Part shown: positions 1 through 64,000 of the stretch, piece by piece
Numbering within the stretch: position 1 is the first letter of the stretch
How the letters are laid out: the number at the start of each line of letters is the position of its first letter
From: Chaetoceros tenuissimus
Lineage: Eukaryota > Bacillariophyta > Thalassiosirophyceae > Chaetocerotales > Chaetocerotaceae
NCBI GenBank assembly: GCA_021927905.1
Contig: BLLK01000019.1
Location: 1,364,001 to 1,428,000, forward strand
Reading direction: 5' to 3'
Length of the DNA stretch: 64,000 bases
Made by a program: the position numbers and the translations under genes
The notes under the pieces: generated by a model
Told to the model about the DNA's origin: nothing
The model's input: only the letters and a program-made list of their open reading frames with translations
Databases searched by the model: none

Positions 1-276
1 GATGGTGGACATAATCCTGCTTACACATTTGGAAATGCAGCTCCTGCTTATACAACAGGACATGATCATGTAACTCATGCATTTCCAATTGCAACTGCAA
101 ATGCAATTCCATTGTCGGGAAATGAAGCTTATGCTTCTTCTAATCCAGCGGATACGACAACTTGGTCTGCACCACCAGCTTATGTGCCATCTGACCCATC
201 TCCATCGGCGCCACCAGGAGATAGTGGCTGTGGAGGTGGCACATCAACATTTGATCAACTTTCAAGTGGAATTTAA
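1..276 (+). CDS. 3' end of an unknown gene, low-complexity C-terminus
   Basis: The frame beginning at base 1 is open to a TAA at 274-276 and gives 91 residues, so this is the last exon or tail of a gene starting outside the window. The peptide is rich in Ala, Pro, Thr, Ser and Gly, has several His and Tyr, and ends with a D-S-G-C-G-G-G cluster followed by T-S-T-F-D-Q-L-S-S-G-I. Such a tail looks disordered. No domain is recognisable and no function is proposed. Codon use is smooth and there are no in-frame stops, which supports real coding sequence. It runs towards the minus-strand ARPC4 gene, so the two are convergent with a 90-bp gap. Confidence 0.55.
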   Translation, partial: DGGHNPAYTFGNAAPAYTTGHDHVTHAFPIATANAIPLSGNEAYASSNPADTTTWSAPPAYVPSDPSPSAPPGDSGCGGGTSTFDQLSSGI

Positions 277-365
277 GAGATGAGTCTAAATCTTTTTGAT
301 TCTATGTACATTATCATCTATAAGCAAAATCAACTGTAATTCGCAATCTAGAAATAAATTTTCCT

Positions 366-857
366 TTATTCAAATAGCTTCATACAGTCCGCTGCAATAG
401 CTCTAGCTTGGGAATTCAAATCGAGCTTAAAGCTATTGATATCCTTCTCAATATCTTTTCGAAAGTCTCCAAGAAATTTGAGAATCTTTTCTTTCCCATG
501 CTTTTCTAAATGATCAAATGTAATCAAAAACGAAATGCTATAACCTTCGATTGCAACTCTGCGAAAGATTGGAATGGCATCGGCTCGACGCATTAGAAAC
601 TTAGTGAGCATGTTTCCAACAAGCTTATCGATTGACTCTTGCTTTGTTTCGAATGGAAAGAGATAGCTGATACGGACTGAGTTGATGGAACGTTCAATAA
701 GACATTTTTCATTCTCTGATTTGGAAACAAGGATTGGCTCTTTGATGTATGATGGAGAAGAAACTATTTCAACTTGAGGCTTTTCTTTGTAGCGTTTCAA
801 ATTGAGAGCTTCGTCCAAAGCTGCTTGGATCTTTTCTTCGTAGGAATTAGTGTTCAT
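366..857 (-). CDS. ARPC4: Arp2/3 complex subunit 4 (ARPC4, 20 kDa)
   Basis: A single exon encodes 163 residues, close to the roughly 168 of animal ARPC4. ARPC4 is a core subunit that binds ARPC2 in the actin-branching Arp2/3 complex. Diagnostic stretches are seen: E-N-E-K-C-L-I-E-R-S-I-N-S-V-R near residue 50, and R-R-V-A-I-E-G-Y-S-I-S-F-L-I-T in the middle, matching the family's NEKEKVLIEGSINSVR and EGYDISFLIT. The C-terminus has the usual amphipathic helix (S-F-K-L-D-L-N-S-Q-A-R-A-I). The start is the ATG at 857; the frame is open 15 codons further up, but only with a non-ATG codon. The gene is complete and intronless. Identity is strong; whether the whole Arp2/3 complex exists in this organism cannot be told here. 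Confidence 0.9.
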   Translation of the reverse strand: MNTNSYEEKIQAALDEALNLKRYKEKPQVEIVSSPSYIKEPILVSKSENEKCLIERSINSVRISYLFPFETKQESIDKLVGNMLTKFLMRRADAIPIFRRVAIEGYSISFLITFDHLEKHGKEKILKFLGDFRKDIEKDINSFKLDLNSQARAIAADCMKLFE

Positions 858-1314
858 TTTAATTGAGAACCATATTTTAGAGAGTGATGATACTTCGTTC
901 AAGGATTAGCGATGAACAGTAGAAGAAAATTCAAATTTGATTTTTTTTCAAAACAAAGAAAAAGACGTTATTATACGTTATAAATAGAATTCTTTTGGAG
1001 TTCTCATCAATCAAGTTGAAGTTTGCAGTTGCATCCGAGGTGTCTAACATCTGCAGCAGATGGTAATTCTTTTCAAGAAATCTTTGCCAAAGAACAATTA
1101 ATTCAGTTCATGTTCTGTACATAATTTCTATTTGCCATCACATTGTAAGATTCATTTATCATTACATCGTCCTACATCGTGTTTATGTTTGAAAAGGCAG
1201 CTTTTCTTCTTGATTCCCTCATCTAGTAGTGTTCTTTTCATCACAAGAACTTTTTCGTTGTATCTTTCTCACATGTCTCCTTCATATAAATTATAGATTG
1301 CATCTCGAAATCAA
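858..1314. other. Intergenic region between divergent genes
   Basis: These 457 bases separate the ARPC4 start (minus) from the hydroxylase start (plus) and must hold both promoters. The sequence is AT-rich with T runs at 938-947. No RNA gene, repeat or recognisable promoter motif was seen. Confidence 0.5.
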
Positions 1315-2490
1315 ATGTGTAATGCTGGAGCGAAAGAGAGTAAAGTTCGTAGAGACGAGCAGTTTTCTACGTCTTCTTCCTCTTTGAAAGAAGACACTCA
1401 AACTATATGTTATTCATGGAAAGAACCGAATGCCAGTGACAATCTCACAATGAAGAATCACTTTTCATCTCTCCTTTTTGGAGGTTCCGTATCCACTACA
1501 GCCATTGAATTTCTTTGTCTATTGCTCCCATTCATTGCTACTGCAGTCTATGGCGAGAGTCTAAATATAGAAGGGAGTATGACTTTTCAGCATCTCTCCA
1601 TATTCTTGCTAGTATGTGCATGTATTCGTCGTGTATACAATGCATACTTGGAAGCTGTATATTTTTCATTCCCAAAGCTACGTACTCAGCCTCCAAGTGA
1701 GCATAGACTTAAGCAAAAGAAGGATCTGATGGGTCGTGATGCTGAACAACTTGAACTTTTGGATAAGCACGATAAATGGACAATGGTATCTCAATTTCTT
1801 TTGAATTTTGGGCTTTACTATGCGCTTCCAGGATTCTATCCACAAGCTGCAGAAGAAGGACAAACACAAAACTTTCAGGAGCGTTTCATTAGACTATTGT
1901 TGAATCATTATGTGTTATCGTTTGGTATGTATTTTGCTCATCGAAGTCTACACGTCATTCCATGGCTATGGGAGAATATTCATAGTGTTCATCATTGGGC
2001 CAAGCATCCGCTTAGCAGAAACACATATGAAGATCACTGGTTTGATAATTTTTTGAATACCATTATTGGACATGTATATGCTCAGATTCTTGTTCCACTT
2101 GATCTTCCTACATTTTGGTTTTCTCATATCTTTCGTATATTGGAAAGTCTCGAAAAGCATTCAGGAGTATCTTGTGGATTCAACCTGGCGCATTCTATGC
2201 AACAATGGCTACCATTTGCTCAAATGCCTCATCATCATGATTGGCATCACGAAGGTTTCAAAGGAAGCAACTATACCTTTTCTAGCATTGGAGGGATTTG
2301 GGACTGCATCTTTGGAACGAGAAAAGGAGGAAGATTTCGAGCAAATGATTATAGAGCTGCGACTAAAGAAGATATGCTATCTCGCAACATGGTCAAAGAC
2401 TTGCCTTCATGGTTTCATCCATGTTCGCCCTTGGTTGTTTTGACTGTCATGGTTGCAAAGGAATTGAAATCATCACCATTTAATTCTTGA
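1315..2490 (+). CDS. Fatty-acid hydroxylase / sterol desaturase superfamily membrane enzyme
   Basis: The 391-residue protein carries the three histidine boxes of the di-iron hydroxylase superfamily: H-R-S-L-H at 209-213, H-S-V-H-H at 223-227, and H-H-H-D-W-H-H at about 306-312. These ligate two irons that activate O2 for hydroxylation or desaturation of a sterol or lipid. Hydrophobic segments near 62-80, 93-108, 157-172 and 195-208 fit an ER-type multi-pass protein with its His boxes facing the cytosol. The first 50 residues are hydrophilic and Ser/Lys-rich, longer than in yeast ERG25 or ERG3. The first ATG at 1315 is used; the gene has no intron. The family covers C-4 sterol methyl oxidases, C-5 sterol desaturases and fatty-acid hydroxylases, and the exact substrate cannot be assigned from motifs. 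Confidence 0.85.
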   Translation: MCNAGAKESKVRRDEQFSTSSSSLKEDTQTICYSWKEPNASDNLTMKNHFSSLLFGGSVSTTAIEFLCLLLPFIATAVYGESLNIEGSMTFQHLSIFLLVCACIRRVYNAYLEAVYFSFPKLRTQPPSEHRLKQKKDLMGRDAEQLELLDKHDKWTMVSQFLLNFGLYYALPGFYPQAAEEGQTQNFQERFIRLLLNHYVLSFGMYFAHRSLHVIPWLWENIHSVHHWAKHPLSRNTYEDHWFDNFLNTIIGHVYAQILVPLDLPTFWFSHIFRILESLEKHSGVSCGFNLAHSMQQWLPFAQMPHHHDWHHEGFKGSNYTFSSIGGIWDCIFGTRKGGRFRANDYRAATKEDMLSRNMVKDLPSWFHPCSPLVVLTVMVAKELKSSPFNS

Positions 2491-4032
2491 GTCGAGTATG
2501 ATCCTTTAATATATTAAAAAGTAAAACAAGTATTTTCATTTTTATATGCATTTTCCTAATTTCCAAGGTTACTACGACATCCAACAGCATAGCGTCATTG
2601 TGACGATTGAGAATCAACCATTTGCATATTCTTAACCTCTAAAAACATATTCTATCCAACATCTCTAAGTATGCGCAATCATTTCATATTGTAATGTCGC
2701 TGTTTGTTTGAGTCGAGACTCAATAAAATATGATTTGCTCGTTTCTGCATTTTGTTAGAAAAGACGTTATTTTCAGTTAAAAGTCTTTTATTTGAGCTTC
2801 TCATATTTTGCAATTGCATTCCCAATTTGATGTTTTATCTATCAATACTTCATACAATCCTCCGGAATCTTTTCTCAAAAGCATTGCTGAGTTCAAATCT
2901 TCTGTGCTTCTTCACACATAAATTCTTGAACAGCATATTCCATCCTTGAATACAACAAACTATGGTTCGCTAAAAACCGTACTCGCTATCCAAACCATGA
3001 GAAATCCAAATTCCTCGATACATCTCAAGAACACAAGGAAGATATTGAGAAATTGAGAAGTAACGACTGCGATTATCACCATGGAATGAATTGTGGAGTC
3101 TTGGCTGCTACAAGAATGTTCAAGGAGATTAGTGAGTTGATGGATCATGGTGAACAAGAGAATGATCCTTTGAAGAAGGCAGAAGAAGTGAAGGAATCCT
3201 TCCCAGATCTTTCTGTCGCTCTTTAAAAATGGAAAGACGATGGAATGAACAATCTACATCATTTATATGATTTCTGATGGCGACCTCGATTGCTTCTTGC
3301 AGCTTTTGCGCTGCTGTACATTTGTATATATTTGCTGTACTTTTATCTTGCTGCACCTACTCTGCAAAAGTACTGTTGCATTATTTTGATCTTACATGAG
3401 GGTTTACGAAACTCATAAAAAATTATAAAAAAGATATGAAAAGAATGGAAAAATTACAATTTTATGTATTTATTCTGTGTACTCTTCTCCTTCCTAGTAA
3501 AGCCTTTCTATCCAATGCACACGATCATTATTGAGATGCCTTCTAAAGTAAAGCATACTCGCATCACTGGAATTTCATCCAATTCAATTCAATCCCATTC
3601 CATAGATGAAGATTCTCGTTTCACTTTTTTAAAAGAACACTTCCTGACAGATGGAAGAAGATTTCCATGAAATTGCAAATCTGCGCTGACAAGCAGACAC
3701 CACCATGAGAATCCCATCCGAAAAGAGATAATGACATCAATATGACGTGTAAAGAGCCTAGATCCCATGACATCATAATATGGAAGAAAATCAGTGGCGA
3801 AGAACAAACGTTGGACGTGAGAAAGCAATCTCAACAAGAAAACGTAAGCAATAGTTTCTGTAATTCATTTGAGACGTGTTCATGTGCTAATAGCTCTCTC
3901 ACGCTCACACTTAAAGCAAAGAAAAGAGATACTACATAAAACTGACTCATTGCAAGAAAGCTGAAGTTATTGATACATTGAGAGAAGGACATAGAGCAAC
4001 TAACATTTCACCAAACACAAAAACAAAGAAAG
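2491..4032. other. Intergenic region, 1.5 kb, with one orphan coding-like frame
   Basis: Apart from the frame at 2930-3226 described separately, nothing in this stretch reads as a gene. Short ATG frames at 2752, 3464 and 3742 have skewed, low-complexity translations and no domain. The last few hundred bases before 4033 presumably contain the promoter of the VTT gene. Confidence 0.4.
2930..3226 (+). pseudogene. Orphan coding-like frame, possible last exon or gene remnant
   Basis: This frame is open for 98 codons after a TGA at 2927-2929 and ends at TAA 3224-3226. It has no early ATG but reads like protein: Y-N-K-L-W-F-A-K-N-R-T-R-Y-P near the start and N-C-G-V-L-A-A-T-R-M-F-K-E-I-S-E-L later, with charged helical character. 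A possible acceptor (TTGAACAG, ending at 2932) would join it in phase 1. No convincing upstream exon was found in 2490-2930. It may be a terminal exon whose partner was missed, or the remains of a decayed gene. No family was recognised. Confidence 0.35.
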
Positions 4033-5196
4033 ATGAAGAGGAACACCACATCGTTACCAGTAAAGAGCACCTCGAGTAGCTGTCTTTTCTTGACTCTATT
4101 TTTATTATCGCTAAAGAGTAGCCAAGCATTTACTTCGCCAACAACATATATATCTAATATTCATATAGAGGGGGAAAGCACGAGGGCATCATTACTACCA
4201 TCGTCTTCTTCCTATCAACGACGATACTCAGGAAAAGCTTCGTCATCTCGTTTACATTTCTTTCAACGAGATAAATCAGAATCAGTCATAGAAGAACCAT
4301 CGACGTTTCAAGAAGAGCAACAGCAGAATACCATGGGAGATCTCGTACAATTCTTGAAACCAGATTCAGAGTCAAAAGAAGATAATACAGTCATGCTTAC
4401 TCAAAAAGAATCTTATGAATCTCCAGAAAAATCTCTAGGCATACCAGGAAATACACTTACAATCGCTGCATTATCATTATTGTCTATAGGAATAGCTACA
4501 ATAACTCAAATGGACATGACAGAAACTCTCACTCAAGTTCAAGCATTTTTTGCAGATCCACAAGCGACTCTGGAAGCAGTTGTAAACTCCGTTCAAGAAA
4601 TGGGACCGAATGGATATCTATATTTCGGAGTTGTATACACTGTAGCGGAAATACTAGCTATACCAGCTATACCACTCACTGCATCGGCAGGATATCTGTT
4701 TGGAGTACGAAATGGAACCATTGTGGTACTCATGGCAGCATCGATTGCGGCATCAGTATCGTTTTTAATTGGAAGAACATTTTTAAGAACTTATGTGGAG
4801 AATTTACTCAAAAAGTATCCTGAATTTCAAAAAATTGATCGAGCCATTGGTGAAGAAGGTTTCAAGATTATGTTGTTATTGAGGTTGAGTCCTATTTTTC
4901 CATTTGCGCTGAGTAATTATTTGTATGGTGTTACCAGTATTGACTTTTGGAGTTACTTTTTTGGAACCATGTTGGGATTCACGCCTGGAACGATTGCATA
5001 TGTGTTTACTGGTGAGATTGGCAAGAATTTGACGTTGGATTCGGCATCGGCCGAGCCTTGGTATGTCTATGCGGGTGTATTGGCTGTTTTGAGTGGGTTC
5101 ATCAAGATTGCCTCGGATGTAGCTACCAACATTATTGAAAATGTTCAAGCGGAAAGTGAGGAGATGGATGTGAATATGGAAAAGAATAAAATATAA
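4033..5196 (+). CDS. Plastid-targeted TVP38/TMEM64 (VTT/SNARE-associated) membrane protein
   Basis: The protein has 387 residues. Residues 1-33 form a signal peptide (hydrophobic 18-28) ending in S-S-Q-A-F, followed by a Ser/Thr-rich transit-like stretch: the two-part leader with an A-F cleavage site used for complex diatom plastids. The mature part carries a VTT domain at about 205-330: small-residue-rich membrane helices (I-P-A-I-P-L-T-A-S-A-G-Y-L-F-G), the motif G-F-K-I-M-L-L-L-R-L-S-P-I-F-P-F at 276-291, then S-N-Y-L-Y-G-V-T. VTT proteins include yeast Tvp38, DedA and TMEM41B, several of which act as lipid scramblases or in membrane organisation. Cyanobacterial and plastid members exist; their role is unclear. 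An acidic tail follows the last helix. It has no intron and starts at the first ATG. Confidence 0.85.
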   Translation: MKRNTTSLPVKSTSSSCLFLTLFLLSLKSSQAFTSPTTYISNIHIEGESTRASLLPSSSSYQRRYSGKASSSRLHFFQRDKSESVIEEPSTFQEEQQQNTMGDLVQFLKPDSESKEDNTVMLTQKESYESPEKSLGIPGNTLTIAALSLLSIGIATITQMDMTETLTQVQAFFADPQATLEAVVNSVQEMGPNGYLYFGVVYTVAEILAIPAIPLTASAGYLFGVRNGTIVVLMAASIAASVSFLIGRTFLRTYVENLLKKYPEFQKIDRAIGEEGFKIMLLLRLSPIFPFALSNYLYGVTSIDFWSYFFGTMLGFTPGTIAYVFTGEIGKNLTLDSASAEPWYVYAGVLAVLSGFIKIASDVATNIIENVQAESEEMDVNMEKNKI

Positions 5197-5201
5197 TTAA
5201 A

Positions 5202-5252
5202 TATATCAAGACAATTACTATTTTCAAAGTATATCAGGACAATTACTATTTG
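5202..5252 (+). repeat. Short imperfect tandem duplication
   Basis: TATATCA(A/G)GACAATTACTATTT occurs at 5202 and again at 5230, a period of 28 bp with one mismatch, just after the stop codon of the VTT gene. It lies in the presumed 3' untranslated region or terminator region. Confidence 0.7.
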
Positions 5253-5437
5253 GAGTTTAGAAATTATTTTATATTACAGCCAATGGCTAATGCATATTTC
5301 AAGTAGTCTAGGTGATAAAATGCTTCCCTTCTACAAAACAATCTGAGGTTTTATACAACCCGCTGACAATACAACATTTCTTATTTTAATATACAATGAG
5401 AAGTAGAAATCTAAACAGTCGAGCCATTCATTCTGCA

Positions 5438-5841
5438 ATGAACAACTCGATGATAGTTCATTTGGTATGATGATCTGTGGAAAGTTTTGGACCGCTGAAA
5501 GTGGGAAATCCATGCTGCCATTGGTGCAGAAAAATTTACGAAGATGATATCAACACTGTTACAACCTTAAAACAAAAGGAGTGACCCCGAATGCAGAGAT
5601 GTTTGTGCTGACCGACGATCCTGAGGATACATTTTTTTCTTCTGCAAGTGTTTCTGACAACAAGGATAACCTCAGTGCTGTTGTTGTAGATAAAGCAAAC
5701 ATTGGCATGTTTATCGAAATTCGTCATGAACTTGATGAATTCCTATATGCTGACAAAGTTGCCTACAATTTCAATTTCAAGGATAGCGATAGATACGTGA
5801 GTATTGCATTTGCAAGAGAGGCTGGGATCATTTCAGGCTGA
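5438..5841 (+). pseudogene. Broken gene: two in-frame TGA codons and a 1-nt frameshift
   Basis: Reading from ATG 5438 gives a short peptide, then TGA TGA at 5468-5473, then an open stretch 5474-5581 containing V-G-N-P-C-C-H-W-C-R-K-I-Y-E-D-D. At the A-rich run near 5567-5578 coding sense moves to the frame one base earlier and continues as G-V-T-P-N-A-E-M-F-V-L-T-D-D to TGA 5839-5841. The second part, about 87 residues, reads like a folded domain (V-V-V-D-K-A-N-I-G-M-F-I-E-I-R-H-E-L-D-E-F). The phase change fits loss of one base. Two stops plus a frameshift make a decayed gene the best reading; two short introns are a weaker option. The cluster C-C-H-W-C could bind metal. The family was not recognised. 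Confidence 0.5.
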
Positions 5842-6072
5842 CCCTGCTTTCTTGAGACTGTACATTTGAGTGGCCTCTTCAAGATCCTATCACGCCACAT
5901 TTGACAAACCTCAGTCATTTACATATGTATATAAAAAGCAAACGTTTCTTTGGAGTGGCTTTACCAGGTAAAAGGAGACAGTAATTCTATTTATAAAAAG
6001 TATCTCTTATCTTTATCTTCGTAGCTACATGAATCCGTACTACACTGTAGCCTACCCATTCAATCCTCTCCT

Positions 6073-7065
6073 TTACAAATCATCCAAAACATAGGGACTA
6101 AAAACTCTTGGCCTAACATATTTTACATGTTTCTCCGCTTTCACAGAACCCATTAACCCAATTCTACAAACTGGACAAAATTTCCTCACCGTCCCACTTT
6201 CAAAACAAGTTTCACAAAGCACACAATGTTTACAAGGCTGTAAAATCACATTGGCAAGTGTATCTTGACAGAAAATACACATGTTTTGAAACTGCAGTGA
6301 ATGACTCAACAACTTATCTTGATCCTGCACCACAGTAACCATTAAATTATTCGAAGGGGGAAGTGGCTTTTCCTGTTTCAAAGAAAGACTATCCTGTCCA
6401 GGAAGTAAATTCTGCAATGGAATTTCATTCGTAGGAGGAGCCATAATATTCTTTTTCTTATACATTCCCTTGTCTTGAATATGTGTCGCTTCAAACCTCT
6501 CAATACGTTCTTGATACGTTTCTAAATTCGGTTCGAAATCTAATTCATGTATTCCATAATGATAAGCCGGTGCTTGTACTTTATTACTCGCGTACATTAA
6601 TGAAAACGTCGAGTAGATTGGTACATTCTCCGCTTTCTTTTCGCACATTGCTTTCACGACGTTCCTGTCTAAGTTAAGTGCTGTAGCTGCATCTTGATGT
6701 CCTCGAAAGCAGCAAATCACCTTTTTGAGTCCTTTGCAGTAGAGTTCGACCCATTTCTTTTTAGGCCCTGCTGTCGATTGAAGTGGTTGAAGTAAATGTA
6801 CAGGATAGTGATTGGATGGAAAGTCTGCTTGTGCTGCTGTTGGCGATGTCATGGGTTGCTTCTTTTTAGGAACTTTTTTAGTAATGACTTTGAGTTTCTT
6901 TTTGTGTGGCGGCGATGAATTATCTTCTGGATCATGTGATGATTGTAAGAGTTCATGTTGAATATTGGTTCTGGTAGAAGGTGAGGAAGAAGATACGATT
7001 TCGACAGATTCAGGAGAAGAAGAATTCTGTCGCTGGAAATTATCGGAGGAAAAGAAACTCGGCAT
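6073..7065 (-). CDS. C3HC4 RING-finger protein
   Basis: The protein has 330 residues. The C-terminus (about 263-301) has a compact RING of the kind seen in IAP-like ligases: C-I-F-C, then C-K-H-C-V-L-C, then C-P-V-C. It is therefore a probable ubiquitin E3 ligase that recruits an E2. Residues 1-100 are Ser-rich and disordered, with a Lys-rich tract at 55-70 that could be a nuclear signal. A conserved-looking central block at 101-200 (K-K-W-V-E-L-Y-C-K-G-L-K-K-V, then F-R-G-H-Q-D-A-A-T-A-L-N-L) resembles no domain I can name; the phrase A-A-T-A-L-N-L-D-R-N-V-V-K-A could be a helix-turn-helix-like segment. It is intronless, starts at ATG 7065, and faces away from the RING-H2 gene at 7535. Confidence 0.8.
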   Translation of the reverse strand: MPSFFSSDNFQRQNSSSPESVEIVSSSSPSTRTNIQHELLQSSHDPEDNSSPPHKKKLKVITKKVPKKKQPMTSPTAAQADFPSNHYPVHLLQPLQSTAGPKKKWVELYCKGLKKVICCFRGHQDAATALNLDRNVVKAMCEKKAENVPIYSTFSLMYASNKVQAPAYHYGIHELDFEPNLETYQERIERFEATHIQDKGMYKKKNIMAPPTNEIPLQNLLPGQDSLSLKQEKPLPPSNNLMVTVVQDQDKLLSHSLQFQNMCIFCQDTLANVILQPCKHCVLCETCFESGTVRKFCPVCRIGLMGSVKAEKHVKYVRPRVFSPYVLDDL

Positions 7066-7534
7066 CTTGAGTCGTGTCTTGTTGATAATTAGAGATGCTA
7101 TGTATGTATATTGAGTAAAGATGAGTAGAATTGGTTGTATTAGCTACTAGCTATCGATAGTCTAGTATTGTAGTATCTCTGTAATCCATATGGTAGAGAC
7201 ATGAGGGTTCTTTCTTTCTTTTTTTACTCTGTCGTGTTTTGTGTTTCGTCCACATGTAAGTACGTACAATACATACTAGACCTTGATGAATCATTGAGAC
7301 AAAAGAAAAGCCTATCCAAGTTGATGACAAGTCGGGTGATGGCGGACATCCGAGAGTATCTTTCTTTAGGCATGACACATCACAAAATGAAAATTCTTTT
7401 TCTTCATTTTTGTTTCATATCTTTCAAATAGAGCGAGTGAGGTAATAGATATTCTAATTTCTTTTGCTATTTCTACAAGAGAGACTAGCTATCTGCAAAA
7501 GAAACAAGAGGGCGAGTTTGAATACGAGATAGAG
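7066..7534. other. Divergent promoter region between two RING genes
   Basis: These 469 bases lie head to head between the minus-strand RING gene and the plus-strand RING-H2 gene. Short frames on both strands do not look coding. No recognisable promoter motif was found. Confidence 0.4.
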
Positions 7535-8326
7535 ATGGAACAGTTGGAACAGTTGAGAATTGCATCACTTGTTGTTCGTATCTTGGAAGAAGATGCTAAG
7601 AAAGATGATACTACTACTTCTTCTTCACAAGAGCCTCCTCTCATTTCCAAATCACATATACTATCAGCAGTACTGGGAGGACTATTCGTAGTCATACTTA
7701 TTGCAATTGTACGATATCTCAAGGAAAAAATACTGACATCGAGACATGAACGTGCCGTACGAGAAATTGAACGAAATTATCATGCTGTACGAAGAGCACG
7801 GTATAATTCTTCCATGGATATTCAACGAAGGACTCATGGTGGGATTACTGCTGGTGTGAATCGTTTTTTGAGAAGTATGGAATTGCAAGAACGGGAATTT
7901 GCTGAGGATCGAATCAAGTTTGTAAGACAATATTTGGATATTTGGGTATGGAAGGATAGTGACGATGAAGAACTGGGTAGAGGAGGAGGAGATGAAGGTA
8001 AAGATGATTCATTGACGTCTCTGCGGAATAAAAACAGAGAAGAAGTTGAGTCAAGAGAGACGGAACTATCGATGATGGATGATATGAAAGAGAAAAAGGA
8101 TGAAAACGATTGCACAAAGGAGTCACTAGATCCCATACAACTACATTCATCAGCATGTAGTATATGCTATGAAAGATACAAAGTGGGCGATGAATTAGCC
8201 AAGCCAAAGATTCAACAATGTAGTAGTCATGTATTTCATGCATCGTGTTTGGAGTCTTGGTTGATGAAACATGTCAACTGTCCTCTTTGTCGACATGTGA
8301 TTTTGATAGATGAGGACACTGTATGA
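7535..8326 (+). CDS. Single-pass membrane RING-H2 E3 ligase
   Basis: The 263-residue protein has one membrane helix at about 46-64 (L-S-A-V-L-G-G-L-F-V-V-I-L-I-A-I-V), a basic Arg-rich stretch after it, an acidic region in the middle and a RING-H2 at the C-terminus, about 207-253: C-S-I-C, then C-S-S-H-V-F-H-A-S-C, then C-P-L-C-R. All eight zinc ligands are visible, with His at ligands 4 and 5. This is the layout of plant ATL-like and Goliath-like ligases that ubiquitinate membrane or secretory-pathway proteins. It is intronless and uses the ATG at 7535. The target is unknown. Confidence 0.85.
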   Translation: MEQLEQLRIASLVVRILEEDAKKDDTTTSSSQEPPLISKSHILSAVLGGLFVVILIAIVRYLKEKILTSRHERAVREIERNYHAVRRARYNSSMDIQRRTHGGITAGVNRFLRSMELQEREFAEDRIKFVRQYLDIWVWKDSDDEELGRGGGDEGKDDSLTSLRNKNREEVESRETELSMMDDMKEKKDENDCTKESLDPIQLHSSACSICYERYKVGDELAKPKIQQCSSHVFHASCLESWLMKHVNCPLCRHVILIDEDTV

Positions 8327-8621
8327 GAAACGCAAATCCGTAATTTGATGCTTGGTGAGGGTTGAAGAGAAGATAAAATCTATCGAGTCGAGGCAATGTC
8401 ATCAGTATTGCATAGTTTCAGTGCACAGAAAGTGAGTTTCGATTAAAAGTGAGGATACAATTCGTATTGGAAGCCTGGCATTTAAGAAAGTGAGGCATCA
8501 AATGCAACATTAATTCCACTTGCAAAAGCAGTACAAAATTGTAGATATAATGAATACTAAATCTCAAACATGTAAAATAGCTTTATAGATTAACGAGTGT
8601 TTTAGTGAGAGAAGAATAGTT

Positions 8622-10163
8622 TTAGTAGTAAAGTGGGCGATTTCTCCATAGGTAGTATTGTTGATGGTAGTTTGTGCTGTAGTAAGGATATTGCTGATGG
8701 TACCAGTATGGAGCAGCTCTATTTACAGCCATTGGATGAAAGTTAAATGCTGCCCCATGGTAATAATATGGCGATGATACTCGATTACGCCAAAGTAGTT
8801 GCTCATAGTTTGGAATACGAGGCGAGGCCAAGTTTTGATTCTTGGATGACAACGGGCGCCGATGTGATTGGTGACTCGAAGTTGAAACTTTCAAAGATGG
8901 CAATGATGCGAGATCTGAGGTAGCTTTGTCTTTTCTATTTTGACTTTCTAGTACATTATGCTCTTTTTCAACGCTTTTCATCAATGGCTCTTTCTCTTCC
9001 TCCATCTTTGGAACGTAAGTAAGATTTTTTGGGAGTTCTTTCAGCTTGGCAAATCCATCTTTTTGCAGCTGCCATGGCGATTGAATATCAAAAGGGTTAG
9101 TAATCATTTTCACAGCGCCCTTGTCTGCATCAAATAACTTTTTAGGAGGCAGCACCAACTCCATCTTGTCTACAGTATTTGTACTTTCAACTGTTTTGAA
9201 ACTGGTATCACAAGTCAATACCGAACTATACGTGCTTTTAGTCAATGTAGAATCAGGAGTCTCAATCAACTGAAAGCCATTGGAGTCTTCGGAATCATCA
9301 TCTGATTCCATCACCTCTTCATCTCTTGCCTCTTGAAAGACTTCAATTTCCTGTGTAGGCTTCACTTGTTGCGAGCAACTATTCTTTGTCACTTCTAGGA
9401 ACGTCTTGGTAGTATTCCCCCAAACACATGTCGAGGTAGAAGATTCACTCTTTTTCTTCCTCAGCAAAGTCGGTGTAGTAGTTTTGAAGTTTGATTTAAA
9501 GTCACTCGAAACTGGAGAAAGAGAAGTCGATAAACTCAAATCTTCATGAAGATGAATGCAATTGATATCTTTGCACGATCTTCCATTTAGAAACTCATTG
9601 CAGTAAGGAACATGCGCATGACAACTCTTGATTTTATTTCGTTTCTTTCCAAATACTTTATCATTGGTTTCTCTTAGTGCCAACTGCGCCATCTTTTCAT
9701 TATGAAATGCAATAAACACTTGATTGTCATCTTTTGAAACTGAACTTCCTTTGCATGCATTATCCCAAAGAGTTGAAGTAGTTGGTGCCTCGACAATGAT
9801 TGAGATTTTACCAAACCGTTCAAAGAATTCTCGAATGTGAGCAAGACTTGGATAACGTGATCGAGGCAAGGACGAAAGGATACAATTCTTTCTCAACACA
9901 TGTTTCCCCTTCAAATGCTTTCTCGATTCCGCCAGTTCAGAAGAAGATGGTGTTGAAATCTTTGGTGGTGGAGGCACTGGTGGTATATTTTTTGGTGAAA
10001 GAGAAAAGCCGCGTTTGGAACGATTGCTCTGTTTACCTCCACTTCCATTATTTGTTCGATGAAAGTGTGTTGATCCTCCTCCATTCATTCTCGACTTTGG
10101 TGATTTACAATGATTAGAGAAGTCATGAAAGTGATTTCCAGTTCGATTGTTTTTTGCAGGCAT
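8622..10163 (-). CDS. NOT4-like RNA-binding protein (RRM plus CCCH finger, no RING)
   Basis: The protein has 513 residues. It has a disordered basic N-terminus, an RRM-like domain at about 87-185 (V-L-R-K-N-C-I-L-S-S-L-P as first strand, then F-F-E-R-F-G-K-I-S-I-I-V) and a CCCH zinc finger directly after it (Y-C-N-E-F-L-N-G-R-S-C-K-D-I-N-C-I-H-L-H-E, C188/C197/C202/H206). This RRM-CCCH pair matches CNOT4/Not4 (Y-C-S-Y-F-L..C..C..L-H-E). Canonical Not4 begins with a C4C4 RING, which is absent. The C-terminal 300 residues are disordered, ending in a Tyr/His/Pro-rich stretch. The start is the first ATG (10163); the frame is open only four codons further. It probably acts in mRNA turnover with CCR4-NOT, but ubiquitin-ligase activity is not expected. 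Confidence 0.75.
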   Translation of the reverse strand: MPAKNNRTGNHFHDFSNHCKSPKSRMNGGGSTHFHRTNNGSGGKQSNRSKRGFSLSPKNIPPVPPPPKISTPSSSELAESRKHLKGKHVLRKNCILSSLPRSRYPSLAHIREFFERFGKISIIVEAPTTSTLWDNACKGSSVSKDDNQVFIAFHNEKMAQLALRETNDKVFGKKRNKIKSCHAHVPYCNEFLNGRSCKDINCIHLHEDLSLSTSLSPVSSDFKSNFKTTTPTLLRKKKSESSTSTCVWGNTTKTFLEVTKNSCSQQVKPTQEIEVFQEARDEEVMESDDDSEDSNGFQLIETPDSTLTKSTYSSVLTCDTSFKTVESTNTVDKMELVLPPKKLFDADKGAVKMITNPFDIQSPWQLQKDGFAKLKELPKNLTYVPKMEEEKEPLMKSVEKEHNVLESQNRKDKATSDLASLPSLKVSTSSHQSHRRPLSSKNQNLASPRIPNYEQLLWRNRVSSPYYYHGAAFNFHPMAVNRAAPYWYHQQYPYYSTNYHQQYYLWRNRPLYY

Positions 10164-10461
10164 TTTAGAAATCAAATGAGTGGAAAGAGTTTTACTTTTA
10201 CAAATTTCTTAGTTCATTTCGGGCGTGGAAATCACAATGAAAGGCTTGTCCACGATGGAAATGAGAAAGAGACTATCACTCTTTTCGGACTCGTGTCATG
10301 TGTAGAAATGTGTACGTACGCATGTGTTCCGAAAAAGTTTCAAAATTCAATTTCATTTTTCTCAACTGATTAGTTTTTACTTAAAAATTGTATTGAAATC
10401 ATAAACTAAACCCTAACCCCAAGCCTCATTTTGTCCACTCATCTTTGTCCACTCATCGTTT

Positions 10462-11571
10462 CTACATGATTTCTAAGACACGATCTTGAACGTGTTTCGC
10501 ATGCAATTTCTTCAATGCATCAATGTACATGGCATGATACTTCTCCACAAGCTCATCGCTGGGCTTTTCTCCCTTGACTTTTGGCTTTGGAGTTGGAATA
10601 GGCTCCCCAATCAATGTCGTGATAGGAACTTTATAAGGAAGAGGCGTAAAGTATCGTCCATGAAACATTGGCAAAGCTACTCCAAATCTCTTTTGCAACC
10701 ATTGACGTTGTTTGACCATGAATCCATAGGTTGTATATGTATCACTATTGCCGACTCCAAATACAGGCACAATGTCTACTCCATAAGAAAGAGCTAATCG
10801 AATGAATCCCTTTCTCTTTTTCAAAACTACAATATCTCTTCCTTTGGTAGTATACATGCTCTCTTCCTCTCCACCAACGCAAACGACTATAGACCTATTG
10901 CACTCTAATAACTTTGAGGCTACACTTCTTGAAGCATCGACATAACCCATTTTGAGGAAAACCTCTCTTACTACTGGTATCTTAAAAATAACAGTGGCTG
11001 CTAATGCTGTACAATTATTTCCCACCATATTTGGAAACTTCAAATCAAAATCAGATCCATAGTTTGTAAACAATGCAAGTGGCATACAATGTATAGCATG
11101 TGGATGAACTGCAAAGATAAATTGACGAGTAGGGGATAATTTCGCATCAGCTTTCCATGGTTCGCATGTTATAGGAAAGTACTTCATACTCGCATCGTAA
11201 AACTTTTGAGCGACTTTTTCAATTTGATTCTGAGGTGGTATCGGTGCAGCATTCTTAGGTTGCAAATGTGATTTATCGAAAAGTATGACTTGAATGAAAT
11301 AGAGCAATAGCAAAGGAAAGCCAACATGTGTCATGAGATTCATATTTTCCATGAATCTATTCATGAAATGTAAAAGGCTTCCATAAAACATGACTGGAAT
11401 GATTAGAAATGAAAAGAAGCCGCCAGTAAAGAGCATACTCATTTCTTGTTCACATCCAAGTGGAGCAGTAATGAGATAGAGTATTGCTGCTGATAAGTGA
11501 ACTGGAAATATAATGATTCTCGACAAAAGGCATAATTTTCTATGAGGGGGGGCAGCAGCAGAAGACGTCAT
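10462..11571 (-). CDS. DGAT2-family acyltransferase, HPHA variant
   Basis: The 369-residue protein shows the DGAT2/MOGAT/wax-synthase fold. Hydrophobic N-terminal helices lie at about 18-37, 47-66 and 80-97. The catalytic block A-V-H-P-H-A is at 154-159 (the family has H-P-H-G), and the later blocks are V-G-G-E-E-E-S at 232-238, R-K-G-F-I-R-L-A, and V-P-V-F-G-V-G-N-S-D-T-Y. DGAT2 makes triacylglycerol from diacylglycerol and acyl-CoA at the ER and lipid droplet, and diatoms carry several copies. The Gly-to-Ala change after the catalytic His-Pro-His is unusual. Activity on another acyl acceptor (monoacylglycerol, wax alcohol) is possible. It is intronless, with an ATG at 11571. Confidence 0.85.
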   Translation of the reverse strand: MTSSAAAPPHRKLCLLSRIIIFPVHLSAAILYLITAPLGCEQEMSMLFTGGFFSFLIIPVMFYGSLLHFMNRFMENMNLMTHVGFPLLLLYFIQVILFDKSHLQPKNAAPIPPQNQIEKVAQKFYDASMKYFPITCEPWKADAKLSPTRQFIFAVHPHAIHCMPLALFTNYGSDFDLKFPNMVGNNCTALAATVIFKIPVVREVFLKMGYVDASRSVASKLLECNRSIVVCVGGEEESMYTTKGRDIVVLKKRKGFIRLALSYGVDIVPVFGVGNSDTYTTYGFMVKQRQWLQKRFGVALPMFHGRYFTPLPYKVPITTLIGEPIPTPKPKVKGEKPSDELVEKYHAMYIDALKKLHAKHVQDRVLEIM

Positions 11572-12129
11572 GATGTTTAGCTCGCTTTCCTTACGAAATA
11601 ATAAGCTATCTTGTGTATGAGAATTCTTTTCCGTCTAGAGATCTTGTAAGGTTTCCTTTCCTATGTGAGAATGTTTACTTTTGATGATGTTGAAATAATG
11701 CTTTCGTTGTTCATATGATGTGTGATGTGTGTACTCTTGTGCTTTCAGTTTTGCTAAGCACGTTTGTACAAATTGATACATACGAATACGTACTACCTCG
11801 TATACGAATCAAGTTTGTCGTAGAAACTAATTGAAAGACAAAAAAGAGAAAAATAATCTAATTTCTACCTAAGCTGGTCTTAGAGAATTCTTGTTTGAAT
11901 ATTTTTCATATGAATATGGATTCCCTTCTACCAAAAATATAAAAAATCCTTATTCAATTTATTTTAAAAGTTGGACTTTAAATTCCCTGATTGTACTATG
12001 TCGGAAGTCGTAATTATATATGTAAAATATGAAAATACAAATGAAAGAGGATCATTGTTTCAATGTTTCTTGTCAAGATAAAAATGAGACAATGTCCAAA
12101 CACTCAAAGAGTGGAAACACTGTTTATCT
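11572..12129. other. Intergenic region
   Basis: This 558-bp stretch lies upstream of the acyltransferase and downstream of the EGF-repeat gene, both on the minus strand. It is AT-rich with T- and A-runs at 11830-11960. No gene, RNA or clear element was seen. Confidence 0.4.
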
Positions 12130-14672
12130 CTATTTGCGAATAGTTCTATATCTGAGCTGTCTTCCAGTGCCACCTTTTGAGCTACCCTTGGAGCTTCCTT
12201 TCGACAATCCTTTAGAAGATCCCTTACTTGACGGAGAAGTCGCTGGAACAGAAGCAGTTCCAGAAGGAGAAGGTGGATCAGGACTGGAAATTGGTTCAAT
12301 TAGGATTGCGCCAATATCACCTTCTGGACAATCTCTTTCTGCATTTTCACCACTTGCGAATCCACAGGCAACTGGACACAAAGATCCTACATCCGAAGCT
12401 TCTTCACAATTGGTACTTGAGAAGCAATAGTTGTTGCGCCGAGTGTCAATAGCTTGTTTGTTCTTTGTCAACCAATCGCATCCAACCATTTTGTCAATCT
12501 TATCTAGCTTGAATACACTATCACCACTTGCATCTTGGACATTACAAGCACCACATGACTCTTGACATGCGCTGTAGATATGAGTTTCTCCGCAGTATTT
12601 AGCCTTTCGCTTACCAGCATTGCTTTTGGTAAGCCAAGAACATGGAACTCTGTTGCCGATATCAAGTTTGAAAGTAAAGCCTGATGAATCAGTGCAGTCA
12701 TCTTCTGTAACGAGCCCATCGACATCAGCAGGAGGTTCAACAGGACTTGGAGTTGGTGATTTTGTTGGGGAGGTCGTTGGTGAGGCTGTTGGGGATTTTG
12801 TCGGGGCAGATGTTGGACTAACGCAACGATTAATGCTTTGGACAAAAGTAGTACCTGCTGGGCAATCGCAACTCTTGTTATTGGCGTTGTATTGGAAGGA
12901 GGTTTCACATTGACAGTAAGCTTCACCGCTTCCATCAATCTTGCATTCACTTCTCTTGCACTTGACAGAGTCACAAGGATCAGGTATAGACACAACAACT
13001 GGAGGAGTTGGAGTTCCAGTGCAAGTGAAGCTATTCTCATCTGTGGGATTTGTATATGGAACACATGTTTGACCAGCTGGGCAGTTATGATTTTGACAAG
13101 GATCGAGTACACAAGCTGATCCTGAATAGTCAGGAGCGCATTGATCGCAAGCAGCTCCAGCATAGTTCGGAGGGCATACATCGCAGTTTGCTCCTGTAAA
13201 GTTATTAATACAGGTATCGCAGTTAGTTCCTTCAAAGTTACTAGCACATTCGTCACAATCAGCTCCAGCATAGTTCGGAGGGCATACATCGCAGTTTGCT
13301 CCTGTAAAGTTATTAATACAGGTATCGCAGTTAGTTCCTTCAAAGTTACTAGCACATTTGTCGCAATCAGCTCCAGCAAAAGGGGCATCACATTGATCGC
13401 AGTTTGCTCCTGTAAAGTTATTAATACAGGTATCGCAGTTAGTTCCTTCAAAGTTACTAGCACATTTGTCGCAATCAGCTCCAGCAAAAGGGGCATCACA
13501 TTGATCGCAGTTTGCTCCTGTAAAGTTATTAATACAGGTATCGCAGTTAGTTCCTTCAAAGTTACTAGCACATTTGTCGCAATCAGCTCCAGCAAAAGGG
13601 GTATTACATTGATCGCAGTTTGCTCCTGTAAAGTTATTGATACAGGTATCGCAGTTAGTTCCTTCAAAGTTACTAGCACATTCGTCGCAATCAGCTTCAG
13701 CAAAAGGGGCATCACATTGATCGCAGTTTGCTCCTGTAAAGTTATTGATACAGGTATCGCAGTTAGTTCCTTCAAAGTTACTAGCACATTCGTCGCAATC
13801 GGCTCCTGCAAAAGGGGCATCACATTGATCGCAGTTTGCTCCTGTAAAGTTATTAATACAGGTATCGCAGTTAGTTCCTTCAAAGTTACTAGCACAATCG
13901 TCGCAATCAGCTCCAGCAAAAGGGGTATTACATTGATCGCAGTTTGCTCCTGTAAAGTTATTGATACAGGTATCGCAGTTAGTTCCTTCAAAGTTACTAG
14001 CGCATACGTCGCAAGTTTTGCCAGCGAAGCCAGTATCACAGACACATGTCCCAGTTGACAAGTCACATGTTCCATTGTCACAATCGTTATTTGAGGTGCA
14101 ATCAACTTTTTGGAGGAATAAGATGAGTACAAGTGAAGTGTTTCTTTTAGTTATTCAAGAAATTTACTTACCATTATTGCAAATAGGTAACCAAGAGTTT
14201 GCGGGCACAGTTGTTCCAGACCCAGTGACATGAACATATTTTCTTTCACTTCCGTTCCCTGTTTTAACGGCATAACATCCTGGTAGTGTAGTACCAGAGT
14301 CATCTGTCTCGAATACCGGATTTAAGTTTGGTAATTGTACATTAGAAATGCATTTATTTGCAACTTGGTGATCAAAGGCAGCTTGACAGCTTGTGACTAT
14401 CTCAGGCCCAGTACATGATGATTGTCCACCACCAGCACCTAGCGTTTTATAGAGTTTTTCATTTGCAGCACAAGAAGCCAACTTTCTTGACTCATGAAAA
14501 ATACTTCTTGCAATACCATCTAGTTGAGATCCAAATTGGGATGAGAAGACTTTCATTTTTGATAAAATAAAGATTTATTTTTCAAAGTTTAGAGATTTTG
14601 CTTACCATTTGCAGAATGAGCAAAACCTTTACTGACACAAAGTGCTACGAAAAGGGAGAAAGAGACCTTCAT
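12130..14672 (-). CDS. Secreted EGF-like repeat protein with Cys-Trp modules and Lys/Gly tail
   Basis: Three exons were read: 14672-14606, 14549-14172 and 14105-12130. All introns are phase 1 with GTAAG donors, giving 806 residues. Exon 1 encodes a signal peptide (M-K-V-S-F-S-L-F-V-A-L-C). Exon 2 is a Cys domain ending L-P-G-C-Y-A-V-K..N-G. Exon 3 holds eight 36-residue Cys repeats (residues 183-470), another Cys region, a P-T-K-S-P-T hinge, two Cys-Trp modules (C-S-W-L-T-K and C-D-W-L-T-K, each followed by an Arg-rich run and ending C-G-A-C or C-P-V-A-C-G-F), then S-S-K-G repeats and the tail R-Q-L-R-Y-R-T-I-R-K. The build suggests an extracellular wall, matrix or adhesion protein. Lys spaced every 3-4 residues recalls biosilica-associated proteins, but that is an inference. 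A paralog follows at 17962. Confidence 0.8.
13141..14004 (-). repeat. Eight 108-bp tandem repeats coding EGF-like units
   Basis: The unit is 36 residues: C-A-S-N-F-E-G-T-N-C-D-T-C-I-N-N-F-T-G-A, then N-C-D, a variable C-x-x-P-F/Y-A-G-A-D-C-D and one more residue. Eight copies run without a break. The first 23 residues are identical in all copies and nearly identical at DNA level. The second part varies between Q-C-D-A-P-F, Q-C-N-T-P-F and V-C-P-P-N-Y, so copies fall into subtypes. Because the unit is a multiple of three, all six frames stay open, producing long false frames on both strands. Confidence 0.95.
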
Positions 14673-17600
14673 CTTGATTGAAAGCGAATAGGAGTCGATT
14701 ACAAAAGTACACTTTTCAAGTTTATGAACTCTTCTGATTAGTTACTCTTCTGGTTTCAGCTTGAAGTGATTTGAGGAAGGAGAAGCCCGGTCTGCAATGT
14801 GAGGGAAGTCTGGTTTCAAGTTTGATTAATGAGTCCTATTCAGACGAGAAGTCCAACATTCATTTATTGAAAAGTACAGTTTTGGTGGGTTCGGTGGAAA
14901 TGGAAATTAGACAGCGTTCTTACAATCTGCTTTGTTTTTTTGGCGGCAGGGGAAGTCTGGGCTAAATCAAAATGAATTTGAGTCAACTTTCTATTATCAA
15001 GACTAAATCCAATGATATGTGCGTATAGAACTCGTTAGAGTTGATGCTTCGCGAGAAGCCTATCAGATCGAGCTTGAGCTTCTCAAGCAAATAAGAAGCC
15101 AAGACGGGTCATTACTCTATTGGTCACTTCTTCATATAGGATAGAAATGCATGAGTTGCATCTTGAATGAATCTCCAGTTTGATGAATCATGTTATAGTC
15201 CGAAAGATGAGTAGTTTAAAATCAGTATTCTATATTCAAAGTTTGATTAAACAATCTCTATAGTTCAATTTCTCCGTGAGAAGGCCACAAACGTCGCTAA
15301 CTAAATGTCTGATCCAGGAACGAGCCTTCTCAGTTGCTCAAGGAACGATTGGAGTTAACTATTTTGTATCAAGGAACTACTCTTCTCAGTTGCTCGGGGG
15401 CTCAGGAAGGCGCGCAAAAAGTTAGCTCCAGGAACAAGTCTTCTCAACTCCTCAAGAACGATTGAGTGCACTATTCAGAATCCAGGAAATAGTCTTCTCA
15501 GCTCAAGAATACTGAGTTGATGCTTTGAATCAACTATTCAAGAACCCTGTGATGAATCTTTTATGCAAGTACTTTCAAATTGCAGAAACAAAGAGACGAG
15601 AAAATGTTTGATTGATCGCTTCAGCATCAATGTTGGAGATCTTATTTGCAAATGATCAATTAGCTACTTAGATCTGAATAGATTACAGTTGTTACGATGG
15701 AAGAATGTATCGATCCTGTAGTTTCTTTCTGCATCATTTGTTTTCACACGAGTAGGTAAAGAATGTATTGAGCACTCATTTCGAGTATTCTATTAGAAGT
15801 ACTATATTAAAGTCTACCATTTTCCTTACTGAAATGAATGCAAGGATAGGTTGATGTCAGTTCTTCCATAGTTACATCCAGATTGGTTGTACTCATTGCA
15901 AAATGGCAAAAGTGAACGACAGTATCTTGCTTCTTTGATACATGCACAGGCAACCTCATTTTCTAATTCATCCCTCTTTGATAAAATATATAGCTGAACA
16001 CTCATTCTGGCATTTCTTATCGTATCTTCATGCAAAAAGATTGATGTCTATTCCTTTCAACAAGTGTTAGATGATTTTGCACCAATGTTGATCCATCATC
16101 ATTCTTATTAAATACTGATGATAAAACCTTGACACTGATCACAATTGCATTTACGAGTACAATACTTTGATTGCAATGACAAGTTTGAGTCTATTTCAAA
16201 TTATCTCAATACCCACATTCAAGTGGTAATCAGCTGCTGATTATTCATTGAACGTAATCCATTACCTCCTACGTCTGCTGAATCAGAATGTAATTCTAAT
16301 TCAAATCAAGCTCGAGTCTAGATTCTCCTACACGACCACAATGCTTTTCAAAAATTATTTTTAATCGTGATGAACATTCATAATAAATATATAAATGCAT
16401 ATAGTATTCCTTCTCTTTGAACTGACTGACTTGACAATCCAATAGATATGGTTCCGAATCTTCCTATTTTGAAAAAAGACTTTGTGAGTGCTATAACTAC
16501 CGTTACAGCATAACGGCAAGAATGACAACAAAATGGTGGGCATACCAGTAGTACGTACGTAGAGAGAAACGGTGAAATAAAACAAAAAGAAAAGAACTAA
16601 TTACGACCTGCTCGACGTGTTGCTATTCATACTTCATCTCTTTCTCTCTCTTATTTCAGATCCCTAACCTTATATCTCTTGTGAAAGAGAAATCTTGAAT
16701 CTTATTGGCTTCATCAATCCGGTATTTCAAAAAGTAACGACAGGAAAGATCAACAAGTCGAAAGAACAATTGTAGAGAGATTCCTTTAGAATGGAAGGAA
16801 TCTTTAGGATACAAGCATCTTCTCAAAGATTGTATTCTATACAATGAGAATTTACAGCGTCTCAATTACAGTTCAATCTAAATATGGTTCTATCTTGATA
16901 GATGCACACTTTACTGCACATCTTTTTCGGAAAAACATATCTTTGGGCTTCCTTCTTCCTGAATTCAACATTTGTTAGCTTGTGAAAAGTGAAAAGTACA
17001 GCTAGACGTCTAATTGCTTTCTTTTCTTTTGTACAAGAATGAAACTTTTCTTTCTTCAGCTCGTTGGCACGACGAGTCGATGCTGGATGGTCGATGATCT
17101 TGAATCAAGAGAAGGTTGAATTACAGAATGGCTTCTCAGTACTTGATATCTACTGAATGATGGAATGAACTCATAATTCAAAAAGTTCTAACTTGAAAGG
17201 TTACAGAGTAGAAGCAATTGGAATAAACGATGTAGATAGCCAATCTTTTAATTGATACCTCGGATACTGAATACTAGAGAAAAGTGAATGGAGTGAAGTT
17301 TTATGCAAAGATTCAAGAATAGAAATGAAACAGGACAACGTCACCATCTTGATGTAGTACAAAAGATATCTTTAGACTTGCTGACCTTTCGTGGTAGAGA
17401 CTGTATGAAATAGAAGAGACGAAATGCACGGATTGTTTCAAGGATTTGGCTCTTCGGTGAACAGCTTTAAAAGTCGAATCATATCTCTGACTTGGAACAT
17501 GGATATGAATGATTCGGGAGGAGGTACTTCTCTCGATCCAATGGCTTAAAATCTCATGTATGGAAAGAAATAGTAGAGAAATTTGGCCATGGTCTGTTGA

Positions 17601-17961
17601 AATCCATCGAGTAGACATTCTTCTTTCGCAATAGTTGCAAGAATTTGAACTTGTTTCCTTTCTTTTATTTCAAGTCATTTTTCTCTTTTGAAGAGTAGTG
17701 GACGCATTGAATTGGAATTATGAAAACAGCTATTGCAGCAAGCATAAGATAAACAGCCTTTTCCAACGACTTGGAATCAAAATATATTTGAGTCTTTTTA
17801 GAACATACATGGAGTCAGTTCGCGAATACTCGTAGGATAAAACCATGAGAGAAGTCTTATAGTAATAAAAGAAAAGGTAAATCACATATATTTTTATAAT
17901 GGTATTTGAAAACATGTATAACTTTTATTCACTCGATAAATCACATTCACTTCATTTTTCT
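14673..17961. other. Gene-poor 3.3-kb spacer between two secreted paralogs
   Basis: No reading frame here looks coding; the longest, about 100 codons at 17313-17618 minus, has no domain or repeat structure. The stretch contains degenerate repeats (15313-15540) and many GAGAAG/CTTCTC words, for example near 14780, 15050 and 15090. The same words recur in the spacers at 20990-21050 and 23620-23700. No transposase, terminal repeats or RNA gene was recognised. Confidence 0.5.
15313..15540 (+). repeat. Four degenerate tandem repeats of about 57 bp
   Basis: Units begin at about 15313, 15370, 15428 and 15482. Each starts with C-(C/A)-AGGAA, followed by TCTTCTCA and GCTCAAG-like words, and ends near CTATT. 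Similarity decays between copies and unit length varies from 54 to 60 bp. The block is noncoding. Confidence 0.6.
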
Positions 17962-20832
17962 TTACTTGCGTAGATATTTGGATCCAAGTCTTCTTAGATA
18001 AGTACCCTTGGAGTTACCCTTTCCACTCATTGCTGGTGCATAAGTATTTCCCTTGGAGTTACCCTTTCCACTCATTGCTGGAGCATAAGTATTTCCCTTG
18101 GAGTTACCCTTTCCACTACTTGTAGCAGGGGATGAATCACCAGTGGAGGTAGCTTCAATATTCATTGCAGCATCAGTTGTAGATCCCTTAATTGGAGCAG
18201 TTGGAGAAGTGTATCCTTTACTTGGAGCAGTTGGTCCTGTTGCATATCCTTTACTTGGAGCAGATGGAGCTGCAGGTACTGAAGCGGTTGGAGGTTCAGG
18301 GATTGCACCAATCACAGGCTCAGGTACTGCCTCAGGCTCTGGACACTGTCTGTACTCATGATATCCCTCGGTGAAACCACAAGCGACTGGACACTTTGTT
18401 CCAATGGTAGAAGCCATTTCGCAGTTGGGGTTAACAGAAGAATCAATACAGTATGCTTCCCTACGGGTGTCAATCTTCTCCTTGTTCTTAGACAACCAAC
18501 TGCAAGGAACACTGTCACCAACCCTATTGAGCTTGAATACATTCTCTCCAGGTGTATCGGTGATATCACTAGCTCCAAAGAAACCATTACAACTTTTCTG
18601 GCACATTGAGTAAATATGAGTATCTTTGCAGTATCTGTCTTTGCGAAGATTAGCATTGGTCTTTGTTAGCCATTCACAATTACCTCTCTTCCCAGGTTGG
18701 TTGGTAAGTGGGAATGTAAAGTCTGGATCGTCGCTTCCGGAGGATGCAGATTCAACTGGACTTGCAACTGGACTCATGGTTGGAGGAATAGGGATTGCAC
18801 CAACCTCAAGTGGACACTGTCTATACTCATTATCTCCATTGGTGAATCCACAAGCGACTGGACAACTATCTCCAACTGCAGATGCAGTCTCGCATACATC
18901 GTCAGCAAAGCAATAATCATATATACGCTTTTCCTTTGCATCCTTGTTCTGTGTAAGCCAAGAGCATGAAAGTTCAACAGTATTACCATTCTCGTCCGGA
19001 TTCAAGCGTTCAAATACATCATCTCCTTCCGCATCAGATATATCACAGCTATCGCAAGTTTTTTTACAAGCAGCCTTTACATGAGTCTTGCCACAATATT
19101 TATTCTTACGGGTACTGATCTGGTTTGGGTTATCTGTAAGCCATGCACAATCTCTTCTCTCTGTTGTGTTAAAAAGAAGAGGGAAAGTGAATCCTTGTAG
19201 GTCTTCACATGAGTTGGAAGGTGGAGGGAGTGGGAACGCAGCAAAAGTTGGAGCAATTGGGGAAGCTGTTGGTGCTGAAGTCGGTGATTTTGTTGGAGAT
19301 GCGGTTGGTGATTTTGTTGGAGGACCCACGCAACGGTTATCCCATGTCACATTACCTGATGGACAAACACATTTCTTTTTAGATGAATCATATTTCCAGG
19401 TGTTTTCACATTGACAATATGGTTCTCCGACAGAATCAAGTTTACATTGATTCTTAGAACAGTTCACTTGATCGCAAAGGTCTGGCTCTGGAGCAGGGAC
19501 GGGAGCAGGAATAGAAGCTGGACCACATTGATTATTTGTGCAAACATTACCAGTGCCGCAATGACTATTTTGCAAACATTCAACACAGTTAGTTCCATCC
19601 CATACTCCACTTGGACAAGCTGCACAGTTTCCTTGAATGCATACTGGATTGTTAGGATCGGTAGTACAATGAGTATTGTCGGTACACTCAACACAGTTAG
19701 ATCCATCCCATACTCCACTTGGACAAGCTGCACATGATCCTTGAATGCATACTGGATTGTTAGGATCGGTAGTACAATGAGTATTGTCGGTACACTCAAC
19801 ACAGTTTCCTTGAATGCATACTGGATTGTTAGGATCGGTAGTACAATGAGTATTGTCGGTACACTCAACACAGTTAGATCCATCCCATACTCCACTTGGA
19901 CAAGCTGCACATGATCCTTGAATGCATACTGGATTGTTAGGATCGGTAGTACAATGAGTATTGTCGGTACACTCAACACAGTTAGATCCATCCCATACTC
20001 CACTTGGACAAGCTGCACATGATCCTTGAATGCATACTGGATTGTTAGGATCGGTAGTACAATGAGTATTGTCGGTACACTCAACACAGTTAGATCCATC
20101 CCATACTCCACTTGGACAAGCTGCACATGATCCTTGAATGCATACTGGATTGTTAGGATCGGTAGTACAATGAGTATTGTCGGTACACTCAACGTTAGTA
20201 TTGCAGACTTCGCAGGTGTTACTATTAGTATCGAAGTAAGGCTTATCAACTGGACAGGTAGTACAAACGTATTTTGCTGCAACTGAATCATACGTAAAGT
20301 AAGGTTCAGTACTTGGGCACGCAAAGCAGATTGGTTTGTCTCCACTGGTTGGTTTTGCATTTGGATCTCCAGCAGATGATTTGTAAAAGAAATAGTTGTT
20401 ACCTCCATTCTCTTGTTTCATAACATAGCAACCTGGGGTCAAACTATCGAAACCACCAGGTTCTTCATTAAGTAATACTTCAAGCGCGGCTTGATCTGTA
20501 AAAAAATCGCCCGCACTTTTGGCTTCATTGATACAGTTTGCTGCGTGCGCAGCTTCACATTCATTTAAACCAAAGTCAGGGCAAACATGTCCAGACCCAT
20601 AGGCGTTGTAAAGGCACTTATCATTGAGGTTTCTTTTCAAAGGTCTAAGAAAGCTCACACGAGAAGTAGAGGTAGATTTAGAGGCAGAGGTAGTCTCGGT
20701 CTAGAAAAGAAGGAAGAAACATGTTAGAATTAAGTTTTTTCAAATATTCCATGTCTTTGTAGCCTATTCAATACTTACAACGAGAGCTACAGTTGCAAAG
20801 GCAACAGAAAGGCTTGCAATTGAAAATCGCAT
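17962..20832 (-). CDS. Secreted Cys-rich repeat protein, paralog of the EGF-repeat gene
   Basis: There are two exons, 20832-20779 and 20700-17962, joined in phase 0 (donor GTAAGT, acceptor TCTAG), giving 930 residues. Exon 1 is a signal peptide (M-R-F-S-I-A-S-L-S-V-A-F-A-T-V-A-L-V). A Cys domain ending L-T-P-G-C-Y-V-M-K-Q-E-N-G-G matches the paralog at 12130-14672. Next come repeats with C-T-D-N-T-H-C and C-P-S-G-V-W-D-G, a P-T-K-S-P-T hinge, and four Cys-Trp modules in two pairs (C-A-W-L-T, C-S-W-L-T, C-E-W-L-T, C-S-W-L-S), each pair ending C-P-V-A-C-G-F. The tail has A-P-S-K-G-Y and S-G-K-G-N-S-K-G repeats and ends R-R-L-G-S-K-Y-L-R-K. The paralog has one pair of modules, so this copy gained or kept a second pair. 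An extracellular structural or adhesive role is likely. Confidence 0.8.
19579..20187 (-). repeat. Five full and one shortened 108-bp coding repeats
   Basis: The unit is 36 residues, from C-T-D-N-T-H-C-T-T-D-P-N-N-P-V-C to C-P-S-G-V-W-D-G-S-N-C-V-E. Copies 1-3, 5 and 6 are full length. Copy 4 lacks the 13-residue C-A-A-C-P-S-G-V-W-D part (39 bp missing) but keeps frame. Copies are almost identical in DNA, indicating recent expansion or conversion. Confidence 0.95.
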
Positions 20833-22283
20833 AAGTTTTTTGTTTGACAATCGAAATAGGGTTTCAAATTGTTGAATGTTTCGATTTATGAGAAGAAGAG
20901 GAATCAACAAAAGTGAGATATATGTTGATCGAACGAACACTAATGTACTCGATCCGAACACTGTTCAATGGGAAACCCAACTTGCCCCTTCCATAGCTTC
21001 TCAGTGGTCTTCTCTTCGTACCGTGAGAAGGCTTAACCCTTCTCAGGTGTCAAGGCAACACACGTTTGAAAGAATAAATATTTTGCCTCATTTTTTAGGC
21101 CAAAAGGCATTGTTTTGCAAAAGATAAATTCCAATATACATATAGAACAAATGCATTCACTGAAAAGGTAAAGATCCATTCAATTGTGGCAAAAATGACT
21201 TCTTTCAAGCAAATCTTTTCTGGAGAAGGCGACATTTTAGGAACGATTGATAGGCCTTTTCCTTGATTGAATCTTTTCAAAATCTGGCTAAATTGGAAGG
21301 AGCCAAAAGGAGAAACCCAATTCATTTATTTGATGTAGTGATTTGCAAGGAGAACAGTAGGGAAAGCGGATGCGAACACCTCTACCTCTGCTCTTGGCCT
21401 TCTCTTCCTCTACGATTGAATTTTGAACAGATGGTTGATCAGGCATTCCCATCGGTAAAAATTATCAATCAACATCCAGAAGCACCAGCTGAGTGTTCTT
21501 ATACGCCAAGAGATGTTGAGTGATTGCAGCAAGAATATAGTATGTTCAATAGAAGAATTGAAGTATTACTTTTGAAGCTGTATTAGTTTGTGAATAGGCT
21601 TGTCCCAAATGTATATTGTTCAAGATGATGATCCCCTAGTCTAGGAATAGTTTATCCGAGAAATTGCAACATTTTGAGATGAAGCAACGACCGATTCAAA
21701 AAATATACATTCTGCGTACACGGATGCCAATTTCAGTCCAATTGAATATATGGAAATACTCAAATCTTGTACATGGTATCGATTATCATGCAACAGAGTA
21801 TAATGTAAACATGTTCACAATGGCTGGAAGAAGATGACATGTGTAGTGAAATTTTTGAATGAGTTTCGACGGCAAAGGAGGATAGATCAAACCATATTTA
21901 TCCAATAAATACAACAATGAAAATATTTTCCTATTATAAAATAGATGCTGATACAATACATTTGCTTTCATTCTACATGAACATGTTCAATCAAACTCAA
22001 CTGTATATTCGTGTTCTCTTCTTCATTTCTTTGTTTCACGCTGCCAATAATGAGGTATAGTAGTAATACGACAAAAAAGACCAAAATTCAAATAATTTTA
22101 GCGCTTTTGACGTCAAAAATTACAATAATTTTAAAAATAGATGGCTGTCAATCGATTAAACTCGTCAGTGCGCGCAATAGCATCGCCAAAGAAATCGTTC
22201 ACTAGTTCTCTGTACTACTGTCTTGCTTTCCTAGCTAGAACTAATGCACTAATTGTACCACTACTATCCACTCTATTTCCAAA
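20833..22283. other. Intergenic region, 1.45 kb
   Basis: This is a divergent region upstream of both the secreted paralog (minus) and the four-helix membrane gene (plus). It holds GAGAAG/CTTCTC-rich stretches around 20990-21050 and 21225-21420, and a TGACGTCA palindrome at 22108. No frame looks coding. Confidence 0.4.
22108..22115. promoter_or_regulatory. TGACGTCA palindrome (CRE/bZIP-type site)
   Basis: A full TGACGTCA palindrome lies about 170 bp upstream of the ATG at 22284, within T-TGACGTCA-A. Such sites bind CREB/ATF-type bZIP factors. Function here is inferred from the motif only. Confidence 0.35.
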
Positions 22284-23351
22284 ATGGTCTCAGCAGCAAC
22301 AGGAGCGGCAAAAGTCAAAGCCACAGATCTGTTAAAACAATACAGACATCGAGAAGATGAAGAAGCCGAAGAAGAAGAATTATTGTATCGTCGGCTCTTT
22401 GCAGCTCGTACAGCTCATTTACCAGGCAACAACTGGATACAAGATTGGATCATGTGGTTTAAAAACAATCATCCTTTACTGGCACTGTGCTGTAGGGATA
22501 AACGCAATCCTGTGGGTCTTTGGCCTCGTTTAGTGATTTTATTAACGAGTATTTCCTTCGGATTGATTTGTACCAATTTGATTTATTTGTTCTTTCGAAG
22601 TCATCCCGAGAGTAATGTGATTTTGTTGGTGTTTGAAGCTGGGACGAGTAATGAAGAGGGAGAGAGGAAATCGTTTCAAGTGACTACTGAATCAGTCGTT
22701 GTTTGGACGTTTGGTTCGATTCTTCATAGTTTATTTGATTTGGGAATATGGTGAGTGTGTTAGAGTTCTCGTGACATTCTATTTTTTACAGAGAATCAAT
22801 ACTTATATATTTATATCAAAGGCATTTGAATGGATGTGCATGCTGCATCAATTCTGTATTTGCAAAGATTGGACCAATAGTTTCAATAGCTTTATCGGCA
22901 TCTCTATGTGCTTTTAGTACTCTTGTCATTTTATGGAGAGCCAATTATGAAGATGGAAAATACGATATTACTTCGGAAGTCACGGAATTGGAAGAAGAAG
23001 ATAATAGCTGGTTAGACTTGGAATTACCTACTCGACTAGATAGTTTTGAATTTTTAGTAACGTATTGGATCGAGTTATTTACAGTTTGGGTGAGTTTTGA
23101 AAGGAGTGACTGCCTCTGTTTCTTTCTACTTTTTCATGATTCTTACTCTATTTCGTTACTTTGTTTCAAATCACTTGCAGTTCATTACATATCCAATCAT
23201 GGCGACGATATTCTTTTCAGGGGCATTATGGAAAGTTGGTTGGGGTTGTATTGGAGGCAGACCAAAAGAAATTGCAAGACAGGCTACGGAAGAAAAGAAG
23301 AAATTGGGCCTTGATAAAAAGGAAACTTTTGACGATGATGAAGTGGTGTAG
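22284..23351 (+). CDS. Unknown multi-pass membrane protein, three exons
   Basis: Exons 22284-22750, 22822-23089 and 23181-23351 (donors GTGAGT; acceptors TCAAAG and TTGCAG) give 301 residues. Residues 1-75 are cytosolic-looking, with an acidic D-E-E-A-E-E-E-E stretch and the phrase N-N-H-P-L-L-A-L-C-C. Hydrophobic helices then occur near 88-108, 140-155, 165-187 and 225-245. The C-terminal tail is Lys/Glu-rich and ends D-D-D-E-V-V. An overlapping upstream ATG at 22141 is in another frame. The family is not recognised; a small eukaryotic four-helix membrane protein is all that can be said. Splice phases match at both junctions. Confidence 0.7.
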
Positions 23352-24058
23352 ATGGGAGCAGCTACAGCTAGCTAGTAATGGAGATTACGTTATTGTTCCA
23401 ACAGCATATGGTATTTGCAAAAGCTATAATAATTTACAATTGTACATAAAATTCAGTTTAGGAAAGGATACTCGCAATACTCTTGGAATTCATTTTATTT
23501 AGTCCTTTGTATGGACCAAGTTGAGAGAATTCTTGATTTGCAAATATCGAACAGTTCCAACTTGTTTAGAATACTTTTAGCGAATTGATTCTTCGATGGA
23601 ACTCAATCGAGCGGACGACTGAGAAGGGGAAGCCTTCCCAAATGACCGGTCACTTTGATCCTGGGGCTTCTCACGAGAATGCTTCCCTCTCGCAAAGAGG
23701 AATACTCATGCCGGAATGTTTCGTACCAAAATCACTTTGGGAAGCGAGGAATATGAAATATTTCATTATGGCTTGAAACACCTGAGTTTGAAGGAAGGTA
23801 TTTTGGAGTTAGGGCTATGGAAACAGTGAAAAGAGAGTGAAATGAGAATAGATGTATACAGAAGGCACGCTTTTTTTAATGTACAATGAAAAGAATATCA
23901 AAAAGAGAAAGCTACGGGTCTCGAGTAGTTCAGTGCATCTCAAGTATGATTGATTTATCCTTATGAAAATTTGAAATTTCAAAAACAGTTGAATCGAATC
24001 TCGAAACGAATATGAATTTGTGGGTCTACTATAGAACTCACTAAACTCAAACCAAACC
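23352..24058. other. Intergenic region
   Basis: These 707 bases precede the DNAL1 gene. A GC-richer patch at 23610-23720 carries inverted GAGAAG/CTTCTC words like those in the spacers of the secreted-protein region. No gene was seen. Confidence 0.4.
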
Positions 24059-24712
24059 ATGGTAAGTGTTGCTCGTGTTCATGCATCTAACGAATCTACA
24101 ATCTTTACACTTATTCTAAACCTCTCTTGAATCTAGACTTCGTGTGCTCAAGCAATTCAAAACTGGGAAGCCAAGACTGGCCAAAAAGCAGTCAAGGCAA
24201 AAGAAATCAAACTTTGTGCTCAGCAACCTCCTCTTTCTAAAATGGATAAGACATTTGCGAATCTACAAGAATGTGAAACTCTCTCACTCAGTACCAATGC
24301 AATCGATCGCATCGGAAGTCTTGCAGGAATGTCCAAATTGAAAATCTTGAGTCTAGGAAGAAACAACATTAAAAAGATTGAAAAGTTGGAAGAGGTCTCT
24401 AGCACTCTAGAACAATTGTGGATTAGCTACAATCAAGTTTCTTCTCTAGATGGTGTCGCTTGTTGTACCAATTTGACTACTCTTTTCATGAGTAACAATC
24501 AAATCAAGTCTTTTTCGGACCTTGATGCGTTGGCTACTTTAGATAATCTCAAGGAGGTTCTCTTCATTGGAAACCCAATGTACGATGAGTCTGCTGATAA
24601 AGATGAAGCGAGATTGCGTGTGTTGGCGAGACTACCGCAGTTAATGAAGATTGATGGACATCTTATCAAGCCTTCTGATATTGAGGCCATGAAGCAGTTT
24701 ATTGATGAATAG
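24059..24712 (+). CDS. DNAL1: Axonemal dynein light chain 1 (DNAL1/LC1)
   Basis: The first exon is only the ATG (24059-24061), followed directly by GTAAGTG. After a 75-bp intron ending ATCTAG the second exon (24137-24712) continues in phase 0, giving 192 residues against about 190 in animals. Matches to LC1 are close: N-W-E-A-K-T-G-Q-K-A, A-K-E-I-K-L-C-A-Q-Q-P-P-L-S-K-M-D, L-S-L-S-T-N-A-I, I-L-S-L-G-R-N-N-I-K, L-W-I-S-Y-N and G-N-P-M-Y. The protein is a run of SDS22-type leucine-rich repeats that binds the motor domain of the outer-arm dynein gamma heavy chain in cilia. It implies that the organism makes motile flagella, as male gametes of centric diatoms do. The gene is tail to tail with the next one. 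Confidence 0.95.
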
Positions 24713-24820
24713 AAATTTCTGGTGCACATGTTGCCGTACAATTGTAATGGATCGAAATGCTTTGATAGATTGGCCCTATGGAAACAAAGTTCTAACTAAG
24801 TTATCAATTAACTTGTTTCT

Positions 24821-26305
24821 TTATTGTTGTAGGTTTCCGAGTCTCTTCTTCAATCGTATGCAATCTCTACACATAGTGCGACGCCGAACTAAATGAAAAT
24901 CCATTAAAGTAGATGACCAGTCTTGCAACAAGTATTCAACATCGAAAACAAAGTAGTTGTTTAGCATATCTTTTGAAATCAAATCGCTCTCAATTGCATC
25001 CTTCATAATACTCTTCACCATCTTGTCAGAATCAAGTATTGATACATGTGGATATCTATCTTCATCATTGATCAAACTCAGTATTTCTTCTCTATATTCA
25101 CTATCGCCTTCATCACTTGTCATGAGTAAAGTGATGTTTCTGCCTAACGACTCAGTATCATCCAAAGAACATTGAAAGTATTCTTCCATACGATCGACGC
25201 TTGTATCACAATCATCAATGGCATCGCCTCTTCGAATATGCAGGTGACCTAGATATGCATTATCAAGTGCCTGATTACGAATCCTTTTCTCCAGCCTCTT
25301 CTTCATCAATTGTAAATGTGTTGGATCTACATCCTCATTGGTATACACACAGCCGCGACAGTCTTGGATACCATTGATTCCACAGTAAACATCGAGATGA
25401 GGTCGCATCTTTGGTTTATAACTATTCTTTGGTAGTAATGATAAAACATCAGCAGAAGGTCCATTTAATCTCAATTCTTCAAAGATATCTGCATCATACA
25501 ATGACCCTTTCAATTCCCATATAAATCCGTATTCATCTTCAGATCCATTTAAATACGAGTAATCTAATATTTTGTAATAGTCATCTTTCCATTCATCATG
25601 TTTACTAACGACGTGTAACCAGCCATTGTATTTGGAATCATGACTCTGTGTATTAAACAGAGGAACATTTCTCCAATTTGTAAAGTCATATCCAAACTCA
25701 TTTCTTGCATCTTGAATAGCTGGTTCGTAATCTTCTTGAAAAGTCAAGTTGTAGAAATCTTGCCATACTAGATTCTCGGATACTAACTTGTCATTATTAT
25801 GAACTGGTGTGAGTAAATACGCTGGAGGAGGCAACACGACCTTGGCACATAGAAAGCCTGCAAGTTGAGCAAGATCTCTCATGACAGTTTTACGATCGCC
25901 TAATCCTGCTGGATTATCCACATAATAAATGATATTCTTTTTCTTTCGAGTAGGGCACTTCCTCTGACAAAATTCCAAGTTTTGAACATTCTTTTCTTGG
26001 AATTGAACGTTTGCTGAGTTTTGAGTCAAAGGTATGTCGACTTCATCCTCTAATACGCCTGTAGATTGCCTCATCAAGACCACGACGGCGCACAACAAAA
26101 ATAAGGCTACAAGAGTCAGTAGAATGTACTGTCTCTTTTCGCGTTTCACAACTGTTACATTGCATGTTGTTCTTCCTATTGTAGGTAGTGTTGATGTTGT
26201 ACTACTTTCCCCAAGCATGCTTTGAACTTCTTCTACATCATAGTCTACACAAGATGCAAAAGAACATCTGTCACCATGTTCAACTTCGTTTGCAAATAAA
26301 CTCAT
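24821..26305 (-). CDS. Golgi type II fucosyltransferase-like protein
   Basis: The 494-residue protein has a short Cys-containing cytosolic tail, one membrane helix at about 60-78 and a large lumenal domain: Golgi type II topology. Motifs are P-A-G-L-G-D-R near 133-138 (nucleotide-sugar binding start) and H-L-H-I-R-R-G-D at 354-361. The latter is the H-x-R-R-x-D signature of GDP-fucose-dependent alpha-1,6- and O-fucosyltransferases. A later N-I-T-L-L-M-T-S-D-E-G-D fits the third fucosyltransferase motif. It contains several Cys and N-glycosylation sites. It would add fucose or a related sugar to glycoproteins or wall glycans. The start is ATG 26305; the frame is open a little further up but with no other ATG. 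It is intronless. The subfamily is uncertain. Confidence 0.7.
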   Translation of the reverse strand: MSLFANEVEHGDRCSFASCVDYDVEEVQSMLGESSTTSTLPTIGRTTCNVTVVKREKRQYILLTLVALFLLCAVVVLMRQSTGVLEDEVDIPLTQNSANVQFQEKNVQNLEFCQRKCPTRKKKNIIYYVDNPAGLGDRKTVMRDLAQLAGFLCAKVVLPPPAYLLTPVHNNDKLVSENLVWQDFYNLTFQEDYEPAIQDARNEFGYDFTNWRNVPLFNTQSHDSKYNGWLHVVSKHDEWKDDYYKILDYSYLNGSEDEYGFIWELKGSLYDADIFEELRLNGPSADVLSLLPKNSYKPKMRPHLDVYCGINGIQDCRGCVYTNEDVDPTHLQLMKKRLEKRIRNQALDNAYLGHLHIRRGDAIDDCDTSVDRMEEYFQCSLDDTESLGRNITLLMTSDEGDSEYREEILSLINDEDRYPHVSILDSDKMVKSIMKDAIESDLISKDMLNNYFVFDVEYLLQDWSSTLMDFHLVRRRTMCRDCIRLKKRLGNLQQ

Positions 26306-26817
26306 CCTGTATATGTAATTTATAGTAAAGTAGAATCTAGTGATGATAAAAGAACAGTAATGATTCAAGAAGCCGAACGCAAAAAAGTTTTTGTTTTGTT
26401 ATCGCTTCTACAATTTATTATGTCAGCGTATGCGTTAATTAAATATCTTATCACAGAAAAAGTGGTCGTATTGAGTTCGACAAAGAGTTCTTTTTGCGAC
26501 ACGACTGGTGTAGTCCCGGTACATAATGTCATAATCTGCGTTAAAAATCATATGAAACTATCCTACTAGTATTACGTACGTACGGTAGGAGGTACAGTCC
26601 TCTCATCTATGTGGCTCTTTTTGCCATCAAAAGCAACAAAGCAGATATTTGCACAATACAAAGAGTTACGTTGACCAACCTTTCTCAGCTCTTTTTAAAA
26701 GATATCTGAATCTCAATGCCTTCTCTCCTTGAGTCCATCTCTCAATATTTTCTCATTGGCTCATTTCAGCCACTTCTACCAGAGATCAACATTAGCTCTT
26801 GTAGTACTCCCACCAAT
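26306..26817. other. Divergent intergenic region
   Basis: This 512-bp stretch lies between the fucosyltransferase-like gene and the RibD-like gene. It contains TACGTACGTACG at about 26574-26584. The RibD-like reading frame is open back to an ATG at 26716, which may or may not be translated. Confidence 0.4.
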
Positions 26818-27642
26818 ATGATGAATGAAACCGTGTTTAGTATTTTATCGGTGCTAATATTGACTTCCATCTCGTTGGCTTTTACAACGACGACTACACC
26901 TGTAACTGCCTCTACTAGAATATTGTCGTCGTCTACCTCTTTGAATCAAGAAAAAGAATCAAGCATGAAAGGAACTGTTTTTATTGCAACGTCTGTAGAC
27001 GGCTTTGTAGCAAGACCCGATGGAGATATTAGTTGGCTCACACCAGAAGAAGAAGACGAAGGAGATCAACATCAACATTACTCAGAAGATGAAGATAGCT
27101 TCAAGAAACATTCCGACCAAGATGTAGACGATGATGCACACGAAGATGACGACGATATGGGTTTCTCCGCACTACTAAACTCAATCGACTGCATCATAAT
27201 GGGACGTAAAACATTTGACAAAGTGAAATCTTTTGGAGAAGAATTCTGGGCGTATAAAGATACACCCATCATAGTTTATAGCCACGATCCTTTGCATGTC
27301 ATGGGAAATCTTCCTACATTTTTACGGGAAAAGGGTACAATATCCAGTTATCAAATGGCACCTCGTGAATTATTCCAATATTTGCACAAGGAATATGGAT
27401 ACAAGTTGGCATATGTCGATGGACCGACTGTGGTACAACAATTTTTAAATGCTGGTTTGATTGATTCTATTCACATTACTTCCATACCGATTTTATTACG
27501 ACAAGGGATAAGGTTATTTGATGATCACGAAGAAGGGCTTTTACGGGATGAAATTAAATTGAAGTTGGTGGAGAGTAAAGCTTTTGCAAATACTGGGATG
27601 GTGTCTACAAAATATGATTTGATATATCCCGATTCTTTCTAA
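26818..27642 (+). CDS. Plastid-targeted RibD C-terminal / DHFR-like reductase
   Basis: The start was set at 26818 (274 residues) because M-M-N-E-T-V-F-S-I-L-S-V-L then forms a signal peptide ending S-L-A-F-T-T-T, a plastid-type A-F site followed by a Ser/Thr-rich transit region. An in-frame ATG at 26716 would bury that signal. The domain from residue 50 is of the DHFR/RibD_C fold: V-F-I-A-T-S-V-D-G-F-V-A-R-P-D-G-D-I-S-W-L, then D-C-I-I-M-G-R-K-T-F, Y-V-D-G-P-T-V-V-Q-Q-F-L and I-P-I-L-L-R-Q-G-I-R-L-F. These match NADPH-binding family members used in riboflavin synthesis and stand-alone reductases. An acidic insert of about 40 residues (about 76-115, D/E/H-rich) splits the first strand from the G-R-K-T-F motif and is not typical. 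The substrate is unknown. Confidence 0.8.
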   Translation: MMNETVFSILSVLILTSISLAFTTTTTPVTASTRILSSSTSLNQEKESSMKGTVFIATSVDGFVARPDGDISWLTPEEEDEGDQHQHYSEDEDSFKKHSDQDVDDDAHEDDDDMGFSALLNSIDCIIMGRKTFDKVKSFGEEFWAYKDTPIIVYSHDPLHVMGNLPTFLREKGTISSYQMAPRELFQYLHKEYGYKLAYVDGPTVVQQFLNAGLIDSIHITSIPILLRQGIRLFDDHEEGLLRDEIKLKLVESKAFANTGMVSTKYDLIYPDSF

Positions 27643-27681
27643 ATTAAGTTGGATTGCGATATATCTGTTGCAATGATGAGT

Positions 27682-28581
27682 TTACCAGCCCTCGTCTGAA
27701 TCGGAATCTTCCGCCCAATTGGAAGCAGCAGCCACCCCAATGGCTTCTGAAGAGGATATAATGTGAAATTCTGGTTTCTTTGGTTCTGTGTCATTTGGTT
27801 TTGATACAGATTCATGTTGTCTATTGTTTCCACCTGAATTCTTTTTGCTTTGACGATTTGGTTGAGGTTTAGACGAAGAAATATCTTTATTCCATCGATC
27901 ATTACGAGAAGCCGGTGGTCCATCAGTATTTCTATTCTTTCGCGGATTTCTTTTCTCATGTTCACTTTTTCTATCTTTATTTCTGTTGGAATGCCTCAAT
28001 GTGGAGTTACTACCATCATCATGATACTGACTCCGTCTATTACCACGATTTCTATTTCCTTGTCTATCATCGACAGGATCTCCATACAAGTTTCCATTAC
28101 GATGTGTACTTTTCTGATTTAAAGCGTGACCAATTAATCGTTTACTAACAGCTACATCAATTTTTCGTTCTCTTTGATCTTTATGCTTTGGTTTAGATGT
28201 ATGCTTGGAACTTTCTTCATGTTCACTACTACTGCTATCCAATGAGAATTCAAATTGAGCCACTACTTTTTCCTTGGGTTTTGTTTGCTGTGATAGACTT
28301 GATTTTGCTTGTGGTTTCTTTTGTTGCTTCTTCTTGTTTGTATTCCTGTCTGTATTTTGAGTACTAGTATCTATTTTTCTTGTACCTTGAGCAGAAGCAG
28401 TTTTCTTTGTATCTTTAGAATGATTACTTTTGCTAGATGACGATGGAGCACTAGATGTCGAAGAAGCAACAGCTGCGAGGAGTGAACTTCTCTTTGGTTC
28501 TGCCGGCTTCTTTGGTTCTTCTTTCTTACTTATAGATAGACTGTTGATTCCTGCAGCAGCTGCTGCTAAAGATGATGGCAT
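27682..28581 (-). CDS. Disordered basic protein of unknown function
   Basis: The ATG at 28581 gives 299 residues. The protein starts M-P-S-S-L-A-A-A-A-A-G and is dominated by Lys, Ser, Asn, Arg and Gln. It has runs such as K-K-K-Q-Q-K-K-P-Q and many N-R-G/R-N-R motifs that resemble RNA-binding low-complexity proteins. A short ordered-looking core (I-D-V-A-V-S-K-R-L-I-G-H-A-L-N-Q) sits near the middle. The end is F-H-I-I-S-S-S-E-A-I-G-V-A-A-A-S-N-W, then an acidic tail ending D-S-D-E-G-W. No domain was recognised. The order, with two short conserved islands in a charged linker, suggests a scaffold or RNA-associated factor, but this is a guess. It is convergent with the RibD-like gene, 39 bp apart. 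Confidence 0.65.
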   Translation of the reverse strand: MPSSLAAAAAGINSLSISKKEEPKKPAEPKRSSLLAAVASSTSSAPSSSSKSNHSKDTKKTASAQGTRKIDTSTQNTDRNTNKKKQQKKPQAKSSLSQQTKPKEKVVAQFEFSLDSSSSEHEESSKHTSKPKHKDQRERKIDVAVSKRLIGHALNQKSTHRNGNLYGDPVDDRQGNRNRGNRRSQYHDDGSNSTLRHSNRNKDRKSEHEKRNPRKNRNTDGPPASRNDRWNKDISSSKPQPNRQSKKNSGGNNRQHESVSKPNDTEPKKPEFHIISSSEAIGVAAASNWAEDSDSDEGW

Positions 28582-29327
28582 TCTGACGTACACTCGTCGC
28601 TCCTAGGTAGTACTATATAAAGAACAAGAAGAAAGCAGTTCACTCGAGCGAGAAAGATGTGTTTTTTCAATCCTGGAACGTTTAAGACTAGGAGATGTCA
28701 GAAGTAAACGAGATATACAGCTGTGTAATTCTATCTTTTCTTTCCAAGTAGAACTAGAGTATGCCACAATTTAGAGAAAGATTTTTCTTAAGCAGCAAAT
28801 CCAAAATCATCAAATCATCATCAAATAATACTCACATCACACAAAGTGCCTACAAAATACGAAGTAGCAAGGTAGATATCTTCTTAAATGGCTATAAAAA
28901 TAAATCCTGATCTTTTTTCTATGATATGTGAATCTCACATTCAAAAATTCTATCAACTAAAACTTAAATCGAAATAGTCCATGATATTTGATTGCATTGT
29001 TTTCATTGTAAATTGAATTTTAAATAAAATAAGATGTTTGATAATCATGGCTATTTTGATCTTTAGACATGTCATTTGATTGATGACTTCAACTCCGAAG
29101 ACTTTCCCAGCATCGACCGTCGCAGCATCGCATCTGCTCTTTTCACTGTTCTCACTTTACATTTCAGCTTTTACATATTGTGTCTGTAACGACCTAAGTA
29201 ACACTAGTCGATTAAAATATTTATTAAACCAAACTAACCTTCACTGTAGTAGTGCTGAACTCCCAAAGAAGAAGCAAGAAACATCGCTGGTTTAAAGTAG
29301 GTTGATCATACGCACCACCAAAAGAAT
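28582..29327. other. Divergent intergenic region
   Basis: These 746 bases lie between the disordered-protein gene and the membrane gene at 29328. A short frame from about 29083 to 29295 has a hydrophobic patch but no further support. The rest is AT-rich without visible features. Confidence 0.35.
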
Positions 29328-30167
29328 ATGATGACTAGAAGTCTCTACAATAAAGAGTACATAGACTCATGCAACCCAGATTTCTATAATGCAGAAGAAG
29401 ATATGGATAATACCATTGGCACATACTCCACAAACTACGCCTTATTTGCAGTTTGCATGTTCTTTGCCATCAAATTTGCATCCTGTCCAACCAACAAAAA
29501 GTCTGGAAACATACAACAAAGTAGCAAGAAACCCGCTCTTTTCAACAAGTATTTGATTGCTTTTTTTGCATTTACAGCCTTGTCATTTGGTGTTGCGGGC
29601 ATTGGGCATCAAATCCTTGAAAGAACATCTGATAAAGCAAGAGTGCCTATCGAGACTAGCAGCTTTGTTCTTGCAAACTTTGCAAGCATTGCACTCATGT
29701 TAATGATATTTGCATTTACAGATATTCGTCCCAAGAAAACTTTATTTTGGAAAAAGATTGTATGGTATCTTGGTGTAATCATTATGGTTGCCGCTATTGC
29801 TGCTACTATTGTCACCAATCGGATCATTCCTTCTTCTGCAGTCAATGCACTATTGCAACTCATAGCATTTGTACTTCTCATTTTTACGGGTAAGAAAGAT
29901 GTTGAGAATAGATTCCATTACAATACAAAGATTGCTGGATTTGCAGTGACCTTGTTGTCGGTAGCTGTATTTGGAGGTTTTGCTTCGGCTTGTTTTGATT
30001 ATGAAAATTGCTTTGAGGAATGTCCATTTCCTCTTGACTTTAATCTCAATGCCGTCTTTCATGTTATCTATCTTGTTGGAGTTGGTATTCTAGGCTGGAG
30101 CGAGATTGTTTCTCCGAGTAGTGTCTTTCTCGAAGATGATGTTTCAAACAGTGAATTTGATGCATAG
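29328..30167 (+). CDS. Multi-pass membrane protein, intact copy of an inverted pair
   Basis: The protein has 279 residues with about seven hydrophobic helices: near 35-50, 77-92, 112-132, 143-163, 168-186, 199-220 and 242-262. Landmarks are D-N-T-I-G-T-Y-S-T-N-Y-A-L-F near the N-terminus, F-G-V-A-G-I-G-H-Q after helix 2, and a Cys-rich loop F-D-Y-E-N-C-F-E-E-C-P before the last helix (V-F-H-V-I-Y-L-V-G-V-G-I-L-G-W-S-E). The tail is acidic. I do not recognise the family; the helix count and the G-x-G-H motif could fit a receptor or hydrolase-like membrane protein, but nothing decides it. A second copy lies on the opposite strand 107 bp downstream. Confidence 0.75.
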   Translation: MMTRSLYNKEYIDSCNPDFYNAEEDMDNTIGTYSTNYALFAVCMFFAIKFASCPTNKKSGNIQQSSKKPALFNKYLIAFFAFTALSFGVAGIGHQILERTSDKARVPIETSSFVLANFASIALMLMIFAFTDIRPKKTLFWKKIVWYLGVIIMVAAIAATIVTNRIIPSSAVNALLQLIAFVLLIFTGKKDVENRFHYNTKIAGFAVTLLSVAVFGGFASACFDYENCFEECPFPLDFNLNAVFHVIYLVGVGILGWSEIVSPSSVFLEDDVSNSEFDA

Positions 30168-30274
30168 ATATTGAAAGGGTTGAAAGTAAGCAGGTGTAAT
30201 AGAATGTGCACGAGTAGCAGTATAAATAGAAAAGATTTAAATATGGATTGAAATATGGATTGATGTTGCACTAT

Positions 30275-31196
30275 TCATGCCTCAAATTCTTCGCCCACAA
30301 TTTGAGTCAAAAGTAAAGAAGTTGGAGCCCTGTCCTCACTCCATCCCAAAATAATCAAGCCTGCAAGGTAAATCACATGAAAGAGTGCATTTTGATTAAA
30401 GTAATATGGTAATGGGCATTGTTCGAAACAATTTTCATATTCTGGATACCCGCATGAAAAGAAAAAGCTCCCAAATACCACAAAACCTGCAATCAAGAGA
30501 AAGATGCCTACAATCTTGATGATGTAGTGAAATATGTTTTTCCTATCTCTCTTTGCTGTAATTCCGAAAAGAATGATAGCAATAAGATACGTGATGAAAG
30601 CAGCACTGCCTGGAATCATCAAAGTTTTGTAAATAACTGACAGGATAATGACTTTTCATAATCACCATGGTGCCATACCAAATAAGCTTATCTCGGAGAG
30701 AACTTTTTGTTGGATGTATGCCAGTCAGCTCAAATATCATGAGAAAAAATACTATATTGGTGAGCGTTGCCAGCACGTAGTTCGTGATGTTGACAGGGTC
30801 GCGAGCTTTTGAAGATTTGCTATGAATGAAATGGTGCCCAAGTCCAGCTACGCCAAACGTGGTGCCCTGTCCTGAAAAGAATAAAAGCAAGTATACATTG
30901 TACAAGTGATTATTAATATCGCGCTTCTTCTCCAATTGTTTGCCCTCTTCTCCCTCGTGATCATATTGCTGAACTTCGTTCGGGTTCTTCTCGGAACCAT
31001 TTGTGATGAGTTCAATACTTGTCTTTCTTTTATACGGAGGGCAGGATGCGAATTTGATTGCATAAAAGAGGCATGCTACAAATATGGCATAGTTCGTTAA
31101 CCAAGTACCAATGGTGTCATCGAAAGCATCATCTTCTACATAGAGTAAAGGATCACACCCTGAATCTAAGTATTCTGAAGAAAATAGTATTCTCAT
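30275..31196 (-). pseudogene. Frameshifted paralog of the membrane protein at 29328
   Basis: From ATG 31196 the frame matches its neighbour: D-D-T-I-G-T-W-L-T-N-Y-A-I-F, then F-G-V-A-G-L-G-H-H, then L-I-W-Y-G-T-M-V-I-M. After that ATG at 30659-30657 a run of four A (T at 30653-30656) shifts the frame. In the other frame the match resumes at once as K-V-I-I-L-S-V-I-Y and goes on to E-Y-E-N-C-F-E-Q-C-P and I-L-G-W-S-E, ending at TGA 30275-30277. Removing one A restores alignment with no gap, so this is a one-base insertion in a homopolymer. It may be a true pseudogene, an allele, or an assembly error. A cytosolic Lys/Glu-rich insert of about 25 residues is unique to this copy. Confidence 0.75.
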
Positions 31197-31712
31197 TGTT
31201 CACAATTTCAAGTTTGTTGTTCTATGTGCAACCATTTGAGTATAGCTACACTAGTTGATTGTTGAAAAAAGAAAAAGAAGCGCTCGTATTTATAGGCTTC
31301 TCATTTTAATGATTTTTAGTCGTAAAGATGCTCTTCAAATCCCGTTCAAAGTAGGGTCCGACATTATTAGTCTAGCCATGATGTTAAAATTGAAAATTGA
31401 AAATACGAAAATATAGAAATGCAAAATAAACTTGCTACAATACTTTTACAAAAAGAAATTTATATACTCTATTGTATCTTTTACATAATTTTTATGAATT
31501 CAATGGCTATGCTTCAAACTCATCTTGATCCTGTCTATTCTCTACCACCATGTTCACACTTGGTGATATATCCTCACCATTCAATTTTGCCAAAAATTTA
31601 GAAAAGTGGTCACAGTTATGCAACCGTTATTGCAACATGATGATAAAACAACAACTAGTCTATTTCAACAGCTATTAAAAGTACAACCCAATCTTCAAAC
31701 ATTCAAGAGATC
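31197..31712. other. Divergent intergenic region
   Basis: This 516-bp stretch lies between the frameshifted membrane gene and the SGNH hydrolase. It is AT-rich, with no gene or repeat seen. Confidence 0.4.
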
Positions 31713-33713
31713 ATGTTGATGAAATATCTGTTTCTATGCTTTGGTCTTCTATCACTTGCAATTTTCAGTATTCATCAGCGGCAACTTCTAGACAGCAGAG
31801 GTAGTAGCACTGCTTCGCCTTTGTTCTTTGAAGAAGATGATCATGATGAAACAGAAGATGAAAAGAATGAAATATTAAAGAATGAAATCAAATCTTTAAA
31901 AGATGAAATTGAAAATCTGAAAAGAGTGAACGAGAAACTTGTGGAGAAAGACATATCATTAAGAAAACATGTCACTGGTACTACTGGTGCCTCTGATGAA
32001 ATAGAAAATCTGAAAAGAGAAAATGAAAAACTTGTGCAGGCAGAGAGGACATCATCAAGAAAGCATCCTAGTAGCAGTACGAGGAGTAGCTTATTTCCAA
32101 ACAAACACGTTTGCTCAATTTTAGAACCTTCATTTTCTGCATCAATCATTTGGAATCAAAGTATAGAGTCGATATACCAAGCATCGCATATTCCTCATTT
32201 ACAAAAAGAGTTTCCGACTTTGACCAAAGGTTCCATGGAAGCATTGAAGCTCAAAAAGATTTTACATCAATTGTCTCCCTTGTTTGAACGAGGTATGATA
32301 CATTTACCTTCTACAAGTACATATACTTCCAATGAAATATTAAAGACAATCTTTGATAAAATTCAAAAGATTCATGAGGATACCCATTCCGATCCTTTGC
32401 AAATTGTAGTACTTGGAGGATCCGTCACTCGAGGAAGAGGATGCTATGGTCATAATAAAAATCCAGAAACAAGACCTTGTGCATGGCCTCGGAGATTGGA
32501 ACTACTCATCAATCAGTTCTTTGAAAGAAAAGTTGTTCAAATCACCAATTTGGCAATAGGAGGTACAAATACTGCGGGCATTGGGTCTAAACTTGTAAAA
32601 AACTGGATGTATCCAACTCCTGAGTTGAAAAAGAATGGTCCCGATATAATAATCAATGGGTATTCCACCAATGATGCGTTACCAGCTTTGGCGCAAATTG
32701 CAAACATTACTGATCCAGAAGTGCAAGTGATGACTAGTGTTCATGATGCTGTTCAAGATTTCATCATTGAAACTTTCTATTCGAAATCTTGTGCTGTTCC
32801 TCCATTGGTAGTCTTTACAGATGACTATTTAGGTCCGCAGCAAGATTTAATCCGAGGCGAATTGTCTTATAACTCTGCAGTTACGAGTTTGGCAAAATGG
32901 TACGATTTCATGTTTTTAAGTTATGCAGATGTCGTACGAGATCTTGCATATGGAAACATGACAGATGATACGTTTTCAAATTTTCAGAATGATGTTCATT
33001 TTGGCAGATGGGCTCATCAAAGTATTGCTTGGACTCTAGGGTATGGAGCATTAAACTTGATGACAAAGTATTGTTCCGAGCAGTATCATAAGCATTCATA
33101 TACAATCGAGAAGAATGATAGAGTATATTTACCTCCGCCATTGACCAAAGATTTGCTCTTGAAAAATATCACTACTGAAGTCATTGCTGCAAAAGAAAAG
33201 ACTGCTATAGCTACAAAATGTGATACGACTTCTGTAGATCATAATCCTTGCCCACTGGCATGGATCAGTTCACCTGGAATTTATGATTGGCGCAATATGA
33301 AACATTTCTTACAAACTCATCAAACTGAAAACAGTGGCTGGAATGCCGAAAATAATTGGGCAAATGGAGGTCATCAAGGTAAATTTGGCATTGTTTCAAC
33401 GCATCCGAATTCATCTATCAATCTTTCCTTCGACGGATTTCAAAAGGATATCAACACCATGACTATTACTAGGTTAGTCTCTTACGGAGAGAAATGGAAA
33501 GATAGTAGAGCTAGGTTCATATTGAACATAGGGACAGAAACCATTGCAACAGAGGAAATATCTGGCGTCCATGATTTCAAATATAGTCTCACATTACCTC
33601 AAACAGTTACATTGAGGAAAGTAATACCCAAAGGTCAACCATTTACATTGAAGGTTGACTTGATTGGAGGCACAATGTTCAAAATTTTAGGAATGAGTCT
33701 CTGTAAGTATTAA
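31713..33713 (+). CDS. Membrane-anchored SGNH/GDSL-type hydrolase
   Basis: The 666-residue protein begins with a signal anchor (3-20) and an acidic then heptad-like coiled coil at about 48-110, which contains a repeated D-E-I-E-N-L-K-R unit. The SGNH catalytic domain follows: block I V-V-L-G-G-S-V-T-R-G-R-G-C with nucleophile S237, block II N-L-A-I-G-G-T-N, block III I-N-G-Y-S-T-N-D with N315, and block V N-D-V-H-F with D427/H429. The last 170 residues are rich in beta-type residues (W-N-A-E-N-N-W-A-N-G-G-H-Q-G) and may form a carbohydrate- or lipid-binding sandwich. SGNH enzymes are esterases, lipases or acetyl-esterases. A secretory or surface location suggests action on polysaccharide acyl groups, but the substrate is not known. 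It is intronless; a second ATG two codons in is also possible. Confidence 0.8.
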   Translation: MLMKYLFLCFGLLSLAIFSIHQRQLLDSRGSSTASPLFFEEDDHDETEDEKNEILKNEIKSLKDEIENLKRVNEKLVEKDISLRKHVTGTTGASDEIENLKRENEKLVQAERTSSRKHPSSSTRSSLFPNKHVCSILEPSFSASIIWNQSIESIYQASHIPHLQKEFPTLTKGSMEALKLKKILHQLSPLFERGMIHLPSTSTYTSNEILKTIFDKIQKIHEDTHSDPLQIVVLGGSVTRGRGCYGHNKNPETRPCAWPRRLELLINQFFERKVVQITNLAIGGTNTAGIGSKLVKNWMYPTPELKKNGPDIIINGYSTNDALPALAQIANITDPEVQVMTSVHDAVQDFIIETFYSKSCAVPPLVVFTDDYLGPQQDLIRGELSYNSAVTSLAKWYDFMFLSYADVVRDLAYGNMTDDTFSNFQNDVHFGRWAHQSIAWTLGYGALNLMTKYCSEQYHKHSYTIEKNDRVYLPPPLTKDLLLKNITTEVIAAKEKTAIATKCDTTSVDHNPCPLAWISSPGIYDWRNMKHFLQTHQTENSGWNAENNWANGGHQGKFGIVSTHPNSSINLSFDGFQKDINTMTITRLVSYGEKWKDSRARFILNIGTETIATEEISGVHDFKYSLTLPQTVTLRKVIPKGQPFTLKVDLIGGTMFKILGMSLCKY

Positions 33714-33781
33714 GAAATAAATTATTGGTTTTATCTATTAGAGTGGTCGTAAAGCACTTCTTCATTTGCCTTTTCTATAAC

Positions 33782-36700
33782 TTAAAACCCATTTATAATG
33801 CACTTGCGAATTTTCTGCCAGATAGCCTGAAAACTCTCTGGAGGAGACGGTCCGCGCAAACTATTTATAGAGCTGATGGCTTTTTCTACGCTAGGACTTT
33901 TATTCGGCATGATGAGTAAGTCTCCTTTCAACGCATGTAGCTTCTCCCAAATAATACCCCACTTTTCTTGTAGGTCCTCTATTTCAAGTTCGGATAACTG
34001 GTCTAGCTCATCCATTACACCCATCAAATCATCAATAGATACTAGGACTTCATCCACTACTTGCACATTACTTCTTGTATCACTCGCTCTTCTTGCGGCA
34101 ATGTCGTGATTAGTCAATAGCTTAGGGAATCGAGCTAGCCATAAAGGAGCAAGAATTTCGAGAACCTGATCTTTCTTTACAGGCGCTTTCGCTAGGTAGC
34201 CATGAGCTCTTGCATTGTAAATAGCAACATCATTTGCAGAGTCATTTGCTGATCGAATCAATGCAAGCAACTTTCTCTCCTGATCCTGAAGCAATCTTTT
34301 TCTGATCTCGGCTACTGATGCTGATCCAGAAATAGTTGTTTGATTAGTATCAATTTGTTCATCTTGAACATCTAAATTCTCATCCACAACCATCAAGATG
34401 TAGTCATCGGGATGTTCTTCTATAAAGTCAACTGCCCAATCACAGAAACCTGTAATCTCTTCCGCAGTTTCCCCAATTATGTGAACTCTTTCACTTGGAA
34501 TTCCAGCAAACATGAGCAATCTACCAAGAAGTTTTCGTTGAATCTTGGAGTCATCGATGGCAAGTGCATGAATATTTGTAGGTAAAGTAAAGTCTTTGAA
34601 AGACATATCTGTATTTGCAACATTTTCATCGAATTGCTTCATAGGACAGGTCAAGGTAAAGACAGTTCGATCCTTTTCAAACTCAATTCCACAGTTTCCT
34701 CCAAGAGTCTTCGCGCATTTATGAATGATCCAGGCTCCGTCTCCAGATGAATGAGAGGCAGACACCTGATTATTATTGTCTTCTGTACAATGCATAGTCA
34801 ATCTTCTTCTAGGTGAAAATACAAGCTCTTTGGCAAGTTTACCAAGCTTCAAAATCTCACCATGCTTCTTCCCTGGAAGATTAATGATTTGCATTTGCAA
34901 TTCTCCATTCTCTTTACAGTACTTCAAGCAAGTTGTAACTTTACCACCCTTCTTTCCATACTTACATGCATTACTGACTGCATTTCTATGGATGCATTTG
35001 ATAAGCTGAGGATCTGTAGCAAATTCAGGTAACTCTTTGGGTTCCGTGAGAATAGGGAAGCGACGAGTACTGGATTTGCTTGCATTAATATTCATATTTT
35101 CAGCCAATAGCTTTGCGAGTTTAACTCTTTCTAGTTTCAATTCATACACCTCGTGAATCACATCTCTTGCCATCGCCTCTGCGAGAACAGTATCTAGAAT
35201 TTCATGTAGAGTTTTATCGAGTTCAAGAAGATACCGCTTGATGGAAGCGTCTTCAGGTGTTTCCAAGGACTGGATGGATTCAAGTTCATCACGTTCACTT
35301 GTATTTGCACTTGCATCTTCCTTTTTAAGACGAGGTGTGTCTTGAGGAAGCTCCATTCCATTCAACAGCAGCTGTCTACCTGAACTTTGACTGTTCATTC
35401 TCTTCAATTTTGCTTCAAATGACTCCACTCCTTCATTTAATGAATCACAGAGTCCAATTGCAGCTAGTAATCCATTCTTTACCTCGTGACGAGTGAATCT
35501 ATTAGCTGCTGCATCCTTAAGCCTAGCTGTGGTTTCACTAATGACTTTCTTCTCTGCCTCGAAACGTCTGAACCTTTCTGAAATATCTCTTACAACAATC
35601 ACCAAAGCATTTTCTTCAATTCGTGAGACATTTGCTTCGCACCTCATGATGGACTGTATCGACCCCGACTTGCCCACCAAATCATGCATGAGCATAGTTT
35701 TCCTAGCGGTAGTTCCCCAAGCACGAATCACTAAGCGGGCAATAGATCCAACCTCTTGCGTTTCAAGTTTTTCGCTCTTCTTACTCGAATAAGGTCTAGA
35801 TTGAAATGGCATCTTATCGCGAAAATGCAAATCGTAAACATTGCTAGGGACAATGTCATCATCTACTTCACCAGCGAAATATCTAGCATCTAATTCAAAG
35901 GCCAATGCCGATCCTTGCTTTTTGGAGGACTCAATAATATTATCATCATCATTTTCTCCTTTGGAGTAAAGCTTCATTAGAGTTGGACTGAGCATGGTTG
36001 TTACATCTCCTGAAACTCCACGTACAGAGATTCCAATTACATCAGAACTATTATCCCATACCACCGAAAGCATCTGCCTTAGTTCTTCCAATCTACGTTC
36101 TGCTCTTGCACTTGGATCAAAGATGGTATCGTGGACATCAATGACAATCTAAAGAAAAAAGAATTAGAAATGAGATCGTCTCTCTAATCAATCCATATCA
36201 CACAGAATCTCATTACTCACCAACAAGTAAATTGCTTTGAACACAACATCTAAAGTACTCTCAAGTAACATACTCAAACCATGGCTCTTCAGAATCTCGG
36301 CGTTTGGCAGCAAAACAGGTCCAAAGTTGGTGACGAAAAAGACAAAGACCAAGATGGACCAAACATAAGAACACGTTTTCAAAAGCCCGAGGGAAAGTTT
36401 ACTCCAAGCATACATTTCCTGTTCAGAAACAGTAGACCCCATTTTCATCTTTTCAAACTCTTCCATTCTAACAAACAACCGCTTCCATAGACATGAAAAC
36501 AAGGAACAAGAAATAGTCAAAGTAAAAAGCCATACAAAAATATTCGGACAGAATGGAAACAACCATCCACAAAAGGTAGAAGCTCCCTGTGTAATTGCCA
36601 AAAAGTATGCCGATCTGAGTCTTTTGTTGACTTTATCCTTGAGTGAAGTTTTCATCACATTCATCATGTAGGATTTATCCATAAATTTCACCTTTTCACC

Positions 36701-38026
36701 TGGATCATTTTCAGAAGATGGGATCGTATCCGGAAAGACATCATCCATTTGTGCATTAGGTTTCGAAGCAATGGTTCCCATGAGCAATGCCAATTTTCCA
36801 GCATCACCTGGTGTCACGTCGGATTTATTATCAATTCTACACGATTCAGTGAGGAATGCCATTACAAATGAAAGTGGTGTCCATTCACAATAACGTAGTA
36901 GGTAAACTTGTGCACCAGTGATTTTATCCGTAAAGACTGGAGTTGGAAAGTGTGCCAGCTAGTGAAGAGAAAAAGAGGGTGAGTTGGTTGATGAGAAAAG
37001 AATTGAAAACATAGACACTGTAGTGTAAAACTGTATGTCTTTTGATAAACACACTCGTGAGCTTAAGCTCACTCGGAAAGACACTGTAGTATACTACTGT
37101 CAATCTCATTGAAACACACTCGTGAGCTAAAGCTCACTCGGAAAGACACTGTAGTATACTATTGTCCATCTCATTGAAACACACTCGTGAGCTGAAGCTC
37201 ACTCGAGTGAAACGCACTCGTGAGCTAAAGCTCACTCGGAAAGACAGCGCTCACTCCGCTACGCTCGTTCGCGTCTGCTCGCTGCTCACTCCGCTACGCT
37301 CCGTTCGCATAGCTCGCTGACGCTCGCCCACATCGTACTCACCATAATATCCGTAATCAAAGCCAAACTCTGAACCAAAACAGCACAAACAATGACACCA
37401 CTCAAACACCTTTTATTCCCCCTGACAAAAAGCGGCAAAATACAACTAATCAAACTCATACCAAGCAATAAACTCGCCAACATGGGCGCTTTCCTCTCCA
37501 TCCCATCCAAAGTCCTCAAAGCATCATACTTTTTCCCCACCATGAAACTAACACACATTAAAGACAAATAAATGATGACTGCATAGAAGGCTACATTGAG
37601 ATAATGTCTATCAACTTCTGCAATGAATTCATCCGCGTAGAGTGTTTTATTTTCCGATTTTTTGGACATGTTTTCTACTTCATCAATGGTTTCTTCGTGA
37701 TTGACGCTGTATTTTCTTCTAGGTTTTGTAGTAGATGATGATGTATCTTCTTCTTGAGTGTCGGTAGTTTCTTCCTTTTGTTTGACAGCTGTATCAGGAG
37801 TTTGAAAATCAAATTTGACTTGTGTTTGTGTCGGAGTGACGAGTGATGGTTCTTTTGTGTCATCTTTTGTTTCAGATGGTAAAGGTTCAGGAATGAGACG
37901 AGGTTCCTCTTTTGTTTGTTCCTCTTTAGTTGGTACTTCATCTTCTGGACGAACAAAGACTTCATCTTCTTCCATTGGAAATTCGACTTTGATTGCCGAG
38001 AAGGAAGAATCTTGTTCTTGAGACAT
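33782..38026 (-). CDS. Eight-helix rhodopsin-histidine kinase with receiver and HPt domains
   Basis: Three exons (38026-37343, 36958-36221, 36148-33782), all phase 0 with GTGAGT donors and TAG acceptors, give 1262 residues. Residues 1-140 are acidic and disordered. Helices lie near 142-164, 180-201, 207-228, 246-266, 344-364, 367-388, 417-440 and 452-477. Helix C has R250-Y-C-E253-W254-T-P, matching bacteriorhodopsin R82-Y-x-D85-W86, with Glu as counter-ion as in channelrhodopsins. The last helix has L-D465-V-V-F-K469, matching L-D212-V-S-A-K216 around the retinal lysine. Helix F keeps W-S but lacks the usual Pro. Positive residues fit N-in topology, as in eight-helix enzyme rhodopsins. Then come a PAS-like region, a kinase H-box (R-H695-E-V-K-N), an ATPase N-box (H-R-N-A-V-S-N-A), a receiver (D1006-D1007, D1063, K1128) and an HPt (H1212-A-L-K-G). 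A light-controlled phosphorelay is inferred. Confidence 0.8.
37014..37255 (-). repeat. 65-bp palindrome-bearing repeats inside the rhodopsin-kinase intron
   Basis: Copies start at 37047, 37112, 37177 and 37210, after a decayed partial copy at about 37014. The first two are full (65 bp, about 95% alike); the last two are cut short. Each holds the near-palindrome CGTGAGCT-(A/T/G)A-AGCTCACTCG, able to form a hairpin, and full copies also hold GTAGTATAC. They lie wholly within intron 1 (36959-37342, 384 bp, against 72 bp for intron 2). Confidence 0.9.
37248..37330 (-). repeat. GC-rich repeat patch in the same intron
   Basis: GCTCACTCCGCTACGCTC occurs at about 37250 and again at about 37283, each followed by GTTCGC with small differences. 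The patch is far more GC-rich than its surroundings and sits just inside the intron donor. It may have grown from the GCTCACTC part of the neighbouring repeat. Confidence 0.7.
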
Positions 38027-38925
38027 GATTGAATATATGATAGATTGACTAATTCAACGGCTCCTGCTGTCTGTTGCTTCACTAGTAGTGGACTTTTTGG
38101 CTTGGGGATTTCAAGAATCTAATTTCTACTCTGAAAGAAACTGCTTCTAGGAATCTATGGAAGTGACTGCTTCTACAGGAATCTCTATCTTCAATGATTG
38201 TCTGATGGTTGACACCCTCTTCTTCTCTTTTCAATGGCTGGCTGTCACTGTAATGAGAAAGAAGTCTATCAAGATAGTAGATCGGCGGATACTTTGATGT
38301 GGTGTCACGAGAATAGAAAAGGATACTCTTTTCTTCTTATTAGATGTCAACTCCTCTAGTAGCTCTGGTAGTAAATCTATGAGAAACTAATCTATCCAAT
38401 GATACAATTTCTATTGTGTGCACCTTTGTTGCTATTGAATAATATCTTTCTTCGAAGCAAACGATCCTTTTTCACTTCCTGTTCCTTCTCTAGCTAGTCT
38501 TCTCCTGAAGCCAAGCATTCCAGCTCATGTGCGCAATAAACATATGTTCATTTCCGTTAATATGTCTTTTTAAGGAGAAAAGAAACACAGATACTTGATT
38601 CAAATATCATTCTAGGATAGAATAGGATGTTGGGAAATTTGATTGGTTCGAAGTTTTACAAAAGTGATGTTTCATTCCGTACAGGTCTGCTACTGATCCG
38701 GTAAACAGGAACGCTGTTCTGAATAAACGATTGGAATGGCCTCTTTCGGAGAAACTCAGTTGGCTAGGTAGATGACTGGATAGGAAAAAGATACAAAACA
38801 CGTCACAGCCACTCATTTTGAAAGAACAAAAAGATCCAAAACAAAAGAAAAAAGATACACCACATGTAATAGAATCTAAATGCACTTAACTACAAATGCA
38901 ATTCCATTCTTAATTCCTAGCTAGA
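38027..38925. other. Divergent intergenic region, 0.9 kb
   Basis: This is the shared upstream region of the rhodopsin-kinase (minus) and the MYND gene (plus). No coding frame, repeat or named promoter motif was seen. A 92-codon minus frame ending at 38607 is Phe/Ser-rich without domain character. Confidence 0.4.
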
Positions 38926-40980
38926 ATGAAAAATGAATCACTTTCAACATGTACTTACTGCCGTATCCAATGTAAACCATTGAGATGCAGTCAATGTAAA
39001 TCTGTATTTTATTGTTCGAAATCATGTCAAAAGAAACATTGGAAACTGCACAAGAAATCATGTCGACTTGTTACTTCTTCTTCTTGTAAGAATGAGGGGA
39101 GTACTCTGGATGACAGTAATACTGAATCAACAGTTTCAAAGGCGGTCAAAGAGAAGGAAGCTGTGACTGCAGCAAAGGAATTGTATTCACTTTTGGGAAA
39201 TATGGATTTGCAACAGGCTACTCAACATTATCATCAAGTGAATGATGAAATTGAAAAAGTAAAGAATGATGAAGGGAAATCTGACATGTCGACAAATATA
39301 GATGAGAGTGAGAATGAAAAGGAGAAAGATCGAGTTCGACAAGCCACTTTTCTTGAAACATCTCAGAAAGAACATGAGCGAGCTTCTACTAATTCAACTA
39401 ATACTACGGCTGTAAACGAGGACGACCGTACTACCTTCGATGAGATACAACAATTGCTCAAACATCAGGGAGAATGGGATTTCATGGTTGAAAAGTTGAT
39501 TTACATTTCTTGCTTTGCAGTCACTCTCACTCAGCCTCAAGAATCTACAATTGTAATTGAAAACTTGCAGCAAATTTCTATTCAAACTCGTACTATTGGC
39601 AAAAGAATCACCATTGTGGATATTACACATGTGGCATCTGATACACTACTTGCCAGGATACAATTGCCATCCATCATCACTGCAACTTCACAGGAAATCA
39701 TGGCATCCATGAATCTAGAGCTAAATTCCAACAAGACAATATTGACATTTCGTATCATGTACAATGATGGAGGTCAAGGTACTATAGACAATATATTACC
39801 CGAATCTACACTGCAATTGACACCTACCCATGCTTTACAGAAATTACAATGTAAATCATGTCATCAATTTCTAGTCAAGAATGATGCTGTGATTAAAGAA
39901 GTGTATAGTTTACCACAAGGGCATTGGGATGAAATTACAGATTATTTGACTTGTTTTGAAGGACAGGCGACTGTGGATTTCTCTTCGGCGGTGAATAATA
40001 TTTGCATCAGGGGGAATGTATTGGAAGATGAATCTGTGTTGGTTATGAATCGTCATGATTTGATGGGTATGAGTGTTTTAGCTATAGATGGTTATGGTAT
40101 GGATTCGGAAATAATGTTTGAGAAAGAGGAGGAACGGGAGAAGGAGGTCGAGGATGCAAGGAGTAACTCTATTATTCCACCCACAAAAGATGATGTCACC
40201 TACAGAGGTGAAAAAGAATGGAAAGATACTGTTGGTGGAGCTACATTGACTTGTAATATATGTTGCAGTACTCTTGGATTTGCCTCCATGGTCGAGCCGG
40301 ATTCTTTCCGATTATTAAAGCATAAATTGCGAGCAGTGTCCGAATCCACTACTTCCACAACTCCTGGCATCAATCATTTGAAAAGAAGCAATTGTGGAGC
40401 TTTCATTGCAAAAGAGCTTGTACGTTATGCAGAATCTCAAGCAGTTTTTACATTTGCAGTTTATCCTGACCAAAAGCCGTTGAACTTTGTATTGCTCTTG
40501 CGAGTATTGAGTTGGAACACGTTTATTTCCACAAAAGAGTCTAATAATGAAGATCGGAATATATTTCAAAGGGCTGTCAAGGTAATATTTGAAGAGCAAG
40601 ACATGCGTATTCTAAATGCGTCGAGAATGCAATCTATAGAGGCAATGAATGATCCTGCATTGTTTCAATGGGGAGGTGTGGATTTATGTTGTCCTCCTGA
40701 TGCCCCTTTTGGAACAAATCATCAAGTACAAACTTTAGAAGATAAAAATGCGAATGAAATACCTGATATGGCAAACGATAAAAGTTCTAAGCAGTCTCCC
40801 AAAGCAAGCGTGAATCTATATCTTCCTTTTGACGAATGGGAGGAGTTGAAGTGTATATTATTGGCTAAGTCGAAATACTTTTCAGAAGCAACTAGTCAGG
40901 CAACTACAATTATAAAACTCGGAGGCAAGAAAGATAATGGAAGTCATGGTAGAGCAAAATTGTCTTTTCTAGCAATGTAG
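38926..40980 (+). CDS. MYND-finger protein fused to a UBE3D-like (HECT_2) domain
   Basis: The protein has 684 residues. A MYND zinc finger fills about 8-46: C-T-Y-C, C-S-Q-C, Y-C-S-K-S-C-Q-K-K-H-W-K-L-H-K-K-S-C, all eight ligands present. Residues 50-165 are charged and probably coiled. From about 175 the protein resembles UBE3D, an E2-binding ubiquitin ligase. It has a beta-rich region, then L-Q-C-K-S-C-H, then the L-P-Q-G-H-W-D-E-I-T-D-Y-L-T-C-F phrase, then G-D/N-type beta strands and a second C-N-I-C-C-S-T-L-G pair. UBE3D-type proteins bind E2 enzymes such as UBCH10. Joining it to a MYND protein-interaction finger is unusual. It is intronless and starts at ATG 38926. The MYND call is firm, the UBE3D call moderate. 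Confidence 0.75.
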   Translation: MKNESLSTCTYCRIQCKPLRCSQCKSVFYCSKSCQKKHWKLHKKSCRLVTSSSCKNEGSTLDDSNTESTVSKAVKEKEAVTAAKELYSLLGNMDLQQATQHYHQVNDEIEKVKNDEGKSDMSTNIDESENEKEKDRVRQATFLETSQKEHERASTNSTNTTAVNEDDRTTFDEIQQLLKHQGEWDFMVEKLIYISCFAVTLTQPQESTIVIENLQQISIQTRTIGKRITIVDITHVASDTLLARIQLPSIITATSQEIMASMNLELNSNKTILTFRIMYNDGGQGTIDNILPESTLQLTPTHALQKLQCKSCHQFLVKNDAVIKEVYSLPQGHWDEITDYLTCFEGQATVDFSSAVNNICIRGNVLEDESVLVMNRHDLMGMSVLAIDGYGMDSEIMFEKEEEREKEVEDARSNSIIPPTKDDVTYRGEKEWKDTVGGATLTCNICCSTLGFASMVEPDSFRLLKHKLRAVSESTTSTTPGINHLKRSNCGAFIAKELVRYAESQAVFTFAVYPDQKPLNFVLLLRVLSWNTFISTKESNNEDRNIFQRAVKVIFEEQDMRILNASRMQSIEAMNDPALFQWGGVDLCCPPDAPFGTNHQVQTLEDKNANEIPDMANDKSSKQSPKASVNLYLPFDEWEELKCILLAKSKYFSEATSQATTIIKLGGKKDNGSHGRAKLSFLAM

Positions 40981-41026
40981 AAATCTAATGACTATTCATA
41001 AATTCTTAGCTTATTTCCAAAATTGA

Positions 41027-42567
41027 TCATTTTTGTACTTTGACCTCGCGTATAACACCGTTATAGATGGCAATACCATATGGAATTGTGGTGAAAAGCA
41101 CACACCACGATGAAAAGGAAAACACATACAGCAAACCTCTTGCGTCTACTAGCAAACCTCCGAGAGCTGCACTACCAGCCCAAGAAAAGTTAGTCACAGC
41201 CTCGACACTATTCCAACGTGATCTTTCGTTCTTTGGTACATGGTCCATCAACACACTTCGAGTCAATGCTCCAGTACCCATTACAGCTGCAGTGCGTATC
41301 AAGTACAAAGCAACTAGTAATAAAATTTGCGGTTGTTCTGGTCCATCTTGATAACATGCTACCATTCCAAACATACTGAATGATCCTACTATCTTCATGA
41401 TGATGCTTGTTTCCAATCTTCCAATCCTAATCCCTGAATATTGACCTAAGCGTGACGTCCATGACAGTAAAAGATTTGAAATCAAGTAAATCCATTGTAT
41501 TTGATATGGAGAAAGATTCAAATCATCCATGAAAAAGACTGGGAAGTATCTAACTGCCATTCCTTAAGGAAATCATATTCCATGAGCAATTGAATAGAAA
41601 TAATGTGATACCATCAAGTGATTGTATAATTCTTACCTGTAGATATACCTCCAAACAAGTCGGCAATGGCTACACAAATGGGTACAATTCTCTTTGCATT
41701 GCACCATACACACTTCTTTGGCGTTGTATCAATATTTTCTTCATCTTCAAGCAAACCTACTGTTTTACTATCTAGGTGTATAGAGTTCTTTGGAGTAGAA
41801 ACTTGCTCTTGCTGACTCTCATTGACGCAAAAGTCATCGCTCATGAAAAATAAAGAAAATAGTTCAATAATTGAAATGTATTGTCCCAACTTGATCATAG
41901 CTGCACATGTTTCTATTGTCCAATCCTCTATACCAAGATTGTATAGCATAATGAGTGATAGAATAGGTCCTGTTGTCCTTCCATAGAATTGCAATTGGAG
42001 CCTTTTTGAGAAATAGAGACTACGATCTCCGGAATTTACAGAATCAGCAAGTAGTGCCCAAACAGAAGGGTTCACCATTCCTTGAAAAAGTCCCCAACAT
42101 GCAAGACCAATTGCTAGTAAAGTCAAGTTTTCTCTCTGAGCAGCTATCAAGGTGAGAGTAGCTGAGACGAATCCCATAGTGGATCCAAATTTGACTACGC
42201 GGTCTCTTCTGTATCGGTCTGCAACCCAAGAAGCTGGATAAGATGAAAGAAGTTGAGTCATTCCAGTAAGACTAGTAATGAAACCAACAGTCTTTTTATC
42301 ATCAACTTTGCACAAGAGAAAGACGAATATAGGCAAAGCATTGGAGTTCCAAAGTGATCTGGCTACAAACGAAAGATATGTGTAAATCATGATTGCAGTG
42401 ATGTTTCTGCTAGTGCCAAGTTCTCCTCTTTCACTTCTTTCGGAAAAAGATAACTTTATATTCAAATCATCTTCGTCATCATCATCATTTGAGAAAGTAC
42501 GCGAGTATGGTACATCCTCTTCAAATGATGTTATGATTGTTACACCTGCTTCTGATTCTTGAATCAT
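41027..42567 (-). CDS. Major facilitator superfamily transporter, two exons
   Basis: Exons 42567-41637 and 41562-41027 join in phase 1 (GTAAGA donor, TTAAG acceptor) to give 488 residues. The cytosolic N-terminus is Asp/Glu-rich, followed by about 12 hydrophobic helices in two halves with a hydrophilic linker. The A-like loop V-A-D-R-Y-R-R-D-R between helices 2 and 3 is an MFS signature, as is the G-R-T-T-G-P-I-L-S helix-5 motif. A strongly conserved late block reads A-L-T-R-S-V-L-M-D-H-V-P-K-N-E-R-S-R-W-N. The substrate is unknown; drug, peptide or metal export are all possible. Its close paralog lies head to head at 43173 and has no intron at this place. Confidence 0.85.
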
Positions 42568-43172
42568 TCGCTTGCTTTCTTTCTATCGATATTATGCAGG
42601 TCGGAAGAAATACTTCTATAGGTGATGAGGTCGAGGGACGAGGCTGATCAATAGTTCGAGAAACTTCTTAGAGCGACAGAAGTAGAAAGTGCTTGGAAAG
42701 AAGCAGTTGTGTTTTTCTCCAACTCCAACGTTAGAAAAATGAGCGAGACTTTATGCAGACCTTTCTAACCGAAATGTTTGTCTTATTGCTTCTTTTTATT
42801 TTTATTAGCTCATACGTTTCTCTAAATCATACTAATTTCTTGCTTATGAAGAACTCTTTCAGCTAAAAAGTAATCCACTACGTAAGTATAAAATAGTACG
42901 TTCTCATGAAAATTTACCGTTATCATTTGAAACCTCACCAACCCGCCGCACATTTTTCTTTTTTCTCTTTTTGTTTCCACCTGCTAGTGACAAAACGACG
43001 ATACGAATAAGAACTAGTTCATGAATGTTTAAGTAGTTTCAAGCTCACAAGGTATAAAATAACAGATTGATACTCTAAGTTATAGGTTGATTGATAAAGT
43101 TGAACTACGTCCACGATCATAGTCCAGTAGCAAAGAAATAGTAAAAGAACAAGGAAACTATACATCTAGAAA
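42568..43172. other. Head-to-head promoter region of two MFS paralogs
   Basis: This 605-bp stretch is shared by two divergently transcribed transporters. It is AT-rich, with no repeat or named motif seen. Confidence 0.4.
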
Positions 43173-44666
43173 ATGATTCAGGAATCATCAGCAGGCCTCA
43201 CTGTGAAATCATTTGACGATGACATACCATATACACATACTTGGTCAAACGAAGACGATGAATATGATGAGTACGGCACTGATCTTGTACAAGAACAAGG
43301 TGATAACCAGACTGAATACACAAGAGAAAGAAATGAAACTAGCAGAAACATCAATGTAATCATGATTTACACATATATTGCTTTCGTTTCTCGATCTCTC
43401 TGGAATTCAAATGCTTTATCCATTTTCGTGTTTCTTTTAGTAAACGTTGACGATAAAAAGACTGTCGGTTTTATTACTGGGTTGACTGGACTGACTCAGC
43501 TTCTTTCCTCTTATCCAGCGAGTTTCGTGGCAGATAAATATAGAAGAGACAATGTCGTCAAGTTTGGGTCCATCATTGGTTTCATATCCATCTTCTTTAC
43601 TCTCTATGCTGCTCAAAAAGAAAATTTGACTCTACTAGCGATAGGTCTATCATGCTATGGAATATCTCAAGGAATTGTGAATCCATCTGTGTGGGCTTTA
43701 CTAGCGGACTCTGTGAGTAAAGGTGGTCGTTCTCTATATTTCACTAAACGACTACAGTTGGAATTCTATGGACGAACCACCGGGCCTGTTCTTTCATTAA
43801 TTCTATTTTGGAAACTTGGCATTGAGGAATGGACGATTGACGTATGTGCAGCACTCATCAAAATGGGTCAATTCGTATCCATTATCGAATTATTGTGCTT
43901 ATATTTCGTGAGTGATGACTACTGTGTCATTGATAAGAGTACCCATTTGCCAAATGTTGAAATGAAGAAGCAGCAACCCGATAAGGATTCCATCAAATTT
44001 GAAAACAGTACAGAAAGTTTGCTCGCGATGGAGCAGCAAAATCAAGGCGTAAATAAACAGACGCGCATATGTTGTTGGTCTCTTTATTTGCACAGAATTG
44101 TTCCCATTTGTGTGGCTGTTGCAGACTTGATTGGAGGCATATCGATTGGAATGTCAGTTCGATACTTTCCAATTTTCTTTGCAGATAATTTGAATCTTTC
44201 ACCAAATGCTGTCCAATTTATATCATTGGTTACAAATCTATTACTTTCATGGGCCTCATATTTAGGACAATACTTTGGAGTAAGAATTGGGCGTTTGGAA
44301 ACAAGCATTATTATGAAGTTCATTGGATGTTTCACAATGTTTGGAATGATTTCTTCTTATTCTAATGGTATGTCCAACATGCTAGTTATAGTACTGTATT
44401 TGATACGTACTGCAACTGTAATGGGGACTGGAGCATTGACTCGAAGTGTATTGATGGACCATGTTCCAAAGAATGAAAGATCAAGATGGAACAGTGTTGA
44501 AGCTGTGACTAACTTTTCTTGGGCTGGTAGTGCAGTTCTTGGAGGTTTGCTTGTTGATGCAAAGGGATTGCTGTATGTCTTTTCCTTTTCCTCTTGGTGC
44601 GTTCTTTTCTCTACTATCCCATATGCCATTGCTATTTGGATAGGAGTAGCTCGTGAAACCATTTGA
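43173..44666 (+). CDS. Major facilitator superfamily transporter, intronless paralog
   Basis: The 497-residue protein aligns along its whole length with the divergent neighbour: N-terminus M-I-Q-E-S-x-A-G, V-A-D-K-Y-R-R-D-N loop, F-Y-G-R-T-T-G-P-V-L-S, G-I-S-I-G-M-S-V-R-Y-F-P-I-F-F, and the identical block T-R-S-V-L-M-D-H-V-P-K-N-E-R-S-R. It has 12 predicted helices. The central linker is longer and Gln-rich. At the place where the neighbour has its intron (between I-S-T and G-M-A-V-R) this gene is continuous. The pair arose by inverted duplication, and its regulation may be shared through the 605-bp spacer. The substrate is unknown. Confidence 0.85.
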   Translation: MIQESSAGLTVKSFDDDIPYTHTWSNEDDEYDEYGTDLVQEQGDNQTEYTRERNETSRNINVIMIYTYIAFVSRSLWNSNALSIFVFLLVNVDDKKTVGFITGLTGLTQLLSSYPASFVADKYRRDNVVKFGSIIGFISIFFTLYAAQKENLTLLAIGLSCYGISQGIVNPSVWALLADSVSKGGRSLYFTKRLQLEFYGRTTGPVLSLILFWKLGIEEWTIDVCAALIKMGQFVSIIELLCLYFVSDDYCVIDKSTHLPNVEMKKQQPDKDSIKFENSTESLLAMEQQNQGVNKQTRICCWSLYLHRIVPICVAVADLIGGISIGMSVRYFPIFFADNLNLSPNAVQFISLVTNLLLSWASYLGQYFGVRIGRLETSIIMKFIGCFTMFGMISSYSNGMSNMLVIVLYLIRTATVMGTGALTRSVLMDHVPKNERSRWNSVEAVTNFSWAGSAVLGGLLVDAKGLLYVFSFSSWCVLFSTIPYAIAIWIGVARETI

Positions 44667-45347
44667 TTTCTGCGTATTAGTCGACTCTTGACATTTAATT
44701 CATTAGTGTAATTACTTAGGCTGTAATTTTTGACTTTCTTCTTCAGTTTTTGTCTTGGTAATTCTACATTGCTTTACATGGACTTGATGATCTACGACTG
44801 CATTTTGCCAGAGCAATGTATCTATCTGCTGTATATAATGCATCCCATTTCACCTTTGCAATATTCTCAGAATTTGCTGCTTCCTTTTCTAATTTCACTC
44901 TCTTCTTTTGTTTTTTTTGCTTTTGTACATTTTCATAGCATTCTCGATACTTATGATGCCTGTTATATTTTTGATTCATCCATGTTGGTCCATGGTTCCG
45001 AATCTTTCTTTTAGTCTAGTATCAAATGTTGAATACTTTACAGTCAAGTTCTGTGGTTTTCGTTACACACTTCGATAGTAGTGAATAGTTGCCTTCGAAT
45101 AGAATGCGACTATTTCTGGCATTCCTCATCAAAGATTTAGCCAAAATATGAGAATTTTAGTTCCGGCATTTCGCCGCAACTTTGCCACTCACAAAGAAAA
45201 AATGAAACAAAAAAGTAGACTCGACTCTACACTAAGAACAATATGGACAAGTCCCATAGAAAAGCAGTGCTCAATTTTTAACATTATATCAAAATACAAC
45301 TATATTAAAAAAACGAGCGAGTAAAAATTGAACAGATTCTAGCTACT
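44667..45347. other. Intergenic region
   Basis: These 681 bases follow the MFS gene and precede the first HPP gene. It is AT-rich, with T-runs near 44900-44930 and A-runs near 45290-45330. No gene was seen. Confidence 0.4.
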
Positions 45348-47288
45348 ATGGAAACCAAAAAACAAGATGCATCCGAAAAGAAAAGTACCATAGTCCAACA
45401 TGCTATAGAAATGGCTGGTGTAGATGCATACGGAGTCATCGGTGTAGACGTATGGCTTTTCAATCAAGAGACAAATAAGCTTTCACATTATGGTCAGCCA
45501 AAAGGTATGAGTTGGATGTGTCCAATCTACAAACGTCAGGCTATTCACCAGAGTAAAAAAGAACAGAAACATGACGTAATTAATGCTATCGAAGAATTGG
45601 ACACACATGTTGAAGCTGCAGAAGATGAAGTCGTTGGTCAAGGCTTAGCTGGTAACTTTTATCAAATGTATGGACCTTCTGTCGTTCCTAGACGTGTGAA
45701 TGCCCTAGGATCAAATCTTCGCCGCTCTAGCGTCGTTTCTATGAAAGCTACTAGTATCCGTAACTTGGATGTCAGTAATCATCGATCAACCAGAAACTTG
45801 GATGTCAGCAATCATCGATCAAATATGTTCTCGAAGCATGGTACTCTAATGTTTAATCATGATATCGAATGGCATGATTTGAGAGACTTTACTACAAATC
45901 CTTTCCAAATGCCTAGCAACAGACTTCAACTTCTTGCAAAGGTATTTGGAAGGGCTACAGGTATCCCTTTTAATATTGAAGGTGACTACAAGGGAGTCGT
46001 CGTTTTCTTTGCAAGAAGAAATTTTGATCAAGAAGGAGTGAACTCGGATGAAAATCTTTCGTATTTGAAGTATGCTACACAGAGTATCGGTTCCAACATT
46101 GCAGTAGAACAAGCTCGTGACGAAGCTATGAAGAAACGCAAGGTCAAAGTTCAAAAAGCATTTCGCAAAGCCAAAGTCGCCTTTCAAGCAATCAGTGCTC
46201 TTGAGGGTGAATTTATGCGTCAGCTAAGTGACAGAGGAATGAACCAAATTGAAGACATTGCTGATAAAAAAAGCAGTTCTTACAGACGCTCTATTAAATC
46301 TTCCTCTAGTTGCTGTGATAATACAATGAAATTTATGCGAGATGCAAAACAGCAAACACATGATAAGGTCAAAAATACCACCAAGAAATCTTTCAACCCT
46401 CCATTAAAGATACCATCTGCAGCTACTACTTGGCAAGTTGCATTCTGGATTACATGTTCTTGCTTTGTAGCATTTACAACTATTCTTGGTATGAACAATG
46501 CAATCAGAAAGTCCACAGGCAATGACTATGGCTTCTTTGCAGGACCGTTCGGAGCATTGATTACTCTACAGTTTGCTTTGACGGCAGCTCCTCCAGCACA
46601 GCCACGAAATTGTTTGTATGGTATGACATTGAGTCTCTTTATCTCGATATGTGGCAAGTATTTGTTATCATTCCAAGCTGGCATTCCACAATGGGTCGTG
46701 GCATCGATCTGTACCTCGATAGCTATTGGTGCAATGGCGAAAACTTCTACAGTCCATCCGCCAGCTGGTGCAACAGCCATTGTTTTCTCTCTTACTCCCA
46801 TCAAAACAATTGTGAACGACTTGGCAGTTGCTGGCTTGATGCTTGTTGCAAGTATCGTATCCATAATGATTGCAACAGTGTTGAATAACTCCAATGACTT
46901 GCGTCAATACCCAATGTATCCAATTTTTCATTCCAAGGATACGGGAGACAAGAAAGATGAGAAAAAGAAGAAATCGTTCTGCGATGTTCTCAATAGTGCA
47001 TTCACAATTTCGTTTGAAAAGAAAAGTCAAGACAGTGTTGTTGAGTTCAATAGCTCTCCTGTCAAAGTCAATGGCCGAAAGACTACCTTACGTTCCAATC
47101 CTGGTACTTATGGCGCTGTATCTCAGAAAGAAGGAGATGTCGAAGAGCAGAGGCAGAGGCAACTTGTACGAACCGCTAGCAAAGTCAACTTTGAAAAATT
47201 GTACAAGGAGGCAAATACTTTTGGTGGGAAAAAGAATTCATCTGCGAATAAGAATGCGGAGGAATTGCCTGTTCAATTCCTAGGATGA
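45348..47288 (+). CDS. GAF-like plus HPP-family membrane protein
   Basis: The protein has 646 residues. Residues 20-270 look like a GAF-type sensor domain: A-Y-G-V-I-G-V-D-V-W-L-F, later G-V-V-V-F-F-A-R-R-N-F and Y-A-T-Q-S-I-G-S-N-I-A. A basic linker follows. Then comes an HPP domain (about 360-510) with four to five helices and the signatures A-G-P-F-G-A-L-I-T-L-Q, P-P-A-Q-P-R-N and T-V-H-P-P-A-G-A-T-A. HPP proteins in cyanobacteria and plant plastids have been linked to nitrite transport. The C-terminal tail is Lys-rich and probably cytosolic. A soluble sensor in front of the transporter is unusual and may gate it. No plastid leader is evident. It is intronless. A paralog lies at 48462. Confidence 0.8.
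   Translation: METKKQDASEKKSTIVQHAIEMAGVDAYGVIGVDVWLFNQETNKLSHYGQPKGMSWMCPIYKRQAIHQSKKEQKHDVINAIEELDTHVEAAEDEVVGQGLAGNFYQMYGPSVVPRRVNALGSNLRRSSVVSMKATSIRNLDVSNHRSTRNLDVSNHRSNMFSKHGTLMFNHDIEWHDLRDFTTNPFQMPSNRLQLLAKVFGRATGIPFNIEGDYKGVVVFFARRNFDQEGVNSDENLSYLKYATQSIGSNIAVEQARDEAMKKRKVKVQKAFRKAKVAFQAISALEGEFMRQLSDRGMNQIEDIADKKSSSYRRSIKSSSSCCDNTMKFMRDAKQQTHDKVKNTTKKSFNPPLKIPSAATTWQVAFWITCSCFVAFTTILGMNNAIRKSTGNDYGFFAGPFGALITLQFALTAAPPAQPRNCLYGMTLSLFISICGKYLLSFQAGIPQWVVASICTSIAIGAMAKTSTVHPPAGATAIVFSLTPIKTIVNDLAVAGLMLVASIVSIMIATVLNNSNDLRQYPMYPIFHSKDTGDKKDEKKKKSFCDVLNSAFTISFEKKSQDSVVEFNSSPVKVNGRKTTLRSNPGTYGAVSQKEGDVEEQRQRQLVRTASKVNFEKLYKEANTFGGKKNSSANKNAEELPVQFLG
45760..45825 (+). repeat. 33-bp in-frame tandem duplication in the HPP gene
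   Basis: Two copies encode R-N-L-D-V-S-N-H-R-S-T/N, 11 residues each, in a loop of the GAF-like domain. The paralog at 48462 lacks this loop, so it is a recent local expansion. Confidence 0.85.
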
Positions 47289-47478
47289 GGCTCGCCAAGA
47301 GAAGTCATGACTAGAATCGTACAAGCGAAGCACGAGATGTTGTAAAGTTTTTCAAGTTTTAATTGCAACAGTTTTTATCTCAACTTATAATAAAATAGAA
47401 TTTTCCGAATCTATCAAATAAACTTTTTCACTTTTGCTTATCTATTTTGATTCAGTTTGTTACGCATCTTTTTGTCCA

Positions 47479-47943
47479 TCACCCATCTACTTGTTTCTCT
47501 TCCCCATTGGCAGTACTACTATCCTTGTTCTCGTCATCTTGCTTCATTTCTTCAGTCCCATACAATACCCGACTTCTATATTGCCAATTATAAAACTGTT
47601 GTTGATGTACAAAATCTCGAAATGGAACATGAACCAACTCCTTTCGAAACGTTTCATTTTCACAGAGCAAATCTAAAAAGTAAAGACAATGAGGATAGGT
47701 TATATATTTTGCATATTCGGGTCGCTTCCAGTACTTGAGATAATTAAGGAATTTTAGAAATTGCTTGTCTTGATAATAGCCTTGTGTTGCTAGATAATGA
47801 AGATAGGCTGGTGATGCCAGTGATTGAAGGAATTCAAGTTCGAGTTCGAACCGATTCTTGTCTTCTGGGAGAGGCTTTATGGATGTGCTGTCGTTCGTAG
47901 TTGATGCTACTGAAGTCGCTGATTCTTGTGGCTTTGCTTCCAT
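47479..47943 (-). CDS. MED31: Mediator complex subunit 31 (MED31/SOH1)
   Basis: The protein has 154 residues. The central 100 residues match MED31 closely: F-E-L-E-L-E-F-L-Q-S-L-A-S-P-A-Y-L-H-Y-L, Y-Y-Q-D-K-Q-F-L-K-F-L-N-Y-L-K-Y-W, Y-A-K-Y-I-T-Y-P-H-C-L-Y-F-L-D-L-L and F-V-H-Q-Q-Q-F-Y-N-W-Q-Y. MED31 is a small four-helix subunit of the Mediator middle module that bridges to RNA polymerase II and aids initiation. The N-terminal 35 and C-terminal 25 residues are hydrophilic extensions. It is intronless with an ATG at 47943. It is convergent with the first HPP gene. Confidence 0.92.
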   Translation of the reverse strand: MEAKPQESATSVASTTNDSTSIKPLPEDKNRFELELEFLQSLASPAYLHYLATQGYYQDKQFLKFLNYLKYWKRPEYAKYITYPHCLYFLDLLCENETFRKELVHVPFRDFVHQQQFYNWQYRSRVLYGTEEMKQDDENKDSSTANGEEKQVDG

Positions 47944-48461
47944 TCTTTCGGTTCGATTTGGTTATATATCTTTAGAGGTTTGAAAGTCAATAAAGGTTCA
48001 AGGTAGTACAAGCATATATTCAATTGTGAGTTAGATGTTAGATCATGTCTCGTTGTTTTCTCGTTGCTCTCGTTGTACATCGTACATGTCTCACATTTAT
48101 TTTTTATTTAGCTAGGTAAATAGTCACATATAGAAATTTTAATGTCCGTGTCAAAATTTAAATAAATAGACTTGCATAAGTAAAATAGAGCACGTGCACG
48201 GCACATTCAATTGACAGCAAAGTTCCGGAACTAAATATGTTGCAAAGAAGCAGCTGTGAGCCCAATGGAGGTGCACCTCCTATTCTATTTTTCTTTATCT
48301 TGAAGAAGATAGACTTTATACTTTCTTCATCACTTCAGATAAGTGCGACGATCACAAGTGAACATAATCTCACTAGTTCTACTCACAGTTTCTTTCGGAA
48401 CACTTTTTCATTAAAAGTTCTAGGGAACGACGGGAGATTCTACTCTTTCATTTAGCATCTC
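47944..48461. other. Divergent intergenic region
   Basis: This 518-bp stretch lies between MED31 and the second HPP gene. A frame from 48238 to 48455 has no support as a gene. No repeat or motif was recognised. Confidence 0.4.
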
Positions 48462-50244
48462 ATGCGCTTGATTCAAAAATTGGCTGAATCTTCATCTTGC
48501 AAATCTCTCAAGTCTTGTACCATTTCTGCAGGGTCTTCCATCATCAACACTAGTAGTAAGGATAGCAACTCTGATATTGTATCTACACCGCTTCTCCAAA
48601 AGAAAAGAAACACTTCTCAATACAACTCGACTTTAAATTCTAAAATGAGTCGAAGAAAAGCATACAATAAATCATCCACTACAGGTTCTTCTGCAATTTC
48701 ATCCGATATTGAAAGTGGAAGATCACTTACCATCATCAACGAACAACAAAGTTCTTCTCTACAATTGACAGACGATGCTTTGATTCAGCATGCAATCAAT
48801 ATGGCGGGTCAGGATGCATTTGGAATCATTGGAGTAGACCTATGGGTTCTTTCTCAAGAATCTGGTAAACTCTCACATTTTGGAAAAGCGGGCTTGAATT
48901 GGATGTGTCCAATATACAAACGACAATTGGAAGATGAACGGAATCATCAAGCTTTAGATGCTCTTGAGGATTTGTATCATGATTCTAGAGTACAAGATGA
49001 GATTGTAGGTCAAGGTCTTGCCGGTAACTTTTATCAAATTTATGGTCCGACCGCTAGTTCATCGGCGAATTTAAATCATAAATTGACCTGGCATGATTTG
49101 CGAGAATTTACAACCAATCCTTTTCAAATGCCTAGTCAGCGAATGATGTTGTTGGAAAAGGTGTTTGGGAAAGCTACCGGTATTCCTTTTAATGTTTTGG
49201 GAAGGTTCAAGGGTGTAGTTGTGTATTATGTTCGTAAAAAGTATGATGAAGTTGGTGTGAATTCGGATGCCAATACTGCGTACATGCATTTTGCAGCTGA
49301 AAATATTGGATCTGTTGCTGCCATGGCGGAAACAAGACGAGATGCAATTGCAAGACGAAAGGAAAAAGTGGATGGAGCTATTCGGCGATTCAAATTGGCA
49401 CTGAAGACCATGGATGCATTTCAGAATGTAGCAGCGGAAGAGCCTTCTGACAAGGATGAACACTTTCAAGACGACGACGATAATATTGATTACAAACCTT
49501 CGTCTACTTCCATTTTGGACAAGTTCATGCGAAGACTGACTCTTGCTGGGGTAGAATTGAAACGCAAAGCTAGAGCCAAAGCCAAGCAACTCAAAGAAAA
49601 ATCACTCAATCCTCCTCTGGATGCTCCACCGTCTACCTCTTGGAGTATCGCAGCAACAACGACTCTTTCTTGTTTCATTGCTTTCCTCGCCATTCTTGGT
49701 ATGAATCAAGGAATCAAACATGCAACGAATAACGATTACAGTATCATTCTTGGACCATTTGGAGCATTAATCACGTTGCAGTATGCACTTACTGCGGCTC
49801 CGCCTTCTCAACCTTCAAATTGTGTCTTTGGAATGATTACATGCTTAGCTGTTCCTTTCCTAGTCAAGACATTATTGTATGAATTGGCAGGTATGCCACA
49901 ATGGGTCGTTGCTTGTATTGGTACCTCTCTGGCGATTGGAACCATGTGTAAAATGGGTACAGTTCATCCTCGTAAGTGCCATGGAACACTCTGCATTCAT
50001 GATTACTCATATTTCTTACTTATCCCTTTTCTTATTCTTTACAGCGGCTGGAGCAACAGCAATTGTATTTTCCATGAGCAATAGAGGATTTACAAAAGAT
50101 ATTGCCTTAGCTGGATTAATGTTGGCAGCTGATGTAGTAGCTGTCATTTTAGCAATCATTTTGAACAACTCTGATGATACAAAGCAATATCCAATGTATC
50201 CAATGTGGCATTTGGGTAAACCTCCAAAAGGATTCAATAAATAA
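48462..50244 (+). CDS. GAF-like plus HPP-family membrane protein, second copy
   Basis: Two exons, 48462-49971 and 50045-50244, join in phase 1 inside the signature H-P-P-A-G-A-T-A (C + CG), giving 569 residues. Without splicing the frame would run past the signature and end early. Layout matches the first copy: Ser/Lys-rich N-terminus of about 100 residues, GAF-like domain (A-F-G-I-I-G-V-D-L-W-V-L, K-G-V-V-V-Y-Y-V-R-K-K-Y), linker, HPP helices (L-G-P-F-G-A-L-I-T-L-Q-Y-A-L-T-A-A-P-P-S-Q-P) and M-Y-P-M-W-H near the end. It lacks the long Lys-rich tail of the first copy. The start could also be an ATG at 48642. It is a likely anion (perhaps nitrite) transporter by family. Confidence 0.8.
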
Positions 50245-51013
50245 TGATGTAGTAGAAACTTAAAAGTAGAGGGAATAGGACGGGCTGGTAAAAGATGGGA
50301 AACTTAACGAGTTTTAAATAAATTAAATTCTATTACGTTCGAACATGGAAATTTTCCACCCCTTCAATTTACATATAATATATTCTCTCAAAAATTGTTT
50401 TCAACCGTCACTTCATCATCGGTATTGAAGTACGTTTCGATTGACTTACGTAATTGTTGCATGCAACAGGGACTGAGTCTTGTAGACTCTTATATTTGTC
50501 AAGTGAATATCAACCGGAGGCTTTTGAAGCATACATTCAATGGTGTAGAATTCTCAACAAGAGTGCTGTGATGGAGGTTTGATACTGATGAAAGTAGAAG
50601 AACTATTGTTCATGATACACATCAAAGCTTATAAAGAAAGATATGGTTTTATATATTCAACATGAAGATACACTCCATAAGTTGTACCATATTCACATCT
50701 TCCTTTCGTTTTGTTCCCACTTGAAGAGAGGTCTCCATTGGGACTTCTGGTACATCTGAGGAAAGAAGGAAAAGCCTGCAGAATGGCGAAATTAGGCCAA
50801 ATTTACATAAATTTAGGTCTTTACAGTCTTGTATGCATATTTTTAATTCAATCTTGACTTCTCACGAAAAGCCGAAAGGACAAAACTGTGAAGCAATTTA
50901 TGCAACGTTGCTTCTTCGCCTTCAACTCATCAGTGAGTATACAACCTGCAAAAAGAGACAGTTTCATTACTTATGGCAAGTGCAAAGTAGAAATCATTAC
51001 ATTTATTTAAACT
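50245..51013. other. Intergenic region
   Basis: These 769 bases follow the second HPP gene and precede the metalloprotease. A frame starting near 50833 overlaps the signal-peptide exon in another phase and is not supported. No elements were recognised. Confidence 0.4.
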
Positions 51014-53573
51014 ATGCTTCATCAACTATTTGTATTGCTATCTCTACAATGTCTAGTGTCCTCTGTTCCAACGGTGAGTAATTTAGCAGCCTTGAACTCT
51101 AGCTAGAGAATGTCTCATTCTTCTTGATCCAAGAAGCCCAACGCTTTTGCTGTATGTGTTATATGTGTTCTAACTCTTCCTTGCTTCCATCAGGAGTCCA
51201 TCAACACCAACGATACATTAATAGAACGAGACTTGAATATATTTGAACCTGAAGTAGATCCTTTGGAATGTTTCGTTCATATAGTCGATGGAATGCCTGA
51301 ACCAGGAATGAATGAAGTAGCTGTAAGTTCTTTTCGCCTTTTCATAAATATATATAATATCCTTATTCTATACTGACCAAAACACATTTCAATTATAGCC
51401 ACAATACATTTGTAAAACCGATGATGGCAATGGAATATTCTTTGATGAGAGTCCATTAGCTGCTATTGGTGATTCATTTGAAAGTGGAACAACGAGGGTA
51501 GCTGTCGAACCCATTTCTTCTATACTTGAAGGCCGAAATGATGAATCATTTCAATTATTGAATTCACAGAAAGTAACAGTCCTTGATTCATACTACAACG
51601 ATGACGATGATAATGACGTGGAAGAAGAGGAACGAAGAAGGTTAGCATTCAATTGGGGAGATAAAAAACTACTCGTTGTCAAATTGGAAAGTTTAACTTC
51701 CAAAGCTGATCAATCGGAATGGAAATTATACGATGACTTTTTTGATGATGAGAATAATGTCAAGAAAATATATATGGAGTGTTCCAATGGTGGGTTTCGG
51801 ATACAACCTGCTACTGGACCCAATGTGAATCGAGGTGTGTTGACGTTATTTACTAATACGAATCTTGTGGGTATTAGTTGGAGAGCTGCGGCGAGTATTG
51901 TGAGGAATTTAATACCGAGTTATGATGTGGTTGATCGGGATCATACAGTTGTAGTTTTGCCAAATGATGTTGACTTTTTTGGAGCAGCGGCATGGGCTGA
52001 AATGCCTGGAAGTACCTTTTGGGTTCAGTCTAAATATGCGGCTGCACCGATTGTGCAAGCTCATGAATTAGGTATGTAGAAAATGGATCTTGTTGAATTA
52101 GTTTTCAATCATGAAATAGAAACTCATTGTTTGTAATATTTTATAGGACATAATCTTGGACAAGGGCATAGTGGATATGGAGATGGTAGTTACAACGACG
52201 TGAGTAAAGCGAATTGAATCTTGACAACATATCTTCATATTTCCATATACAATTCTTCTAACCTTTGCTTCTTCTAGCCAACTTGTAATATGGGTAATCG
52301 CGCTGGATGGCATGACGAAGGATCGAAAATGTGCTTTAACGCAGCCAAAACTTGGAATCTTGGATGGTATGACCAATATCATCATCAAATTGATCCAAGA
52401 ATAGCTTCATGGGAGGGAACAATTGTAGGAATAAATGCTGTTCATGAGAATAACATACAATCAAGTCAAAAGGTTGTATTAAAAATTTCATCGAATGGAG
52501 AAAGAGATTTGTACATTATCTATCAAAGAAAAGTTGGAGCAAATTCTCAAATCACTGATTTTGGGAATACTGTGGTCATTACAGAACAAATGTCTGCTAC
52601 AAGATCGCAAAGCAATTTGAAAGCTTCCTTGAAAGAAGGCGATGAATATGTTCAAGGAGGATGGTCAAATACTGGAGCACTCAACATCAAAGTTTGTGAT
52701 TTGAGTGCAAATGGAACTGGATATGCAAGAATCTTGGTATTCGCCACGAGTCGTCAGAATTTATCTTGCGACTCTACTCCAGCACCTGTTCAACAACCTC
52801 AGCAAGCTCCAGTACAAGCTCCAGTGCAAGCTCCGGTACAAATGCCAGTGCAAGCTCCAGTGCAAGCTCCAGTGCAATCTCCAGTCCAAGCTCCAGTAAA
52901 GCCACCGACACCAAAAGTTTGCAATGATTTTCCATACAACTGGTCAGACAATTACGGAGATGGTTGCTCCTGGTATGGAGAGAAAGGCAGATGTAATGTC
53001 TATGGCGCATGGCAATGGCAAAATGGTAAAACAGCAAATGATGTCTGTTGCGCATGTGGAGGAGGAAGACTTGGAGCTCCTTCACCTACTTCTCCGACTA
53101 CAAAAGCACCCACAATATCACCGACTTCATCGCCAGTTCCACCTACACCAACAGCATTTCCAACGTCTGTGGTTAGTACGGATGCACCTTCAAAAGCTCC
53201 AATTATAAGCACGGATGCTCCTACAAAGTCAACATCCTCAAAACCAACAAATCGGCCAAATAGTGGACCATGTCTTGATGCAAAATCCAAAGCAATATTC
53301 TATAGAAATGGAGCCAAGATCAAGAAGCCATGTAAATGGGTAGCAAGAATGCCCAATGCAAGATGTAGAAACATTGCAGGTGCAAAAAAGCACTGTCCAT
53401 CTACATGCAAAGATCATGGTGGACTAGACTTTTGCAATCAAGATTCTCCATTACGATTTTTTATTGAAGGTAGTTGGATCACGTGTGTCAATGGTAGAAA
53501 AGATCCAGGTCTTTGTGCTCAAAAAGAATTTAGTACCAGTTGTCCCTATTCTTGCGATTGGTTGTATAATTAA
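51014..53573 (+). CDS. Secreted gametolysin-like (M11) zinc metalloprotease with Cys-Trp modules
   Basis: Five exons were read: 51014-51073, 51194-51322, 51399-52071, 52147-52199, 52278-53573. Phases agree at every junction (736 residues). Exon 1 is a signal peptide (M-L-H-Q-L-F-V-L-L-S-L-Q-C-L-V). A propeptide-like acidic region follows. The zinc site H285-E-L-G-H-N-L-G-Q-G-H295 is split between exons 3 and 4. It is the metzincin motif HExxHxxGxxH, and C-N-M310-G-N-R supplies the Met-turn. This fits peptidase family M11, which includes the Chlamydomonas wall-digesting gametolysin. A beta-rich domain follows, then a Pro-Val-Gln-Ala repeat hinge (about 52798-52910), a C-S-W-Y module, a second P-T-rich hinge, and two Cys modules (C-K-W-V-A; S-C-P-Y-S-C-D-W) like those of the secreted pair at 12-20 kb. 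It probably remodels the wall or matrix. Confidence 0.85.
52798..52910 (+). repeat. 12-bp repeats coding a Pro-Val-Gln-Ala hinge
   Basis: About nine imperfect copies of a 12-bp unit encode (Q-A-P-V)n with single Met and Ser substitutions, forming an extended linker between the protease and its C-terminal Cys modules. Confidence 0.85.
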
Positions 53574-53850
53574 AAATATAAATTTCAATTAGGTATTAGA
53601 ATGAATATTTTTCCTTTGAAAGAAGAACGCGTCATTGTGATATGTGCCAGTCATGCGGGTATGACATATAAAAGACTAAATTGATGAAATTGACATGGAT
53701 GAATTTCGATGGCGCCAAAAATGAAAATACCATTAGCTCACTGCTACCTGCTACCTGTCGACTGCAATTAGGAGGTGCACCAAACATATCATTCAAAAAC
53801 ACAACATATATCATCGCTTTCTCTAAGGGAATTGTTTGAAAGATAGATCT

Positions 53851-53938
53851 TTTAGAAAGCTTCACCCTTTCAGTAATTGATTGACGTCAGAATTTTTAGA
53901 AAGCTTCACCCTTTCAGTAATTGATTGACGTCAGAATT
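53851..53938 (+). repeat. 44-bp tandem duplication carrying TGACGTCA
   Basis: Two perfect or near-perfect 44-bp copies (from 53851 and 53895) start TTTAGAAAGCTTCACC and each include TTGACGTCAG. The block ends about 135 bp before the ATG at 54073. Confidence 0.9.
53882..53933. promoter_or_regulatory. Two TGACGTCA sites upstream of the gene at 54073
   Basis: Full palindromes occur at 53882-53889 and 53926-53933, about 140-190 bp before the start codon. Two sites 44 bp apart, created by duplication, are a typical pattern for bZIP (CRE-type) control. This is motif evidence only. Confidence 0.45.
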
Positions 53939-54072
53939 TTCCAAGCTTCACTATCTAAAGCAAGTTCCTAGCAAAGCCTTTTATTTGTTAGCTATTAGCT
54001 CATACTCTAGCTTTATTTCAAAAGTCATTGCGAACACTTCTCAAAAGTAAAACAAAATACAGTTAAAGAAAC

Positions 54073-55845
54073 ATGGGAACTGTGACAAGCAAAGAAGATC
54101 AAGAATCAGATCAGAAACAGTCTCAACTAGACAAGGCATTGGATCTCTTTTGTGCCTGTCCCTGTCAAGCGACAGCAACTCCTGATGTCCCTGATGATTT
54201 AAGATTCACAATTGAGAACTCGACCATGAGTTCTCGAATACGAAAACGGACAGGAATCATTTCATCGCCTTTATTAGAGACACAATTGAACATGCTTCAT
54301 CCTTTGCAAAAGCCATATCTTGGAGTGGCTACTTGGGAACCAATCAAGGATGACTATGGTAATTTCATGCAAGAAGTTGATTATCAAGATTATAAAATGA
54401 CTGGATCACCTATATTGCAAAAGTTCTCAAAGACATTTGATGAAGAAGACGAGTTTACTATGCATGATGTTCATATGATTCATCCCATGACTCCTCCGAG
54501 GTTTCAAGATGCTTCATCTGAGCATCAAGATTATGATTTACGGCTTGGTAAAACGGCTTCTTTTTCATCTCCAGAACACTCAAGTATGAATAGTCGGACA
54601 CAAATGAATACCTCACCTAGGGTAAATGAAAATACATATTCGATACCGAAAAGGCGATTGTTTGATGAACATGGGTCTTTGCCTCCTCCGCCACAATTGT
54701 CACCGCCGCAAACTCCAAAGAATCATTCCTATTCTCATAGTATAGATAGTAATTACTCATGTCCTTCACCTATATCCATGAAGAATGGATACCTTGTACA
54801 GCATTCATCGCCTAGTCAACAATTTTCAAAGTCCACTATACATACTTCGCCAATATCCCAATATACATCCCCAAAATCAATCATTTCTCATACGGAACGA
54901 ACAGATATTCCCGATGGAACACGAAGAAAAAATATAATTCACATAAATACACTTCCAAGTTTCAAACAAGGTCATCCCATTAAAATACGAATTCAAGAAT
55001 CCTACGATGGATACCAAGATACTTTTACCAATGGATCGACAACAACATCCAGTACCGACAGTCAAGAAGGCGGAACTACACCTAAATTTGACGCTGTGAA
55101 TTTGTCCAATCTATCCTTATTGAGTGATATGGAACAAGCCAATTTTTTTTCCTACGATCCATACTTTTCACTAGGACAATACAACATCACAACACTTACT
55201 GGGCATCAATACGGTAATGGTCTCAAAGTAGTCATGGGAGAACGATACATGACATTACAAGATGAGAATGAAAATGTATGGGCTGTCATACGATCGAGAC
55301 ATACATTCATTCCTTCCGCTGTGATTTATTCTCCTAAACCGAAATACAATGGTCAGACTCCCAGTTCGCATCGTCCAAAAGATTTGTGTAAACATGGTAC
55401 TTCTGTGGAATTGTATCCTTGGGCATTTGTACAAAAGGAAGGAAGGAGGATGGATCATGATGTCAATATTTACAATGTAGCTCAGTCTCAAGAACGATCA
55501 GGTGAACAGTCAAGTAAAAGTCAGGAAGAAAGTAATGGGAAACGAACCAGAGCTGGCAATGACATGATTGGCGGACTGTTTGAAAAGAATCCTACCTTGA
55601 GAAGCCGACATGGGTTCGATGAAATGAAGAATCACCAACATACCATTGTCTATAGATTAGAATATAGCACAGATGAAGTGGGAAAGACCAGAGTGAATGA
55701 GATTCCTTGCTGTATGTTGGTTCGAGATCCGATCGTTAGGGATACATTCGAGGTTACCATTGCTCCGGGCATTGATCCCTTATTCATCATTTGCTACATG
55801 TCGGTTCATAGTAAGATGGACGTTGAACCCAAGATGGAGCTGTAG
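54073..55845 (+). CDS. Probably myristoylated protein with a C-terminal tubby-like domain
   Basis: The 590-residue protein begins M-G-T-V-T-S-K, a fit to the N-myristoylation rule (Gly2, Ser6), followed by C-A-C-P-C near residue 30 that could be palmitoylated: a dual membrane anchor. Residues 60-350 are Ser/Pro/Gln-rich and disordered with P-P-P-P-Q and S-P-x repeats. The last 220 residues are ordered and beta-rich (F-S-L-G-Q-Y-N-I-T-T-L-T-G, K-V-V-M-G-E-R-Y-M-T-L-Q-D-E-N, V-W-A-V-I-R-S-R-H, then a long insert, then T-I-V-Y-R-L-E-Y and a hydrophobic end). This layout hints at the tubby-C-terminal / LURP1-like fold that binds membrane lipids, but the match is loose. No enzyme motif was seen. 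It is intronless. Confidence 0.65.
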   Translation: MGTVTSKEDQESDQKQSQLDKALDLFCACPCQATATPDVPDDLRFTIENSTMSSRIRKRTGIISSPLLETQLNMLHPLQKPYLGVATWEPIKDDYGNFMQEVDYQDYKMTGSPILQKFSKTFDEEDEFTMHDVHMIHPMTPPRFQDASSEHQDYDLRLGKTASFSSPEHSSMNSRTQMNTSPRVNENTYSIPKRRLFDEHGSLPPPPQLSPPQTPKNHSYSHSIDSNYSCPSPISMKNGYLVQHSSPSQQFSKSTIHTSPISQYTSPKSIISHTERTDIPDGTRRKNIIHINTLPSFKQGHPIKIRIQESYDGYQDTFTNGSTTTSSTDSQEGGTTPKFDAVNLSNLSLLSDMEQANFFSYDPYFSLGQYNITTLTGHQYGNGLKVVMGERYMTLQDENENVWAVIRSRHTFIPSAVIYSPKPKYNGQTPSSHRPKDLCKHGTSVELYPWAFVQKEGRRMDHDVNIYNVAQSQERSGEQSSKSQEESNGKRTRAGNDMIGGLFEKNPTLRSRHGFDEMKNHQHTIVYRLEYSTDEVGKTRVNEIPCCMLVRDPIVRDTFEVTIAPGIDPLFIICYMSVHSKMDVEPKMEL

Positions 55846-55965
55846 ATAATTTAAAAAGTATAGTAAAGGTATCCTTAATGTTTGTGAAGATATTTGTATA
55901 TTATATAGTTAGTATTTACATTGACACTTCTGCCTTTGAAGTTTCTGTTGTCTCTTTCATGAAAC

Positions 55966-56569
55966 TTAAGCACCTCCCATAGCTTGTTGCATTTGCTGCA
56001 TTTGCATTTGTTGAGCAGCTTGTTTTTCATTAGCAGCTTGTAATACTTTTCCAACAAGTTCTTGCGAATCCATGTATTTTGCAACGCAACGATCGATGCA
56101 ACTCATTTCTCCTAGATGTAGATCAGGCTCTTTGTGCTTTCTTGACGCGCATTTCTTGAAGCATGACTGCGTTAACTTGTTAAATAATACAGTATACATT
56201 TCCATCTCAGTCTGTGCTGTGAGGCAGAGGAAGAAGAAAGTGTATCAAGGTCAAGAGGAAACGAAAAGAGGCCAGAGGGAAAGAAGTGTTAGTATGGTAA
56301 GTACGTACGAGACATCTATACTTTTTCAAAGAATGGTCCTCATCAAAGGTCAATGGATCTTCATGATGTGCTCAGAACAGATCTTGGTATTATTGACTTG
56401 GTAATCATCGGAGCCTTGAATGGATTGAATGTTTTGCTGCTTTCTTTTGGTTCAAATAGCCAACGAACAGAGACATATGTTCATCAGCTTCTATTTTCTT
56501 CTTACCTGCAAATAACGGATCCGGCTGCATTGGCTGCTGCGGTGCTCCACCTCCTCCAAAGAAACTCAT
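55966..56569 (-). CDS. TIM10: Mitochondrial small TIM chaperone TIM10
   Basis: Exon 56569-56506 and exon 56216-55966 join in phase 1 (donor GTAAGA, acceptor CACAG; 289-bp intron), giving 104 residues. The twin CX3C motifs of small TIMs are present: C-F-K-K-C and C-I-D-R-C, with M-E-M-Y-T-V-L-F-N-K-L before the first, as in Tim10. Small TIM hexamers (Tim9-Tim10) carry hydrophobic precursors across the intermembrane space. Exon 1 adds a Gly-rich N-terminus (M-S-F-F-G-G-G-G-A-P-Q-Q) and the C-terminus is Gln/Met-rich. It is convergent with the gene at 54073. Confidence 0.88.
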
Positions 56570-56893
56570 TATTCAATAGGCTGGTGTATAGAAGTAAGTA
56601 GGGAACTGTTGGCTTTGTTGCGATTGAATGGCAACAACTATTTCAATTTATGTTTCGTTGTTGTTCGTTGCTTTTGTGTGGTCGCCAGCAAGAGATCGTC
56701 TTGTTCCTTTCTCTTTGCTTCCCTTTTCTTTTCTCAATAACGGCCATTTACTTATTCAAATTATGATCACTTTTTGTTACACATGAACAACGAGAAGTCA
56801 ACAATATCTTGAGCATATAAACTTTCATTGACTATAGAAGTTATTCATGTATGTGCAATGGTACATATATTTCGCAAAAGAATGACAGATCCA
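56570..56893. other. Intergenic region
   Basis: This 324-bp stretch lies upstream of TIM10 and downstream of the first ankyrin gene. It is AT-rich with no recognisable elements. Confidence 0.4.
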
Positions 56894-58981
56894 CTACACT
56901 CCTTTGCGAGCAGCTTCTAGACGCCTGAATGTTTTCAAATGGCTTATTTTTTCACGTTTGAGGTCATTGGTCAAGTCTTTATTCTCCATTTTCAAGTTAA
57001 AAATTTCCTGCTTCAACGCTTGTAGAAATTTATTTCCTGTGTCTGCAACATAATCAATTGAAAAAGTAACTTTTCTACGCCTTTTGGAAACAAAATCATA
57101 ATTGTCGTCAATATCCTCTCGTGATCTTTTTGAAGTAAGACTATTTGAGGAAGAACAATTCTCCGTGCTCAAACTTGCATTCAGTTGATTATGATCTTTA
57201 TTCTCCTTTTCTTGCTTATTTGTGGAACTTTGAAGAAATTCAGCTCTTTTCATCTCACTCAGTTGTTCCGAGAGGGCAGTTTCATTTGTCTTGCTGTTTT
57301 CATACTTGGCTTTGAAGATGTTTACCTCAGTTTCTTTCTCCTTTACATTATCTTGAAGTTTCTCAATAACTTTTCTTTGCTGGTGAATCTCATTCCTTTG
57401 AGATTTTTCAATCTCTTTGAGCTCTTCCATTCTAGAGGTATCCTTTGCGTGTTTATGCTTAAAGTCATCCACTTTCTTTTCATATTTTGTTACGGATGCT
57501 TGAAGCTTCTTCTTGTCATGTTGAAATTCAAGAGCTTGTATGAGAAATGGACTCAGTGCTTTCTTCTGTTTGTGATTGCAACAGTGCAAAATATCCATTC
57601 CACCTACTCGGATGATTAGCTTCAAACTTGCAAAGTTACCACCGTCTTGTTGCAGATAGTGAAGAGCAGTATTACCCTCGTTATCCTGAATCCAAGCAAG
57701 ATCCTTGCCACCTTGAGCCAGCATCACATCTATGCCAAACGTTGCATTGTTCGCGTATGCCAGATGAAGAGCTGTTTGACCTTTGTTATTCTGAACCATT
57801 ACGAGTTCTTTCTTGATCAACAATTCCCAGTAAAATGAGGAAACTTTCTGTTGGCATTTCGCTAGAACATGTAGAATAGAGTCACCATGCTTATCCTGTA
57901 CACACAGTAACTCCATTCCTCCAATTTTCACAATGCGCTCAACAATATCAATGAATCTGGCATGCCCAAAGTATGGAAAATAATGCAAAATAGATCCTCC
58001 GGAGGTATTCTTTTGTAGAATCGCATCCTTGCCTCCATGTTTGATAAGCAAGTCCATGATCTTGTAGACTCTATTCAGAGCATGATCATCGTCACATTCA
58101 TGATCGAAAAGAAGACGCTGATAAATACTGAGAAATTCAAATATATTGACAGTCTTTTTATCATCAACCTTCCAACTTTTATCTACCATGATTAGATCTT
58201 TTCCTCCTACACGAAGCATTAATTTCATAATCTCAAATGCATCTTGATTATTGCATTCAAGAATTGCTCCTTGAAGTAAAGACCTTTTCGAAAGTGAGAT
58301 AAGGTTCTTACCGCCAGCTGCGACCAATTCTTGGACTATTTCCTTGTTCGCCTTTTTGTGGATAGCAATTTCAAGAATTGTCGCTCTATGAAAGGTCCAT
58401 TTGTTTTTATCCAAAGGTTGGAAAGATTGGTACTTCTCTTCATCACATTGCTGAATAGCCGTTGTACTTTTAGTAGCATCAAAGCAGTGTTTAGAAATCA
58501 CACCAACCCTAACCATAACAGCCTGTCTACCTGACTTGGACTTGAGTAGGACATGTACTAAGGAAACACATTTGCAAAGTACAGCATGAACAAGTAAAGA
58601 TGCCATAGCTTCTGTATGCTTAAAGTCATCTAGCTCTTCCGCCACGACTTCAAGCAGGCGAACTGTTTCTTCCATAGGTCTACCTCCCGTCATCATCTTT
58701 TTTACATGATTAAGGTAGTGAGGTAAACCAAGATTCTCTCCAAGAAGCCTCATAGCTTTTAGAGATAAATTGAGCGGCACGTATCCGCACTCTCTGTAAT
58801 GATAAAGGCACATTGCAAGGAATGAATTACTTTCTTTAGATAGAGGCGGTTCATTCTTGTTCTTGGTCAAGATGAGCTCAACTTTTTCTTCCCTCGTGTA
58901 TACGGTGGAATCAAGATAAGCCTCAATCTCTTTGTAGTTTTGGTCATAAAGTTTGACCAAATTAGGTTTTTGAGAACTCAT
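56894..58981 (-). CDS. Ankyrin-repeat and coiled-coil protein, copy 1 of a tandem trio
   Basis: The 695-residue protein has an N-terminal helical region with N-Y-K-E-I-E-A-Y-L-D-S-T-V-Y-T-R-E-E-K, then ankyrin-like units through about 470 (H-G-D-S-I-L-H-V-L-A, N-K-G-Q-T-A-L-H-L-A-Y, N-E-G-N-T-A-L-H-Y-L, and spaced G-G-K-D-L/I turns). A coiled coil of about 110 residues follows, then S-K-R-S-R-E-D and S-K-R-R-R-K-V, which look like a nuclear signal, and a final coiled segment ending R-R-L-E-A-A-R-K-G-V. Ankyrin plus coiled coil plus a nuclear signal suggests a scaffold or regulator. No enzymatic domain was seen. It is intronless. Two relatives follow upstream on the same strand. Confidence 0.8.
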   Translation of the reverse strand: MSSQKPNLVKLYDQNYKEIEAYLDSTVYTREEKVELILTKNKNEPPLSKESNSFLAMCLYHYRECGYVPLNLSLKAMRLLGENLGLPHYLNHVKKMMTGGRPMEETVRLLEVVAEELDDFKHTEAMASLLVHAVLCKCVSLVHVLLKSKSGRQAVMVRVGVISKHCFDATKSTTAIQQCDEEKYQSFQPLDKNKWTFHRATILEIAIHKKANKEIVQELVAAGGKNLISLSKRSLLQGAILECNNQDAFEIMKLMLRVGGKDLIMVDKSWKVDDKKTVNIFEFLSIYQRLLFDHECDDDHALNRVYKIMDLLIKHGGKDAILQKNTSGGSILHYFPYFGHARFIDIVERIVKIGGMELLCVQDKHGDSILHVLAKCQQKVSSFYWELLIKKELVMVQNNKGQTALHLAYANNATFGIDVMLAQGGKDLAWIQDNEGNTALHYLQQDGGNFASLKLIIRVGGMDILHCCNHKQKKALSPFLIQALEFQHDKKKLQASVTKYEKKVDDFKHKHAKDTSRMEELKEIEKSQRNEIHQQRKVIEKLQDNVKEKETEVNIFKAKYENSKTNETALSEQLSEMKRAEFLQSSTNKQEKENKDHNQLNASLSTENCSSSNSLTSKRSREDIDDNYDFVSKRRRKVTFSIDYVADTGNKFLQALKQEIFNLKMENKDLTNDLKREKISHLKTFRRLEAARKGV

Positions 58982-59899
58982 TTTAAAATTTTGAAATAGT
59001 GTTGCAAATAATTTATTAGAGATATGAAATGTTTAACACAAAGGCTTGTGCAACTTCTCAAAAAGAACAATTGTTTGTTCTTGTGATGTGCGTTGAGCGA
59101 CATTCACAGAACAAAAGCAGATGTCATCTTTCCGGGTCTGTCGCACTTTGTGTCTTTTCTACTAAAGTAGATGAACGTACGGTAGGGTGAAAACGAAGTT
59201 GTTGTTTCAAATGATAAAAGGTAAAATTGTGATCATTCCTTCAGCCTGCAAATGATGTAGTGTTCGAGATTTTTCCTGGACCGCTTGACACCAAACTGCA
59301 AGCTGCTGCCATCTGTTGGCCTAAATTAACCGTCTGTTTGCCTCCTGTTCATTCTTCATTGCCCCTTTCCTCGTGCGTACTTCTCTTCGAGTACTGACGC
59401 TCTCTAATTGAAGTAACGTACTTCACTTGAAGACTGACGAGTGTGAATACGCACTTGTTTTGCACTCAATCGTCAGCGCTTCAACTGATGTAGTCTAACA
59501 GTATCCTATTTCGTGAAGTAAGCTAGGATCTTTCGCTCTCTAGTTTCAAACCATCTGGTTTAAGCAGCTGGTTTAGTTTTGTGACGAAAACGCCGGCAGT
59601 TACTAAATGTTAAGAAAGGTCGAGCTTCTAATAAAAGTAGTGCCTTCGATATTCTCCTCCAGCTCAAGGAATATACTATTTGAATATGTTAGGAAAGAGA
59701 TGAGTTTTTTAATGAAAATATACGAAGAAACTGTTAGCCTTCTTTTTACTGATGTCTTCCTGAGCGATCTTTAGATATGACGTCATGCATGTCATTGTTA
59801 TATTCATATTTTATATTCTTAGCTAGGTTTTCGACTTGCTAGGAAAAACTTTAATGTATATCAAAACAATATATCAATAAGATAGTGAGGAGGTGGATA
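58982..59899. other. Spacer between ankyrin copies 1 and 2
   Basis: This 918-bp stretch resembles, in part, the spacer after copy 3: a CTGATGTC(T/A)TCCTGA segment followed by TGACGTCATG and TGTCATTGTT at 59745-59800, also found at 62255-62310. It was evidently copied with the gene. No gene was seen. Confidence 0.5.
59778..59785. promoter_or_regulatory. TGACGTCA palindrome in the duplicated spacer
   Basis: The palindrome lies 115 bp past the stop of copy 2 and about 800 bp upstream of copy 1. It matches the site at 62293 in context. Confidence 0.35.
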
Positions 59900-62098
59900 T
59901 TAGTTGTTCTTTGAGACCCTCCGTGCTTCTTTGAGGCGTTTTAGCGTCTTACTATGGTTTGCCTTTTCATTCTCAAGTTGATCGATCATTTCTTCAATCT
60001 CGGACTCCAGAGATTCAATACGAGTTCTTGCATTCTCACTTGCTTTAGATTCAAATGAGCTAGTTGTAGTTTTACCTCGTTTAGATGATGGACAGTAAAT
60101 ACCGTCCTCTTCCTCTTCTTCGATGCAATCAATCTCCTTTGTGTCTTCATTTCTTGATCTCTTTATACAAGATGTCGCAATCCTACTATACAGGTTTTCA
60201 TTCTCATTTTTCAGTGCTTCATTCTCCTTTTCTTTCTCCTCAGCTACTCGCTTTTGGACCTTGACTGCATCTTTCAGACTGTGAATTTCCTCTCGTAATT
60301 CAGTTACTATTCTCTGCTCAGAGTCTTCATCTATGTTTACCTTGATTTCTTCAATCAGACGATGACTTTCTTCTTGCATTGATAAAGACTCGCCAGGAGA
60401 AATCTTCTGACTATTACTTACTAGTTCTCGTAGGCGCTGATTATCATCTTCCAACTTGCGCAACCTCGATTCATATTCCTCATCTTTTTGTCGGAGTTCA
60501 TAGTGAAGGTTTTTGATCGTTTCCTTTTGATCGCGGATATCATTTTGCTGCGACTTATTCAATTCTTTGAGTTTTCCGATCTCAACTAAGCTCCCATCGT
60601 ATGTATTTTTATTTTCCTCGTGCATAGTTTTGACTATTTCGAAGTCGAGATCTGCCTGCTTCCGTTCATCTTGAAGGTTTTTGATTAGACTTTGTTGTTC
60701 CCTAACTTTTCTTTGTAGCGCTGAATCGTCATTCTTATTTTCCAACTCGTTCTGAAGTCTATCGATTGTGTTGTAATATTCCTCAATCACTTCGTAAAAT
60801 GCTTCATTTTCATGTTCAAGTTTCCTTTGCAAACGATATCTTTCTTGCATAAATACATTCTTCTTGTTTTTCAATTTCTTCTCTAGACTTTCTTTTTCTT
60901 CCATAGTGCATCTTAGTAAGTTCCACATGGTCTTCTTGTCAGATGTCAAATTTTGGCTGTAGTCTTCCAGCACATCTCCTTGATATCTCGCTAGAGAATG
61001 TAGAACAGTCTCACCATGTTTATCTCGCATGTTTAATATATCAACACCCCCGATATCTAGAATGCGTCGCAGGACAGGGGAGAATTCAGAGTGTTGAAAA
61101 TATTTAAAATCATGAAATAAGAATTCACCCTTTCTGTTCTTTGCCAAAACCAAGTCCTCTTTACCAGTTTCAATAACCAATTTCATAATTGCGGCAATAT
61201 CATCGAATATTGCCTTCTTATTGGAGCTCTCGCGTGTATATTTAGAGACTAATTTTGAACTGAGGAACTGAAAAAAGTTCATTCCCTGCATGTCATAATA
61301 ATCATCATAATTTTCTAGCCAACCAGCCTCATCAAGGATTAGAGTTATTCCTCCGACTTCAAGGAGGCATTTTAATATTTCGAATGTTCTCTGGCTTCCA
61401 ATTTTATATTCAGCAATGACTCCTTTAAGGAGCGATAGTTTTGAAAGTGAAAGTAAGTCTTTGCCTCCAGCTTTTATCAATAGTTTTACTTTGTCGATGT
61501 CCTCGCGTCTCATCAACGCAATCTCTAAAAGTGTAGATTGAGTCGAAACAATTACTCCATCATCATCACCTTCACGATAAGATTCATAAATTCTATTCTT
61601 TACCCAAAGTATATTCCCTTTTATTGAACAATAACTATATTCAATGTCTTGTTTCATCATTACACTGGGTTTAGACTCCAGTAGAACGCTAATTACTTGA
61701 ATATTCATATTGTTTCCTAATGCATAGGTAAGTAGAGATGATAAAGCCACAGCAAATATGGAGTACTTTAGTTCCTCAACGACTACTCGCAGCAGACAAA
61801 TTTTATCTTTCATCTCTATCTCATCTGCCTCTAGTAAACATTTTAGTCTTGCAATACTCTTCTTTTTAGAAAGAATCTCGCCTAGAATGCGTAGAACCTT
61901 GATGAATAAATTCAGTGGTATGTGTAAATACTCATCACAAATAGCAGAGAACAAGCATTCACCACTTTTCTCTCTAGTATCCAAAATCATCGCAATCTTT
62001 TCTTTCCTCGTGTACTCACTTGAATCTAGAATAGCCTCAGATTCTTTGAATTTTCCAGCTTCAAGAAGTTTCAGCAAATCTGGTGTAGTAGCACTCAT
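59900..62098 (-). CDS. Ankyrin and coiled-coil protein, copy 2, short of later ankyrin units
   Basis: The protein has 732 residues. The N-terminal region and first ankyrin-like units parallel copy 1 (E-S-E-A-I-L-D-S-S-E-Y-T-R-K-E-K, then A-G-G-K-D-L-L-S-L-S-K, then K-H-G-E-T-V-L-H-S-L-A-R). After T-M-W-N-L-L at about 395 the block of T-A-L-H ankyrin units seen in copies 1 and 3 is missing and the chain goes straight into a long coiled coil. The coiled coil shares A-D-L-D-F-E-I-V-K-T-M-H-E-E-N-K with copy 3. It ends with an acidic stretch, S-S-K-R-G-K-T and the tail T-L-K-R-L-K-E-A-R-R-V-S-K-N-N. The start is ATG 62098. It is intronless. No enzyme motif was seen. Confidence 0.8.
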   Translation of the reverse strand: MSATTPDLLKLLEAGKFKESEAILDSSEYTRKEKIAMILDTREKSGECLFSAICDEYLHIPLNLFIKVLRILGEILSKKKSIARLKCLLEADEIEMKDKICLLRVVVEELKYSIFAVALSSLLTYALGNNMNIQVISVLLESKPSVMMKQDIEYSYCSIKGNILWVKNRIYESYREGDDDGVIVSTQSTLLEIALMRREDIDKVKLLIKAGGKDLLSLSKLSLLKGVIAEYKIGSQRTFEILKCLLEVGGITLILDEAGWLENYDDYYDMQGMNFFQFLSSKLVSKYTRESSNKKAIFDDIAAIMKLVIETGKEDLVLAKNRKGEFLFHDFKYFQHSEFSPVLRRILDIGGVDILNMRDKHGETVLHSLARYQGDVLEDYSQNLTSDKKTMWNLLRCTMEEKESLEKKLKNKKNVFMQERYRLQRKLEHENEAFYEVIEEYYNTIDRLQNELENKNDDSALQRKVREQQSLIKNLQDERKQADLDFEIVKTMHEENKNTYDGSLVEIGKLKELNKSQQNDIRDQKETIKNLHYELRQKDEEYESRLRKLEDDNQRLRELVSNSQKISPGESLSMQEESHRLIEEIKVNIDEDSEQRIVTELREEIHSLKDAVKVQKRVAEEKEKENEALKNENENLYSRIATSCIKRSRNEDTKEIDCIEEEEEDGIYCPSSKRGKTTTSSFESKASENARTRIESLESEIEEMIDQLENEKANHSKTLKRLKEARRVSKNN

Positions 62099-62435
62099 AA
62101 CGTTCTTGATTCAAATTGATATCAACTCTAAAGTTATTTATATTACATCAAATTGATTCTGTGTGATGGTTCTGTTGCAGATGATGATGGCGAGATCAAC
62201 ACTTCGAGCAGATGTGTCTTGTCCTTCTGTGTTTTGCTTAAGTACGTACTGACGTCTGATGTCATCCTGATCTCAGTGAAAATTTTAAAAGATGACGTCA
62301 TGTCATTGTTGTAGGAATACAATTAGTTAGCTATCATGGCAGAAAACTCCATTATAAAATTTCATATGTAGGCTTTTAGTAAGGACACTTATGTAGTGTA
62401 AATACGTGTGAAACTTGTATACACCAGAAACCAAT
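62099..62435. other. Spacer between ankyrin copies 2 and 3
   Basis: This 337-bp stretch holds TACGTAC at 62244, the duplicated CTGATGTCATCCTGA segment and TGACGTCA at 62293. It carries the promoter of copy 2 and the 3' region of copy 3. Confidence 0.45.
62293..62300. promoter_or_regulatory. TGACGTCA palindrome upstream of ankyrin copy 2
   Basis: A perfect palindrome within GATGACGTCATG lies 195 bp before the ATG of copy 2. Its flanks match the site at 59778, so it came with the duplication. The regulatory role is inferred from the motif. Confidence 0.4.
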
Positions 62436-64000
62436 CTAGTTGTTCTTCTTTAAGGCCTTGCGTGCATCTTTGAGGCGTTTCAGCGTTTTACTTCTCGTAT
62501 TCAAGATCCTTGATCAAATCTTCAATCTCGCCTTCTAGAGATGAAACATGATTTCTCGCATACTCAGTTTTTCTTTCAGTTAAGGCTCTTCTAGTTTTGC
62601 CTCGCTTAGATGGAGGGCCGTAAATGTCATCCTCGTCCTCTTCAATACAATCAATCTCCTGCTCTGTATCGTCTCTTGATCTCTTCATACAAGAGGAAGA
62701 AACTTTATTATTCAGACTCTCATTTTCATCCTTGAGCATTTTGTTCTCCTTTTGCTTTTCCTCTACAATTTGCTTTTGTTTCTTGATTGTATCTTGAAGA
62801 GTCTGAATCTCTTTTTCTAGGTTCAGTACATTAATCCCTTTCAAAGATTCATCTACCTCTCCGTTGCTTTCTTCAACTTTCGTTGAAGCAGGTCCGCTAA
62901 TATAAAGCAGTTGCTTGACATTGTTCTCTGCTTCTCGTAGTCGATGATTATCTTCTTCCAAATCGCGTAACTTTGATTCATTATCCTCAATCCTAGCATC
63001 TTTCTCTTTTAATGCTTCTTGCAGCTTCTGTATCATCTCCTTTTGCTCGTTGATATCATCCCGCTGTGCTTGTTTCTCTCCTTTCAGTTTTCCAAACTCA
63101 ATTAAGCATTTTTCGTAGGCATCTTTGTTTTCTTCATGCATAGTTTTGACTATTTCGAACTCTAGATCTGCTTGCTTTCGTTCATTTTGAAGATTCTTGA
63201 CTAACCCTTTTTGCTCATGCACTTCGTTCTGAAAAGATGTCTGAACGTCTTGAAGAAATTTAATTTCTTCCCTCAAAGGCTTCATACTATCTTCTCTTGT
63301 CTGTCCATTCCTTTGTTTGGATTCCTTTTCTTCTTCTTGTAGCTTTTTGTTTGTTTCATTCAAAACCTCTATCTGCTTCTTTTGGGCTTTCAGCTTGTTC
63401 TTCAAACTATTTACCTTCTCTTGAAGTAACTTGATTTTTTCATTTTTGCTTTCCCAATCGAATTGAAATTCCAAAGCTTTGATGAAAAAAGGAGTCACCG
63501 GTGATCTGCGTTTGTTGTTCAAAGAATGCAAGAGTTCCTTTCCTCCAATCTCAATCAAATTCTTTAAACAGTCAAAGTTGTGTACATCTTTTGGACAACT
63601 AACCCTAAAGGGCAGTAAATGGAGTGCAGTATTCTTTTCATTATCTCTTTTCCATACCAAGTCTCTTCCACCTTTCTTGATCAATGCTTCGATTAAGAAA
63701 ATTTCACTATTTTCGCAGGCTACATGTAGCGCGGTCTTCCCATCTTTATTCTGTTTCATAACAAGATCTTTATTGCACGGCAAGATATTCCACAATTCTT
63801 CCTTTACATACTCATCCTCTTCGTGTTGACGATAGTGTCTTCCGAGGAAATTGTGAGAATAGCATCTTGCTACCACATGAAGAATTGTGTCGCCGTAACT
63901 GAACTTGAAGTCACTCAATTCTTCTGTAACAACTCGTAAAAGAACTATTTTTTCTTCCAAACATCTTTTTCCTCTAATAATCTTTTCTACAGGATATTCA
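62436..64000 (-). pseudogene. Ankyrin copy 3: internal deletion, shifted tail, runs off the window
   Basis: The frame is open from the window edge (64000) to TAA 62488-62490; the true start lies outside. It parallels copy 1 up to E-E-L-S-D-F-K, then jumps directly to Y-G-D-T-I-L-H-V-V-A-R, losing roughly 250 residues of middle ankyrin region while staying in frame. Later ankyrin units (K-D-G-K-T-A-L-H-V-A, N-E-K-N-T-A-L-H-L-L), the coiled coil and a C-terminal S-K-R-G-K-T remain. At the end an 11-bp loss relative to copy 2 shifts the frame. The normal tail (S-K-T-L-K-R-L-K-D-A-R-K-A-L-K-K-N-N) is still readable out of frame to TAG 62436-62438. It may still make a shortened protein; its status as gene or pseudogene is open. 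Confidence 0.65.

Follow-up and report, generated by a model that had tools for sequence, protein, structure and literature searches.

Does a diatom gene join a microbial-type rhodopsin to a complete phosphorelay in a single protein? The question is raised by a locus in a 64,000-nucleotide stretch of the Chaetoceros tenuissimus genome (contig BLLK01000019.1; hereafter the window). Diatoms are among the most prominent primary producers of the ocean (PMC8613185, cited here, like all papers below, from excerpts), and aureochromes, cryptochromes and phytochromes are among the light sensors attributed to them (PMC10662239 among other sources). A diatom histidine-kinase rhodopsin was not described among the matches listed in our literature search, which lay outside preprints and most subscription papers, nor in the excerpts of PMC12558739, PMC6798134, PMC8613185, PMC6944256, PMC8591175, PMC7644710, PMC6284317, PMC10627834, PMC7693036, PMC12704426 and PMC10662239. 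A retinal-type sensor and a bacterial-style phosphate relay in one protein would thus be a mode of light sensing absent from the papers examined. We consider it probable, at roughly three chances in four, that the gene encodes a retinal light sensor, an eight-helix rhodopsin, fused to a hybrid histidine kinase with its own HPt domain and relaying phosphate as proposed below.

Gene structure

A sequence-only reading of the window had joined three frames into one protein of about 1262 residues through two phase-0 GT-AG introns, and both splicing with translation and the continuity of the relatives bear this out. The gene is laid out as follows.

33782..38026, minus strand: whole gene, three exons, encoding rhodopsin, PAS-like, histidine kinase, receiver and HPt parts, 1,262 aa (splicing and translation, homologs)
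37343..38026, minus strand: exon 1, residues 1-228, with an acidic N-terminal tail (1-143), TM0, helix A and most of helix B
36959..37342, minus strand: intron 1, 384 nt, GTGAGT...CTAG (splice prediction; relatives lack the break)
36221..36958, minus strand: exon 2, residues 229-474, the end of helix B and helices C to G (splicing and translation)
36149..36220, minus strand: intron 2, 72 nt, GTGAGT...TTAG (splice prediction)
33782..36148, minus strand: exon 3, residues 475-1262 and the stop, with the end of helix G, a charged helix and the PAS-like, DHp, CA, receiver and HPt parts

Helix borders were transferred by alignment from the AlphaFold model of the relative P0015. Both introns are in phase 0, contain stops and have a GTGAGT donor and a ...TAG acceptor, and the spliced product has a single, terminal stop codon. 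In the family alignment, P0001 and P0003, the two relatives bearing MMETSP transcript names marked complete, are gap-free at both exon junctions. P0014 and P0015 (predictions on contigs, their genomic origin not stated) and the paralog L022, read at the DNA level in the same genome, are also uninterrupted at both positions. Three independent genes wrongly joined would be an alternative, but the unbroken transcript-named relatives, contig frames and paralog, together with the stop-containing phase-0 introns and their GTGAGT donors, reduce the probability of such a misjoining almost to nil. When intron positions were compared among the three paralogs, none coincided exactly. Intron 1 also holds a 65-nt tandem repeat, the core of which is present elsewhere in the genome.

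The rhodopsin part

The features of the membrane part are given below, with bacteriorhodopsin (BR) and Rh-PDE from Salpingoeca rosetta (7CJ3/7D7Q) as references.

37535..37600, minus strand: TM0, about residues 143-164, the additional helix at the N-terminus known from 8-TM (type Ib) enzymerhodopsins (P0015 model; Rh-PDE alignments start ahead of helix A)
36875..36895, minus strand: helix C motif R250-Y-C-E253-W254-T-P256, E253 at the place of BR D85 and Rh-PDE E164
36236..36238, minus strand: K469 in helix G, predicted retinal Schiff-base lysine, at the place of Rh-PDE K296
36248..36250, minus strand: D465, predicted counterion (BR D212, Rh-PDE D292)

RYCEWTP in helix C (from residue 250), LDVVFK in the last helix (from 464, hence K469) and W-S in helix F (428-429) all lie where they had been proposed. 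K469, R250, W254 and P256 are identical in 24/24 sequences of the family alignment, an identity that, judged on these sequences, exceeds chance; E253 is kept in 23 of the 24 and D465 in 22, the others having N (P0005) and E (P0012).

Of the eight hydrophobic helices claimed, a hydropathy scan of the window protein gave six peaks at a cut-off of 1.4; in the P0015 model all eight are present. This model has the seven-helix bacteriorhodopsin fold, its TM0 aligns to Rh-PDE from model residue 120 and chain residue 49, and K469 and Rh-PDE K296 are equally far (14 residues) from the end of the structural alignment. A rhodopsin-like fold with the lysine in place, set beforehand as a check, was found in this relative. 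The N-terminus is predicted to lie inside from the structural match to Rh-PDE; the TM0-A loop carries 5 K+R, and the loop charges leave this orientation undecided. In the profile check that had been proposed, the family profile matches Rh-PDE at E = 2.3e-4 in a PDB sequence-profile search, but a single member of 14 shows Pfam PF01036 (Bac_rhodopsin), at E = 0.68. No opsin domain rose over its cut-off when the window protein and members were scanned with Pfam, and a PF01036 search of the C. tenuissimus genome, uninformative because control genomes were likewise silent, returned no match. Most family members differ from Rh-PDE also by a 70-residue C-D loop.

Two other readings of this membrane part were weighed. 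A rhodopsin-derived membrane kinase could have lost the use of retinal and retained K469 for another reason, with another input; retinal binding by the window protein is a prediction, Pfam hardly recognises the opsin, and in the Seminavis relative P0012 neither the acid of helix C nor the HPt histidine is retained. We regard this loss as distinctly improbable, because K469 in 24/24 (P0012 included) and D or E at 465 in 23/24 are the residues that a Schiff base needs. The fold shared with bacteriorhodopsin would also suit an ion pump or channel carrying an attached kinase, which is very improbable: if BR positions are counted from the acid of helix C, the proton donor D96 corresponds to residue 264, occupied by L, M or V in 24/24, and T89 to residue 257, occupied by L or C. 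Moreover, transport by Rh-PDE is considered to be precluded by two differences, one being the protonated Glu at the E253 place (PMC7644710).

Kinase, receiver and HPt

The cytoplasmic part contains the following features.

35579..36043, minus strand: PAS-like domain, about residues 510-664, ending in VVRDISER, the least certain domain assignment (strand/helix order of the P0001 model)
35486..35488, minus strand: H695, predicted phospho-acceptor His, H-box RHEVKN (16/16 readable members)
34631..35149, minus strand: CA (ATP-binding) domain, about residues 808-980, with N-box N867, N897-x-P-G and G2 box G943-D-G-A-W
34136..34570, minus strand: receiver, about residues 1001-1145, with D1006, D1007, D1063, S1107 and K1128
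33785..34048, minus strand: HPt four-helix domain, about residues 1175-1262, with H1212 in HALKG

The putative PAS-like domain was absent from the sequence-only reading. Over this region, the P0001 model has a PAS-type order of strands and helices (pLDDT about 33-84). A Foldseek search with the full model put PAS/LOV-linked histidine kinases on top (WalK, VicK and YF1 first), with large rmsd and the ranges over the PAS region not shown. The profile of the region had its best PDB match at E = 0.96, and Pfam gave no PAS match either; a NagA_C hit there (Pfam, 1/11, E = 6.4e-4) was judged spurious.

The H-box and N-box are present as claimed, HEVKN starting at residue 695 and the N-box asparagine being N867. 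H695-E-V-K-N and G943-D-G are identical in all 16 readable members, and N867 is found in 16 of the 17 rows that are filled at this place; the remaining row is a truncated sequence (counts at 867 and 870 include chance-aligned letters from truncated sequences). The G1 box reads N-L-P-G, with N897 in 16/16 where the Asp of D-x-G-x-G is expected. HATPase_c scores 19.3 bits in the window protein against a Pfam cut-off of 26.4 and is seen in 13/14 members when hits with E as high as 10 are counted, the best being 1.1e-5; the NCBIfam EvgS profile matches at E = 0.0015, below its cut-off. With this G1 box and this score, a retinal sensor whose kinase has a degenerate ATP part and does not autophosphorylate, acting as a light-gated phosphatase or as a scaffold for another relay, has to be considered, and a Micromonas rhodopsin-kinase variant without the ATPase domain is on record (PMC12704426). 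It appears unlikely, though of some weight: the H-box and G2 residues and N867 are kept as counted above, and the receiver and HPt acceptors are preserved, which would be superfluous for a dead kinase. Furthermore, there are active kinases that tolerate an Asn at this place of the G1 box.

The D-D, D and K of the receiver and the HALKG motif had been correctly read. In the acid pocket, D1007 and D1063 are found in 10/10 readable sequences, as are S1107 and K1128, and D1006 in 9/10; H1212 is found in 9/10, the exception being M in P0012. The four HPt helices lie at 1081-1163 of the full-chain P0001 model, which is of mid confidence (mean pLDDT 64), and it is on the motifs and this model that the predicted receiver and HPt assignment rests. 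The receiver/HPt profile (8 rows, the remaining 6 of 14 members being truncated sequences) had no significant match in the PDB, the best (E = 0.49) falling on a receiver at the first motif. An Hpt family search of the C. tenuissimus genome gave one match, L032, which at E = 0.009 fell short of the cut-off. No cyclase family was revealed up to E = 10 when the window protein was scanned with Pfam, and membership of the 2c-Cyclop class was rejected, as the chain ends in receiver and HPt.

Proposed mechanism, known systems and the diatom family

The rhodopsin fold, the invariant K469 and the relay acceptor residues support the earlier proposal of a light sensor feeding a phosphorelay that ends in its own HPt domain. 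The scheme that we favour infers retinal binding, ATP use, the downstream partner and the direction in which light acts on the kinase. In it, an eight-helix microbial-type rhodopsin with both termini inside the cell would hold retinal on K469, with D465 as the likely counterion and E253 adjoining. Light would move the helices, and the signal would pass from helix G through the short charged helix and the PAS-like relay to the dimerisation helices, where it would change autophosphorylation of H695. Phosphate would then go from H695 to D1063 of the receiver, to H1212 of the HPt and on to separate response regulators. Against this scheme count the single Bac_rhodopsin match, the sub-threshold HATPase_c, the Asn in G1, the receiver and HPt sequences that match nothing significantly in the PDB, the substitutions in P0012, and L257 and S258 where BR has T89 and T90. 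RPE65-family enzymes, in addition, need not produce retinal.

Rh-PDE is the best sequence-profile and fold match of the family. It shares eight helices including TM0, termini inside, the helix C Glu and the Asp four before the helix G Lys (PMC7644710), but its output is a PDE instead of kinase, receiver and HPt, identity in the structural alignment is 14%, and the helix C proline, invariant here three residues after the Glu (E-W-T-P), comes six after it in Rh-PDE (E-W-I-I-T-C-P). In Ostreococcus OtRh/OlRh, the Micromonas proteins and GtRh4-8, too, a single chain unites a rhodopsin with a histidine kinase and a response regulator and has no cyclase, as in many kinase rhodopsins (PMC7693036). 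The Ostreococcus proteins share E, L, D and K at BR 85, 96, 212 and 216 with the window protein; T89 and T90 stay T in most kinase rhodopsins tabulated (PMC7693036). In that paper, HPt, phosphotransfer, PAS domain and diatom occur 0 times; the comparison with these proteins is one of published descriptions. For O. tauri, a separate HPt protein has been proposed (PMC12704426). The 2c-Cyclop proteins of Chlamydomonas and Volvox (HKR1/Cop5 related) likewise place a histidine kinase and a response regulator behind an 8-TM opsin whose termini are cytosolic (PMC6284317), but carry a cyclase domain where our protein ends in HPt. The diatom xanthorhodopsin FcR1 of Fragilariopsis is plastid-localized by title and was tested as a proton pump, and "histidine kinase" occurs 0 times in that paper (PMC10627834).

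The profile also matched bestrhodopsin (7PL9) along the B-C loop and R-Y-M-E-W-T, weakly and below significance (E = 0.23 and 0.37). Bestrhodopsins are rhodopsins fused to a bestrophin channel. The His-Asp-His order is typical of tripartite hybrid kinases such as ArcB/EvgS; compared with these and with PAS/LOV-linked kinases, the window protein has an integral rhodopsin as sensor and a far diverged receiver and HPt.

If our reading is correct, enzymerhodopsins extend into diatoms, and a sensory rhodopsin with a full His-Asp-His relay adds a probable blue-green input, the colour being suggested by analogy with Rh-PDE and the Ostreococcus kinase rhodopsins. The Ostreococcus proteins are considered sensors of green light (PMC12704426, PMC10662239). 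Given its built-in phosphotransfer domain, the protein could serve as an optogenetic part.

The search pattern fitted 14 stretches of viral contigs, with 0 relatives, and 60 of prokaryote genomes, with one, a 38-residue kinase piece from Hahella (L024) that we took as general kinase similarity. Seminavis P0012, the only relative with an organism name, is very divergent (T at 253, E at 465, M at 1212). Three family genes are found in the C. tenuissimus genome, in three groups of a tree with 8/21 inner branches well supported and an unsafe placement of the long branches P0012 and P0013. It is conceivable, and we suggest it tentatively, that retinal-based phosphorelay photoreceptors form an old multi-gene family in diatoms, feeding a common HPt/response-regulator pathway without a cyclic nucleotide step. 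Since the 24 members are evenly divided between Tyr and Trp at residue 251 (12 each) and the paralogs fall in three tree groups, they may differ in colour or depth tuning.

Gene structure and an intron repeat

The gene lies at 33782..38026 on the minus strand and is predicted to encode a rhodopsin followed by PAS-like, histidine kinase, receiver and HPt domains.

Exons of the window gene, from splicing and translation
38026-37343, minus strand, exon 1
36958-36221, minus strand, exon 2
36148-33782, minus strand, exon 3

Once joined, the exons read through 1,262 codons to the only stop, at the end; they are separated by two phase-0 introns (GTGAGT...TAG), each containing stops. In the family alignment of 14 sequences, P0001 and P0003, two relatives whose MMETSP transcript names are marked 'complete', are ungapped at residues 228/229 and 474/475. 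These results bear out the sequence-only reading, in which three frames joined into one protein of about 1262 residues through two phase-0 GT-AG introns. P0014 and P0015, relatives predicted on contigs, are likewise uninterrupted over both intron positions.

Intron 1 (36959-37342) contains a 65-nt tandem repeat (repeats at 37047-37205 and 37182-37238). Its core, CACTCGTGAGCTNAAGCTCACTCG, has 47 exact matches on many contigs of the genome, often grouped in small clusters with a spacing of 65-67 nt, while the pattern read backwards has 0; the repeat is a dispersed minisatellite settled in this intron.

Relatives and conserved domains

At a cut-off of E <= 0.001, searching with the window chain retrieved 13 proteins, with P0001 nearest to the query (59% identity, 90% of the query covered). 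A second, alignment-based search returned 21 proteins and so added 8, among them P0014 and P0015. The new ones cover 28-36% of the query, corresponding to the membrane half; their ends fall shortly past RLEE(L/M)xQVS and look like readings into an intron. The HPt is reached by 8 of the 14 alignment rows, and the other 6 end in or just past the CA (ATP-binding) domain.

Helix C of the family carries an invariant proline three residues past the Glu (E-W-T-P), whereas in the aligned rhodopsin phosphodiesterase (Rh-PDE) of Salpingoeca rosetta it stands six past (E-W-I-I-T-C-P). In Rh-PDE the equivalent Asp is described as the counterion and the Glu as staying protonated (available text of PMC7644710), and by analogy the same would be expected here. 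Pumping is unlikely because position 264, which corresponds to D96, the proton donor of bacteriorhodopsin, holds L, M or V in every one of the 24 sequences. The C-D loop (about 70 residues) is poorly ordered in the predicted model of P0015 (263-293) and nearly missing from P0012 and P0013. P0012, a diverged protein of Seminavis robusta, keeps the lysine, but E253 is replaced by T, D465 by E and the HPt His by M; judging by these substitutions, its chromophore chemistry may have changed and its last relay step may be lost.

Helix G is prolonged by a charged helix spanning residues about 480-503. In the P0001 model the next elements are two strands (454-460 and 466-471), one helix (548-563) and three further strands (568-578, 583-595 and 599-606), equivalent to window residues about 511-662. 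This modelled region, ending in VVRDISER, is assigned a PAS-like order with middling confidence; profile searches recognised it with no sequence profile. Foldseek with the full model placed WalK, VicK and the LOV kinase YF1 at the top of its list.

H695 and the H-E-x-K-N letters of the predicted kinase H-box are invariant (16/16 readable rows); the G1 box of the CA domain reads N897-x-P-G (16/16), and profile matches in the window protein fall below cut-off, both for HATPase_c (E = 0.0016) and for 12 NCBIfam kinase profiles (E up to 1). Across the family, a scan up to E = 10 detects HATPase_c in all but one of the 14 members, the strongest match having E = 1.1e-5. The proposed receiver and H-A-L-K-G HPt are supported by the pocket residues D1007, D1063, S1107 and K1128 (10/10) and by H1212 (9/10).

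Known kinase rhodopsins and paralogs

Kinase rhodopsins that include a receiver, some carrying a cyclase and others lacking it, are reported from many green algae, a GtRh-labelled set and others, and cyclase-free forms are common (PMC7693036); HPt, phosphotransfer, PAS domain and diatom are absent from the available text of that article. At four key places the Ostreococcus forms described there have the same residues as the window protein (E, L, D and K), so that the two families may be of common descent. The accessible part of a 2025 algal photoreceptor review names histidine-kinase rhodopsins (HKRs), Rh-PDEs and Rh-GCs as enzyme rhodopsin families; the diatom passages covered, 12 of 25 places, contain no mention of HKRs (PMC12558739). 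Topical literature searches, with preprints and most subscription papers outside their scope, found no diatom HKR among the listed titles, abstracts and passages, in agreement with the earlier statement that no described diatom protein with this domain order was known. What would be new is a predicted diatom HKR with a PAS-like relay and terminal HPt, kinase rhodopsins with a receiver being already known.

P0015 and exon 3, used as queries on the same genome, detected the window gene and two others, read with GT-AG introns picked so as to keep frame.

Paralogs in the genome
L022, C33:1093000-1099500, 1,252 aa, 3 introns
L023, C21:694800-701000, 1,372 aa, 5 introns

Both contain R-W-C-E-W-T-P, D-V-x-F/Y-K, H-E-V-K-N, receiver motifs and H-A-L-K-G, and their intron positions differ from those of the window gene. 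In the membrane-part tree (24 rows), the three paralogs belong to three different groups, all of which also include sequences from other sources; this suggests, without proving, that the duplications predate Chaetoceros tenuissimus; the separating forks have ultrafast bootstrap values of 83-94, none at the 95/80 mark.

Possible partners and genomic surroundings

The presence of an HPt within the chain suggests that the response regulators downstream are separate proteins. The genome has 7 receiver-domain matches, which could take phosphate from the window protein. The strongest, L025 (ORF 1081-2331, minus strand), is a possible relay partner; it has a long N-terminal extension, and its tail resembles by eye a LuxR-type helix-turn-helix. 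The available texts propose that in Ostreococcus tauri a standalone HPt protein carries out the phosphotransfer step (PMC12704426), and describe the Chlamydomonas two-component cyclase opsin 2c-Cyclop as inhibited by light (PMC6284317). RPE65-family carotenoid oxygenases occur at 5 genome places (6 matches, one gene having two) and could, but need not, supply retinal.

The assembly comprises 68 contigs (41,027,912 bases); the NIES-3715 genome is described with 85 scaffolds, 41.0 Mbp and 38.9% GC (available text of PMC8613185), and GC in the window is 34-44% per 2-kb block. A laminin-EGF match (E = 1.6e-29) lies in ORF 12130-14061, within a more GC-rich stretch. Two adjacent plus-strand ORFs, 45348-47288 and 48462-50084, carry a TM_HPP membrane domain and are perhaps a local duplicate.
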